NCBI GenBank assembly: GCA_022565615.1
Contig: JAIUMM010000011.1
Span: 1 to 44,331 of the forward strand
DNA from: Nanobdellota archaeon
Lineage (GTDB): Archaea > Nanobdellota > Nanobdellia > Woesearchaeales > UBA583
Reading direction: 5' to 3'
Length of the DNA: 44,331 nt
Part shown: piece by piece, positions 1-44,331 of the stretch
Position numbering within the stretch: the first letter of the stretch is position 1
Layout of the letters: each line of letters starts with the position of its first letter
Made by a program: the position numbers and the translations under genes
The notes under the pieces: model-generated
What the model was told of the DNA's origin: nothing
The model's input: the letters and a program-made list of their open reading frames with translations, nothing else
Database searches by the model: none

Positions 1-1
1 T

Positions 2-970
2 CTTGTAATTATTCCATTTGGAGGAGCAAAAGGAGGAATTGCTTTTAATACAAAAGAATACTCTAAAGCTGAAATTGAGCGAATTTCAAGAAAATATGTG
101 GAAGAGATGTTTTCAATTTTAGGAGCTAATATTGATATTCCAGCACCTGATGTAAATACAAATGCTCAAATAATGGGATATTTTGTAGATGAATTTGAGA
201 AAATTAAACAAAGAAAAGAACCAGGTTCTTTTACAGGAAAAGCAATAGAGATGGGAGGAAGCTTAGGTCGTGATATTTCAACTTCATATGGAGCATTTGT
301 AATTTTAAAAAAATTATTTGAAAATCAAAACAATAAAGATTCGAATACTATTTCAATTGCAATTGAAGGATTTGGAAATGCAGGTCAAAATATTGCAAAA
401 TTTGCTCAAAAAGAAGGTTTTAATGTTGTAGCTGTAAGTGATTCAAGTGGAGCTGTATGTAATAAAGAAGGACTTAATATTGAAGAATTAATCAAACATA
501 AACAAGAGAAAAAACCTTTGAAAGATTATTCAAAATCAGATATTGAACATATTACAAATGAAGATTTAAAAGCTCTTGAAGTTGATGTATTAATTCCAGC
601 AGCATTAGGAGATAGTATTACAAAAGAAAATGTATCTTCAATTAAAGCAAAATATATTATTGAACTTGCAAATGCTCCAATTACTTCACAAGCAGATGAA
701 GAGTTGCATAACAAAGGTGTTGTTATTATTCCAGATATTTTAGCAAATTCAGGAGGAGTAATTGTGTCATACTTTGAGTGGGTTCAAAATACACAAAACT
801 GGTATTGGACATATGATGATGTAATTTCAAAACTTGAAGAAAAAATTTCTTCTTCATATCAAGAGTTACAAGAATATTCAAAACAACATGAAGTAAATCT
901 GCGAGTTGGAGCATATGCTCTTGCACTAAAGAGAATTAGTAACGCACAGAAAAGAAGAGGATTAATGTAG
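2..970 (+). CDS. gdhA: Glutamate dehydrogenase, C-terminal part (5' end outside window)
   Basis: Oxidative deamination of glutamate to 2-oxoglutarate with NAD(P), or the reverse; a cytosolic link between carbon and nitrogen metabolism. The reading frame is open to the left edge. The first visible residues include PFGGAKGGI, the family's substrate-binding segment with its conserved lysine. Next come the IPAPDVNT segment, the Rossmann dinucleotide motif GFGNAGQ, and the C-terminal ANSGGVIVSYFEWVQN block typical of Glu/Leu/Phe/Val dehydrogenases. About 322 residues are present, so roughly 90-100 N-terminal residues should lie upstream. A 9-bp stem-loop follows the stop. The next gene is convergent. 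The family call is secure; glutamate rather than another amino acid as substrate is the most likely reading. Confidence 0.93.
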   Translation, partial: LVIIPFGGAKGGIAFNTKEYSKAEIERISRKYVEEMFSILGANIDIPAPDVNTNAQIMGYFVDEFEKIKQRKEPGSFTGKAIEMGGSLGRDISTSYGAFVILKKLFENQNNKDSNTISIAIEGFGNAGQNIAKFAQKEGFNVVAVSDSSGAVCNKEGLNIEELIKHKQEKKPLKDYSKSDIEHITNEDLKALEVDVLIPAALGDSITKENVSSIKAKYIIELANAPITSQADEELHNKGVVIIPDILANSGGVIVSYFEWVQNTQNWYWTYDDVISKLEEKISSSYQELQEYSKQHEVNLRVGAYALALKRISNAQKRRGLM

Positions 971-974
971 TTGT

Positions 975-995
975 AAGATTTTTTTCAAAAATCTT
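975..995. terminator. Stem-loop after gdhA, between convergent genes
   Basis: Perfect 9-bp inverted repeat (AAGATTTTT / AAAAATCTT) with a 3-nt loop, starting 5 nt after the gdhA stop and ending just before the end of the convergent HEPN gene at 1002. The arms give U-rich 3' sequence on both strands, so it could act for both transcripts. The role is inferred from position and structure. Confidence 0.5.
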
Positions 996-1001
996 GAATA
1001 T

Positions 1002-2762
1002 TTAATAATTCATTTGATAACAAATTATTTTGTTAACATTTTCTTTATTTAATGAATTAGATTTTTCTTTAATTAAACTTTGGAAGTATTCTTCCTCTAT
1101 TTTTATTTTTGATATTAAGCCTTCGATATTACTAATTGAAGGATTATTTTTATGCATTATAATTAATGAATCCAAAATCTTATCTAAATATTCGTGTAAA
1201 TTTTCAAGTAAGTCTCTTAAATATGGAACTTGTGTATTACTATGAACTAACATATTTCTGGCTCTATAAATTCTTTGAAATTGCCAGCGAACATGTTTTT
1301 CATGTTTTTTTAATCTTGAATTTATATTTTTAAAATTTAAAAATATATCTCTAAGATTTGAAATTTTATTTATTAATAAAGGATTATTAAACGATAAAAA
1401 CTCGTAAATTTTAAGTCTTAGGTCATCATATTCTGCTAATGATATTAGATATAAAAATTTTTGAAAGTCTTTTATAGGTTCATTTATTTCCTGTAAAACT
1501 TGCGAGTAATCTTCTTTGTAATATTTATCTAATATATTATGGATATCTACAACATATGGATAGAAGTAATCAGATATTAGAAGAGAGTTTAATGTCTCCC
1601 ACATATTATGAACTCTTTTTTTCCCAATTTCTAAGTTAATAAAAATACTTTCAATCCCTGACCATAGTGTTATAAATTGGTGGTTTATATTATCTGTTTT
1701 CATGACATCTTTATGTGCTATCAAAGTCGGAAATAGACTCATCTTCAAATGAAATAGAAATTTAAAAAGTTCTTCTATATTCTTTGCAATATGACTATAA
1801 CTTTTATCCTTTCTTTTGAAAACTTCATTTGTACCACTATCTATTGAAAATGATTTTTTCTCTTCAGAATCATAAATAAGAACTTCTTTTCCAAGGCCAA
1901 TCTCAAACTGATGGTATCTGTATCTTAGAAGGGATTCAAATTGCTCAATTAACTCTTCGGAATTATTTTTAGCAGAAAAAATATCAAATCCTTTGATTGA
2001 TTTAATTTCAAGATAAAGTTTATTTTTTTCTGAAAAATTTATTCTATTGGATAAATATTCTTCAGGTAAATTTTCAAAAATTTTGAACTCGGTACCTTTT
2101 ACAGCACTTTTAATTATTGTACCTTTTGAGACTTTCGAGATCTTAAATAAAATATTAAATTCCTTTTCTTTAAGGTTAAATACGGATAAAAAATTATCAA
2201 TTTCCAAATTAGACTTGATTTTTTTTGTTGAAAAAAAAAATTTTTTTGTGTGATTGTATATAAATCTTTTTGAATAACCAATATATGAAATTTGAGAAAA
2301 ATAAATTTGAATTAAAGATGTAAGTTCTTTCTTCTTTTTTTGCTCATTATTCTTAATAATTTTAATAATTTCTTTTTTAGCTATTTCAATATAATTATAA
2401 TTGAGTAAATCATTTAATAGATTAATTATTTTAATTAAATTATCTATATTGTCAATGTTATTTTTAATTTCTTTTTCATAAATTCTTTTTTGTTCTTTAA
2501 GTATAATATCAATAACTTTATCTTTAATTAGACTTTCGAGTAATTCTTCAACTATTGGTCTATAAGCATTTTCAGATATAATTTCTTTTTTAATTAAAGG
2601 ATAAAATAATATAAATTCTTTACATAATAAGTGTGTATTTAAAATTTTAAGTTTATAAGAACTTAGATTAAAATCATACAGACTATCTTCTAATGATTGT
2701 GCAAAGAATTTAAGAGCATCTAAATTTTTACCTTCCCAAAAATTATTTTTAATTGGCAACAT
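1002..2762 (-). CDS. Large HEPN-domain protein (Apea-like), putative RNase
   Basis: Protein of 586 aa with no recognised name. Near the C-terminus it carries R502-N-M-L-V-H507, a perfect R-x4-H motif within a predicted helical bundle. This is the catalytic signature of HEPN domains, which are often metal-independent RNases in abortive-infection, toxin or CRISPR systems. Upstream, around residues 365-385, QFITLWSGIESIFINLE resembles the first helix of the Apea-type HEPN fold. The N-terminal half is Lys/Ile/Asn-rich and mostly helical without clear motifs. No transmembrane segment is seen. It is monocistronic and convergent to gdhA, with a TATA box at 2784-2793 and no partner antitoxin adjacent. 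An antiviral or stress RNase role is inference. Confidence 0.6.
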   Translation of the reverse strand: MLPIKNNFWEGKNLDALKFFAQSLEDSLYDFNLSSYKLKILNTHLLCKEFILFYPLIKKEIISENAYRPIVEELLESLIKDKVIDIILKEQKRIYEKEIKNNIDNIDNLIKIINLLNDLLNYNYIEIAKKEIIKIIKNNEQKKKKELTSLIQIYFSQISYIGYSKRFIYNHTKKFFFSTKKIKSNLEIDNFLSVFNLKEKEFNILFKISKVSKGTIIKSAVKGTEFKIFENLPEEYLSNRINFSEKNKLYLEIKSIKGFDIFSAKNNSEELIEQFESLLRYRYHQFEIGLGKEVLIYDSEEKKSFSIDSGTNEVFKRKDKSYSHIAKNIEELFKFLFHLKMSLFPTLIAHKDVMKTDNINHQFITLWSGIESIFINLEIGKKRVHNMWETLNSLLISDYFYPYVVDIHNILDKYYKEDYSQVLQEINEPIKDFQKFLYLISLAEYDDLRLKIYEFLSFNNPLLINKISNLRDIFLNFKNINSRLKKHEKHVRWQFQRIYRARNMLVHSNTQVPYLRDLLENLHEYLDKILDSLIIMHKNNPSISNIEGLISKIKIEEEYFQSLIKEKSNSLNKENVNKIICYQMNY

Positions 2763-2783
2763 ATATTTTTGAAGGAATTAAAG

Positions 2784-2793
2784 TTTATAAATA
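2784..2793 (-). promoter_or_regulatory. TATA box of the HEPN gene
   Basis: TTTATAAATA on the upstream side of the minus-strand start at 2762, with 21 nt between box and ATG. This matches a leaderless or nearly leaderless archaeal promoter. Confidence 0.5.
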
Positions 2794-2898
2794 TATTTAT
2801 ATAGTAAAATTGAATCTTCAACTTTTTTTTAAAATTTAAATTAATATATATAAAATTATCTACTAATGGTCTTCCTCCCCCGATAATGCTATAAAATA

Positions 2899-2907
2899 TT
2901 TATAAAT
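2899..2907 (+). promoter_or_regulatory. TATA box of the MFS-like transporter gene
   Basis: TTTATAAAT with 26 nt before the ATG at 2934. It implies a transcript starting at or a few bases before the start codon. The divergent interval 2763-2933 otherwise holds only a short C-rich patch near 2876-2881. Confidence 0.5.
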
Positions 2908-2933
2908 TAAAATTTAACATTTAAAATAGATTT

Positions 2934-4115
2934 ATGTTTCATTCAAACTATTATTTAAGTTTATCAAAACTACTTCACTCTCCTATGACTCAAATTTATT
3001 TATTTGAGAGTATATTTATGTTTGTAAAAACATTAGTTGGAGTATTTATTCCACTTTATTTATATTCACAAGGAATTGATTTAATAACAATCTTTTTATT
3101 TATGGGATTTGTATCATTTGTAAAAGTTCTTTTTGACCCACTTGCAATTTCAATACTAAATAAAGTTGGTTTTAAATGGACACTTACAATATCAATTCCA
3201 GTATATATATTATTTTTATATTCAATAAATGATATATCTAACTCACTAATTGAACTCACAACGAGTTTGTTACTCCTCTCCTTACACATGGCCTTATTTT
3301 GGCCAGCAATGCACGCTGAAGTTGCACAAAGAAGTCTTGGAAATTCTTCTAAAATTGGAAACTTACAATTAATTATTACAATAGTTACAGCATTTGCACC
3401 AGCAGTTGGAGGATTTTTATTAGAATTCTCATCATATCAAATATTACTAACGCTCTCTTTTATACTATTAGTATTAGCTTCAATTCCTCTTTTACTTACA
3501 AAAGATATTGCTCTTAAAAAAGTTCAATTTAATTATGCAACAATTGTTAAATATTTAAAACTTAAAAAAAATAGATGTAATATTCCATTTTATGGAGAAG
3601 GAATTGAAGGAATATTAGTATTAGTTGTTGCACCTCTTTTATTTTTTATTTGGATGAATTCAAATTTTGCAACAGTAGGTTTCATATTCACATTAGTTTC
3701 ATATTTAACAATCGTATTTGTTTTTATCTTTAAAAAAATAGTTGTAAAATATCCTAAGAGAAAATCACTAAAAAGAGTTTCTCAAGTTACAAGTATTAGT
3801 TGGATTTTTAGAGCTGTTGCTTTTAGTTTAGGTGGAGTTATTTTAATCATCTCAGAAGTATTAGATAAAATGTTAGGAAAAGCTTTTTACATTACATATT
3901 TAAGTGTATTATTTGATGTTGAAGAAAAAGATAAATTATTTGAGTATATTATGCAAAGAGAAGTTGCAATTGGAATTGTAAAAGGAATAGTTGGAATGGC
4001 TATTGCTCTTGCTTTGTATATATTTGATTATTCATTATATGTATTAATAATCTCTTTATTAATTGGAATTATTGCATCTTTAATGAAAGGATTACTTGCA
4101 GATTTAACAAGATAA
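2934..4115 (+). CDS. MFS-like membrane transporter
   Basis: Polytopic membrane protein of 393 aa with at least ten hydrophobic helices by eye and a size typical of major facilitator permeases. Segments such as FIPLYLYSQGIDLITIFLFMGFV, a loop near residue 130 after WPAMHAEVAQRS, and a paired second half (from about residue 210) fit the MFS six-plus-six layout. No substrate-specific motif is recognised. It stands alone between the divergent HEPN gene and ileS, which has its own promoter. Efflux or nutrient uptake cannot be separated from sequence alone. Confidence 0.6.
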   Translation: MFHSNYYLSLSKLLHSPMTQIYLFESIFMFVKTLVGVFIPLYLYSQGIDLITIFLFMGFVSFVKVLFDPLAISILNKVGFKWTLTISIPVYILFLYSINDISNSLIELTTSLLLLSLHMALFWPAMHAEVAQRSLGNSSKIGNLQLIITIVTAFAPAVGGFLLEFSSYQILLTLSFILLVLASIPLLLTKDIALKKVQFNYATIVKYLKLKKNRCNIPFYGEGIEGILVLVVAPLLFFIWMNSNFATVGFIFTLVSYLTIVFVFIFKKIVVKYPKRKSLKRVSQVTSISWIFRAVAFSLGGVILIISEVLDKMLGKAFYITYLSVLFDVEEKDKLFEYIMQREVAIGIVKGIVGMAIALALYIFDYSLYVLIISLLIGIIASLMKGLLADLTR

Positions 4116-4147
4116 TACTATATTTACATTTATAATAATACAAAAAA

Positions 4148-4155
4148 TTTAAATA
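4148..4155 (+). promoter_or_regulatory. TATA box of ileS
   Basis: TTTAAATA with 21 nt before the ileS ATG at 4177. It predicts a leaderless mRNA, consistent with the absence of a Shine-Dalgarno site. Confidence 0.55.
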
Positions 4156-4176
4156 CTATATTCTTTATCTATTAAT

Positions 4177-7100
4177 ATGAACAACCAAAATTCAAATCTT
4201 TCTTACGAACTTGAAGTTCAACAAATGTGGGAAGATAAAAATATTTATTCAAAAGTTAAAGAACAAAAACAAGGACGAGAAGTTTTTTCATGGGTTGAAG
4301 GTCCACCATATCCAACAGGAGAAGCACATTTAGGACATTTAAGAAACTGGGCAATTAAAGATAGTGTATTTCGGTTTAAAAGATTTCAAGGATATGATGT
4401 GTATACTAAAGATGGGTATGATGTTCATGGACTTCCAATTGAGCAAAAAGTTCAAAAAGAACTTGGAATTGAAGATACTAAACAACTTTTAAAATTTGGA
4501 GAAGAAAAATTTGTTGATAAATGTAGAGAATATGTTGATAGAATTATTAATGATATGAAAGGACTTAGAGCTAGATATGGTTTAAGTATTGCAAAAGAGC
4601 ATTATCAAACTTCACACCCGCAGTATATTTCAATGGCGTGGAGATTTTTTAAAAAAGCTCAAGAAAAAAATTTATTATATAAAGATTATAGATGTGTTGC
4701 ATGGTCACCAGGACTTGAAACTACTCTTAGTGATTATGAGGTTAAAGATAGTTATGCAATGCTTAATGATCCTTCAATTTATGTACGAATTAAACTAAAA
4801 GATGAACATACAACAACTAAGTTTAGTGAGTATGTAGTTATTTGGACAACTACTCCTTGGACACTTGAGGCAAATTTAGCAGTTGGTGTACACAAAGATT
4901 TTGAATATTCAAAAGTTAAAGTACATTTTGAAGATGGTGAAGAGTGCGTATTAATTGTAGCAACAGCATTAGTTGAAAATTGTATGAATATTTTTTCTAA
5001 ATCAAGACCTATTTCAAACTATGAAGAAATTGAAGTTGTGAAAGGAGAACAATTAGTAGGATGTAGATATGAGCCAATTTATTCTCAAAATGTAACTCAA
5101 AAGCGATTACATAAAGATGATAGTTATCATAGAATTGTACATGCAGATTTTGTAAGTTTAGGAGGAAATGAAGATGCATATTTAGAGAAATTAGAGAGAA
5201 AAAAATTCAAACATGACCATACTCAAGATGTAGCAACAAGTCAAGCAGAAGTTGAAGAACATGAAAAAGAAGTTGAAGCAGTTCAACAAGAAGAACAAAT
5301 TTTAAAAGAAAAATCAAGTAAGAAAAAAATTGCAGATGGAACAGGGCTTGTTCATGAAGCTCCTGCACATGGAATGGAAGACTTTGAATTATGTAGAAAT
5401 TTAGGAATAACTGAGGCGTATTGTATTGTTGGTTCAAAAGGTGAGATGATAAAAGAGAGTAAATGGGCTGGAATATTTTTTAAAGATGCAGATGCTAAAA
5501 TTATTGAATATTTAATGAGTACTAAACAGATGCTTCATTATGAATATAAAGAGCATAAATATCCTCTTTGTTGGAGATCTAAAGTTCCAATTGTATATAG
5601 AACAACAGAGCAGTGGTATATTAAAAGAAGTGAGTTAATTGAAGACATGATTTCAAGTAATTCTAAAGATGTAGAGTGGTTTCCAAAAACAGCAAAGGGA
5701 GCATTTAATAATTTACTCTCAAATGCTGGAGATTGGGCAATTTCAAGACAAAGATTTTGGGGAACTCCTCTTCCAATTTTTGAGCATAAAGATTCAGGAG
5801 AGTACATTGTAGTTGGTTCAAAAGAAGAATTAGAAGAATTAACACAAACTCAACTTGATGATGTTCATAAGACAGATTTACAACCACTTGTAATTAAAAA
5901 AGATGGAAAAGAGTTTAGATTTGTAAATTATACTTGCGATGTATGGTTTGATTCAGGATGTGCAAGTTTTGCATCTCATTACAATGAAGGTTTAAGTTTT
6001 GATGAGATTATTGAAAAGTATTACCCGCTTTCATGGATTACAGAAGGAGAAGATCAAATGAGAGGTTGGTTTTCATCATTGATGAATGTTGGATATTTAA
6101 CAACAGGTAAAGTTCCATATAATCAAGTTCTCTTTTACAGATTCGTAATGGATAAAGATGGGGTGAAGATGAGTAAGAGTATTGGAAATGGTATTTCAGG
6201 AAATGAAGCTATTGATACTTGGGGTGCTGATAGAACAAGATATTATTTATTGTATAAAACAGCTCCAGAAGAACAACTAAACTTTAACCCTGAAGAATTT
6301 TCAATTGTGGATGGGGTATTTAATACTATTGACAATGTATTTAAATTTACAAACTCATATTTAGAAGAACATCAACAACATTTAGAAGAGGATTCATTAG
6401 TTGACAATATTGAAGATGAGTGGATTTTAAAAATTCTAGAACAAACTCAACAAAAAATTATTTCTTTAATGAATGAGTATAGATTTGATCAAGCAATTAG
6501 AGTACTTGAAGAGTTTATTGTAGAGGAGTATTCAAAAACATATTTAAAACTTGTAAAAGAGAGATGTGAAGGAGTTGATACTTCATTAATGAAAGTATTT
6601 GCTATTGTAAATAAAGCAGTTTGTATTAATTTAGCTATGTTCTCACCCTTTAAAGCAGAAGAGTTATATCAAAAATCTATTTTATTATTCAAATATGAAA
6701 GTGTATTGCTTGAAGAATTTAATGAAGTGTTTAGTGATGCTCAAGACTCAATTGTTGAGAACTTCTCAGTTGCACAAGATGTTGTTCAAGCAATTTTAAG
6801 TAGTCGTGAAAAAGCAAAAATTGGTGTAAGATGGCCTCTTAAAGATGTGAGAATTATTTCATCTAATGTTGAATTAAAAGAACAACTTACACCTTTTGAG
6901 GAATTAATTAAGCAACTTACAAATATTGATGAAATTTCATATGATTCTCAAGGAATTGAGATGAGCTATGTAATAAAGCCTAATTTTGCTTCACTTAAAG
7001 ATAAATTTGGTCAAGATATGGGAAGAGTAATTGGAATTATTAATAAAGAAAAAGATGAATTATCAAAATCAGTTCAAGAAGGTAATTTAAGTATTACTAT

Positions 7101-7491
7101 TTCAGGAATTGAAATTGATTTAACAACAGATATTTTAGTTGAAACTATAATCTCCTCACAAGATGTTATTAGTTCTAAATTTAGTTTAGGAGATGTAATT
7201 GTAAATACACATCAAGATGAAGAATTATTAAAAAGAGGATATGTAAGAGAGATTATTAGAAGAATTCAAGATTTAAGAAAAGAGTCAGGGTATGAGAAAA
7301 AAGATGTTGTATGTGTGTCATTTGAAGGTTCAAGTGAATATTATTTAAATCTATTTAATGATTTTAGAGATATTATTATGCAAAAAGTTGGAGCAAATGA
7401 TTTAATTATAAATAGAGTTTTAAAATATTCAAAAGAGGATGAAATAAAAGAGCAAAAGTTAGTAGTAAGTATTGAGAAGAAGGAGAGTTAA
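4177..7491 (+). CDS. ileS: Isoleucyl-tRNA synthetase
   Basis: Class I aminoacyl-tRNA synthetase charging tRNA-Ile (1104 aa). Visible signatures: the HIGH-type motif HLGH at residues 51-54 after the GPPYPTGEA block; the CP1 editing domain, including TTTPWTLEANLAVGV and, after an insert, GTGLVHEAPAHG; the WAISRQRFWGTPLPIF core motif; and KMSKS at 664-668. The C-terminal part holds the anticodon-binding helices. A charged, low-complexity stretch of about 43 residues (344-386, rich in Glu/Gln/Lys) interrupts the editing domain just before GTGLVHEAPAHG and looks lineage-specific. Length is in the range of the archaeal/eukaryotic-type enzyme. It has its own TATA box and is not obviously co-transcribed with neighbours. 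Confidence 0.96.
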   Translation: MNNQNSNLSYELEVQQMWEDKNIYSKVKEQKQGREVFSWVEGPPYPTGEAHLGHLRNWAIKDSVFRFKRFQGYDVYTKDGYDVHGLPIEQKVQKELGIEDTKQLLKFGEEKFVDKCREYVDRIINDMKGLRARYGLSIAKEHYQTSHPQYISMAWRFFKKAQEKNLLYKDYRCVAWSPGLETTLSDYEVKDSYAMLNDPSIYVRIKLKDEHTTTKFSEYVVIWTTTPWTLEANLAVGVHKDFEYSKVKVHFEDGEECVLIVATALVENCMNIFSKSRPISNYEEIEVVKGEQLVGCRYEPIYSQNVTQKRLHKDDSYHRIVHADFVSLGGNEDAYLEKLERKKFKHDHTQDVATSQAEVEEHEKEVEAVQQEEQILKEKSSKKKIADGTGLVHEAPAHGMEDFELCRNLGITEAYCIVGSKGEMIKESKWAGIFFKDADAKIIEYLMSTKQMLHYEYKEHKYPLCWRSKVPIVYRTTEQWYIKRSELIEDMISSNSKDVEWFPKTAKGAFNNLLSNAGDWAISRQRFWGTPLPIFEHKDSGEYIVVGSKEELEELTQTQLDDVHKTDLQPLVIKKDGKEFRFVNYTCDVWFDSGCASFASHYNEGLSFDEIIEKYYPLSWITEGEDQMRGWFSSLMNVGYLTTGKVPYNQVLFYRFVMDKDGVKMSKSIGNGISGNEAIDTWGADRTRYYLLYKTAPEEQLNFNPEEFSIVDGVFNTIDNVFKFTNSYLEEHQQHLEEDSLVDNIEDEWILKILEQTQQKIISLMNEYRFDQAIRVLEEFIVEEYSKTYLKLVKERCEGVDTSLMKVFAIVNKAVCINLAMFSPFKAEELYQKSILLFKYESVLLEEFNEVFSDAQDSIVENFSVAQDVVQAILSSREKAKIGVRWPLKDVRIISSNVELKEQLTPFEELIKQLTNIDEISYDSQGIEMSYVIKPNFASLKDKFGQDMGRVIGIINKEKDELSKSVQEGNLSITISGIEIDLTTDILVETIISSQDVISSKFSLGDVIVNTHQDEELLKRGYVREIIRRIQDLRKESGYEKKDVVCVSFEGSSEYYLNLFNDFRDIIMQKVGANDLIINRVLKYSKEDEIKEQKLVVSIEKKES

Positions 7492-7577
7492 TTTGATGTA
7501 ACTCCAAATCATTTCTCTTTTTTAAAATACTACTCATAAGAAGTAACAATTATAAATCCATTAATATTATTTAATGT

Positions 7578-8393
7578 ATGTATCAACAACAATCTCAAAT
7601 ATCTTCTCAATTTCAAAGAATTGACTCTTTTGATTCTTGTGGTGGTTCTTTAGAAGAAGTACTAATAAAAGCAAAAGATTATGAATTTGGAGTTTTAGAT
7701 ACTTGTTTTTTAGGGACTACTCATTTTATAAGTGAATTACATTCTCAAATAAAAGATTTTAATTTATTTCCAAGATTTCAAAGTTCTAAACGAATTAATT
7801 TAGTAAGAGAACTTAAAGATTTGAGTTTAAATCACGCACTTCAATTGAGAAATTACATAGGACTAAACTTAGCTATAACAACTTTATGTGCGTTAGAAGA
7901 AATAAAGAGAGGAATTGAAATTTTTGATTTAAAGTATGGGGAAATTGAGTCCAGTTTTAGAAATGATAATGGTAATAGAGAATTTGAGTTTGTAATGGAA
8001 GATTTGAAAAGAATTAAGGAAATTCAAAAAGATTCATTTTTACATTTGAAAGAAAATTCTCAGTCAAGAGCAGATTTAATTAAAAAATCAAATGTATTGT
8101 TTGATACTTTAGACATATCAAAATTTAATTTTTCTTATAAAGTTTTAAGTGTAGGGGGAAATAAAAGAAGAAGGACTCCAAGCAGTTGTGATATTAAACT
8201 TGTATGTTTAGCATCTTCTCTTAATCAAGGAATTATATTATCTAATGATTTTGATTGTAAGCAGGTTATTTCAGTTTTAAATCAAAAAAAAGTAAAAGTT
8301 CCAAGTATTTCTTTTCCAACAAAGATTTACAATGATTCAATAAGTATGTATTCAGATATACCATATAAATTTGGAATTTATTCAATGAGTTGA
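7578..8393 (+). CDS. PIN-like domain protein A
   Basis: Protein of 271 aa with the acidic pattern of a PIN-like nuclease: an N-terminal strand ending LDT (FGVLDTCFLG, about residues 32-41), an internal EE in ALEEIKRG, then SCDIKLVCLASSLNQGIILSNDFD near 208-231. That last block matches the late PIN motif where Asp residues follow a helix and strand. The middle is helical and charged. The next gene has a similar size and layout, so the two look like distant paralogues. PIN proteins usually cut RNA as toxins, rRNA-processing factors or decay nucleases. No small antitoxin gene lies beside this one, so a toxin role is not assumed. The exact nuclease family is uncertain. Confidence 0.5.
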   Translation: MYQQQSQISSQFQRIDSFDSCGGSLEEVLIKAKDYEFGVLDTCFLGTTHFISELHSQIKDFNLFPRFQSSKRINLVRELKDLSLNHALQLRNYIGLNLAITTLCALEEIKRGIEIFDLKYGEIESSFRNDNGNREFEFVMEDLKRIKEIQKDSFLHLKENSQSRADLIKKSNVLFDTLDISKFNFSYKVLSVGGNKRRRTPSSCDIKLVCLASSLNQGIILSNDFDCKQVISVLNQKKVKVPSISFPTKIYNDSISMYSDIPYKFGIYSMS

Positions 8394-8411
8394 TTTTATT
8401 TAATAGAAATA

Positions 8412-8421
8412 TATATAAATA
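8412..8421 (+). promoter_or_regulatory. TATA box of the second PIN-like gene
   Basis: TATATAAATA with 16 nt before the ATG at 8438. It lies in the 44-nt gap after the first PIN-like gene, suggesting the second gene has its own start of transcription. Confidence 0.4.
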
Positions 8422-8437
8422 GAAAATATTTATAAAA

Positions 8438-9259
8438 ATGATGGCACTTGACTTAGGTGGTTATGAAGTAGTTACTATGAGAAAACCTTTCCAAGGATTT
8501 AGAAGGGTTGAAGAATTCTCAGGGAGAAATGGGGCTAAAGCTAAATATTTATTACCTCAAATTTCACAATCATTTCCTCTTATTTTAGATACTAATTTTG
8601 TTAATTTAGGAAGAATTTTTTCTGAAGTGAGATTTTTATTAGAAAATGAGACTGATTCAGATTTAGCTAAATACGTTTTACAATCAGGTTATGGTCAAAT
8701 AAAAACAATTTTCAATTTAGCTAAAGAGGGAAGACTAGTTTCAATTCCACAGATTGTGTCAGAAATTAAAAAAGGAATTAATGCTACTAATTGTATGATT
8801 GAAAATGAATGTCCTCAATTTACTCAACTTGGTTATTTTAAACATTTTTATCAAGTAAATGAGGCTCAGGAATTATCAAAAAATGCTAAATCGATGTTTT
8901 CTATGACTAAAATTTTACCATCTTATTTAACTAGAAATAGTTCAAGATATTTACAAAATTTATTAAAAGCAGAAGAGACAGCAACTTTAATATATGATAG
9001 AATAAACTTATCTCATAAAAGAACTAAATCTTTTGTAAAAACTCCTTCATTAGAAGATATGATATTAGGTACTTTTGGAGTTATAATAAATGCTCATGCA
9101 GTATGCACTGATGATACAGATATTTATCACTTTTATGATTTTTTAAGAAGTAAAGACTCCAATAATAAATTAAAAATACCCCCAATATGTTCATCGATTA
9201 GAAGACTACAAATTGGGGACGATAGTTTTTCAGATACTTTTTGTCGATTTACAAATTAA
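8438..9259 (+). CDS. PIN-like domain protein B
   Basis: Protein of 273 aa with another PIN-like arrangement: FPLILDTNFVNLG (first Asp on a strand, about residue 50), IPQIVSEIKKG (conserved Glu), then PSLEDMILGTFGVIINAHAVCTDDTDIYHF with clustered late Asp residues near the C-terminus. It lies 44 nt after protein A on the same strand and has nearly equal length, suggesting an old tandem duplication with strong divergence. A two-residue start choice (MM) is possible; the first ATG is used because the TATA spacing suits it. Function is inferred only at the nuclease-fold level. Confidence 0.5.
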   Translation: MMALDLGGYEVVTMRKPFQGFRRVEEFSGRNGAKAKYLLPQISQSFPLILDTNFVNLGRIFSEVRFLLENETDSDLAKYVLQSGYGQIKTIFNLAKEGRLVSIPQIVSEIKKGINATNCMIENECPQFTQLGYFKHFYQVNEAQELSKNAKSMFSMTKILPSYLTRNSSRYLQNLLKAEETATLIYDRINLSHKRTKSFVKTPSLEDMILGTFGVIINAHAVCTDDTDIYHFYDFLRSKDSNNKLKIPPICSSIRRLQIGDDSFSDTFCRFTN

Positions 9260-9340
9260 TTATAAAATTATATTAAATTCATATTTGGTTATTTTTTTAT
9301 ATCTAGTTATTTTTTCAACTCTTTAATTACTACTGAATTT

Positions 9341-9349
9341 TATATATAA
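9341..9349 (+). promoter_or_regulatory. TATA box of the transaldolase-pgi operon
   Basis: TATATATAA with 20 nt before the transaldolase ATG at 9370. It predicts a leaderless first cistron, unlike the internal pgi cistron, which has a Shine-Dalgarno site. Confidence 0.5.
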
Positions 9350-9369
9350 TTTTAGTTTAAAATTTATTA

Positions 9370-10053
9370 ATGGAACTTTATTTAGATACTGGTAATATTG
9401 AAGAGATTAAATCAGTAATTCATACAGGTCAAATTTCAGGTATAACTACAAACCCAACTTTAATTTTAAAAAGTCATACTTCAGATTTGAAAACTTTTAA
9501 AGATATTTTACTTGAAATTATTTCAGTTATGAAAGAAGAAAGAGATGATTTTACCTTAAGTGCAGAAGTTACCCATATTAACTCAGTTGAAGAAATAATT
9601 AGTCAAGGAAGAGAGCTTGCTTCAATTGATAGTCACATTATTGTGAAAGTTCCTTTAACAAAAGAAGGACTTGAAGCAGTAAAGACCTTATCGTATGAAG
9701 GAATTAGATGTAATGTTACACTTTGTTTTTCTCTAACTCAAGCAGTTCTAGCAGCAAAAGCAGGAGCTTGGTGTGTGAGTCCTTTTGTTGGAAGAATTGA
9801 AGATGAGGGATACAGTGGAATTAATTTACTTCAACAAATAAAACAAACATATGATAATTATAATTTTAAAACTAAAATTTTAGCAGCAAGTTTAAGAAGT
9901 GTAGAGCATGTTCATCAAGCGATGCTTTTAGGAGTTGATATGGCAACAATTCCAAAATCAGTATTTGACAAGTTATATTATAATCCATTAACAGATATTG
10001 GAGTTAAACAATTTAGTAAAGATTGGGAGGAATTTGAAAATGCACGAAAGTAA
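9370..10053 (+). CDS. tal: Transaldolase, short TalC/fructose-6-phosphate aldolase-like type
   Basis: Transfers a dihydroxyacetone unit between sugar phosphates in the non-oxidative pentose phosphate pathway; some members instead cleave fructose 6-phosphate. The 227-aa length fits the small TalC/FSA class. Visible blocks are MELYLDTGNIEEI at the N-terminus, GITTNPTLI, HIIVKVPLTKEG with the Schiff-base lysine, GIRCNVTLCFSLTQA, CVSPFVGRIEDEG and KILAASLRS. It is the first gene of a two-gene operon: its last 14 nt overlap the start of phosphoglucose isomerase, which makes fructose 6-phosphate, its likely substrate. Transaldolase and FSA activity cannot be told apart with certainty from sequence alone. 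Confidence 0.93.
   Translation: MELYLDTGNIEEIKSVIHTGQISGITTNPTLILKSHTSDLKTFKDILLEIISVMKEERDDFTLSAEVTHINSVEEIISQGRELASIDSHIIVKVPLTKEGLEAVKTLSYEGIRCNVTLCFSLTQAVLAAKAGAWCVSPFVGRIEDEGYSGINLLQQIKQTYDNYNFKTKILAASLRSVEHVHQAMLLGVDMATIPKSVFDKLYYNPLTDIGVKQFSKDWEEFENARK
10025..10031 (+). promoter_or_regulatory. Shine-Dalgarno site that fixes the pgi start
   Basis: GGGAGGA inside the end of the transaldolase gene, 8 nt before the ATG at 10040. It supports that internal ATG over an upstream in-frame start at 9998. The 14-nt gene overlap suggests translational coupling. Confidence 0.7.
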
Positions 10054-11542
10054 AGTAATCAAACTTGATTTTAAACATTCAGGTGTAAATAGTGTAGATA
10101 AATTTGTTGAATTTTTAAAACCTACAATTGAATATATGAAACATTCAAAAAATTATATTAATGAATATGCTTCACTAAATGCTATTGATGATGAGCAAAT
10201 TATTGAAGATTGTTTAAATGTGATTGAAAATATTAAAGGAGTTGATGTATTAGTTGTTATTGGAATTGGTGGTTCTAATTTAGGAACTGTGGCCATTTAT
10301 GATGCTCTAAAAAATGTTAAAGAAGATTTGAAATTATTATTGTTTGCAGATACTACTGACTCTTTAATGCTTAAGAGTTTAATTATGGAAATGAGAAAGC
10401 TGGTGTTTGAGGGAAAACAAATTGCTCTTAATGTTATTTCAAAATCAGGAACTACTACTGAGACATTAGCTAACTTTTATGTATTATATGATGCTTTAAA
10501 ACAAATTGAAGAAGAATTTGAAAATAAAGAGAAAAATTCTTCTAAAGAAAATTTACAAGATAAAGAATCAACTAAAGAAGAGGAAGAGAAAAATGAAGAT
10601 GTTTTAGAAGACAAAAGTGAAGATAAAATAGACCAAAAAGAAGAAGGAGAAGAAGAAAATAAAGAGAGTGAAGAAACTCATAAAGAATTTATAAGTAGTG
10701 TTGATGAAGAAAATCTAAAACTTCCTCTTGATAAGAGAATTATTGTAACAACTGATAAAGGTTCAAAATTATATATTTTAGGAAGACAGAAAGGATTTTA
10801 TGTACTTACAATTCCAAAATTAGTGGGAGGGAGATATTCAGTATTTTCAAATGTTGGAATATTTCCATTAATGTTTAGTGGAATTGAAGTTGGAAATTTA
10901 CTTGATGGGGCTAAAGATATTAAAAGTCAATGTCTAAAAGCGACAAATAAAAATCCAGCTTTAATTAGTGCAACTTCGCTATATTTAGCTCAAAAAAGAG
11001 GTCAAAGAGTTGTGAACATGTTTGTATTTTCATCTCAACTCTTCAATGTTGGGCAGTGGTATAGACAATTATTTGCAGAGAGTTTAGGTAAGAAAATGAA
11101 TGCTAATAATTCAAAGGAAGTAAGAACAGGAATGGTTCCTACATGCTCAGTTGGTTCAACAGATTTACACTCAGTTGCTCAATTATATTTAGGAGGTCCA
11201 AATATGACATATCATCAATTTATTACTATTAAAGAAGTTGAAGATATTACTATATCAAAAATTCCTAGTGGATTTGAATTATTACTACCAAGTATTTTTG
11301 AAAAATCAGTTCATACAATTATGGGTGCAATTTATGGAGGAGTTGAACAAGCGTTTATTAATGAGAAAATACCTTTTGATGGGTTTCATATGGAGCATTT
11401 AAATGAGTATACTCTTGGAACATTAATGCAATTTAAGATGATAGAAGTTATGTTACTTGCAAAATTATGGGGAATTAATGCATTTGATCAACCTTCAGTT
11501 GAGTTATACAAAGAGGAGACTCGAAAATTATTAGATAAATAA
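10040..11542 (+). CDS. pgi: Glucose-6-phosphate isomerase (bacterial/eukaryotic-type SIS fold)
   Basis: Interconverts glucose 6-phosphate and fructose 6-phosphate (500 aa from the chosen start). Visible family blocks are VLVVIGIGGSNLGTVAIYDAL, LNVISKSGTTTETLANF (sugar-phosphate-binding SIS motif), VGGRYSVFSNVGIFPL, and GPNMTYHQFITI with the catalytic-region His. A highly acidic low-complexity insert of about 60 residues (roughly 156-218, nearly all Glu, Lys, Asp and Ser) splits the SIS domain after the SGTTTE helix and before RIIVTTDKGSKL. The start at 10040 is set by GGGAGGA 8 nt upstream and overlaps the end of the transaldolase gene. It is not the cupin-type PGI of Euryarchaeota. Confidence 0.93.
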   Translation: MHESKVIKLDFKHSGVNSVDKFVEFLKPTIEYMKHSKNYINEYASLNAIDDEQIIEDCLNVIENIKGVDVLVVIGIGGSNLGTVAIYDALKNVKEDLKLLLFADTTDSLMLKSLIMEMRKLVFEGKQIALNVISKSGTTTETLANFYVLYDALKQIEEEFENKEKNSSKENLQDKESTKEEEEKNEDVLEDKSEDKIDQKEEGEEENKESEETHKEFISSVDEENLKLPLDKRIIVTTDKGSKLYILGRQKGFYVLTIPKLVGGRYSVFSNVGIFPLMFSGIEVGNLLDGAKDIKSQCLKATNKNPALISATSLYLAQKRGQRVVNMFVFSSQLFNVGQWYRQLFAESLGKKMNANNSKEVRTGMVPTCSVGSTDLHSVAQLYLGGPNMTYHQFITIKEVEDITISKIPSGFELLLPSIFEKSVHTIMGAIYGGVEQAFINEKIPFDGFHMEHLNEYTLGTLMQFKMIEVMLLAKLWGINAFDQPSVELYKEETRKLLDK

Positions 11543-11567
11543 ATATTTTTATTAAGCAAATATTAAA

Positions 11568-11720
11568 ATGAAATTCTCCTCCTCTTCAACTATAATTATC
11601 ATAAGTTTAGTACTGTTAGTTTTATCAATTCTCCTCTCAATTCTATTTTTCATATTTGAAATTCCAGTTATATTTTTAATTGGACTCTTTCCTTTATTTT
11701 TTATTTTCAAATTGAAATGA
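11568..11720 (+). CDS. Small membrane protein (50 aa)
   Basis: Short open frame 25 nt after pgi: MKFSSSSTIIIISLVLLVLS at the N-terminus, then two strongly hydrophobic segments (about residues 8-28 and 33-46) separated by FEIP, ending FFIFKLK. This looks like a two-helix membrane hairpin. It may be the last cistron of the tal-pgi operon. The DNA for its last seven codons recurs at 12460-12481 followed by another stop, flanking the next gene. No family is recognised. Coding status rests on the clean ATG-to-stop frame and its hydrophobic periodicity; in AT-rich DNA such a frame could arise by chance. Confidence 0.5.
   Translation: MKFSSSSTIIIISLVLLVLSILLSILFFIFEIPVIFLIGLFPLFFIFKLK
11697..11718 (+). 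repeat. 22-nt direct repeat, copy A (at 3' end of small membrane gene)
   Basis: Six T followed by ATTTTCAAATTGAAAT, identical to copy B at 12460-12481. It encodes FFIFKL plus the start of the last Lys codon of the 50-aa gene. It contains the near-palindrome TTTCAA-A-TTGAAA. Copies are 763 nt apart and enclose the unknown gene at 11776-12435. Confidence 0.7.
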
Positions 11721-11744
11721 TAATTTATCACTAAAAAATGGAAA

Positions 11745-11754
11745 TATTTAAATA
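11745..11754 (+). promoter_or_regulatory. TATA box of the repeat-flanked unknown gene
   Basis: TATTTAAATA with 21 nt before the ATG at 11776. The gene therefore carries its own promoter inside the repeat-bounded segment. Confidence 0.5.
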
Positions 11755-11775
11755 TCTATTTAATATATTATTATA

Positions 11776-12435
11776 ATGTTAGATTTTGTAGATAGATTAA
11801 GATTTCATCCAGATGTTGTTGAAGGGTCTAAAAGAGTGGAAGAAGCGTATTCTCGTTCTGATAGATTACATAATGAGGTAGATTTATACAAAGGAAAAGA
11901 CTTAGAGTTATTAGAATATTTAAGGTTAGATAAACCTTTTTTTTCTTCTAATGAAACTATTAGAGCAGAAGATTTAGAATCTAAATTAACATTAATTCCA
12001 AATAAGCAATTTCAAGAAAAACACAATGCAAATTTAGTTTTTAATTTTGATGCAGAAAAAGGAATTCAAAGAGCATTTGGGATTCCTATATATTTACCAA
12101 GAAAACCTTTTAGAACTTTACTAGATAAAGACATGAAAAGTTTAGCAACAATTGTTGGAAATTTTTCAGGTTATGATGTAGCAGATGTTTTACTATCTCA
12201 TCATAATGTAGTAGATTCAGATGGTAATTATGTAATGGTAAGAGGTGGTTTATATGGAGTTCCTAAGGGAACTGAAGAAAAATCTCAAATAGAAAGTTTT
12301 GATGATTTAATAACCATTCAGCCTGAAGATTTAGTGTTAACTCCTCTAAGACCTCTTAGAATGTCTTTTTCCTTATTTAACCCTTATTATGATGGGAGAA
12401 GAATAATGCAAAAAATTTATGAAAGATTAGATTGA
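11776..12435 (+). CDS. Unknown protein (219 aa) inside a direct-repeat-bounded segment
   Basis: Not recognised. Soluble, mixed-charge protein with no signal peptide or transmembrane segment. Conserved-looking patches are FGIPIYLPRKPFRTLLDKDMKS (about residues 107-128), IVGNFSGYDVADVLLSHHNVVDSDGNYVMVRGGLYGVPKG (about 131-170) and a C-terminal LTPLRPLRMSFSLFNPYYDGRR. It has its own leaderless-type TATA box. The gene and its promoter lie between two identical 22-nt sequences, the first being the 3' end of the preceding small gene. That suggests the segment may have arrived as an insertion. No integrase or transposase is present in it. Confidence 0.6.
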   Translation: MLDFVDRLRFHPDVVEGSKRVEEAYSRSDRLHNEVDLYKGKDLELLEYLRLDKPFFSSNETIRAEDLESKLTLIPNKQFQEKHNANLVFNFDAEKGIQRAFGIPIYLPRKPFRTLLDKDMKSLATIVGNFSGYDVADVLLSHHNVVDSDGNYVMVRGGLYGVPKGTEEKSQIESFDDLITIQPEDLVLTPLRPLRMSFSLFNPYYDGRRIMQKIYERLD

Positions 12436-12459
12436 GTTAATTAAATATAATTTTACCTT

Positions 12460-12481
12460 TTTTTTATTTTCAAATTGAAAT
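12460..12481 (+). repeat. 22-nt direct repeat, copy B
   Basis: Exact copy of 11697-11718. Read in the matching frame it gives FYLFFIFKLK then TAA (12481-12483), while copy A reads LFFIFKLK then TGA. Copy B is not attached to any upstream open frame; there is a stop at 12448-12450. It therefore looks like a displaced gene tail. Confidence 0.65.
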
Positions 12482-12520
12482 AAAAAGTGTTATAAAACTC
12501 CTCCTTTTTTTATCTAAGTT

Positions 12521-14350
12521 ATGCAAGAAAATATACACACCAATTGGAACTTAGCAAGATACTTTTATTCTTCAATTCAAGATCCTCAAATCGAAAAAGA
12601 TTTTAGCGAATATAAAGATTTTATTACAAATAATATTATCAAAAAATATCCTCAAAAAATTAGAAATTTAGGTTCAAAAGAAGAGTGGACTGAGTTTTTT
12701 GAGGATGTAGATGAACATGAAGTTCATAGAAATATTACTAAAATATTTTTATATTTTAATTATGAACAATCACTTGATACCCAAAATCAAGAGGTTATTA
12801 AACAACTTGCAATATATTCAAATAAAGCAAGAGATTTACAGGAACAATTATTATTTTTAGACGAAGAATTTAAAGCAATTGGGTTTGAAACATTAATGGA
12901 ACTCTCAAAAAAAGAAGATTTAGAGAATTTTTCTAAATTTTTTATTGATAAAGCAAATACACTCAAATATGAATTAGATACACCTATTGAAAGAGCATTA
13001 CTTTTAACTTCACAAGCAAGAGCCAAAAATTGCAATACACAATTATTTGAAGAATTACATAATTCATTTGAATTTAAGTTTAGAGATGAAGAAGGAAATG
13101 AAAAAGTAGGAAGTGAAGAAGATTTAATGTTTTATGTTCAACATGAAAATAGAGAATTAAGAGAACAAGTTCATACTTCTTTAAAAGGAGTATATTTACA
13201 AAAATCTCATCAAATAACTTTAGGAAATGTATATTCAAGTATCGTAAAAGATAGTGTTGCAACAGTAAAACTCAGAAGCTATAATACCGTAATGAGTCCA
13301 CGAAATTTAGGAGAAGATATGGAGGATGAAACTATTAATTTTTTACTCAAAGAAGTTGAAGAGAAATTGTATCCTTTATATAAACGATTTTTAGAGTTGA
13401 AAAAAAAAGCTCTTGGAGTTGAGAGTTTACGACCTTGGGATATTTCAGCACCTTTAGGAGAATTGAAAACTTCATTTAAGTTTGAAGATGGAGTTGAGTT
13501 ATTACTTGAAACTTTTAAAGAAGTTAATCAAGAGTTATATGAATATTCAAAAGAGATGTTTGAGCAAGAAAGAGTTGATGTATTTTCTAAAAAAGGTAAA
13601 AGAGGAGGTGCATATTGTTCATATTATAAAAAATTTGATTCAATGGTTTTATTAAATTATAATGCTACATTAAATGATATTTCAACAATTGCTCACGAAT
13701 TTGGACATGCATATCATGGACATTTATTACAATCTCAACCAACAAGATATTATGATACTGGACTTTGTATTGCTGAGACTGCTTCTGTATTTAATGAGTT
13801 ATTACTTTCATCTAAACTTCTTGAAAAACTTAATAATTTAGAAAAATTATATGTTCTCAATGATGAGTTAGGAGGATTTTTTGGAACTATTACTAGACAA
13901 ATTATGTATATTATGTTTGAAAAACGAGTTCATGAAAGTTTTTATAATGATGAAGAACTTACATATACAGATTTTAATGTAATGTTTAGAGAAGAACAAG
14001 AGAAATTAACTCAAGGGATTGTTGAATTTGCAACTTCAAAAGAGGAGGATTTTAGTTGGTCAAGAATTCCACATATTTATTATACTCCATTTTATTGTTA
14101 TTCGTATGCATTTGGACAGATTTTAAGTATTTCATTATTTGAAAAATTTAATCAAAGTGATGACAAGCAAGAATTTTTTTCAATGTATAAGAAATTTTTA
14201 CAAACAGGTTCATCAAAAACTCCAAAAGAAGCATTACTTGAAATTGGAGTAGATATTAACTCAGAAGAATTTTATGATAAAGCAGTTGAATTTATTAGTT
14301 CAAAATTAGATGAGTTTGAGAATGTGTTAAAAGAGGAAAAGTTAATTTGA
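12521..14350 (+). CDS. pepF: Oligoendopeptidase F-like M3 metallopeptidase
   Basis: Cytosolic zinc peptidase degrading oligopeptides, 609 aa, the usual PepF/M3B length. The zinc site IAHEFGHAYHG lies near residue 392, with the third ligand region at TGLCIAETASVFNELLL about 25 residues later. A C-terminal block near residue 520 (RIPHIYYTPFYCYSYAFGQILSISLF) is characteristic of PepF. The N-terminal half is helical, as expected for the lid domain. M3 peptidases of this type are mostly bacterial, so an old transfer is plausible. It starts about 85 nt after the unknown gene and next to repeat copy B; a small WYL-like gene follows 38 nt later. Confidence 0.92.
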   Translation: MQENIHTNWNLARYFYSSIQDPQIEKDFSEYKDFITNNIIKKYPQKIRNLGSKEEWTEFFEDVDEHEVHRNITKIFLYFNYEQSLDTQNQEVIKQLAIYSNKARDLQEQLLFLDEEFKAIGFETLMELSKKEDLENFSKFFIDKANTLKYELDTPIERALLLTSQARAKNCNTQLFEELHNSFEFKFRDEEGNEKVGSEEDLMFYVQHENRELREQVHTSLKGVYLQKSHQITLGNVYSSIVKDSVATVKLRSYNTVMSPRNLGEDMEDETINFLLKEVEEKLYPLYKRFLELKKKALGVESLRPWDISAPLGELKTSFKFEDGVELLLETFKEVNQELYEYSKEMFEQERVDVFSKKGKRGGAYCSYYKKFDSMVLLNYNATLNDISTIAHEFGHAYHGHLLQSQPTRYYDTGLCIAETASVFNELLLSSKLLEKLNNLEKLYVLNDELGGFFGTITRQIMYIMFEKRVHESFYNDEELTYTDFNVMFREEQEKLTQGIVEFATSKEEDFSWSRIPHIYYTPFYCYSYAFGQILSISLFEKFNQSDDKQEFFSMYKKFLQTGSSKTPKEALLEIGVDINSEEFYDKAVEFISSKLDEFENVLKEEKLI

Positions 14351-14388
14351 GATTAATGTTTTAAAAATGGAGAAGAAAATAGTAAAAA

Positions 14389-14616
14389 ATGAATCAAGAT
14401 GTAAATACTAATTTTAAAGTTGAAGAGGAGAAAATAATTATTATCTCTTATACCAATTGGAAAGGTATTACATCTCAGAGAAGAATTATTCCCCAAAATA
14501 TCCTCTTCTCCTCTAATGAATACCATCCTGAAAAACAATGGTTAATTGAGGCATATGATGTAGATAAAAATGCAATGAGAACTTTTGCTTGCAGAGATAT
14601 ACATAGTTGGAAATGA
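14389..14616 (+). CDS. Small WYL-like conserved protein
   Basis: Protein of 75 aa resembling the short family with IxYTNWKGxTxxRxIIPxxIxFxSxExHPExQWLLxAYDVxKxAxRTFAxxDI. Here the segments read ISYTNWKGITSQRRIIPQNI, SSNEYHPEKQWLIEAYDVDK and RTFACRDIHSW. This is a beta-rich, WYL-domain-like unit also found as stand-alone proteins in bacteria and phages. WYL domains commonly bind nucleic acid or nucleotide ligands. No helix-turn-helix is attached. Its function is unknown. Confidence 0.55.
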   Translation: MNQDVNTNFKVEEEKIIIISYTNWKGITSQRRIIPQNILFSSNEYHPEKQWLIEAYDVDKNAMRTFACRDIHSWK

Positions 14617-14674
14617 GAATTTGAATTGAATTAAAAGTTTTGAATATTTCTCAACTCCTAACTCATCACACAAA

Positions 14675-14682
14675 TATTTAAA
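14675..14682 (+). promoter_or_regulatory. TATA box of the HerA-like gene
   Basis: TATTTAAA with 23 nt before the ATG at 14706; a leaderless transcript is expected. Confidence 0.5.
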
Positions 14683-14705
14683 CTAAAAATTCTAAATGTA
14701 AATAG

Positions 14706-16022
14706 ATGCACGAAATAATTTTGGGAAGAAGTCCTAGTGATGCTAAAAAATTAGGTACTAAAGGAGCAGTATTTATTGGAAGACAATATGTTCAAATGGG
14801 ACAGTCTTCTTCTCTTTCTAATCCAATTTATTTAGATGTTGCAAGAGCTCACGCTATGCTTATTGTAGGTAAAAGAGGGGGGGGGAAATCGTATACTATG
14901 GGTTCAATTGCAGAAGGACTTGCAGATATGGATCCAAATGTTTCTAAAAACTTGTCTTTTTTAATGCTTGATACAATGGGAGTGTACTGGTCTATGAAAT
15001 ATGCTAATAAAAAAGAAGAAGATATTTTAAAAAAATGGGGTCTTGAAGGAAAAGGTCTTGATGTTGTAATTTGTGTTCCAGGTGGTTTTTTTCAAAAATA
15101 TCAAGAGGATGGAATTGAGTGTGACTATCCTTTATATATTAAACCTAGTGAATTATCTTTGGAGGATTGGAGGTTAACATTTAAATTAAAAATTGATGAT
15201 TCTGCATATATTTTACTTGCAAAGCATGTAGGTAATTTACTTAGAAGTGGAGAAGATTTTGATTTAGAAGATATTATTAAAAGTTTAAAAAAAGAAACTG
15301 AACTTTCTAAAGAAACTGTTCTCTCAACTATTGTAAGAATTGAACAAGCACAAACTTGGGGAATTTTCTCAAAAACTGCAAGACCTATTAGAGATTTATT
15401 ATTTAGAGGAAAAGTGACTGTTTTAGATTTTTCAGCATACGTTTCACTCCCTGGAGGTTGGGAAGTTAAAGCACTTGCACTGGGTTTAATTGCTAAGAAA
15501 ATTTTTGTTGAGAGAATGCTTGTAAGAAAACAAGAAGAAGTGAGCCAAATTACTTCCAAAACTCAAATCTCAGGTGAGAAAGTATATGAAGACGATTTAC
15601 CTATGCCTTGGCTTATTATTGATGAAGCACATGAATTCTTGCCAGAGAGTGGAGAGACTCCTGCTACAAACGCTCTAATGACTATTTTAAGAGAAGGAAG
15701 ACAACCTGGTGTGAGTTTAATTTTAGCAACACAGCAACCTGCAAAAATTCACACAGATGCAATTACACAAAGTGATATTGTTTTAGCTCACAGACTCACT
15801 GCAAGTTTTGATTTACAATCTCTTGATAAAATTTTTTTATCTTATAATTCAAAAGGTTCAAAAGCATTGTTTAATCAAATGCCTAAAGCAAAAGGATGTG
15901 CAATTATTATGGATGATAAAAATGAGAGATTATACACCATGCAAGTAAAGCCCAGGTTTACATGGCACGGAGGAGAAGATCCAAGTGCAATAGAAGAAAT
16001 AGAAGAAGAATTCGACTTTTGA
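14706..16022 (+). CDS. HerA-like hexameric ATPase/helicase
   Basis: ATPase of the HerA/FtsK superfamily (438 aa), related to DNA-end-resection and conjugative pumps. Walker A is VGKRGGGKS with K61 and S62; Walker B is WLIIDEAHEF near residue 304; a sensor-like ILATQQPAKIHTDAITQSDIVLAHRL block follows. Canonical HerA works with the nuclease NurA, but no nurA, mre11 or rad50 is adjacent. Walker A is encoded by AGA GGG GGG GGG AAA, giving nine consecutive G in a very AT-rich gene where Gly is usually GGA. The protein ends EEFDF; two further tails ending F-E-F-stop and F-D-F-stop follow in the same frame. Confidence 0.85.
   Translation: MHEIILGRSPSDAKKLGTKGAVFIGRQYVQMGQSSSLSNPIYLDVARAHAMLIVGKRGGGKSYTMGSIAEGLADMDPNVSKNLSFLMLDTMGVYWSMKYANKKEEDILKKWGLEGKGLDVVICVPGGFFQKYQEDGIECDYPLYIKPSELSLEDWRLTFKLKIDDSAYILLAKHVGNLLRSGEDFDLEDIIKSLKKETELSKETVLSTIVRIEQAQTWGIFSKTARPIRDLLFRGKVTVLDFSAYVSLPGGWEVKALALGLIAKKIFVERMLVRKQEEVSQITSKTQISGEKVYEDDLPMPWLIIDEAHEFLPESGETPATNALMTILREGRQPGVSLILATQQPAKIHTDAITQSDIVLAHRLTASFDLQSLDKIFLSYNSKGSKALFNQMPKAKGCAIIMDDKNERLYTMQVKPRFTWHGGEDPSAIEEIEEEFDF
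14877..14885 (+). repeat. G9 homopolymer in the Walker A codons of the HerA-like ATPase
   Basis: Nine consecutive G encode three Gly residues of the P-loop (residues 58-60). It is the longest G run noticed in the window. Slippage by one base would frameshift the protein right at its ATP site. Confidence 0.85.
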
Positions 16023-16136
16023 AGCTTTGCTTCAATGGACAAATTTCATCAAGAATTTTCAATTGTTGAGAAGTTCGAATTTTAGTCGAACTTGTACAAG
16101 AATTATGAAATAATTGTAGTCAAATTTGACTTTTAA
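16008..16136 (+). repeat. Triplicated in-frame 3' tail of the HerA-like gene, with palindromes
   Basis: In the frame of the HerA-like gene there are three stop codons, TGA (16020), TAG (16083) and TAA (16134), each preceded by F-[DE]-F: EFDF, KFEF and KFDF. The intervening frame codes for SFASMDKFHQEFSIVEKFEF and then SNLYKNYEIIVVKFDF. Palindromes coincide with the tails: a 7-bp stem-loop at 16019-16035, an 8-bp stem-loop at 16071-16093, a 10-nt palindrome at 16091-16100 and a perfect 14-nt palindrome at 16118-16131. Some of these could also end transcription. Confidence 0.65.
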
Positions 16137-16189
16137 ATCAATTCTTCTTTTGATTTTTATATTTTTGTAATTCTAATGTGATGACTAAA

Positions 16190-16198
16190 TTATAAATA
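16190..16198 (+). promoter_or_regulatory. TATA box of the 136-aa membrane protein gene
   Basis: TTATAAATA with 25 nt before the ATG at 16224. Confidence 0.5.
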
Positions 16199-16223
16199 CT
16201 TTTATATTAATATTTAGCATAAG

Positions 16224-16634
16224 ATGAATTTATCAAAAAAATATAATGAAGTTGATGGATTGTTTTTACTATCTATTCTTATAATGCTTGCAGCAATTTT
16301 ATTTATGCCTTGGACAGATTTACCTATTACGGGAGGAATTGAATTTATTAATGAAAATTTATTATTTTTTTCAGTTCCATTTTTAATGTTTTTCTTTGCA
16401 TTATTTTTTGTTGATGATAAACTCTCAGCTCTTTTAAATGGAGGGTATGTGGTTTTAGCATTATTATTTATACTATTTCATTTCTTCAACTTTGGAGGAA
16501 TTTATTTAAGTAGAAGTATGGTTGAAGATGCTTTAACGTTTGAATATATGGATTATGGAGTATTTGTATTTACATTTACAGCAATAATTTCTGCTACAAT
16601 TTCTTATTATATTTTTAAAAGAGATGATGAATAA
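16224..16634 (+). CDS. Four-helix membrane protein (136 aa)
   Basis: No family recognised. Four hydrophobic segments are visible at about residues 13-29, 46-62, 74-90 and 111-129, with a charged end (FKRDDE). The loop with PWTDLPITGGIEFINEN between helices 1 and 2 is probably extracytoplasmic. It has its own TATA box and is convergent to the NqrB/RnfD-like gene, with only 50 nt between the stops. Confidence 0.55.
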   Translation: MNLSKKYNEVDGLFLLSILIMLAAILFMPWTDLPITGGIEFINENLLFFSVPFLMFFFALFFVDDKLSALLNGGYVVLALLFILFHFFNFGGIYLSRSMVEDALTFEYMDYGVFVFTFTAIISATISYYIFKRDDE

Positions 16635-16684
16635 AAGTTTATTTTACTTTAATTAATTTTTAATTAGAATTTTTGAAGTTCAAA

Positions 16685-17563
16685 TTATGATTTTATTTTT
16701 TTAATAAGCATTGGTTTTAATTCTCTATATATAAAATAAATGATGTTTGCATAAGCTATAGCTAAAATATGGGAATCAATTAGCAGAATACTAGGAGTAT
16801 ATGAAACTAAAAATGCTCCTCCTATACCATATACAATTTGTTCATATATTTTAAGAGGAGAAGTTTTAAGTTCAATTAACATTATTCCTGCTAGAAATAG
16901 AGTTAATGAAAAAATTGAAAATTCAATATTTTTTAAAAATAAAAGTATAATACTCTGAGTTATAAAAAATGCAACAAGTGTAGGCCATTTTTTAAAAACA
17001 TATCCCGCATATAATACTGCTGGAAGAAGTAAAAAAAATCCTATATATCCTCCAAATGCTCCTCCCCACCAGCTCATAAATACCATTGAGACATTTGGAA
17101 CAATGAGTGCAATTAAACCTGCAAATATAAATGCAAAAACTGCTGGATTGATAATAGGTTTTCCTTTTACTCTTACATATTTAACTACAAATAATCCAAT
17201 AATTAAAAAGAGATGGATTAAAAATAATTCAAGTGAATATGTATCAGGAAATAGTATTAAAAAAATAATTAATATACTAATTAAAAATGTATTAAATTCA
17301 GGAACTTTAAGTTTAAATAGATATAATAATGCATATCCTACACCTGAAAGTACTAAAAGACTCACTAAATTTGAAACCATAATTGACAAATTAGAGAGAT
17401 TAAAGAGAATTGCACCAATGGTGTAGAATAGTAATAAATATAAAAATATATTTACTTTAGTTGGTTTTAATAATTTGACTAATTGATTTTTTAAATTATG
17501 AATAATATTCAAATTATTTTTTTGATTTTTTTTATCTTTAAAATTATTAATTTTGTTTTCCAT
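16685..17563 (-). CDS. NqrB/RnfD-like integral membrane protein
   Basis: Membrane protein of 292 aa with about nine hydrophobic helices, matching the fold of NqrB/RnfD electron-transfer subunits and their short relatives. Diagnostic patches are KGKPIINPA (133-141, the family's NPA loop), SWWGGAFGG (164-172) and ELKTSP (231-236, counterpart of the D/E-P-x-TSP loop). There is no S-G-A-T/S flavinylation site in this subunit. The N-terminal 35 residues are Lys/Asn-rich and cytosolic. It begins 2 nt after the ApbE stop, so the two are co-transcribed. Together with the lipoprotein upstream this suggests a membrane route for electrons to an external flavin. That role is inference. Confidence 0.72.
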   Translation of the reverse strand: MENKINNFKDKKNQKNNLNIIHNLKNQLVKLLKPTKVNIFLYLLLFYTIGAILFNLSNLSIMVSNLVSLLVLSGVGYALLYLFKLKVPEFNTFLISILIIFLILFPDTYSLELFLIHLFLIIGLFVVKYVRVKGKPIINPAVFAFIFAGLIALIVPNVSMVFMSWWGGAFGGYIGFFLLLPAVLYAGYVFKKWPTLVAFFITQSIILLFLKNIEFSIFSLTLFLAGIMLIELKTSPLKIYEQIVYGIGGAFLVSYTPSILLIDSHILAIAYANIIYFIYRELKPMLIKKIKS

Positions 17564-17565
17564 TT

Positions 17566-18537
17566 TTAAATAAGTTGAGTATTTTTATTTAATGTACATT
17601 TAAAATTTTTTGTTTTATAAATTTTGAAATTATTTGAAATTAATAAACCCTCAATATTGTCTAATTTCAAAAGAATCTCTTTAGCTTTTTCAAATCCCAT
17701 TGCAAAAAGAGCAGTTGCATATGAGTCTGCATCAATTCCCTTTTGGGCTTGAATATATACACTGAGCATCTCATTTGCGGGTTCTTTTGTTTTAGGGTTT
17801 ACAATATGATGATATTTATCCCATTTTCTCCTATTTGAACTTGATGATGCTAAGGAAAATCCATTTACATGAACAATTCCAATTTGTTCTTTTTCATTAG
17901 TTGGATGTTCTAGATATACAATAAAACCTTTTGAAGAATCTTTATGATAGGAATACAAATCTCCTCCTGCACTTATCATAAAAGCATCTAGTTTGTAAGA
18001 CATACAAATTTCAACCATGCAATCAAGTGCATACCCTTTACCAAGTCCTCCAAATTCGATAGGAGAATTTAATTTTACACTTAAATCTTCTTCATCTATT
18101 TCAAAAGAATTAATTGAAATTTTTTTAGATGATTTTTTTTCTTTTTTATTCCAATCTTCAAATTCATCTTCATTTTCTTCAAATTCTTCTTCATTGTTAA
18201 GAGCTTTATTGAATTGATATTGAGAATCATACCCCCAATTTTCTAAAATTTCTTTTGTTGAAAGAGTAAAATATCCATTTGTATTCTCTTCAAATTCTTT
18301 TGCTTTTGAAAATATATAGAATAATTCATCATCAACTTCTTGCCACTCACCTATACTTTCGTTAAGTAGAGAAAGTGTATTATAATCTTTAAACCTTGAA
18401 TACCAGTCATCAATTCTTAAACACTCTTCATAACACTCTTGAACTATTTTTTGAGATTTTTTATCTTCAAGTTCTTTATCAAGAAGAATATGGATCTTTG
18501 AACCAAGTAAATCAAAGCTAAATTCTTTAAATTCCAT
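17566..18537 (-). CDS. apbE: FAD:protein FMN transferase (ApbE)
   Basis: Transfers FMN from FAD onto Thr/Ser of target proteins. The 323-aa protein has the family motifs in order: FGGLGKGYALD (162-172), ISAGGDLY (188-195), HHIVNPKTKEPAN (243-255) and GIDADSYATALFAMG (267-281), which carries the metal and FAD ligands. An acidic, Lys-rich insert at about 112-138 splits the N-terminal half. Unlike most ApbE proteins it has no signal peptide or lipobox; the start MEFKEFSFDLLGS is cytosolic in character. That is odd if the target is external. It lies between a lipoprotein with an FMN-bind-like tail (139 nt upstream) and the NqrB/RnfD-like gene (2 nt downstream). Confidence 0.9.
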   Translation of the reverse strand: MEFKEFSFDLLGSKIHILLDKELEDKKSQKIVQECYEECLRIDDWYSRFKDYNTLSLLNESIGEWQEVDDELFYIFSKAKEFEENTNGYFTLSTKEILENWGYDSQYQFNKALNNEEEFEENEDEFEDWNKKEKKSSKKISINSFEIDEEDLSVKLNSPIEFGGLGKGYALDCMVEICMSYKLDAFMISAGGDLYSYHKDSSKGFIVYLEHPTNEKEQIGIVHVNGFSLASSSSNRRKWDKYHHIVNPKTKEPANEMLSVYIQAQKGIDADSYATALFAMGFEKAKEILLKLDNIEGLLISNNFKIYKTKNFKCTLNKNTQLI

Positions 18538-18676
18538 ATTTATTTTAAGAACTTACTTTTTTTAAATATGTGTAATTATACATTGAAAATATAAAACCAA
18601 TTATAATTAGAAATAAATTTCAATAACATTAAGTTAAGTTGAAAATATAAAAAATAAAATAATTAATAAAATAAAA

Positions 18677-19225
18677 CTATTGTTGTCTTTCTTCTCTTAA
18701 TTTTTCAAGAGCCTCATTAAATCCTTGTGCAGTTAAAGAACTTCTATTTACAACAGCAGGAGATACAGCCTCATCAAGCGATTTTCCAACAACTTCTGCT
18801 TCAATTTCTTCATTATATAAATTTACATATCTTTGACTAGTTGGTTTATTATTACCTTCTTCAAGAATAACTCTTGCACTTTGGACAATATTATTTTCAT
18901 CAATTTCAATTTCAACTTGAATAGTATTAATACCTTCAGGAGATCTATATGATCCAGTTGAACTTAATGTTGTTAAAGCATCTTGAATTTGTTCTTGAGT
19001 TTCATCAATCTCTTCACTCTCTCTTCTAGCAACTTCACTTTCTTCATTATCTTCAATTCTATCTTCATTAGAAGTATTTTCTTGACCAATAGGAGAACCT
19101 CTTGATGGTTGACTTTCATTACTATCAACTTCTTGCTCTTGAGTATTTGTTGAACATCCAGCAAACACTAACATTGTACTTAACAGTATTAATAATGTCA
19201 ATTTTGGAATTTTTGTTATTTCCAT
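18677..19225 (-). CDS. Lipoprotein with FMN-bind-like C-terminal domain
   Basis: Protein of 182 aa with a signal sequence and lipobox (LVFAGC, Cys24), so it is likely anchored outside the membrane. Residues 25-90 are an acidic, Gln/Ser/Glu-rich linker. The C-terminal 95 residues resemble the FMN-bind domain: YRSPEGINTIQVEIEID (strands), then SARVILEEG, a Tyr-rich helix and RSSLTAQGFNEALEKLR, which aligns with the S-G-A-T-x-T-S-x-G-V-x-x-A-L end of RnfG-type domains. In place of SGA(T/S) it has N160-R-S-S163, so the acceptor would be Ser163 in a degenerate motif. It lies directly upstream of apbE and is the obvious candidate target. Moderate confidence in the domain. Confidence 0.6.
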   Translation of the reverse strand: MEITKIPKLTLLILLSTMLVFAGCSTNTQEQEVDSNESQPSRGSPIGQENTSNEDRIEDNEESEVARRESEEIDETQEQIQDALTTLSSTGSYRSPEGINTIQVEIEIDENNIVQSARVILEEGNNKPTSQRYVNLYNEEIEAEVVGKSLDEAVSPAVVNRSSLTAQGFNEALEKLREERQQ

Positions 19226-19292
19226 AATTTGTTATAATTAAAAATTATTTAAAAATATTTGTTATATTATTTAAAGAAATTTACTAGATAAT

Positions 19293-19676
19293 TTATTTTA
19301 AAAATGGAATTGAGAACGGGTATTCCCATGCAATTCCTTCATTTGCTTTAATTGCAGCAATAATTGAGAAAATTATATTTACAACATAGAGAAGAAATAA
19401 AAGTAATCCAAAAATTGGTGCTAAAATAAACCCAATTAGTAATATCATCAATAATACTGAAATTGCAATTAAGATTCCTGTAATTGCCATATAGATAAAT
19501 AAACTAATTTGCCAATTTAGAGCCTTTTTACATTGAAGTTTTAAATATTTATTTTCAGTTGCTATAAGAATTGCAAGAGGTACTATTAAAGGAAGTATTA
19601 ACCCTGATAAAATTCCACTTAAATGAACAATAATTGATATAATTTTAATATCATTTGAACCTGTTTTAGTTGTCAT
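19293..19676 (-). CDS. DUF4870 membrane protein, copy 1
   Basis: Membrane protein of 127 aa of the DUF4870 (Tic20-like) type. Segments are HLSGILSGLILPLIVPLAI, then the hallmark CKKALNWQISLFIYM, then VNIIFSIIAAIKANEGIAWEYPFSIPFLK. Three to four helices are visible. It is a tandem paralogue of the next gene upstream, sharing the KNALNWQ-type motif and the WEYP-[FL]-SI ending. Function of the family is unknown. Confidence 0.8.
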   Translation of the reverse strand: MTTKTGSNDIKIISIIVHLSGILSGLILPLIVPLAILIATENKYLKLQCKKALNWQISLFIYMAITGILIAISVLLMILLIGFILAPIFGLLLFLLYVVNIIFSIIAAIKANEGIAWEYPFSIPFLK

Positions 19677-19732
19677 ATACTAGATTAAGAACTTGATATT
19701 TAAATACTTTTATATTAAGTATTGTTTAAAAT

Positions 19733-20146
19733 TTATTTTAATAATTTAATTGAGAGAGGATACTCCCAAAACTTATTTTCAGATGCTTTAATTGCTCCAA
19801 TAATTGAAAATATCAAATCTAGTGTATATAATAATATGGCAGTTATTATAACTATAACTATTAAAAATCCTCCTCCAACTATTGCTAAGATTTGTTCAGT
19901 TATCATTAGTAAAATTGAAAAAATAAATATGACAATCAATAAAAGTACATATATTAGTAAACTTAGTTGCCAATTTAGAGCATTTTTTGCATGTTCTTTT
20001 ACATCTTTTTCATTTGTCGTCAAATAAATTATCAAAGCCCCTAAAAATCCAAAAAAAATTCCTAATAAATGAGTAAATATGCATAAAATAGAATTATCAT
20101 TACTTGTTGTTTTAGTTATTGTCTTAACTTCATCCATATTATACAT
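19733..20146 (-). CDS. DUF4870 membrane protein, copy 2
   Basis: Membrane protein of 137 aa with the same layout as the downstream copy: IFTHLLGIFFGFLGALIIYLTT, then HAKNALNWQLSLLIYVLLL, then LDLIFSIIGAIKASENKFWEYPLSIKLLK. The two genes lie 56 nt apart on the same strand and differ at many positions, so the duplication is not recent. Family function is unknown. Confidence 0.8.
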   Translation of the reverse strand: MYNMDEVKTITKTTSNDNSILCIFTHLLGIFFGFLGALIIYLTTNEKDVKEHAKNALNWQLSLLIYVLLLIVIFIFSILLMITEQILAIVGGGFLIVIVIITAILLYTLDLIFSIIGAIKASENKFWEYPLSIKLLK

Positions 20147-20244
20147 AAGTAGCCAATATTTTTAAACATTTGTTATATATTAAATAATTTTTTTTGAAAT
20201 TTTTATTCCTTAAGTTCTAAGACTAGAAATTTTGAAGATTTTAG

Positions 20245-20592
20245 TTAATTAATATTTTCTAATTTTAGAATTTTTTTAATTTTAATTTCTAAATCTTTTA
20301 ATTCATTTTCAATAATTGACCATTCTTTTTCAAGCTCAAGTCCCCAGTATTTATGAATAATTACATTTCTGAAATCTTTAATGTCTCTCCAAGGTATTTC
20401 TTTGTATTTTTGTTTTATTTCAGGAGGTAAATATGAAACTGCTTCACCAATTATTTCAAATGAACGAGTTACTGCTCTAATTACTATTTCATCATTTTTG
20501 AAATCTTCAAATGTCAAATTTTTTGTTGCTCTATTAATTATTTCTATTTCAAGTATAATATCTTTAAGAAAGCTACTAAATTGACGTTTCAT
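20245..20592 (-). CDS. hepT: HepT-like toxin (HEPN, DUF86)
   Basis: HEPN-type RNase toxin of the HepT/MntA module, 115 aa. The catalytic R-x4-H-x-Y motif is intact: R75-N-V-I-I-H80-K-Y82. FEIIGEAVSYLPPEIKQKYKEIPWRDIKDFRN is typical of the family. In characterised systems the partner MntA adds AMP units to the Tyr of this motif and so blocks the RNase. The gene overlaps the antitoxin gene by 17 nt, supporting co-translation. The pair sits upstream of, and divergent from, the Hef/XPD operon. Confidence 0.9.
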   Translation of the reverse strand: MKRQFSSFLKDIILEIEIINRATKNLTFEDFKNDEIVIRAVTRSFEIIGEAVSYLPPEIKQKYKEIPWRDIKDFRNVIIHKYWGLELEKEWSIIENELKDLEIKIKKILKLENIN

Positions 20593-20884
20593 ATTGAATA
20601 CTCTTCATAATATAAGGTTTTAATTCATTTCTTAAACTTTTAATTTCCCCTAAATCAATTTTTCTATTAAATAAATCTTCTAGTAGATGTAAGACATCTA
20701 AAGAATCTCTATAGTTTCCCCTATTCTCTTCATATTCAATTAAAAAATCAATATCTGAATTTTCATTTTGCTCATCTCTTGCATAAGAACCAAAGAGAAT
20801 GAGTTTTTTTACTCCAAACTCTTTAAACTTATCTTTATTAAAACTAATCATTTCAAGAATAATCTCTTTGGTAAGGTTTTCCAT
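20576..20884 (-). CDS. mntA: MntA-like nucleotidyltransferase antitoxin
   Basis: Minimal nucleotidyltransferase of 102 aa. The G-S-x10-D-x-D motif is perfect: G32-S33 ... D44-I-D46 within LILFGSYARDEQNENSDIDFLIEY. It neutralises HepT by AMPylation in known systems. It is the first gene of the operon, with an AT-rich TATA-like stretch just upstream of its start at 20884. Confidence 0.9.
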   Translation of the reverse strand: MENLTKEIILEMISFNKDKFKEFGVKKLILFGSYARDEQNENSDIDFLIEYEENRGNYRDSLDVLHLLEDLFNRKIDLGEIKSLRNELKPYIMKSIQYETSI

Positions 20885-21003
20885 ATATATAATATAATAT
20901 CGAAATTTATAAATGTTATTAATTAATAGAGTAAATAAAAAACTGATTTAAAACATAACTTTGTTGAGAATTTAAATATTTTCTACTCCTTTTAATGCCT
21001 ATA

Positions 21004-21012
21004 TTTATAAAT
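21004..21012 (+). promoter_or_regulatory. TATA box of the hef operon
   Basis: TTTATAAAT with 23 nt before the ATG at 21036. A second TATA-like TTTAAATAT lies near 20971 and may be an alternative promoter. Confidence 0.5.
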
Positions 21013-21035
21013 GAAATTCAATAAAATATACTATA

Positions 21036-23324
21036 ATGAGTAATATTATTTCTTCTAAAATTCAACCAAGACCTTATCAATCTTCTATTATTAATAACTC
21101 GTATGATAAAAATACGTTTGTAGTTCTTCCAACAGGACTTGGTAAAACAATTATTGCACAAGAATTATTGGTATATTATGGAAATAAATTTCCAAATAAA
21201 AAAATCCTTTTTTTAGCTCCAACAAGGCCACTTGTAGAACAACAGCAAATTTCAATTCAAAATACACTTGAAGGAATTAATGAAAATGATTTTATTACGC
21301 TCACAGGTCAAGTATCACCAAGTAAAAGAGAAGCAATATATCAAGAGAAAAAATTTATTTTCTCAACTCCTCAACTTATTGAAAATGATATTATTAATGG
21401 AATTTTAAATCCTAATGAAATTACTTTATGTATTTTTGATGAAGCACATAGAGCATCAGGGAATTATGCATATACATTTATTGCAACAGCACTTAAAGAT
21501 ACTTCTAAAATATTAGCTCTTTCTGCTTCTCCTGGGACAAATAAAGAAGAAATTATGACAACATTCACTAATTTATATATTGAACATATTGAAGTAAAAA
21601 CATATGAAGATAAAGAGATTAAAGAATTTGTATCAAAAACAAGATTACTTCCAGTTGAAGTTGAACTCAGCTCAGAGATTATAGCAGTAATTACACTTTT
21701 AAAAACTGCATATAACAAGAGATTGGAATTTTTAAAAGAGTTAGGTTACTTTCAAGGTAAGTCAATTTCAATGATTTATAAAAAAGATTTATTACAACTC
21801 ACAGCTGAACTTAGAACTACTATTGCAACTGGTGAGACTGATGAGAATATGTGGAAAGGAATCTCAATGTGTGCAAGTATTATGAAGCTCTCTTATGCCA
21901 TTGAACTAATTGAGAGTCAAGATTTTGGAGCAACTCATTCATATTTAGTCAATATTTTTAAGGATGCAAATTCAACAAAAGCAGCTCAAGATTTAACTTT
22001 AGATTTACATATAAAAGAAGCGTTTGAAATATTGGCTTATTATATAAAAGGAGGAGTAGTACATCCTAAACGATTAAAACTTGTAGAATTAATTTCACAA
22101 GTATTTCAAAAACAACAAGACTCAAAAATAATAGTATTTAATCAATATAGAGAAACTGCTCAAGCAATTGTTAGTGAATTAGAACAATTTAATGAGTTCA
22201 AACCAACAATTTTTGTAGGACAAGCAAAAAAAGGAGAAATGAAAATGTCTCAAAAAGAACAAAAACAAGTACTTCAGCAATTTAGAGATGGAGAATTTAA
22301 TATATTAGTTTCAACTTCAGTAGGAGAAGAGGGACTTGATATTCCAAAAGTTGATACAGTTATTTTTTATGAACCAATTCCAAGCGCAATTAGAGCAATT
22401 CAAAGAATTGGAAGAACTGGAAGATTTGACAAAGGTTCTGCGTTTGTTTTACTTACAAAAGGAACTCGTGATATTGCAACAAGACATATTGCAAATGCAA
22501 AAGAAAAAAGAATGTATAGAGTATTAAAAGATGTACAAGAAGAATTTAAAAGAATATATGAGAGTTCAAATCCTTTAATTCAAAATTCATCTCCTAAACA
22601 TTTAGGGCTTAATCAATATATGGACAAAAATTCAAATTCAACTACTTCTAATGAAAAAATTGAAGCATCAACTCAGTTTACACCAACAATTTATGTCGAT
22701 GTGAGAGAGAATAATGATTTACTAAAAGAATTATATTATAATCCAGATTTACAAGTTGTAGCAAAGCAACTTGATGTGGGAGATATTGTAATTTCAGAAC
22801 AATGTGCTATTGAGAGGAAGAGTAAAAAAGATTTTGTTAATTCAATTCTAGATAAACGTTTATTACCCCAATTACTCTCTTTAGCAAAAAACTATAAACG
22901 GCCTATTTTAATACTTGAAGGAGATGAGAGTATTTATGCTCAGAGAAATGTGGATGATAATTTAATAAGAGGAGTATTATGTGCAATTTCAGTAGATTTA
23001 AGAATCCCAATTTTATATACTCAAAATCTCAAAGATACAGTGAAGATGATAATTACACTCACTAAAAGAGCAAATAAAGATAAAAAAGAACATTCACTTC
23101 ACACTAATAAATCCTCCATTTCAACTAATGAAGAGTTAGAAAAAGTAATTAGTATGATTCCAACTATTAATATTTCACTTAGTAAAGAAATTTTAAAGAA
23201 TTTTAGTACAATTGAGCAATTAGTTTACGCATCAAAAGAGGACTTGGAGAAAATAGATGGAATTGGTGCTAAAAGGGCAGATAAAATTTATACATTTTTA
23301 AGAGAGGAGTATAAATTAGAATAA
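21036..23324 (+). CDS. hef: Hef-type helicase/nuclease (FANCM/XPF family)
   Basis: Archaeal fork-processing enzyme joining an SF2 helicase to an XPF-type nuclease (762 aa). Helicase motifs are LPTGLGKT (31-38), FDEAHRASG near 135, SASPGT, and GRTGRFDKGS in motif VI. The ERCC4 nuclease follows from about residue 549: YVDVREN, then DVGDIVI and IERKSKKD (the ERK-x3-D metal site near 590). A helix-hairpin-helix pair closes the protein (LEKIDGIGAKRADKIY). All parts appear intact. It acts on stalled or branched forks. The XPD-like gene starts 2 nt after its stop, so both belong to one repair operon. Confidence 0.95.
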   Translation: MSNIISSKIQPRPYQSSIINNSYDKNTFVVLPTGLGKTIIAQELLVYYGNKFPNKKILFLAPTRPLVEQQQISIQNTLEGINENDFITLTGQVSPSKREAIYQEKKFIFSTPQLIENDIINGILNPNEITLCIFDEAHRASGNYAYTFIATALKDTSKILALSASPGTNKEEIMTTFTNLYIEHIEVKTYEDKEIKEFVSKTRLLPVEVELSSEIIAVITLLKTAYNKRLEFLKELGYFQGKSISMIYKKDLLQLTAELRTTIATGETDENMWKGISMCASIMKLSYAIELIESQDFGATHSYLVNIFKDANSTKAAQDLTLDLHIKEAFEILAYYIKGGVVHPKRLKLVELISQVFQKQQDSKIIVFNQYRETAQAIVSELEQFNEFKPTIFVGQAKKGEMKMSQKEQKQVLQQFRDGEFNILVSTSVGEEGLDIPKVDTVIFYEPIPSAIRAIQRIGRTGRFDKGSAFVLLTKGTRDIATRHIANAKEKRMYRVLKDVQEEFKRIYESSNPLIQNSSPKHLGLNQYMDKNSNSTTSNEKIEASTQFTPTIYVDVRENNDLLKELYYNPDLQVVAKQLDVGDIVISEQCAIERKSKKDFVNSILDKRLLPQLLSLAKNYKRPILILEGDESIYAQRNVDDNLIRGVLCAISVDLRIPILYTQNLKDTVKMIITLTKRANKDKKEHSLHTNKSSISTNEELEKVISMIPTINISLSKEILKNFSTIEQLVYASKEDLEKIDGIGAKRADKIYTFLREEYKLE

Positions 23325-23326
23325 AA

Positions 23327-25255
23327 ATGAACGAAGATTACTTATTTCCATTTCCAACATTTAGGCCTAAACAGGATGAATTATTAAAAGAGATTTACGA
23401 CACATTGTCAGAAAATGGACAAATTTTGGTTTCTGCACCAACAGGTGTCGGAAAAACAATATCAGGTTTAGGTCCATCTTTAAGTTTTGCTCTAAAAAAT
23501 AATTTGAAAATAATTTATCTAACATCAAGAAAAACTCAAGTAAATCAAGTTCTAAGAACAATTGAATTAATTAATAAAAAATTTAATTTGAATTTAAAAG
23601 CAACTGGTTTTACCGGAAAAAGTGATATGTGTGTTCACAAGAAAAAACCAAATTCAGGAATCCAAGATTTTTGTAACAAAAAAGTTTCTTCAGAGAACTG
23701 TGAATTTTATTTAAATTATAAAGAAACTAATGGTACAATTCCAAAGGAGCTAAGTGAAACTTTTGCTTTTAATATGGAGGATTATATTTCAAATTGTGAG
23801 TCTTGCGGTTATTGTCCACATAAAATGTCATATAATAAACTTAGGTTTTCAAATGTGGTTATTGGAGATTATAATTATTTTTTTCAAAAAAAAATCAAAG
23901 ATATCATATTTGAAATGGGAACTTTTGAAGAAAATAAAACAATTTTAATTGTTGATGAAGCTCATAATTTACCAGATAGAGTAAGATCCTATTTTTCAAA
24001 ATCACTTTCTACTCAAATGATTGATAACGCTATAAAAGAAGTTAATGATTACATACAGATATTTACAAAAGAAGAGGAGAAAAATAGAATAAATAATTAT
24101 TTAAGAAATATCAAGAATTTTTTATTTGCTAACTCAAAGGAATCATTAAAAGATCAAATTAAAGATTCTCATGAAGAACTTGTTCAGAAAACTCTATTTT
24201 CAGACTTATTTAAAAATTTTAAGTATCAAACTGTTGTTAATGAAATTAAAATTAAAGGTAGTTTAATTGAGGGAGAAGTTAATGATGATGAATTTGAATC
24301 TTCATTGATGAAAGTTGGTGATTTTTTGGATTTTTGGATTAATCCAATTATCGGAGATTCATTTATTAGATATGCTAAATATAAACATATTTTAACTGAA
24401 AAAGGGGAAGATGATTTTATAGGTTCAATTAATGTTAAGAATTTAGACCCCTCAAAATTTATTAAAGAAGCAGTTGAAAATGTTTTTGGAGTTGTAATGT
24501 TGTCAGCTACATTAGAACCAATTGAAAAATATCAATACGATTTAGGTTTATCAAAAGCAAAAGTTAAGATATTACCATCTCCATTTAAAGATGAAAATGT
24601 TAAATATATTTTTTATAGTGGGGAAAGTTTTAGTTCTAAAATCTCTCAAAGAAATGATGATGGTTTAAATAAAATGAATAATAGGATTTTAGATATTGTA
24701 AATAAATTAGAAAAAAATACAATTGTATTCTTTCCTTCCTATGATTATTTAAATTTAATCTATAAAAGGTTTTATTCTGAGATAAATCATAATAAGTTTA
24801 AAATTCACTTAGAAAGTTCTGAAATGAGTAAAAAAGAAAAAGAAGAAGTTGTAAATGCCTTTGAAAACAATAAAGATAAAGTACAAATATTATTTGGTGT
24901 ATCAAAAGGAAATTTTTATGAAGGGTTAGATTTACCAGGAAAAAAATTGGAAGTAGTTATTTTAGCAGGATTTCCTTATCCTCCAACTGATTTAGTAAAT
25001 GAGTCTCTTGAAAAGTATTATTTTAAACAAGGTATTTCTAATGCTAAGGAGTATACATATATTTTTCCAGCAATTGCAACTTCCATTCAAGCAGGAGGAA
25101 GATGTATTAGAGATGATGAGGATAGAGGGTTAATTTTTTTATTAGATGGAAGATTTTATCAAAATAAGAAATATTTACCTCCTCATTGGAAATTTGAATA
25201 TAGTCCTAGTTTAGAAGATTTGAAAAAATGGTTTGAGGAGTATCAGTTAAAATAA
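23327..25255 (+). CDS. XPD/Rad3-like Fe-S DNA helicase
   Basis: SF2 helicase of 642 aa of the XPD/DinG group. Walker A is SAPTGVGKT (36-44); the DEAH box is in ILIVDEAHNLPDR; motif VI is AGGRCIRDDEDRG. Between motifs Ia and II there is a four-Cys cluster (DMCVHKK, then DFCNKK, ENCEF and NCESCGYC), as in the 4Fe-4S domain of archaeal XPD. It unwinds DNA 5' to 3' in characterised homologues. It begins 2 nt after hef, so it is probably translated from the same mRNA. DinG-like rather than true XPD remains possible. Confidence 0.88.
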   Translation: MNEDYLFPFPTFRPKQDELLKEIYDTLSENGQILVSAPTGVGKTISGLGPSLSFALKNNLKIIYLTSRKTQVNQVLRTIELINKKFNLNLKATGFTGKSDMCVHKKKPNSGIQDFCNKKVSSENCEFYLNYKETNGTIPKELSETFAFNMEDYISNCESCGYCPHKMSYNKLRFSNVVIGDYNYFFQKKIKDIIFEMGTFEENKTILIVDEAHNLPDRVRSYFSKSLSTQMIDNAIKEVNDYIQIFTKEEEKNRINNYLRNIKNFLFANSKESLKDQIKDSHEELVQKTLFSDLFKNFKYQTVVNEIKIKGSLIEGEVNDDEFESSLMKVGDFLDFWINPIIGDSFIRYAKYKHILTEKGEDDFIGSINVKNLDPSKFIKEAVENVFGVVMLSATLEPIEKYQYDLGLSKAKVKILPSPFKDENVKYIFYSGESFSSKISQRNDDGLNKMNNRILDIVNKLEKNTIVFFPSYDYLNLIYKRFYSEINHNKFKIHLESSEMSKKEKEEVVNAFENNKDKVQILFGVSKGNFYEGLDLPGKKLEVVILAGFPYPPTDLVNESLEKYYFKQGISNAKEYTYIFPAIATSIQAGGRCIRDDEDRGLIFLLDGRFYQNKKYLPPHWKFEYSPSLEDLKKWFEEYQLK

Positions 25256-25395
25256 AAATTAACACATTAGTAATTGTATTAGGAGAAGGTATACATATAC
25301 GTTTTAAATGTATATTTTAGTAGATTAAAAATTGAAACGTTAGATTTACTAAAATATATCACAATTATCATATCAAATTTCTATCTGCCTAAAGC

Positions 25396-25677
25396 AAGAT
25401 AGTATCTGAATTTGTATTTACACAAGATTATGAATTTGAATTTATCTGAGTTGATGATTCTATGTTAAGTCAAGATGAACTACAAAAATGCAAAATTTCA
25501 GAAGAAATTTGGGTGGTTAGATTTTATAATACACATTTAATATAAGTCTATGAGATATATCAAGGATATTTAGACTTTATTAAAGAATTTATTCAGAAAT
25601 ATAATCTTACAATATTGGGAAAATTTGATAAGTATTATACAAAAATTACACAAAAAAATTCAAGAAAAAATAGGTAA
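25396..25677 (+). pseudogene. Decayed gene remnant
   Basis: The 448-nt space between the XPD-like gene and purC contains one coding-like frame with two internal stops: KIVSEFVFTQDYEFEFI, TGA (25447), VDDSMLSQDELQKCKISEEI and WVVRFYNTHLI, TAA (25543), then VYEIYQGYLDFIKEFIQKYN up to TAG-free end at 25675. The amino-acid composition is protein-like throughout, and related-looking fragments in other frames occur upstream (25260-25395). This fits a gene degraded by nonsense and frameshift mutations. No family was recognised. Confidence 0.45.
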
Positions 25678-25703
25678 ATATTTTCCAATCTATTAAAAAT
25701 ATT

Positions 25704-26762
25704 TTATAATAATTCTTCTAAGATTCTTCTAGTGGATGAGATTATTTTTTCATCTCTAGGTCTTAAATCAGGTTTAAACTCTTCTCCTGTTAAGTGTTGG
25801 AGTCCTTGAATATATCTCACTGCAATCTCAACTTGTTGCTCAGGAGAATACATATGAGTATTAGGATTTTTTACCAAATCTCTTGCAAATTCTTTTGAAA
25901 ATGAAATAGGGTTGCCTTTATCATCAATAGCAATTTTTCCAGTTAGTGAATCTAGTTTCCAATATCTTGATGAATCCATAGTATATAATTCATCTGCTGA
26001 TAGAATTCTACCATCTTTTGTTTTTCCATGTTCAGTTTTAGTATCAACTAAAACTAAACCTCTAGAATTTAAATACTTTTGAACTGCATTAAATCCAGCT
26101 TGAGATTCTCCTTTTAATCTATCCCACTGACCTTGAGATATAATTCCCATCTTAATTAATTTTTTTGGGTCTAAGGTTCTATCTATTGTTTCTTTTGTTG
26201 ATGGAGAAAATAATATTTTTTCAAGTTCACAATTTGGACTTAAAGAAGCAGTTCTAAATTTTTGTCCTGCATATGTAAATGTTTTAAAACTTTTATTTTT
26301 AGCTCTCTCCCATGCTTTGTATAGAGAAGTATTAGTGGATGTTACAGCCATATATTGTCTCATAACATTTTCAAGTTGCAATAATTCTAAATCTTCTGCT
26401 GCAATTACTGTAGAAGTAGGTTCAAGTCCTTCAATATCAAATTGGGAAGTTCCAATATATGGTCTAACAATTCCTCTCATTAAATCATGATTAATTGCTA
26501 ATACTTGATCTTTAAATGGAATTTCTCCTCTATTTCTATCATGTGTTGAAATTTTAAGATTTCTATACATTAAACGAATTGGAACTCCTTTAGAAGTTAT
26601 AAGCTTATCTCCTGTAATTGATGTTGTAACTTTACCTTCATGAATTCTACAATTTTTTAATTCAGGAATTTCCCCGTTCTCAATTAATTCAGGAACGCTC
26701 TTACCCACATTAACTTGAGAATTTTCTCTAATTAAAGTTCTAATATCATTTTCATTTAACAT
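25704..26762 (-). CDS. purC: Phosphoribosylaminoimidazole-succinocarboxamide synthase (SAICAR synthetase)-like
   Basis: Purine biosynthesis ligase joining CAIR and aspartate with ATP. The 352-aa length is in the range of the longer SAICAR synthetases. Diagnostic block: LVLVDTKTEHGKTKDGRILSADEL then YTMDSSRYWK, matching the family's VDTK-x-E-x-G ... ADE-x-x-T-x-DSSR-[YF]-W signature, preceded by FSPSTKE and followed by SKEFARD. The N-terminal ATP-grasp part contains HDRNRGEIPFKDQ, reminiscent of the SD-R-x-x-x-x-P-x-K region. No other pur gene is in the window. A lone purC is unusual, as reduced archaea often lack the pathway. Confidence 0.8.
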   Translation of the reverse strand: MLNENDIRTLIRENSQVNVGKSVPELIENGEIPELKNCRIHEGKVTTSITGDKLITSKGVPIRLMYRNLKISTHDRNRGEIPFKDQVLAINHDLMRGIVRPYIGTSQFDIEGLEPTSTVIAAEDLELLQLENVMRQYMAVTSTNTSLYKAWERAKNKSFKTFTYAGQKFRTASLSPNCELEKILFSPSTKETIDRTLDPKKLIKMGIISQGQWDRLKGESQAGFNAVQKYLNSRGLVLVDTKTEHGKTKDGRILSADELYTMDSSRYWKLDSLTGKIAIDDKGNPISFSKEFARDLVKNPNTHMYSPEQQVEIAVRYIQGLQHLTGEEFKPDLRPRDEKIISSTRRILEELL

Positions 26763-26857
26763 AAAATAAGTCTTAATTTAAAGTTTATATATTTTACTAT
26801 TTTAGAATAACAACAGATAACTAGTAACTAACTAAAAAATAAATTGAAAAAATTATT

Positions 26858-27097
26858 TTATAAATGCTCTTTTGCTTCTTCCATTAATTTTTGTAAATCT
26901 TCAACTTCTTCTTTTCTAAGTCTTCCAAGTTTACCCCATCTCCATTCACCTGAGTTCATATCTAAATTTTCTTTAGAAATTTGAAGTTTTTTTTCTCCTT
27001 CATTATAACTCATAATACTTACAATTAATTTTGAAGTTTCATACTCTTTTTGTGTAGAGAAAATCTCTTTATCTAAGCTTTTATCAAATCCAGCCAT
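26858..27097 (-). CDS. Small conserved protein (79 aa)
   Basis: Soluble protein with a strand-rich middle (ETSKLIVSIMSYNEGEKKLQISKENLD), a basic/aromatic turn (GEWRWGKLGRL) and a C-terminal amphipathic helix (EEVEDLQKLMEEAKEHL). No family name is known to me; it reads like a real folded domain rather than a chance frame. It lies between purC and tRNA-Val, 95 nt upstream of purC on the same strand. Confidence 0.6.
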   Translation of the reverse strand: MAGFDKSLDKEIFSTQKEYETSKLIVSIMSYNEGEKKLQISKENLDMNSGEWRWGKLGRLRKEEVEDLQKLMEEAKEHL

Positions 27098-27220
27098 ACT
27101 TAATTATATTAAGGTTCTTTTTTAAATTTAATTGACTAAATAAATAGAATTTTAGAAATTGCGAAATAATATATACTATAGTTGAATTAATTTTATTTAG
27201 AATTAACAAATAATAAGGAG

Positions 27221-27295
27221 TGGTCCTGCCCAGATTCGAACTGGGGACCTTCGGTTTGTAAGACCAACGTCATAGACCAACTAGACCACAGGACC
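27221..27295 (-). tRNA. tRNA-Val (UAC anticodon)
   Basis: Cloverleaf on the minus strand. The acceptor stem is GGTCCTG/CAGGACC (7 bp); the D-arm contains AGTTGG; the anticodon stem TTGGT/ACCGA closes a 7-nt loop CTTACAA with anticodon TAC; the T-arm is CCCAG-TTCGAAT-CTGGG; the discriminator is A. No intron and no encoded CCA. A TATA-like TTTATAAA at 27331-27338 lies about 36 nt upstream of its 5' end. Confidence 0.95.
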
Positions 27296-27313
27296 GTCAC
27301 ACTCCAATAAGTT

Positions 27314-27341
27314 AAAAAAACTTTATTGAGTTTATAAAGTT
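27314..27341 (-). terminator. Stem-loop plus T-run after rps8e
   Basis: On the minus strand, 14 nt after the S8e stop: 8-bp perfect stem AACTTTAT/ATAAAGTT with a 7-nt loop, followed directly by seven T. It looks like an intrinsic terminator. The same stretch contains the likely TATA element of tRNA-Val. Confidence 0.55.
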
Positions 27342-27354
27342 TTCTTTTTTAAAT

Positions 27355-27729
27355 TTAATTGTGAAAAACACCGAATAAAACTCCGCTTTGTCCAGGTCTT
27401 GATGTAATTTTAACATCTCCTTTTTCAGTTTTCACAATAGCACCTTTTGTAATAACATTACGCCGAGTATAATGAATATTTGCAGGATTAGTAGCTACTG
27501 CATTAATTGCAAGTTTAGTAGTTTTACCTTTCTCATTTACACATACAAATTCAGTTTTAAGAAGAGATTGTTTAACATTTCCTCCTTTAACTCTTTTAAC
27601 TTTAACTCTTTCTTTTCCAATTAATGTAAGTGTTGGAGTACCTGCTAATTCACCAAGTCTTTTTTTTCTTACATCTTTGTATCTTTTTCCACTTACAGTT
27701 CTTCTTGATCTAAATTGTGATTTTGCCAT
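27355..27729 (-). CDS. rps8e: 30S ribosomal protein S8e
   Basis: Archaeal/eukaryotic-specific small-subunit protein, 124 aa, full length. It opens with QFRSRRTVSGKRYKDVRKKRLGELAG and ends with ITSRPGQSGVLFGVFHN; both blocks are typical of S8e. It begins 7 nt after the L15e stop, so the two are one operon. AAGGAGG, formed by the last L15e codons, lies 16 nt before the ATG, rather far for a standard Shine-Dalgarno site. It is followed by a stem-loop with a T-run. Confidence 0.97.
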   Translation of the reverse strand: MAKSQFRSRRTVSGKRYKDVRKKRLGELAGTPTLTLIGKERVKVKRVKGGNVKQSLLKTEFVCVNEKGKTTKLAINAVATNPANIHYTRRNVITKGAIVKTEKGDVKITSRPGQSGVLFGVFHN

Positions 27730-27736
27730 TTTTTAA

Positions 27737-28315
27737 TTATCTCAACCTCCTTCCATGAGCTCTTACACCAGGTCTTACTTTTTCAGCTCCTAATCCTTTA
27801 CTTCTAAGACCTCTTGATCTCTTACCTGCTGAAGTTAATCCTCTATGTACTCTTCTTGTATGCTTATTTGATACAATCCAATTAATAGTCTCATCATTCA
27901 CAATTTGTGGATGATATACATCAACTAAAATTACTTCATGCCAAATTGATTTTTCATCTTGTCCAACCCAATATGAGTTTAAAACTTCTAAATTAGGGAA
28001 CTTTTTTTGAACTCTCTCTTCTGCAATCCATTGATAATTTTTAGATTGTGCAATTCTTGTAGTTAAATTTCCACCATCTCTTCCTCTTTTAATAGTAGCA
28101 TTATTTTTACCACCTCTTTTAACTCTCACTCTTGCAATAACAAATCCTTGCTTTGCTCTATAACCTAATCTTCTAGCTCTATCAATTCTAGTCGGATGTT
28201 CAACTCTCTCAATTGAGTGTTGTCTTCTCCATTCTACTAATCTAGTTCTATAAGATTCTTTTAAATTTTCTCTTGGTTGTTGCCACAACGCTTGAACATA
28301 TTTTTGATATCCCAT
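27737..28315 (-). CDS. rpl15e: 50S ribosomal protein L15e
   Basis: Archaeal/eukaryotic large-subunit protein, 192 aa. Typical blocks: MGYQKYVQALWQQP, ARRLGYRAKQGFVIARVRVKRGGK, YHEVILVDVYHP-like (here WHEVILVDVYHPQI) and GLTSAGKRSRGLRSKGLGAEKVRPGVRAHGRR at the C-terminus. The start at 28315 gives the conserved MGYQKYVQ N-terminus. The same start sequence (AAAAATGGGATATCAA) occurs twice more upstream at 28371 and 28432, each opening a short frame beginning MGYQ. There is no clear Shine-Dalgarno site before any of the three. Confidence 0.97.
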   Translation of the reverse strand: MGYQKYVQALWQQPRENLKESYRTRLVEWRRQHSIERVEHPTRIDRARRLGYRAKQGFVIARVRVKRGGKNNATIKRGRDGGNLTTRIAQSKNYQWIAEERVQKKFPNLEVLNSYWVGQDEKSIWHEVILVDVYHPQIVNDETINWIVSNKHTRRVHRGLTSAGKRSRGLRSKGLGAEKVRPGVRAHGRRLR

Positions 28316-28371
28316 TTTTTAATTCTTTGCAAAAAGGGGGAATAAAAATCAGTGATTTTTTGATATCCCAT
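28261..28371 (-). other. Upstream ORF 1 of rpl15e (duplicated start, 36 aa)
   Basis: Second copy of the L15e initiation sequence, 56 nt upstream of the true ATG and in a different frame. It reads MGYQKITDFYSPFLQRIKKW and then runs through the true start region, ending 55 nt inside rpl15e. Immediately after its fourth codon lies a 17-nt palindrome with 8-bp arms (28344-28360). It is a visible duplication; whether it is translated is unknown. Confidence 0.5.
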
Positions 28372-28378
28372 TTTTATG

Positions 28379-28432
28379 CTATGTATAAAATGGAATTCCA
28401 AGAATCTTCAAAGAAGATTGTTGATATCCCAT
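28379..28432 (-). other. Upstream ORF 2 of rpl15e (duplicated start, 17 aa)
   Basis: Third copy of the L15e start, 117 nt upstream of the true ATG. It reads MGYQQSSLKILGIPFYT then TAG. A 7-bp stem-loop (AATCTTC/GAAGATT, 28403-28419) directly follows MGYQ. The preceding TTAAAAA and CCTTTTT stretches also match the sequence before the true start, so the repeat spans about 35 nt. Confidence 0.5.
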
Positions 28433-28452
28433 TTTTTAATTTTTCATAAAAA

Positions 28453-28474
28453 GGAGTTGAAGAAATTCAACTCT
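28453..28474 (-). other. Stem-loop in the rpl15e leader
   Basis: Inverted repeat with AGTTGAA/TTCAACT arms (seven perfect pairs, extendable to nine with one G-T pair) and a 4-nt loop, located 21 nt upstream of the third copy of the rpl15e start. A leader element or another relic of the start duplication. Role unknown. Confidence 0.4.
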
Positions 28475-28573
28475 TCTTATTTTTATTATTTTATCTTTAA
28501 TGATAAAAAGATTAAACTTTCAATTTTACAAAGTTTAATTAGTAATATTCTTTCGAAAAATTACTGCAAAATC

Positions 28574-28624
28574 GCTTAACTCCCGCATCAACATTATGTA
28601 TCATCGCCAAAATTATGATTAAGC
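28574..28624 (-). ncRNA. Candidate structured leader or small RNA upstream of rpl15e
   Basis: A 51-nt island clearly richer in G+C than its surroundings, bounded by a perfect 6-bp inverted repeat (GCTTAA/TTAAGC). On the minus strand a consensus TATA element (28648-28659) would start transcription near 28626, right at the 5' arm. C/D-box motifs were searched by eye and not found. It may be the 5' end of a long L15e leader (about 310 nt) or a separate small RNA. A short frame beginning MIHNVDAG also starts here. Confidence 0.25.
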
Positions 28625-28647
28625 TATAAAAAATAAATAAAAGTTAG

Positions 28648-28659
28648 TTTATAAATATT
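28648..28659 (-). promoter_or_regulatory. TATA box upstream of the rpl15e leader
   Basis: Minus-strand AATATTTATAAA, the best TATA match in the 538-nt space before rpl15e. The predicted start near 28626 gives rpl15e a long leader, unlike the leaderless pattern of most genes here. Confidence 0.45.
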
Positions 28660-28709
28660 TACTCTTAAAATTATTTTTCAAATAAATTTAATTAAATCAA
28701 ATTTAAAAA

Positions 28710-28853
28710 TTACTTTTTAAAATTACTTGCATGTTCTCTTACTTCTCCAATTAATTTAGCCATTTCAATTACACCATGAACAATAGCTTCTTCAGTTGCT
28801 TCAGGTTTAATATATGTATCATATACTTTAGTTAAAAAAGTTGTAAATGGTGT
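28710..28853 (-). pseudogene. In-frame continuation of the upstream gene after a stop codon
   Basis: Directly after the TAA (28854-28856) of the conserved gene, the same frame stays open for 47 codons: TPFTTFLTKVYDTYIKPEAT, then EEAIVHGVIEMAKLIGEVRE and HASNFKK, then TAA at 28710. The segment is protein-like and helical. It is best read as the severed C-terminal part of one protein of about 163 residues. There is no start codon suitable for independent expression near its beginning. Confidence 0.6.
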
Positions 28854-29201
28854 TTATTTTTTTTCATGAAGAAGAGAAAATTTTTTGAAAAAAGTATTTG
28901 CATGAAGTTCAAGAGTTCCATTCACTTTATTAGTTTTAGGATCTACAATAGTTCCTCCCATATTAATACTAAATGCCATAAGAACATGGTACCTTAGATT
29001 ATATTCCAATGCACCTTGAAGGTGCGTAAAAATTTTAATTTTTCCACCCATTGTAGTCATTTCAACTTCATTTTCATCTACATCATATTGTTTCTTATCT
29101 AAATATGTTTTAACATGTTCATATAATTCCAGAGGATAAAATTCTCCCTTAAATGAATATTTACGAGAAGTCACAGATTTCCATTTAGGTTCATGTCCCA
29201 T
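28854..29201 (-). CDS. Conserved protein, apparently truncated by an in-frame TAA (115 aa)
   Basis: Reads MGHEPKWKSVTSRKYSFKGE at the start and has a mixed strand/helix pattern (GGKIKIFTHLQGALEYNLRYHVLMAFSINMGG). I recall similar uncharacterised proteins from DPANN archaea, but give no name. The frame ends at TAA after a run of eight A (HEKK), yet continues open for 47 codons beyond the stop without a frame change. Options are a recent nonsense mutation, readthrough, or a sequence error. The gene is single, between GAPDH and the ribosomal genes. Confidence 0.65.
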   Translation of the reverse strand: MGHEPKWKSVTSRKYSFKGEFYPLELYEHVKTYLDKKQYDVDENEVEMTTMGGKIKIFTHLQGALEYNLRYHVLMAFSINMGGTIVDPKTNKVNGTLELHANTFFKKFSLLHEKK

Positions 29202-29280
29202 TTTAATTAAAGTATATATTTATTATTAATAAAGTATTGTATAAAAATATTTGATTTAAGTTATAATATATAAGAAAAAT

Positions 29281-30330
29281 TTAATTTCTCCCCATAATTT
29301 GCATAACTTCAACCATCCTATTTGAAAAACCCCATTCATTATCATACCATACAACTAATTTCACTAAATTTCCATTAACGACAGTTGTAAGCTTTGAATC
29401 AACAATACCTGAGTGTGGATTTTGAACAATATCACTTGATACTAAATCATCTTCACTATATTCAAGAACTCCTGCAAGTTCAGTTGAGGAGATATGTTTA
29501 ATAAAATCATTAAGCTCATTTGTAGTTACATTTTGATTTAACTCAATATTTAAATCAGTAACACTTCCAGTAGGGGTTGGAACTCTATATGCTACTCCAT
29601 GTAATTTTCCTTCCAATTCAGGAATTAATTTAACTACAGCTTTTGCAGCACCAGTTGTTGTAGGTACAATATTAAAAGGAGCAGCCCTTCCTCTTCTAAA
29701 ATCATTATGTGCTGCATCTAAAATTCTCTGATCTCCAGTTATACTATGAACTGTTGAGAACATTCCTTGTTTCACACCATATTTTTTATGAATTGCATAC
29801 AATAATGCACTCATTGAATTCGTAGTACATGAACCATTTGATACAACGTCTTGTCCATGATACTCATAATCATTTACTCCTCTTACAAAATAAAAACAAT
29901 CTCCTTTACCTGGTGCTGAAATTAGCACTTTTTTAGCTCCTCTTTCAATATGAATTCTTGCTTTTTCAACATCACTAAAAATTCCAGTACACTCAGCTAC
30001 TACATCAATATCATGTTCACCCCAAGGCAATTCATGAATATCTCTTTGAGAAATCACTTTAACTCTTTTATCTCCAATAACTAAATAATCATCTTGAATT
30101 TCAACTCTATGAGGAAATCTTCCTTGTGAAGTATCATGCTCTAAAAAGTATTTAGCCCCTTCAATTCCTCCTACATCATTAATAGCTACAAATTCAACAT
30201 TTGGATTTTCAAATCCTGCTCTAAAAATCATTCTCCCAATTCTTCCAAATCCATTAATAGCAATTCTCACTTTAGAATTACTATGTGTATGAATCTCTTT
30301 TTTAATATCTTGCATCATTTCTTCACTCAT
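29281..30330 (-). CDS. gap: Type I (bacterial/eukaryotic-type) glyceraldehyde-3-phosphate dehydrogenase
   Basis: Phosphorylating GAPDH of glycolysis/gluconeogenesis, 349 aa. Motifs: INGFGRIGR (26-34, NAD-binding Rossmann), active-site SNGSCTTN with the nucleophilic Cys, HSITGDQRILDAAH with the general-base His-region, and RGRAAPFNIVPTTTGAAKAV. The C-terminus ends WYDNEWGFSNRMVEVMQIM. A 20-residue hydrophilic extension precedes the Rossmann motif. SNGSC instead of the common SNASC occurs in GapB-type enzymes. Most archaea use the unrelated-length class II enzyme, so this gene probably came from bacteria. It is monocistronic. Confidence 0.95.
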   Translation of the reverse strand: MSEEMMQDIKKEIHTHSNSKVRIAINGFGRIGRMIFRAGFENPNVEFVAINDVGGIEGAKYFLEHDTSQGRFPHRVEIQDDYLVIGDKRVKVISQRDIHELPWGEHDIDVVAECTGIFSDVEKARIHIERGAKKVLISAPGKGDCFYFVRGVNDYEYHGQDVVSNGSCTTNSMSALLYAIHKKYGVKQGMFSTVHSITGDQRILDAAHNDFRRGRAAPFNIVPTTTGAAKAVVKLIPELEGKLHGVAYRVPTPTGSVTDLNIELNQNVTTNELNDFIKHISSTELAGVLEYSEDDLVSSDIVQNPHSGIVDSKLTTVVNGNLVKLVVWYDNEWGFSNRMVEVMQIMGRN

Positions 30331-30410
30331 ATATATAATTCAAAATTAATTAATATATTTAGATTTGTAATTATTCAATAATGAGTATTAAAAAAGGATA
30401 AAGCTAACTT

Positions 30411-30683
30411 TCACAAAAATAAAATGAGATAAATAATTATTCCTATTGAAAATCCATGAAATAGTGAAGTAACTAATAAATCAATTATTGAGTAGCTCTC
30501 AAGTTCTTTTAATTTTAAAATATATTTTTCAAATAAATAAAATAAAAATATTCCAATAAAAGGAATAATTCCAATAAATATTCCGCCTAAAATAATACTA
30601 AATAAAGTTACAAATAAAATTAATAAAAATACTCTAAATCTAAATAAAATAGGTTTTATATCTTTTGTGTGAATTTTTAACAT
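30411..30683 (-). CDS. Small membrane protein (90 aa)
   Basis: Start chosen at the ATG at 30683 (MLKIHTKDIKPILFRFRVFL), because the longer frame to 30749 would run into the smc gene. Two or three hydrophobic helices: about residues 17-35, 36-50 and 68-88. The loop FEKYILKLKELES is charged. It starts 31 nt after the smc stop and may be co-transcribed with it. No family recognised. Confidence 0.5.
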   Translation of the reverse strand: MLKIHTKDIKPILFRFRVFLLILFVTLFSIILGGIFIGIIPFIGIFLFYLFEKYILKLKELESYSIIDLLVTSLFHGFSIGIIIYLILFL

Positions 30684-30714
30684 TTTTTTATTGGGAAGTA
30701 AAAATGTCAAAAAG

Positions 30715-33700
30715 CTACGCTTCTTCACTATCAACATATCCTGCAACATTATCTAAATCTAATGTTACAACTCCACTTACTTTATTACTATCCATTGTTA
30801 CTCCATAAATGAATTGAGAGGATTGAATTAAATATTCACTATGACTTACAACGATATATTGAGCCTTTGAAGCATTAGTACTAATCAATTTACCTAATTT
30901 TTCTGAGTTCATAATATCAAGTGCTGCATCAATTTCATCAAAAATGTAAAAATTAGCAGGATTGAATTCTTGAACTGCAAAAATAAATGCAACTGCCGTA
31001 ATTGTTTTTTCTCCTCCACTTAATGATTTAATATCTAAATAATTCTTCTTAGAGAGCCTCACTTTAATCTCAACACCTGAACTAAATATATCTTTTTCAT
31101 TTTCAAGCAATAATTCTGCTTCTCCTTTTGTAGATAATTGTGAGTATACTTGAGCAAATTTATCTTTAAGTACTGTAAATGTTTGCATAAATTTAAGCCT
31201 TTTTTTTTCATCCATTTGACTAATAAAGTTCATAATATCATCTTTTTCAACATTCAATTTTTCTCTTCTCTCAAGAAGTGAATCAAACTCTTCTTTAATT
31301 TGGTCATAAATTGCAACAGCTTTTAGATTAATTGAACCAAAACTACTAAGTTTACTTTTTAATGAATTAACATCTGTTTGAAGAGCTTTTAAATTTTCAA
31401 TTGTTGGAAGAACTTTATCAATAAACTCTAAAAATTCTTCAAATGTAGTTGCATGTTCATGTTCTACAAAATCAGCTTGAATTTCACTCTTTAACATATC
31501 TTCTTCTTCTTTATATATTTTATCAGCTCCCTTATACTCTTCTAAATTATAAAGAATTCTATTGAGAACCTCTTTAAATTTTTCAAATTTCTCATACTCG
31601 TTTGTATATCTCTTTTCTTGATATACTCTTTTCTCTTTAAGTTCATTTCTTTTAGTAATAATTCCTTCATATTCTTTTGAGAGTTCATTTTCTTTTGCTT
31701 TTAAAATTTTAAACTCTTTTTCTTTTCCACTAATAGTTTCTTTAATTTGAGAAATTTGTTCTTCAAGTCTTGATTTAGCTTCTTTTGAATCTACAATAAT
31801 TTTGTTTGAATTTTTAATTTCGGGTTCTAATACATTATTAATTTGAATGTTATAACTCCCAATTTCTTGACTTACTTTAAATATCTCATTTTGAAGTTGT
31901 TCTTTTTCTTCTTCAAGAGAATTTAATTCTTTAAACTGAGAATTTTGAGAACTAGCACTTCCTCTTAAACTTCTTTTTTTATCTTCTAATGTTTGAAGAG
32001 ATGCATTTAATTCATTTAAATCTCTATCAATTTTTTTAAGTTGAGAATTAATAATTTCTCTATCTCCTGCAATTTGTTCATATTCACGTTTTAAAGATTC
32101 ATTTGAGCTAGAATCAATTGAGAGTATCTTCTCAATTTTTCCAATTTCACCCTCTAAATTTGCTTTTTCTTCTCTAAGAGTATAAATTTTCTCTTCACTT
32201 TCATCTCTAAACCGCTTCACTTCTTGAAGTGATTGCTCAACAATAGAACTTCTTTTAATAATATTATCTAACTCTTCTCTTGTTTTTTGATCATTAAATC
32301 CTCCTCCTGATTGTTTTTGAGATCTAAATCCTCCACTCATAGCACCAGTTTTTGCAACAATATCTCCATCAAGAGTAACCATTTTATATACACCAATTCC
32401 AATACTTTTAGCACTTTCAATTCTATCAATTACAACAGTATCTGTGAAAATTAACTCAAAGACTTGTTTGTATTGAGGAGAAAATTCAATTAAATTAAGA
32501 GCATAATCAACAACACCTTTTTTAGTTAATACACTTTTATCTAAATTAACTCCTCCTCTTAATTTATTAAGAGGGAAAAATGTAATAGTTCCAACTCTTT
32601 TTTCTTTTAAATAATTAATATATGTTGTAGCAGTTGAATCATCTTTAACTACAATATTACTCAATGACCTTCCTGCAATAGTCTCAAGAGCTTTTGAATA
32701 TTTAGAGTCTACAGTTGCAAGTTCACTTACAGTTCCAATAATATTAGAATCTTTACTTTTAAATTTTAAAATTTCTTCAACTGCTCTATTTGAACTAATA
32801 TGAGCCATATTTTGTTGAATTTTTGCATTTAATTTATGTTCTTGTTCTCTGAGTCTCTCAACTTCTTGTCTTAAATTTCCCCATCTTGCACTATGCTCAC
32901 TATTTTGATTAGCAGTTTTTGAAATTTCAATAATTAATGTTTTAAGTCTTGTTCTCATACTCTCAAGAGCTTGAATTTGATCTTTATTATCATGTAATTT
33001 TTGTTGCTCATTACTCATTTGTGATTCAATATACTCAATTTTCGTATTAACTCTTTCAATTTGAACTAATAATTCTTGTTTATTACTCTCTTTTAAGTGT
33101 TTTTTCTCTCTTAATTCATCAATTTCTGCCTCAATTTTTTCAAGTTCTTTTGAATCATCTCCCCCTACTTTAGTTCTAATTGTATTAATTTGAGTTTGAA
33201 TCTCTTTGAGTCTTTTTTCAAATGAGGATTTTTTAGAATCTAATTGTTTTTGCTCATTTTTTAAGTTTGAAATTTTCTGTTGTGATGATTTAATTGATTC
33301 TTCAAGTCCTTTAATTCTTAAATTTACTTCATCTCGTTGTTTTTGTAAATCAGAAGTTCTTTCTTGAGAATTTTTAATTTCAGCTTCAATTCTAGTAATT
33401 GAATTTGTAACATTTAAAAAATCTCCATGAGATGTAATTTCAATAGTCTTTTCAATTTGCTCAAGTTCACTATCAATTTCACTAATTTTGTTTTGAAAAA
33501 TAGATAACTTTTCTTGTTGTTCTCTTACAACTTCTTCTTGTTTAATTTTTTCATCTTCTTTTTGTTCAATCATCACAAGATTTTTTTTAATTCTAGATTT
33601 TAAAAGTAATAATGATTTTTCTTGAAGTTGAGATTTAGTGGTATAAAAAGCTTGCGCATTTTCTTTTTCAGATTTTAATTCTTTTAAGTATTTAGTTTTT

Positions 33701-34308
33701 TCATTCAACAATAAATCAGCATCTTTTAAATTTTGTTCAACTTGGTCTAGTTTTTTTAAAGAATCTTGTCTTTTTTCTTCATATTCACTTACTTGAGAAA
33801 TTTCTTCAATTAATAATCTTCTCTCATTTGAACTCATATTTACAATTCTCATAATATCTCCTTGTAATATGATATTATACCCATCTGGGTCAATCTGAGC
33901 TCTTTTCAACACTTCAACAATTTCAGTTCTAGTTACTTTTTGATTATTTAGTAAATATTTAGAAGCTCCACTTTTACTTACAATTCTTGTAATTTTAATT
34001 TCATCTAAATCAACTTCAAGTAATTCTCTTTGTCCATCAACTACATCATTTGATAAAAAAATACTCACTTCAGCTTCACGACTAGCATTTTGATGTTTTC
34101 CTCCATTAAATACTAAATTCCCTAATTTATCTGCTCTTAATCCCTTTGAAGACATCCTTCCAAGTACAAAACAAAGAGCATCAAACACATTACTCTTACC
34201 AGAACCATTAGCACCAACAATAGTATTAAACCCATCTTCAAAATTTAAAACGGTGGGATTTGCAAACGATTTAAAACCTTGGAGTTTCAAACGTTTAATT
34301 ATTGACAT
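30715..34308 (-). CDS. smc: Chromosome segregation ATPase SMC
   Basis: Full-length SMC (1197 aa), the core of condensin-like complexes. Head: Walker A GANGSGKS (32-39). The first long coiled coil spans about 170-500. The hinge at about 510-680 includes [24 protein letters not shown]. The second coiled coil spans about 690-1030. The C-terminal head has [35 protein letters not shown]. The start has a Shine-Dalgarno GAGGTGA 7 nt upstream. The first 11 residues ([11 protein letters not shown]) are also encoded, with different synonymous codons, by an upstream ORF ending across this start codon. No scpA/scpB is adjacent. Confidence 0.96.
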   Translation of the reverse strand: [1197 protein letters not shown]

Positions 34309-34403
34309 CTTAATTTCACCTCTTTATTTGAAGCAACAAGGCCAACGAACGAAGTAAAATGAGTGACCTTGCCTTGTAATTTTAGCCTTTTAATTATACT
34401 CAT
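34299..34403 (-). other. Upstream ORF duplicating the smc start (34 aa)
   Basis: Opens with [11 protein letters not shown], identical to the first 11 residues of SMC, then diverges (KVTHFTSFVGLVASNKEVKL and RCQ) and stops at TAA overlapping the smc ATG region (34299-34301). Five of the ten non-Met codons differ between copies (AGT/TCA, AGG/CGT, CTA/TTG, TTA/CTC, GGC/GGT), 10 nucleotide changes in all, every one synonymous. It has a strong Shine-Dalgarno AGGAGGG. The inverted repeat CAAGGC/GCCTTG (34371-34376 and 34337-34342) uses its codons 10-11 as one arm. Overlap with smc would allow translational coupling. Confidence 0.65.
34316..34322 (-). promoter_or_regulatory. Shine-Dalgarno site of smc
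   Basis: GAGGTGA, a 7-nt match to the archaeal anti-Shine-Dalgarno consensus, 7 nt before the smc ATG. It lies inside the upstream ORF. Confidence 0.7.
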
Positions 34404-34411
34404 TTTGATTT

Positions 34412-34418
34412 CCCTCCT
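34412..34418 (-). promoter_or_regulatory. Shine-Dalgarno site of the smc upstream ORF
   Basis: AGGAGGG, 8 nt before the ATG at 34403. At least as strong as the true smc site, so the upstream ORF should be translated if present on the mRNA. Further upstream (34419-34601) lie an AT-rich TATA-like stretch near 34447-34465, an 8-bp inverted repeat at 34493-34510 and no gene. Confidence 0.65.
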
Positions 34419-34601
34419 AGATTAGCTAATATTACCTCTTCTTTTAAATAAAATTTAAACAACTTATTAGAATAATTATAATTACTATTCAACATAGATT
34501 AAAATCTATGAAATTAAATTATAAAATTTAGTCGTGACTTAGGAGGAGTATTTAATTTTAGCATTTTAAGTATTAAAATTTCAGAATAACACTTATGTAT
34601 A

Positions 34602-35132
34602 CTAAGGCCATTTTCTCTGTTCTAAATAACTAATTGAATTTTCAGGATCAACGTATGCTAAAATTATATTTTTTTTAGTTGAATGAGCAACTCTATTAAT
34701 AGAAAACAATTCTTGAGGAGATAATTTTCTTCTAGAATTACATATAAATACTAAATGAGTTGAGTGATGAGAATTGTCTTTATTATTATTCTTACTAGTA
34801 TGTTTATCATAAATTCTAAATTCAGCTCCAAATTTTAATGCTTGTTTTACATAAAATCCTTTATGTATCAAATCTTCATAAATCATAAATTGTTCCATTT
34901 TCAAATTAAATTCTTCTAAAAAATGTTCTTTACTAATAAAATTATATTGTGAAAAAAAAACATGTTTTTTATGAAAATAAATATACATAACTTCAAGAGG
35001 ATCTAATACTAAACCACCTTCTCCATTATATAAATTTGATTGAAATGTACCAAATCCTCGAGAGAGTAAAAGATTTCCAATTTTATCATTTACAACAAAT
35101 TGTCCTGCTAAAAACTCAATTTTTATATTCAT
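34602..35132 (-). CDS. endA: tRNA-splicing endonuclease EndA
   Basis: Cuts the bulge-helix-bulge motif of archaeal intron-containing pre-tRNAs. 176 aa, the size of the homotetrameric class. Catalytic triad: Tyr108 in EFRIYDK, His123 in HHSTHLVF and a Lys in STKKNIILAYVD (153 or 154). KQALKFGAEFRIY and the final YLEQRKWP are typical of the C-terminal catalytic fold. A poly-Asn/Lys/Asp loop (113-121) sits between the Tyr and His strands. The only tRNA in this window is intronless. Confidence 0.92.
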   Translation of the reverse strand: MNIKIEFLAGQFVVNDKIGNLLLSRGFGTFQSNLYNGEGGLVLDPLEVMYIYFHKKHVFFSQYNFISKEHFLEEFNLKMEQFMIYEDLIHKGFYVKQALKFGAEFRIYDKHTSKNNNKDNSHHSTHLVFICNSRRKLSPQELFSINRVAHSTKKNIILAYVDPENSISYLEQRKWP

Positions 35133-35173
35133 TTTTTATATTAGTTATATTTTTTAAGATTAATGTATTTATA

Positions 35174-35194
35174 ATTAAATGATTTTCATTTAAT
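35174..35194 (-). terminator. Stem-loop across the stop of the membrane-anchored gene
   Basis: Perfect 9-bp inverted repeat (ATTAAATGA / TCATTTAAT) with a 3-nt loop, overlapping the stop codon at 35190-35192. Probably a transcript-end structure; no long T-run follows. Confidence 0.35.
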
Positions 35195-35882
35195 AAATTA
35201 AACTAATTATACCTCTTACTTGTTCCTTAGAAATTATCTCAAAAAAATCATTATGATTTAGATTTTCAAAATTAACATCATCTTCGACTGAACTTATATC
35301 TCTTAGAATAATTAGTTCCTCAATAATGCCATTATCATTTTTTATAATTTCAATAATTAATCCTTTTGAGTATATATCTAATGTGTTTTGAGAAGATGAA
35401 TACATACTTCCAGAGTATAAGACATAATCATATAATTCAAGTTCTACATTAGATACTACGAGCAAATCATCTAATAAATCAAAAGAATAGTCTCTTGTCT
35501 TAAAAGTAATATATGAAATATTTGTAGCTTGAGATGAGGATAGTGCCAAATCATCTATAATAATTCTTTTAAATACTGAGTTTTTTTGATATTCATTAAT
35601 ATTTGAATTAAATAAATCAAATCTATTCTCACGCCCTCTTTCAACTCTTTCTAATTCTTGAAGAAGAGATTTAGTTTGCATAACATGTCTTTCAAAATTA
35701 GCATCAGAGAGAACTTCTCTACTTAAAATAATTAATAATAATAAAAATAACATAAGACCAAAAATAAAGAAAATAGTTAAAAAATAATTCATCATTGAAT
35801 TATATGCATATGTTCCAAGAGTTTTTTTAGTGTTAGAAACTGTGTCTTGTTTATTTTCATGAATTTTCTCTTGAGATTTCAT
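35190..35882 (-). CDS. Membrane-anchored protein of unknown function (230 aa)
   Basis: A charged N-terminus (about 34 residues), one strong transmembrane helix (FLTIFFIFGLMLFLLLLIIL, about residues 34-53), a helical segment (ERHVMQTKSLLQELERVERG), then an extracytoplasmic strand-rich domain (about 100-230). The layout resembles pilin-assembly or secretion accessory proteins, but no motif confirms it. It is 31 nt downstream of trhO on the same strand. Confidence 0.55.
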   Translation of the reverse strand: MKSQEKIHENKQDTVSNTKKTLGTYAYNSMMNYFLTIFFIFGLMLFLLLLIILSREVLSDANFERHVMQTKSLLQELERVERGRENRFDLFNSNINEYQKNSVFKRIIIDDLALSSSQATNISYITFKTRDYSFDLLDDLLVVSNVELELYDYVLYSGSMYSSSQNTLDIYSKGLIIEIIKNDNGIIEELIILRDISSVEDDVNFENLNHNDFFEIISKEQVRGIISLIY

Positions 35883-35913
35883 AATTTATATAATGAGTTA
35901 TAATTATTTAAAC

Positions 35914-36843
35914 TTATGCTTCAATTTTATGTTCATAATGCTTCATTGAACTTTTAACTTTACCTTCTTTTAAATCTCTCATTTTATTTCTACAAAATTT
36001 AGAACAACAATTATCCATTAGGGGTAAACATCTATGACACATAATAAACTCTTTATCACATTGAGGACAAGTGTGAATATCAGTACATGGAACATAACAT
36101 ACACTACATTGAGGTTTTTCTAAATGTTTTTTTTGTTCTTCAATATCAATTGGAATTGCTCCTCTATCATCAAATACGAAACAAAGCCCTTCCCAGTTAC
36201 TTTGTCCTTGTTCAATTCCATAATTAATGATTCCTCCATTTATTTGATATACATCATTAAATCCATTCTCTTTCATCCAAGCAGTTGCTTTTTCACATCT
36301 AATTCCACCAGTACAATATGTAACTATTTTCTTACCTTCAAGTTTATCTTTAATACTCTCAACAGCTTTTGGGAATTCAGTAAATTCTTTAATTGGAAGA
36401 GGAATTGCATCTTTAAAATGTCCAACTTCATATTCATAATCGTTTCTAGTATCAATGATTACAAAATCATCTTTATTCTCTTCATACCATTTATCTAACT
36501 CAGCAGGTTCTAAATATTTCCCAGTATTTTCATAATTATATTCTTGTTTTAGTGTAATGGTCTCTTTTCTAATTTTCACATTCATTCTCTTAGAATTAAA
36601 TCTATTAGTTGGATTATGTTTAAACCATAAATCTTCAAATTGAGTGTATGATGTGATGAACTTTTTAAACTCCTCAATATCTTCCACAATCCCGGACATA
36701 TATGCTGAAATTCCTTCATTTGCTAGTAAAATTTTACCTTTAATTTGTTTAGTATTACAGTATTCTTGTAATTCTTTTCTTAATTGTTTTAAGTTTTCAA
36801 GTTTAATAAACTTATAAAATGATATATTTGTAAATTGTTCCAT
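35914..36843 (-). CDS. trhO: tRNA uridine(34) hydroxylase (rhodanese family)
   Basis: Oxygen-dependent formation of 5-hydroxyuridine at tRNA wobble U34, as shown for bacterial TrhO (YceA). About 309 aa. An N-terminal acylphosphatase-like domain (QIKGKILLANEGISAYMSG) precedes a rhodanese domain with DTRNDYEYEVGHFKDAIPLP and catalytic Cys in TYCTGGIRCEKATAWM. The C-terminus is Cys-rich (QCSVCYVPCTDIHTCPQCDKEF, CHRCLP, NCCSKFC), probably metal-binding. The start was taken at the ATG at 36843 (MEQFTNISFYKF), which matches family N-termini, rather than 15 nt upstream. The family is bacterial and eukaryotic in the main. Confidence 0.92.
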   Translation of the reverse strand: MEQFTNISFYKFIKLENLKQLRKELQEYCNTKQIKGKILLANEGISAYMSGIVEDIEEFKKFITSYTQFEDLWFKHNPTNRFNSKRMNVKIRKETITLKQEYNYENTGKYLEPAELDKWYEENKDDFVIIDTRNDYEYEVGHFKDAIPLPIKEFTEFPKAVESIKDKLEGKKIVTYCTGGIRCEKATAWMKENGFNDVYQINGGIINYGIEQGQSNWEGLCFVFDDRGAIPIDIEEQKKHLEKPQCSVCYVPCTDIHTCPQCDKEFIMCHRCLPLMDNCCSKFCRNKMRDLKEGKVKSSMKHYEHKIEA

Positions 36844-36892
36844 ACAATAATAAATCATTAATTATTTTTAAAATTGACTAAAATTTACACAA

Positions 36893-36902
36893 TATTTAAA
36901 TA
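36893..36902 (+). promoter_or_regulatory. TATA box of the 162-aa gene
   Basis: TATTTAAATA with 21 nt before the ATG at 36924. It lies in the divergent gap with trhO. Confidence 0.5.
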
Positions 36903-36923
36903 ATAACTGTATTAATTATTAAT

Positions 36924-37412
36924 ATGAGTAATTTTGATAATAGATTAAGTTTAGTTGATTTAAAAGAGTTTTATTTGAAAAAAGAGTCTAATGAAACTTT
37001 TGCATATTTAAAGCAATTAGTAATGGCATATTATGGTGTCTATTTACAGAATAATTTTCAACTCTCTCATGAGGGCATTTTTCAACAAGAAAATGAAATT
37101 CAATTTAATTTTAATGTGAAATATAATTCAATTGAAATAACACTTGATTTTATATTTACAAAAAATTTTGATTATCAAAGAGAATTAATTGTTCCAAATA
37201 TTTTTTTAGGGACTTATAATAAAAAAAATATTGAAGTATATAAACCAAAAAATAGGTATAACCTTGCATACTTGCCTCGTGATAGAACAATTTCTTTTTT
37301 AATCGTATCAACTACACCAATTGGTTTGATTAAAGATATGAAATGTGTAGATATATTTGAAATTGGATTACATATTTTACTTCAAAGAACTCAAAATACT
37401 CTAATAAATTAA
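36924..37412 (+). CDS. Unknown protein (162 aa)
   Basis: Not recognised. Soluble, with helices at the N-terminus (LKEFYLKKESNETFAYLKQLVMAYYGVYL) and a beta-rich middle (IQFNFNVKYNSIEITLDFIF). The central PKNRYNLAYLPRDRTISFLI and C-terminal FEIGLHILLQRTQ look folded. It has its own leaderless-type promoter. The next gene also has one, so no operon is implied. Confidence 0.5.
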   Translation: MSNFDNRLSLVDLKEFYLKKESNETFAYLKQLVMAYYGVYLQNNFQLSHEGIFQQENEIQFNFNVKYNSIEITLDFIFTKNFDYQRELIVPNIFLGTYNKKNIEVYKPKNRYNLAYLPRDRTISFLIVSTTPIGLIKDMKCVDIFEIGLHILLQRTQNTLIN

Positions 37413-37425
37413 AAGAGTACCAACA

Positions 37426-37433
37426 TTTAAATA
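37426..37433 (+). promoter_or_regulatory. TATA box of the Nudix gene
   Basis: TTTAAATA with 22 nt before the ATG at 37456. Confidence 0.5.
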
Positions 37434-37455
37434 CTTTAAAATATAGAGTTTAATA

Positions 37456-37998
37456 ATGAGATATTCTGATAATTACTTTGTAAAAGATTCTGTTTTTGGT
37501 TTAATTAAACGAGGAGAAGATGAGAATTTAGAATTTGTATGCTATAAAGAGAATAAGAAGAATAAATTTAATGGTCGTTTGAGATTTTATGGAGGAGGAA
37601 TTGAAGAGGGAGAAACATATGATTTAACTTTAAAACGTGAATTGAAGGAAGAATTAGATTTACATATGGAATCTTGTAAGTTACTTAAAGAGATTAGAAA
37701 CACATTAGGAGGAGTTGGTTATCTGTGTTACGCAGAGGTTTTAAATTTAAAAGATTTAAAACATAAAGAAGAGGAGATGGGAGAACCTCAATGGCTAAGT
37801 GTTGAGGAATTATTTAAAAGTAATTTAGTTCCTAATTCAAAATTATTATTATACTTATATTTGTTAAGTTATTCTCCCCATTTGTTAAGTAAACATATTG
37901 ATGTTATAAAAACTGATGTTGATTTTCTCTTATATTTGCAGGAGAATTTTGATGATATTTACAAAGATTTCATAGGAAGATTAAGAGGAAATTCTTAA
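37456..37998 (+). CDS. Nudix hydrolase
   Basis: Hydrolase of nucleoside-diphosphate-linked compounds, 180 aa. The Nudix box is GGIEEGETYDLTLKREL then KEELDL, fitting G-x5-E-x7-R-E-U-x-E-E-x-G-U except that the last Gly is Asp. The strands before it (FGLIKRGEDENLEFVCYKEN) and after it (GGVGYLCYAEVLNLKDL) complete the fold. About 50 C-terminal residues (from LLLYLYLLSYSPHLL) form an extra helical tail. The substrate cannot be told. Its stop lies 5 nt from the end of the convergent membrane gene. Confidence 0.85.
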   Translation: MRYSDNYFVKDSVFGLIKRGEDENLEFVCYKENKKNKFNGRLRFYGGGIEEGETYDLTLKRELKEELDLHMESCKLLKEIRNTLGGVGYLCYAEVLNLKDLKHKEEEMGEPQWLSVEELFKSNLVPNSKLLLYLYLLSYSPHLLSKHIDVIKTDVDFLLYLQENFDDIYKDFIGRLRGNS

Positions 37999-38003
37999 TA
38001 TTT

Positions 38004-39539
38004 TTACTTTCTAGAGAATTTTCTAAAAGCTACAATAATTTGATAAATCAAAATTGCATTAATGATGGAGAGGAGATTTCTAAATACTTCCCAAATCGGA
38101 TGTACATTTTCTTTTGTAACAAACTCAAAAGTATTGAGAGGATTTAAGAGGAGAAAGACTTGGTTTAATAATTGAGATATGAATAGAGGAATTGAATAAA
38201 TTAAATTAATTATATTTAAAATATTTATATAAGTTGTAAAATAAATAAAATTTTGAGTAAGATGGGGAACCAATAGTATGAAACTAAACAAGTAATAGAT
38301 TAATATAAATAATAAATTTAAATAAATTAATATATAAAAAGGTCTAAACCAATTAAGTCCAAAGTCATTTATTTTACTAAATTCTAAAGTTAAAATGTCA
38401 ATACTTTTAATTTTTTTATTTTTATTCAAATTATTAGTATAATCATAAAGATAACTCATCATAAATCCAATCATTGAAAATATTAAATATAAAGGGTAAA
38501 AAATAAATTGTTTATCAGGATTAATTTTTTTATCAAGATTATATTTAGTATTAATAATTCTTTGATAAATTTTCATTTCTTCTGAATAAAATTCTAACTC
38601 TTGTGGCCTATCATTATTACTTTTTGCAATATTTTTCAGCATTCTGTAAGTATTTTGTTGTTGAATGAGATATTTTTCAAATTTTTCAGTTTTTAATAAT
38701 GCAGATTCTCCCAAAATATCTTCACTCCATTTCACATCACTATATAAACAGTTTTGAAATAAATTTTCAAACATAGTTCCTATTTTAAAACTTTGAAAAT
38801 TCACATTTTGTAACTCTAAATTTCCAAAATTATTATTTGAAAAACTATATTTATTAGGATTTTTATGGTATTTTTTATAATTTTTATTTAAATTATAGAT
38901 TCTTATTGAACCAGCATTTCTAATAGCATGAAAATCTAGATTTTCAACATTAACTTCTCCAATATTTAACTCTTTATCTCCTAAAATCTTCAAATTTTCA
39001 ATTTCCAAAGTATTAATATTTGAATGCCCAATTCTAATATCATCTAAACAAGTACAGTTAACTAATCCAAGAAAATTAATTTTATTTTTCTCTCTATAAA
39101 TTTCACTTTTACTTTTTTTAGTAGGGATTCCATTTTTTTTAGAAGAAATTCTTAATCTTTTTTCAAAAGTACAGTTTTCAAAACTAATTGAATCATTATT
39201 TTTAAAGTCCTCAAAATTTACTTGATTCTTAAAACTACATTCTAAAAATTTAATATTTAATCTAGTATTTAATCTATTAATATTAAATTTTGTATCAGGA
39301 TCATTTAAGGCCAAATTTTTAATTAATAATAATTCCTTATCATTGGGATTAATACTCATAAATTCATCAAAACACATATACCCTCTTTTATACTCACTTT
39401 TTTTGTGTATTTTTTTAAGTTCTTCATTAACTTCTTTAAAAAATAACTCTTTAAAATTTAAAGAATTTGACTTAGATTTTGATTCTAAATAAGTTTTAAT
39501 AATGAGATTTAATTCAACTAGAAAAATTGGAGTTGGCAT
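38004..39539 (-). CDS. Large membrane protein with pentapeptide-like N-terminal half (511 aa)
   Basis: Residues 90-260 form a beta-helix-like series (KFLECSFKNQVNFEDFKN, SFENCTFEKRLRI, NTLEIENLKILGDKEL, NFGNLELQNVNFQSF) reminiscent of pentapeptide-repeat proteins. A helical linker (QNTYRMLKNIAKSNNDRPQELEFYSEEMKIYQR) leads to a C-terminal part with four hydrophobic segments at about 345-365, 398-420, 427-465 and 485-506. The ending NPIWEVFRNLLS-like motif plus ILIYQIIVAFRKFSRK is one I know from uncharacterised bacterial membrane proteins. It may be horizontally acquired. Function unknown; a channel-like role is only a guess. Confidence 0.6.
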   Translation of the reverse strand: MPTPIFLVELNLIIKTYLESKSKSNSLNFKELFFKEVNEELKKIHKKSEYKRGYMCFDEFMSINPNDKELLLIKNLALNDPDTKFNINRLNTRLNIKFLECSFKNQVNFEDFKNNDSISFENCTFEKRLRISSKKNGIPTKKSKSEIYREKNKINFLGLVNCTCLDDIRIGHSNINTLEIENLKILGDKELNIGEVNVENLDFHAIRNAGSIRIYNLNKNYKKYHKNPNKYSFSNNNFGNLELQNVNFQSFKIGTMFENLFQNCLYSDVKWSEDILGESALLKTEKFEKYLIQQQNTYRMLKNIAKSNNDRPQELEFYSEEMKIYQRIINTKYNLDKKINPDKQFIFYPLYLIFSMIGFMMSYLYDYTNNLNKNKKIKSIDILTLEFSKINDFGLNWFRPFYILIYLNLLFILIYYLFSFILLVPHLTQNFIYFTTYINILNIINLIYSIPLFISQLLNQVFLLLNPLNTFEFVTKENVHPIWEVFRNLLSIINAILIYQIIVAFRKFSRK

Positions 39540-39629
39540 ATTAATAACTATAATACTATCTCAAACTTTATAAAAATATTTGAAAAAATTAGAAGAATAT
39601 AGAAATAATACTCTCAAACTCATATCTTC

Positions 39630-39646
39630 AAGTTGCGTAGCAACTT
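39630..39646 (-). terminator. Stem-loop after infB (aIF5B)
   Basis: Perfect 7-bp stem AAGTTGC/GCAACTT with a 3-nt loop, 7 nt after the aIF5B stop and richer in G+C than the surrounding DNA. Probably a transcript-end or mRNA-stability structure. Confidence 0.4.
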
Positions 39647-39653
39647 AAATGAC

Positions 39654-41435
39654 TTAGATTCCCCAAAGGGAATTTTCCTTACGCATAATCTCTGCGATTT
39701 CTTTAAGAACTGCTTTTTCATCTGAACTAAGTAAATCGATGTTTTTCTTCAGCTCCCTAAAATTCTCCTCTCCCATAAATGAATAAAGATTATCCTCCTC
39801 CTCTGCGTGCCTTCCAATAACTAAATCTTCAATAGCAACAGCAGCACTTTTAGTATATTTTAATTCTTTTAAAGAGTCATCCTTATCTTTAATAGATTTA
39901 ATTTTTCCAACTTTTTTACCCATATCAGTCATAATACTCTTACTTGTAAGAAGTGTCCCACCACCAACTTCACAACCAACAATTGCAGGATTTGAAGCTC
40001 TAAAAATACAACGAGGTAAAATTTTAATCTTAAAAGGCATAGTTAAATTACTTAATTTATCTCTTTCAATTTCTTGCTGTTTCTTAGCAAGCCAATCTTG
40101 AGCAGCATCAACTAAAGAATAAATAATATCAGAACTAATTACCTCAACTTGATACTCCTTAGCTAAAGCAAGTACTTCATCATCAATACTTTGAGAAAAA
40201 TTTAAAATCATTGCATTTTTAGGTGCTAAATTCACATCAGCTCCTGCATCCATTACATCTTTTTTACTCACTTTTCCAATAAGAGCTTTTCTAAGAGGAA
40301 TATTATGCTCATCTAAAATAAAAGAAAGTGCTTCAAGTGAACCTAATGTATCAGCTTTTACTAAAATACCTTCTTGTTGTAAATTAAGTGATAATTCTGC
40401 TTCCTCTTGTAATAATTCTTGTTTATAACTTTCAATTTCTTCTCTAGATTTCCCCTTAGGGACACAAATAATTGGCATTCCTGCTTTAACATCTTTTAAA
40501 TCAGGACATGCTAATTTCACTCCACTTGCAGCTTGAATTTCTTTAATAGAAGTAAATTTAGTTGAACTATCTCTAATCTCTTTCATTTCACCAGGTTTTA
40601 AAATACTCTTAAGTTTAGATTCTTTAACTTCATCAATATCCAAAACTAAAACAGTATCATCAACTTTACAAATACCATCATGCAAAATAACATCAATAGT
40701 TTTACCAAGTCCAGGATAATCTTTAACTTCTAAAATTACACCTCTTCCAACATTTCCTTCTTCAATAGTAAGTTTAGACTCCATAAATTTTTGAGTAAGG
40801 CCAACAACAGTTGAGAGTAATTCAGGCATACCTTCTCCTGATTTTGCTGAAATTGGAACAATTGCAAGTTGTTTTTTAAAATCTTGAACTCTATCAAATC
40901 TATCACTTTCATAACCAAATTCTGACATTTTACCAACAAGTTCATACACCTTTTGTTCTAAATGATATACGACTTGCTCATCTTGTTTATTAATTGAATC
41001 AAGTAATTTAGGAGTTAATTTACTCTTCCATTTAGGCATCAAATCAACTTTATTTGCAGCAATTACAAAAGGAGTTTTCATAGATCTTAAAATTTCAATA
41101 GCCTCAATAGTTTGGGGTTTAAATCCTTCATTAATATCAACAATTAAAATACCAATATCACAAATAGAACCTCCTCTTTTTCTAAGTGAAGTAAAAGCTT
41201 TATGTCCTGGAGTATCAATAAATAATAGTCCTGGAATTTTAATTTTATCAAGTGGAATATTTGTTACAACTTTTGCTAAATCTTTTTTAGAAACTTCAGT
41301 AGCTCCAATATGCTGAGTAATTCCTCCTGCTTCTTTTGAAATCATATTAGATCTTCTCACATAATCAAGAAGAGAGGTTTTTCCATGATCAACATGACCT
41401 AGAATTGCAATAATTGGTTGTCTTAGATAGCTCAT
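39654..41435 (-). CDS. infB: Translation initiation factor aIF5B (IF-2-like GTPase)
   Basis: GTPase promoting subunit joining and initiator-tRNA placement. About 593 aa from the ATG at 41435 (MSYLRQPIIAILGHVDHGKTS); the longer frame would need a TTG start two codons earlier. G motifs: GHVDHGKTS, ITQHIGATEV, DTPGH and NKVD. It has the compact archaeal aIF5B architecture without the long N-terminal region of bacterial IF2, and the C-terminal RKENSLWGI. The DNA for the last codons forms a 6-bp stem-loop (39658-39673). It is single, with a TATA-like stretch near 41448-41462. Confidence 0.96.
   Translation of the reverse strand: MSYLRQPIIAILGHVDHGKTSLLDYVRRSNMISKEAGGITQHIGATEVSKKDLAKVVTNIPLDKIKIPGLLFIDTPGHKAFTSLRKRGGSICDIGILIVDINEGFKPQTIEAIEILRSMKTPFVIAANKVDLMPKWKSKLTPKLLDSINKQDEQVVYHLEQKVYELVGKMSEFGYESDRFDRVQDFKKQLAIVPISAKSGEGMPELLSTVVGLTQKFMESKLTIEEGNVGRGVILEVKDYPGLGKTIDVILHDGICKVDDTVLVLDIDEVKESKLKSILKPGEMKEIRDSSTKFTSIKEIQAASGVKLACPDLKDVKAGMPIICVPKGKSREEIESYKQELLQEEAELSLNLQQEGILVKADTLGSLEALSFILDEHNIPLRKALIGKVSKKDVMDAGADVNLAPKNAMILNFSQSIDDEVLALAKEYQVEVISSDIIYSLVDAAQDWLAKKQQEIERDKLSNLTMPFKIKILPRCIFRASNPAIVGCEVGGGTLLTSKSIMTDMGKKVGKIKSIKDKDDSLKELKYTKSAAVAIEDLVIGRHAEEEDNLYSFMGEENFRELKKNIDLLSSDEKAVLKEIAEIMRKENSLWGI
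39658..39673 (-). other. Stem-loop formed by the last codons of infB
   Basis: Perfect 6-bp stem ATTCCC/GGGAAT with a 4-nt loop, made from the codons for the final N-S-L-W-G-I of aIF5B, just before the stop. A second stem-loop follows the stop. Such a structure inside terminal codons echoes the palindromes at other gene ends in this window. Confidence 0.45.
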
Positions 41436-41655
41436 TTTCAATAATAATTTTTATAATAAATTTAATACTTTTTTCAAAACATACTACAATTAAGCTTTAA
41501 TAATTTAATATATTTGAAAAAATGTTGTTAATATATAACAATTATGAATAATATAAATTAAAATGTATTTATAAAACGTATGGTAATAGAACTTATTATT
41601 TATTTTATTAAAATTCTATTAATTATAAAAAAATTAAAAATTAATATTTTGTAAT

Positions 41656-42774
41656 TTAATATGCAATTAACCATAAATTAATTGTACTTGCTATTAACAC
41701 AGAGAGTATAAAAAATTTAATATGTATTGAATAATTTGAAGATAAGTATGCAATACCTTTAATACTAGAAACTCCGCCTATAATTGCACCTATAATAAAT
41801 GCAATTAATGAGTATATTTCAAATCCTAAAAGAGCATTTTTAAGAGGAACATATACTCCAAGTAGAAGTAAAACTAAAGAACCTGAGAGCCCTGGCAACA
41901 GCATTGCAATCATAGAAATAATTCCTGCAATAAAAAATGTTCCTGTTGAAATAGTAGAAAGAGAGTTTGTTGAGTAATAAGATAATAATGTCAATATAAC
42001 GAACAAAGATATGGAAAAAGTGACCATTGTACTTGCTGTTTTATAATGTTCTTTAAATGTATTTTTATGTAAATATATATAATATATGACAACACAAAGT
42101 GTAAATATAAAAAATAATTTCATCATTGTAGATTCATAATTTTCAATTAATTTTGCAATTGTTACAAATGAGAGTAAAATTCCACTTAAAATTCCTAAAA
42201 TTAGTAAGAATGGAATATATAACTTAAATTCATAAAAATAAGTATATACACCTTTTAAAGAGGAATTTTTAATTGTTTCTTTTAAAGACTTAATTCCTTG
42301 GTTAAAAAAATGTTTAGATAATATTTTAGAAAAAGTTCGCATAATAAATTCATATTGCTTAGCAATTAAACTCACTGTTGAACCAGAAATTCCAGGAATT
42401 GCATCCACAATCCCCATACAAAATCCAAGAACTAAATAATACCATGAAGTTTTAAATTCTTCTCCAGTTTTTGCAGTTGGAATTAATGATTTTTGAATAG
42501 TTTTGATTTCATCTTTAAATGTTTTAGGATTTGAATTAGAATTTTTATTGTCAATTTTGTTTTCTATATTAGAATTTTTATTGTCATTATTAGTTTGAGA
42601 AATAGTATCTAACTTTTCAACCCTATGTCCAAATAAATTTTTTTGAGTTTCTGTTTTGTTATAATTAATTGAGTGAGAAGAATAAGTAATATTTCTTACT
42701 ATTTTAGATTTTATTATTGAAGATTCTACTTGAGTGTTAGTTTGAGTACTATTTTTTTTTTTATTGAGAACCAT
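41656..42774 (-). CDS. DUF368 membrane protein, candidate polyprenyl-phosphate flippase
   Basis: 372 aa. Residues 1-95 are hydrophilic, Asn/Lys/Ser-rich and probably disordered. From about residue 108 comes the DUF368 core: LGFCMGIVDAIPGISGSTVSLIAKQYE, then some eight helices, with a second repeat MIAMLLPGLSGSLVLLLLGVY. Both copies of the [ILV]-PG-[IL]-SGS motif are visible. Bacterial DUF368 proteins (PopT type) recycle undecaprenyl phosphate; an archaeal member would handle the dolichyl- or polyprenyl-phosphate used in glycosylation. That substrate is inferred. The long disordered N-terminus is unusual. The 214-nt space to infB holds only AT-rich sequence. Confidence 0.85.
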   Translation of the reverse strand: MVLNKKKNSTQTNTQVESSIIKSKIVRNITYSSHSINYNKTETQKNLFGHRVEKLDTISQTNNDNKNSNIENKIDNKNSNSNPKTFKDEIKTIQKSLIPTAKTGEEFKTSWYYLVLGFCMGIVDAIPGISGSTVSLIAKQYEFIMRTFSKILSKHFFNQGIKSLKETIKNSSLKGVYTYFYEFKLYIPFLLILGILSGILLSFVTIAKLIENYESTMMKLFFIFTLCVVIYYIYLHKNTFKEHYKTASTMVTFSISLFVILTLLSYYSTNSLSTISTGTFFIAGIISMIAMLLPGLSGSLVLLLLGVYVPLKNALLGFEIYSLIAFIIGAIIGGVSSIKGIAYLSSNYSIHIKFFILSVLIASTINLWLIAY

Positions 42775-42830
42775 TTGTTATATATTATCTTATTTGTTTT
42801 TATTTATATTATTATAGTATTATTGCCATT

Positions 42831-43946
42831 TTATTCTTGTTTAATCTCAATGAGCATACAATTTTCAAATTCCTTAATTGTATTTTCAATTTTTCTAGGA
42901 ATATTGGTATGAAAAATCATTTTTGGTTTCATTGATGAAGTATAAAATTCTAAAATTTCTTTTAACTGAATTTTTTTTTGTTCAGTATATAAAGCATCAA
43001 TGAAAAGTGTAAATTCATTTAATTGAATTGAAATTTTATAGATAAATCCTAATTGATGTTTTTCTTTTTCTAAAATTGTATATCCGTTTTCATATAAATA
43101 TCTATCACAATCAAAATTAGTTTGAGTTAAATTTAAATGTTCTTGTTCTCTTGATTTACTATTTTCTTTCAAAGATGAATTTGAATTTTCTAAATTTTTA
43201 CTAGTATCATTATTAATATATTTGTCATTATTATTTTTTGAAATAGTGTTTTGAATATTTTTATTATTTTCATTAGGATTATTATTCACAGTATTATTGC
43301 TATTACTATTATTAGAATATAAATTAGAAAAAGGATTATAATTTTGATTTGAATTATTAGCATTATTATGGTTTTGATTTGAGTTAGAATTATTATTATT
43401 TAAATTTTTTTTTGAATCTGTTGAACTAGAAGTTACATTTGAATTGGTATTAGGATTAAATTTTGAGGCAGAGGAGGGTGTTGAGTTACTTTTTTTATTT
43501 CCAAATATTGCGTCTTGAATTTGTTGGCGAGTAGTTTTTTCATCTCTTAAATACCAAATTAAAAATGTATATGCTTTATCTTCCCCTTTTACTTGAATTT
43601 CATAAAATATATCTTGTAACTTTTGAAGAATTGCCCTTTGAGGAATGGTCAAAGTATTTAGAGATACAATTTGTTCATTTTTTATTTTTGTAAGTAGTTC
43701 TAATTCAGTTCCAGTAAATGATTTTAGTGCAATTTCAGTTAAACACTCTTTTTGCTTTAAATCGTAATAATATGGTGTTGTTCCATACTTAATATGAGTT
43801 GAACCAAGTCCTCCTCCATTTGTGAGTTCACCAAGTGCAGCTGATGCTATTGTTGTTGTAGTTTCAAACTCTTTTGCAACAGTAGTAGGAGTTGTGTATT
43901 TTTGTTGTTGTACAAAACGAAGCAAATTATCTTTAGTGAGCAACAT
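42831..43946 (-). CDS. Winged-helix protein with long Asn-rich linker
   Basis: 371 aa. The N-terminal ~75 residues (LTKDNLLRFVQQQKYTTPTTVAKEFETTTTIASAALGELTNGGGL then STHIKYGTTPYYY) form a winged-helix DNA-binding fold with a wing. A second helical unit follows (about 80-150; LTIPQRAILQKLQDIFYEIQVKGEDKAYTFLIWYLRDEKTTRQQI). Residues about 152-265 are almost wholly Asn, Ser, Lys and Thr. The C-terminal ~100 residues return to a folded beta-alpha domain (FDCDRYLYENGYTILEKEKHQLGFIYKISIQ). Similar archaeal proteins are known to me as conserved but uncharacterised. A regulator or DNA-associated role is likely. Confidence 0.6.
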   Translation of the reverse strand: MLLTKDNLLRFVQQQKYTTPTTVAKEFETTTTIASAALGELTNGGGLGSTHIKYGTTPYYYDLKQKECLTEIALKSFTGTELELLTKIKNEQIVSLNTLTIPQRAILQKLQDIFYEIQVKGEDKAYTFLIWYLRDEKTTRQQIQDAIFGNKKSNSTPSSASKFNPNTNSNVTSSSTDSKKNLNNNNSNSNQNHNNANNSNQNYNPFSNLYSNNSNSNNTVNNNPNENNKNIQNTISKNNNDKYINNDTSKNLENSNSSLKENSKSREQEHLNLTQTNFDCDRYLYENGYTILEKEKHQLGFIYKISIQLNEFTLFIDALYTEQKKIQLKEILEFYTSSMKPKMIFHTNIPRKIENTIKEFENCMLIEIKQE

Positions 43947-44139
43947 ATTATACTTAGTTTAGATATTTTTGACTTTTTAAATTTGTGTAACTAATATTTT
44001 AAAATTATAGCTTAAATGTTTTTAGAGAGTTTATTTATTTTTAATTTAGATTGATATTAAAATCATATAATTTTTTAAATTGGTTCTACTTAGTAGTGTA
44101 AATTAATATTTATTTAACTCAATTAAAAGAATTTTTATT

Positions 44140-44331
44140 ATGAAATTTTTAAACGTTCTTTTAGTCATGTCTCTATTGATATTAACTTTTTCTTCAGTAT
44201 ATTCAGATACAAATGGTATTTGGACATATCCTGAAGATATTCGTTCAGGAGTATTTGGGGCTGATGAAGGACTCACAGCATCACAGAGTTACACATTTAA
44301 TAATGTAGTGTATTTCAATGCTGGTTTAGAA
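44140..44331 (+). CDS. Secreted protein, N-terminal part (3' end outside window)
   Basis: Open frame from the ATG at 44140 to the right edge (64 codons). A clear signal peptide MKFLNVLLVMSLLILTFSSVYS is followed by DTNGIWTYPEDIRSGVFGADEG and LTASQSYTFNNVVYFNAGLE. The ENG/NGIWTY-x-x-D-[IV]-R-x-GVFGADE start is one I associate with surface proteins of DPANN archaea. The stretch 43947-44139 before it is AT-rich, divergent from the winged-helix gene, and holds only promoter-like sequence. Confidence 0.65.
   Translation, partial: MKFLNVLLVMSLLILTFSSVYSDTNGIWTYPEDIRSGVFGADEGLTASQSYTFNNVVYFNAGLE

Follow-up and report, generated by a model that had tools for sequence, protein, structure and literature searches.

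A small repeat element between two silently differing copies of an archaeal smc gene start

How does a gene for a chromosome-organising protein come to have its first 11 codons present twice, 95 nts apart, with ten nucleotide differences between the copies and none between the encoded peptides? The question is posed by smc in the window, the 44,331 nts of contig JAIUMM010000011.1 (assembly GCA_022565615.1) from an uncultured Woesearchaeales archaeon that were analysed here. The DNA which separates the copies is not unique filler. It holds the core of a dispersed repeat, and the pair is best read as the flanks of an inserted element, whose identity is well supported. An element lying between the copies accounts for the existence of the duplication.

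The duplicated start of smc

The functional gene begins ATG TCA ATA ATT AAA CGT TTG AAA CTC CAA GGT and the upstream copy, here termed the relic, reads ATG AGT ATA ATT AAA AGG CTA AAA TTA CAA GGC (positions of this and other features are in Table 1). The initial annotation had described an exact duplicate of the SMC N-terminus with a wholly silent recoding, and both the sequence and a codon by codon comparison bear this out: five codons differ, one of them serine AGT versus TCA, with no amino acid change. That all ten changes would be silent has a probability of ~5e-5 if they fell at random, and 3e-4 if half fell on a copy bound to stay functional. Each copy does have a Shine Dalgarno site, as had been pointed out, but the two are not independent evidence since local alignment gives a single duplicated block of ~45 nts that takes in the Shine Dalgarno region (GAGGGAAATCAAA / GAGGTGAAATTAAG). 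This flanking direct repeat has a higher alignment score than randomly chosen positions within that locus (p = 0.016). The ORF that starts at the relic ends, as the initial annotation had it, across the smc start, with a TAA stop. It is the relic read through the element, and is probably incidental.

There is no second copy of the live smc start elsewhere in the genome to which the window belongs. Alignment of the upstream region in relatives had been proposed as a check; the duplicate is absent from all four congeneric smc genes, so the upstream ORF is not conserved. The Ser2 codon of these genes is AGT, that of the relic, in three of the four, and TCA in none. The congeneric SMCs are just 50–55% identical. 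A scan of public genomes with the SMC of the window alone yielded no relative; an alignment of the congeneric SMCs, used as query, did retrieve relatives.

Table 1. Features of the smc locus (positions in the window)
Feature	Position	Strand	Basis
smc, 1197 aa, functional gene	30715..34308	-	ORF; Pfam SMC_N + SMC_hinge
smc codons 1-11, downstream functional copy, TCA/CGT/TTG/CTC/GGT version	34276..34308	-	sequence, codon comparison
Right flanking repeat, functional side, ~46 nt, Shine Dalgarno region and start	34277..34322	-	local alignment
Shine Dalgarno-like GAGGTG of functional copy, inside duplicated block	34318..34323	-	sequence
Right foldback arm GCCTTGT	34336..34342	-	7-nt stem with ACAAGGC of relic
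Element core GTCACTCATTTTACTTCGTTCG	34346..34367	-	pattern, alignment and model searches
Left foldback arm ACAAGGC, terminal part of relic	34371..34377	-	arm pairing
Relic copy, smc codons 1-11, AGT/AGG/CTA/TTA/GGC version	34371..34403	-	sequence, codon comparison
Left flanking repeat, relic side, 45 nt, Shine Dalgarno region and start	34372..34416	-	local alignment
Shine Dalgarno AGGAGGG of relic copy	34412..34418	-	sequence
34-aa upstream ORF	34299..34403	-	ORF list

A dispersed repeat with a constant core

With the smc insert as query, a partial match was obtained in two congeners. Across six congeneric genomes the pattern CACTCA-N-TTCGTTCG is matched exactly at 11 places (a reversed control, at none), and a sequence model built from the core alignment gives ~30 copies in the genus (six congeneric genomes), these numbers being from pattern and model searches rather than a complete scan of each genome. 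The core of the family is GTCACTCA-N3-9-TTCGTTCG, of which GTCACTCA and TTCGTTCG are invariant in the alignment, with foldback arms on either side and often then a hairpin that varies by site. The stricter exact core was not found in the 282 genomes searched from the order outside the genus. Related cores are present elsewhere in the order, more rarely (17 matches in 10 of 353 genomes, versus none for the control), and the same anatomy is seen in assemblies of several other genera. At L189/L198 (G024:C3) a unit of ~300 bp is repeated in tandem, with the core in a foldback loop. Core-pattern matches in viral contigs were set aside as chance, the contigs being unrelated, G+C-richer and without the flanking anatomy, as was a weak match at G000:C5:23536 in A+T-rich sequence. 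Rfam gave no match up to E = 1 for window positions 34000-34900. Neither a transposase nor an integrase came to light, and an unsystematic search gave no parent element. The open-access literature searched yielded no account of elements of this kind from DPANN archaea, and the family is apparently undescribed.

The left and right arms of one copy pair better with each other than permuted arms do (p = 0.0005). The core is the constant part, and the arms seem to derive from the target. Hairpins 3′ of the core are commoner than expected by chance and exceed in length those at randomly chosen sites (MWU p = 3e-10), and their sequence differs from copy to copy.

Direct repeats of the target, 14–45 nts long, flank 12 of the 29 copies tested (p <= 0.05 versus random positions), and the gene ends repeated include those of smc, dnaK, a DUF357 gene and tRNAs. 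A gene start is repeated at L056 in G002 (18 of 18 nts), where a short ORF akin to that upstream of smc stops just before the real start. Nearer to hand, in the genome of the window, the dnaK start is duplicated upstream (AAAAATGGCAAAAG, 14 of 14 nts) with a degenerate core adjoining (L087, G000:C15:22621-22643). At L057 it is the 3′ end of the DUF357 gene that is duplicated. The tRNA-end targets are tRNA-Gln, tRNA-Arg, two tRNA-Ser and tRNA-Pro; one of the tRNA repeats matches at 26 of 26 nts, and that of L082 is not significant taken singly. The target of L049, at a contig end, is probably also a tRNA though not called by ARAGORN. [Two tRNA-Ser genes in the genome of the window, at L082 and L084 (G000:C5), are each followed by a core, together with part of the tRNA 3′ end in duplicate.] At four insertions that appear to be recent (L049, L056, L087 and L097) the flanking repeats are identical.

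Other copies are inserted in frame, in genes for D-Tyr-tRNA deacylase (dtd), a U32 peptidase, an Elp3-like protein and small membrane proteins. Two distant congeners, G002 (L054, G002:C51) and G003 (L077, G003:C1), share the site of the dtd insertion, which adds a loop of ~20 residues (KGAVT...KGF). Among the targets named here, Pfam confirms DUF357, RsmB/F, FtsX, the deacylase and U32, and the assignments to Elp3-like, dnaK and membrane proteins are readings of the sequence. Translational bypassing was considered and dropped, the functional genes being complete without it.

Silent differences recur at other gene ends

The smc pair is one of 14 gene-end pairs in which 64 bases in 51 codons differ and only three residues do. 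The combined probability is 9e-24 with every change placed on a neutral relic and ~6e-11 with half of them placed on the constrained copy. These values are to be taken as indicative and biased, since some of the pairs have a common history and those at permease genes were picked out by eye from the encoded peptide; it was nucleotide alignment that revealed the smc, DUF357 and methyltransferase pairs. The DUF357 gene end, ...EHDSVLFTVD*, is there twice with five base differences, all silent. The FFVAKI end of an RsmB/F-type methyltransferase gene is repeated at L217 (G048), with differences that are silent bar one K/R. In several families of the order, genes for FtsX/MacB-type permeases have their (A)LRYE* end repeated beside the core in different codons, and where the gene in G002 ends LRAD*, its relic likewise has LRAD*. 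Two relics in G245 are closer to the gene at the other permease locus than to their own, by three nts versus six (L220) and one versus four (L226). Permease 3′-end arrays, with at least two recoded LRYE* copies and a foldback for each, are present at L190 (G045:C65), L219 (G155:C58) and L226 (G245:C22).

Origin of the smc pair

The anatomy, the family, the direct repeats and the stems are observed, and a first step of insertion with target duplication is well supported. A small structured repeat would have inserted among the first smc codons, ~33 nts into the gene, leaving on either side a direct repeat of the target (Shine Dalgarno, start codon and codons 1–11). The downstream side would have retained a complete smc, and the upstream side a relic beside the old 5′ region. 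The foldback arms around the conserved core pair with adjacent target sequence. That many copies are near gene ends would be due to survivorship, since a repeat that covers a gene end restores the gene.

A second step would account for the silent differences. Ten changes with the peptide intact, the initial annotation argued, are not to be expected of a neutral relic. The argument is sound: the peptide could be retained only under constraint at the time of the changes. However, selection on the relic as such is unneeded if the changes predate the joining of the copies. It is simplest to suppose that they accumulated while each copy still served as a real gene end, in separate genomes or separate paralogs, and that joining came later. 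An element flanked by gene ends could have passed from one homologous end to another by recombination. At smc this would have been an exchange between orthologous genes of different lineages, one flank being resident and the other from the donor, with both copies under purifying selection before they were joined. We infer that the smc copies derive from distinct alleles, brought together by recombination. Separate histories are favoured by the AGT found in three of the four congeners with TCA in none, together with the G245 relics that are nearer to the end of another gene. Identical flanks at the apparently new insertions are what is expected if mismatch arises only through spread between homologous ends. 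The joining of a diverged allele with the old end left behind had been one of the two initial suggestions; it is compatible with these results and is preferred, though the inserted element had been missed. That insertion and later spread between homologous gene ends together explain the smc pair is put at about an even chance. Counting against it, no donor smc carrying the element was found, with no close donor sampled among SMCs that are so divergent. Also counted against it are the FtsX/MacB relics, which are spread over several families of the order, invariably beside the core; these could be one old insertion held under constraint. The ages are mixed at smc itself, where the core is intact while the two flanking copies differ by 30%.

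The other initial suggestion was a leader peptide under selection. In its present form an old target-site duplication would have left a relic that is translated as a leader, with the stop across the smc start controlling reinitiation. The relic's strong Shine Dalgarno and the overlap of its ORF with the smc ATG suit such a role, as do the minimum-free-energy fold, in which the smc Shine Dalgarno and AUG are paired, and the comparable short ORF at L056. However, the fold of the 131-nt leader is no stronger than that of shuffled sequences (z -0.88), control of this sort would not require a peptide identical to the SMC N-terminus, and the ORF is missing from the four congeners. The same silent duplication is also present at the 3′ ends of the DUF357, RsmB/F-type and FtsX/MacB genes. 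Neither gene 3′ ends nor tRNA ends, whose duplications beside the core are non-coding, can host a leader peptide, so leader control specific to smc is not the general cause, and we regard it as unlikely at smc. Template switching between a gene end and an inverted partial copy could instead have introduced clustered changes, of which only silent ones were kept in the live copy, the relic being young. It would fit the need of changes such as AGT/TCA for several bases at once, and the FtsX/MacB gene ends are indeed followed by an inverted partial copy that matches their own codon version. Yet the right arm at smc matches the relic (ACAAGGC) and not the live copy, and a relic should drift regardless; this origin is also improbable.

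Ordinary target-site duplication followed by neutral drift would make the silent pattern a matter of chance and selective notice. The smc case was indeed picked out for its synonymy, and the divergence of flanking repeats, from 0 to ~30% over the family, is as ageing would give. However, the probability for smc alone and the three residue changes among the 51 changed codons of the 14 pairs strongly disfavour it, and we consider it very unlikely. An assembly chimera of two strains at the smc site is highly improbable. The assembly is in 38 contigs and apparently metagenome-derived, but the junction carries a conserved repeat, and recurrence of the pattern in several independent assemblies argues against a local error.

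Comparison with known elements

Rickettsia palindromic elements (RPEs), of ~150 bp, sit integrated within genes (PMC10969869). The archaeal copies resemble them, by description rather than by sequence, in being small and dispersed with many in frame inside conserved genes (dtd, Elp3-like and U32 peptidase here). They differ from RPEs in their shorter unit, in that only the core is conserved while the arms and hairpin vary by site, and in the long direct repeats of the target that flank many copies. With MITEs the family shares dispersal and lack of coding capacity. Unlike MITEs, the copies in the genus have no fixed terminal inverted repeats, each arm pairing best with its own partner, and no fixed short target duplication. 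In G047 there is an inverted-repeat element of 217 bp (GCTTAGCAG...CTGCTAAGC; copies L191, L202, L208, L212 and L229) with a core-like GTCACTCGCTCTGCTCGTTCG at its centre and target duplications of 8–9 bp at four of the five copies examined.

Integrative elements such as SXT in prfC, e14 in icd and the dusA elements target the ends of genes, which they make whole again by supplying a diverged end. The smc case is similar in having the end of a gene twice, with silent differences that may set the restored copy apart. However, those elements are large, site-specific and integrase-bearing, whereas here there are ~60 nts between the copies, no integrase and many targets.

Consequences

A repeat family of Woesearchaeales-type archaea enters essential genes, among them smc, dnaK, tRNAs and genes for tRNA-editing and RNA-modifying enzymes, without destroying them. 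The genes survive either through a flanking duplication that restores their end or through insertion in frame. Recurrent silent mismatch is a sensitive marker, either of recombination between lineages or of a hidden constraint on the relic. A further possibility, which we advance tentatively and think rather doubtful, is that archaeal mini-elements home between homologous gene ends, with the flanking copies as recombination arms, and swap in the donor version. If so, silently recoded gene-end pairs would be a genome-wide record of allele exchange, and these archaea would have a route for swapping the ends of essential genes between lineages. Duplicated starts beside such elements can mislead both start-site annotation and leader-peptide prediction. 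[Apart from the repeat, an aIF5B/IF2-like gene at 39654-41441 of the window is listed from a TTG; an ATG two codons in may be its true start.]
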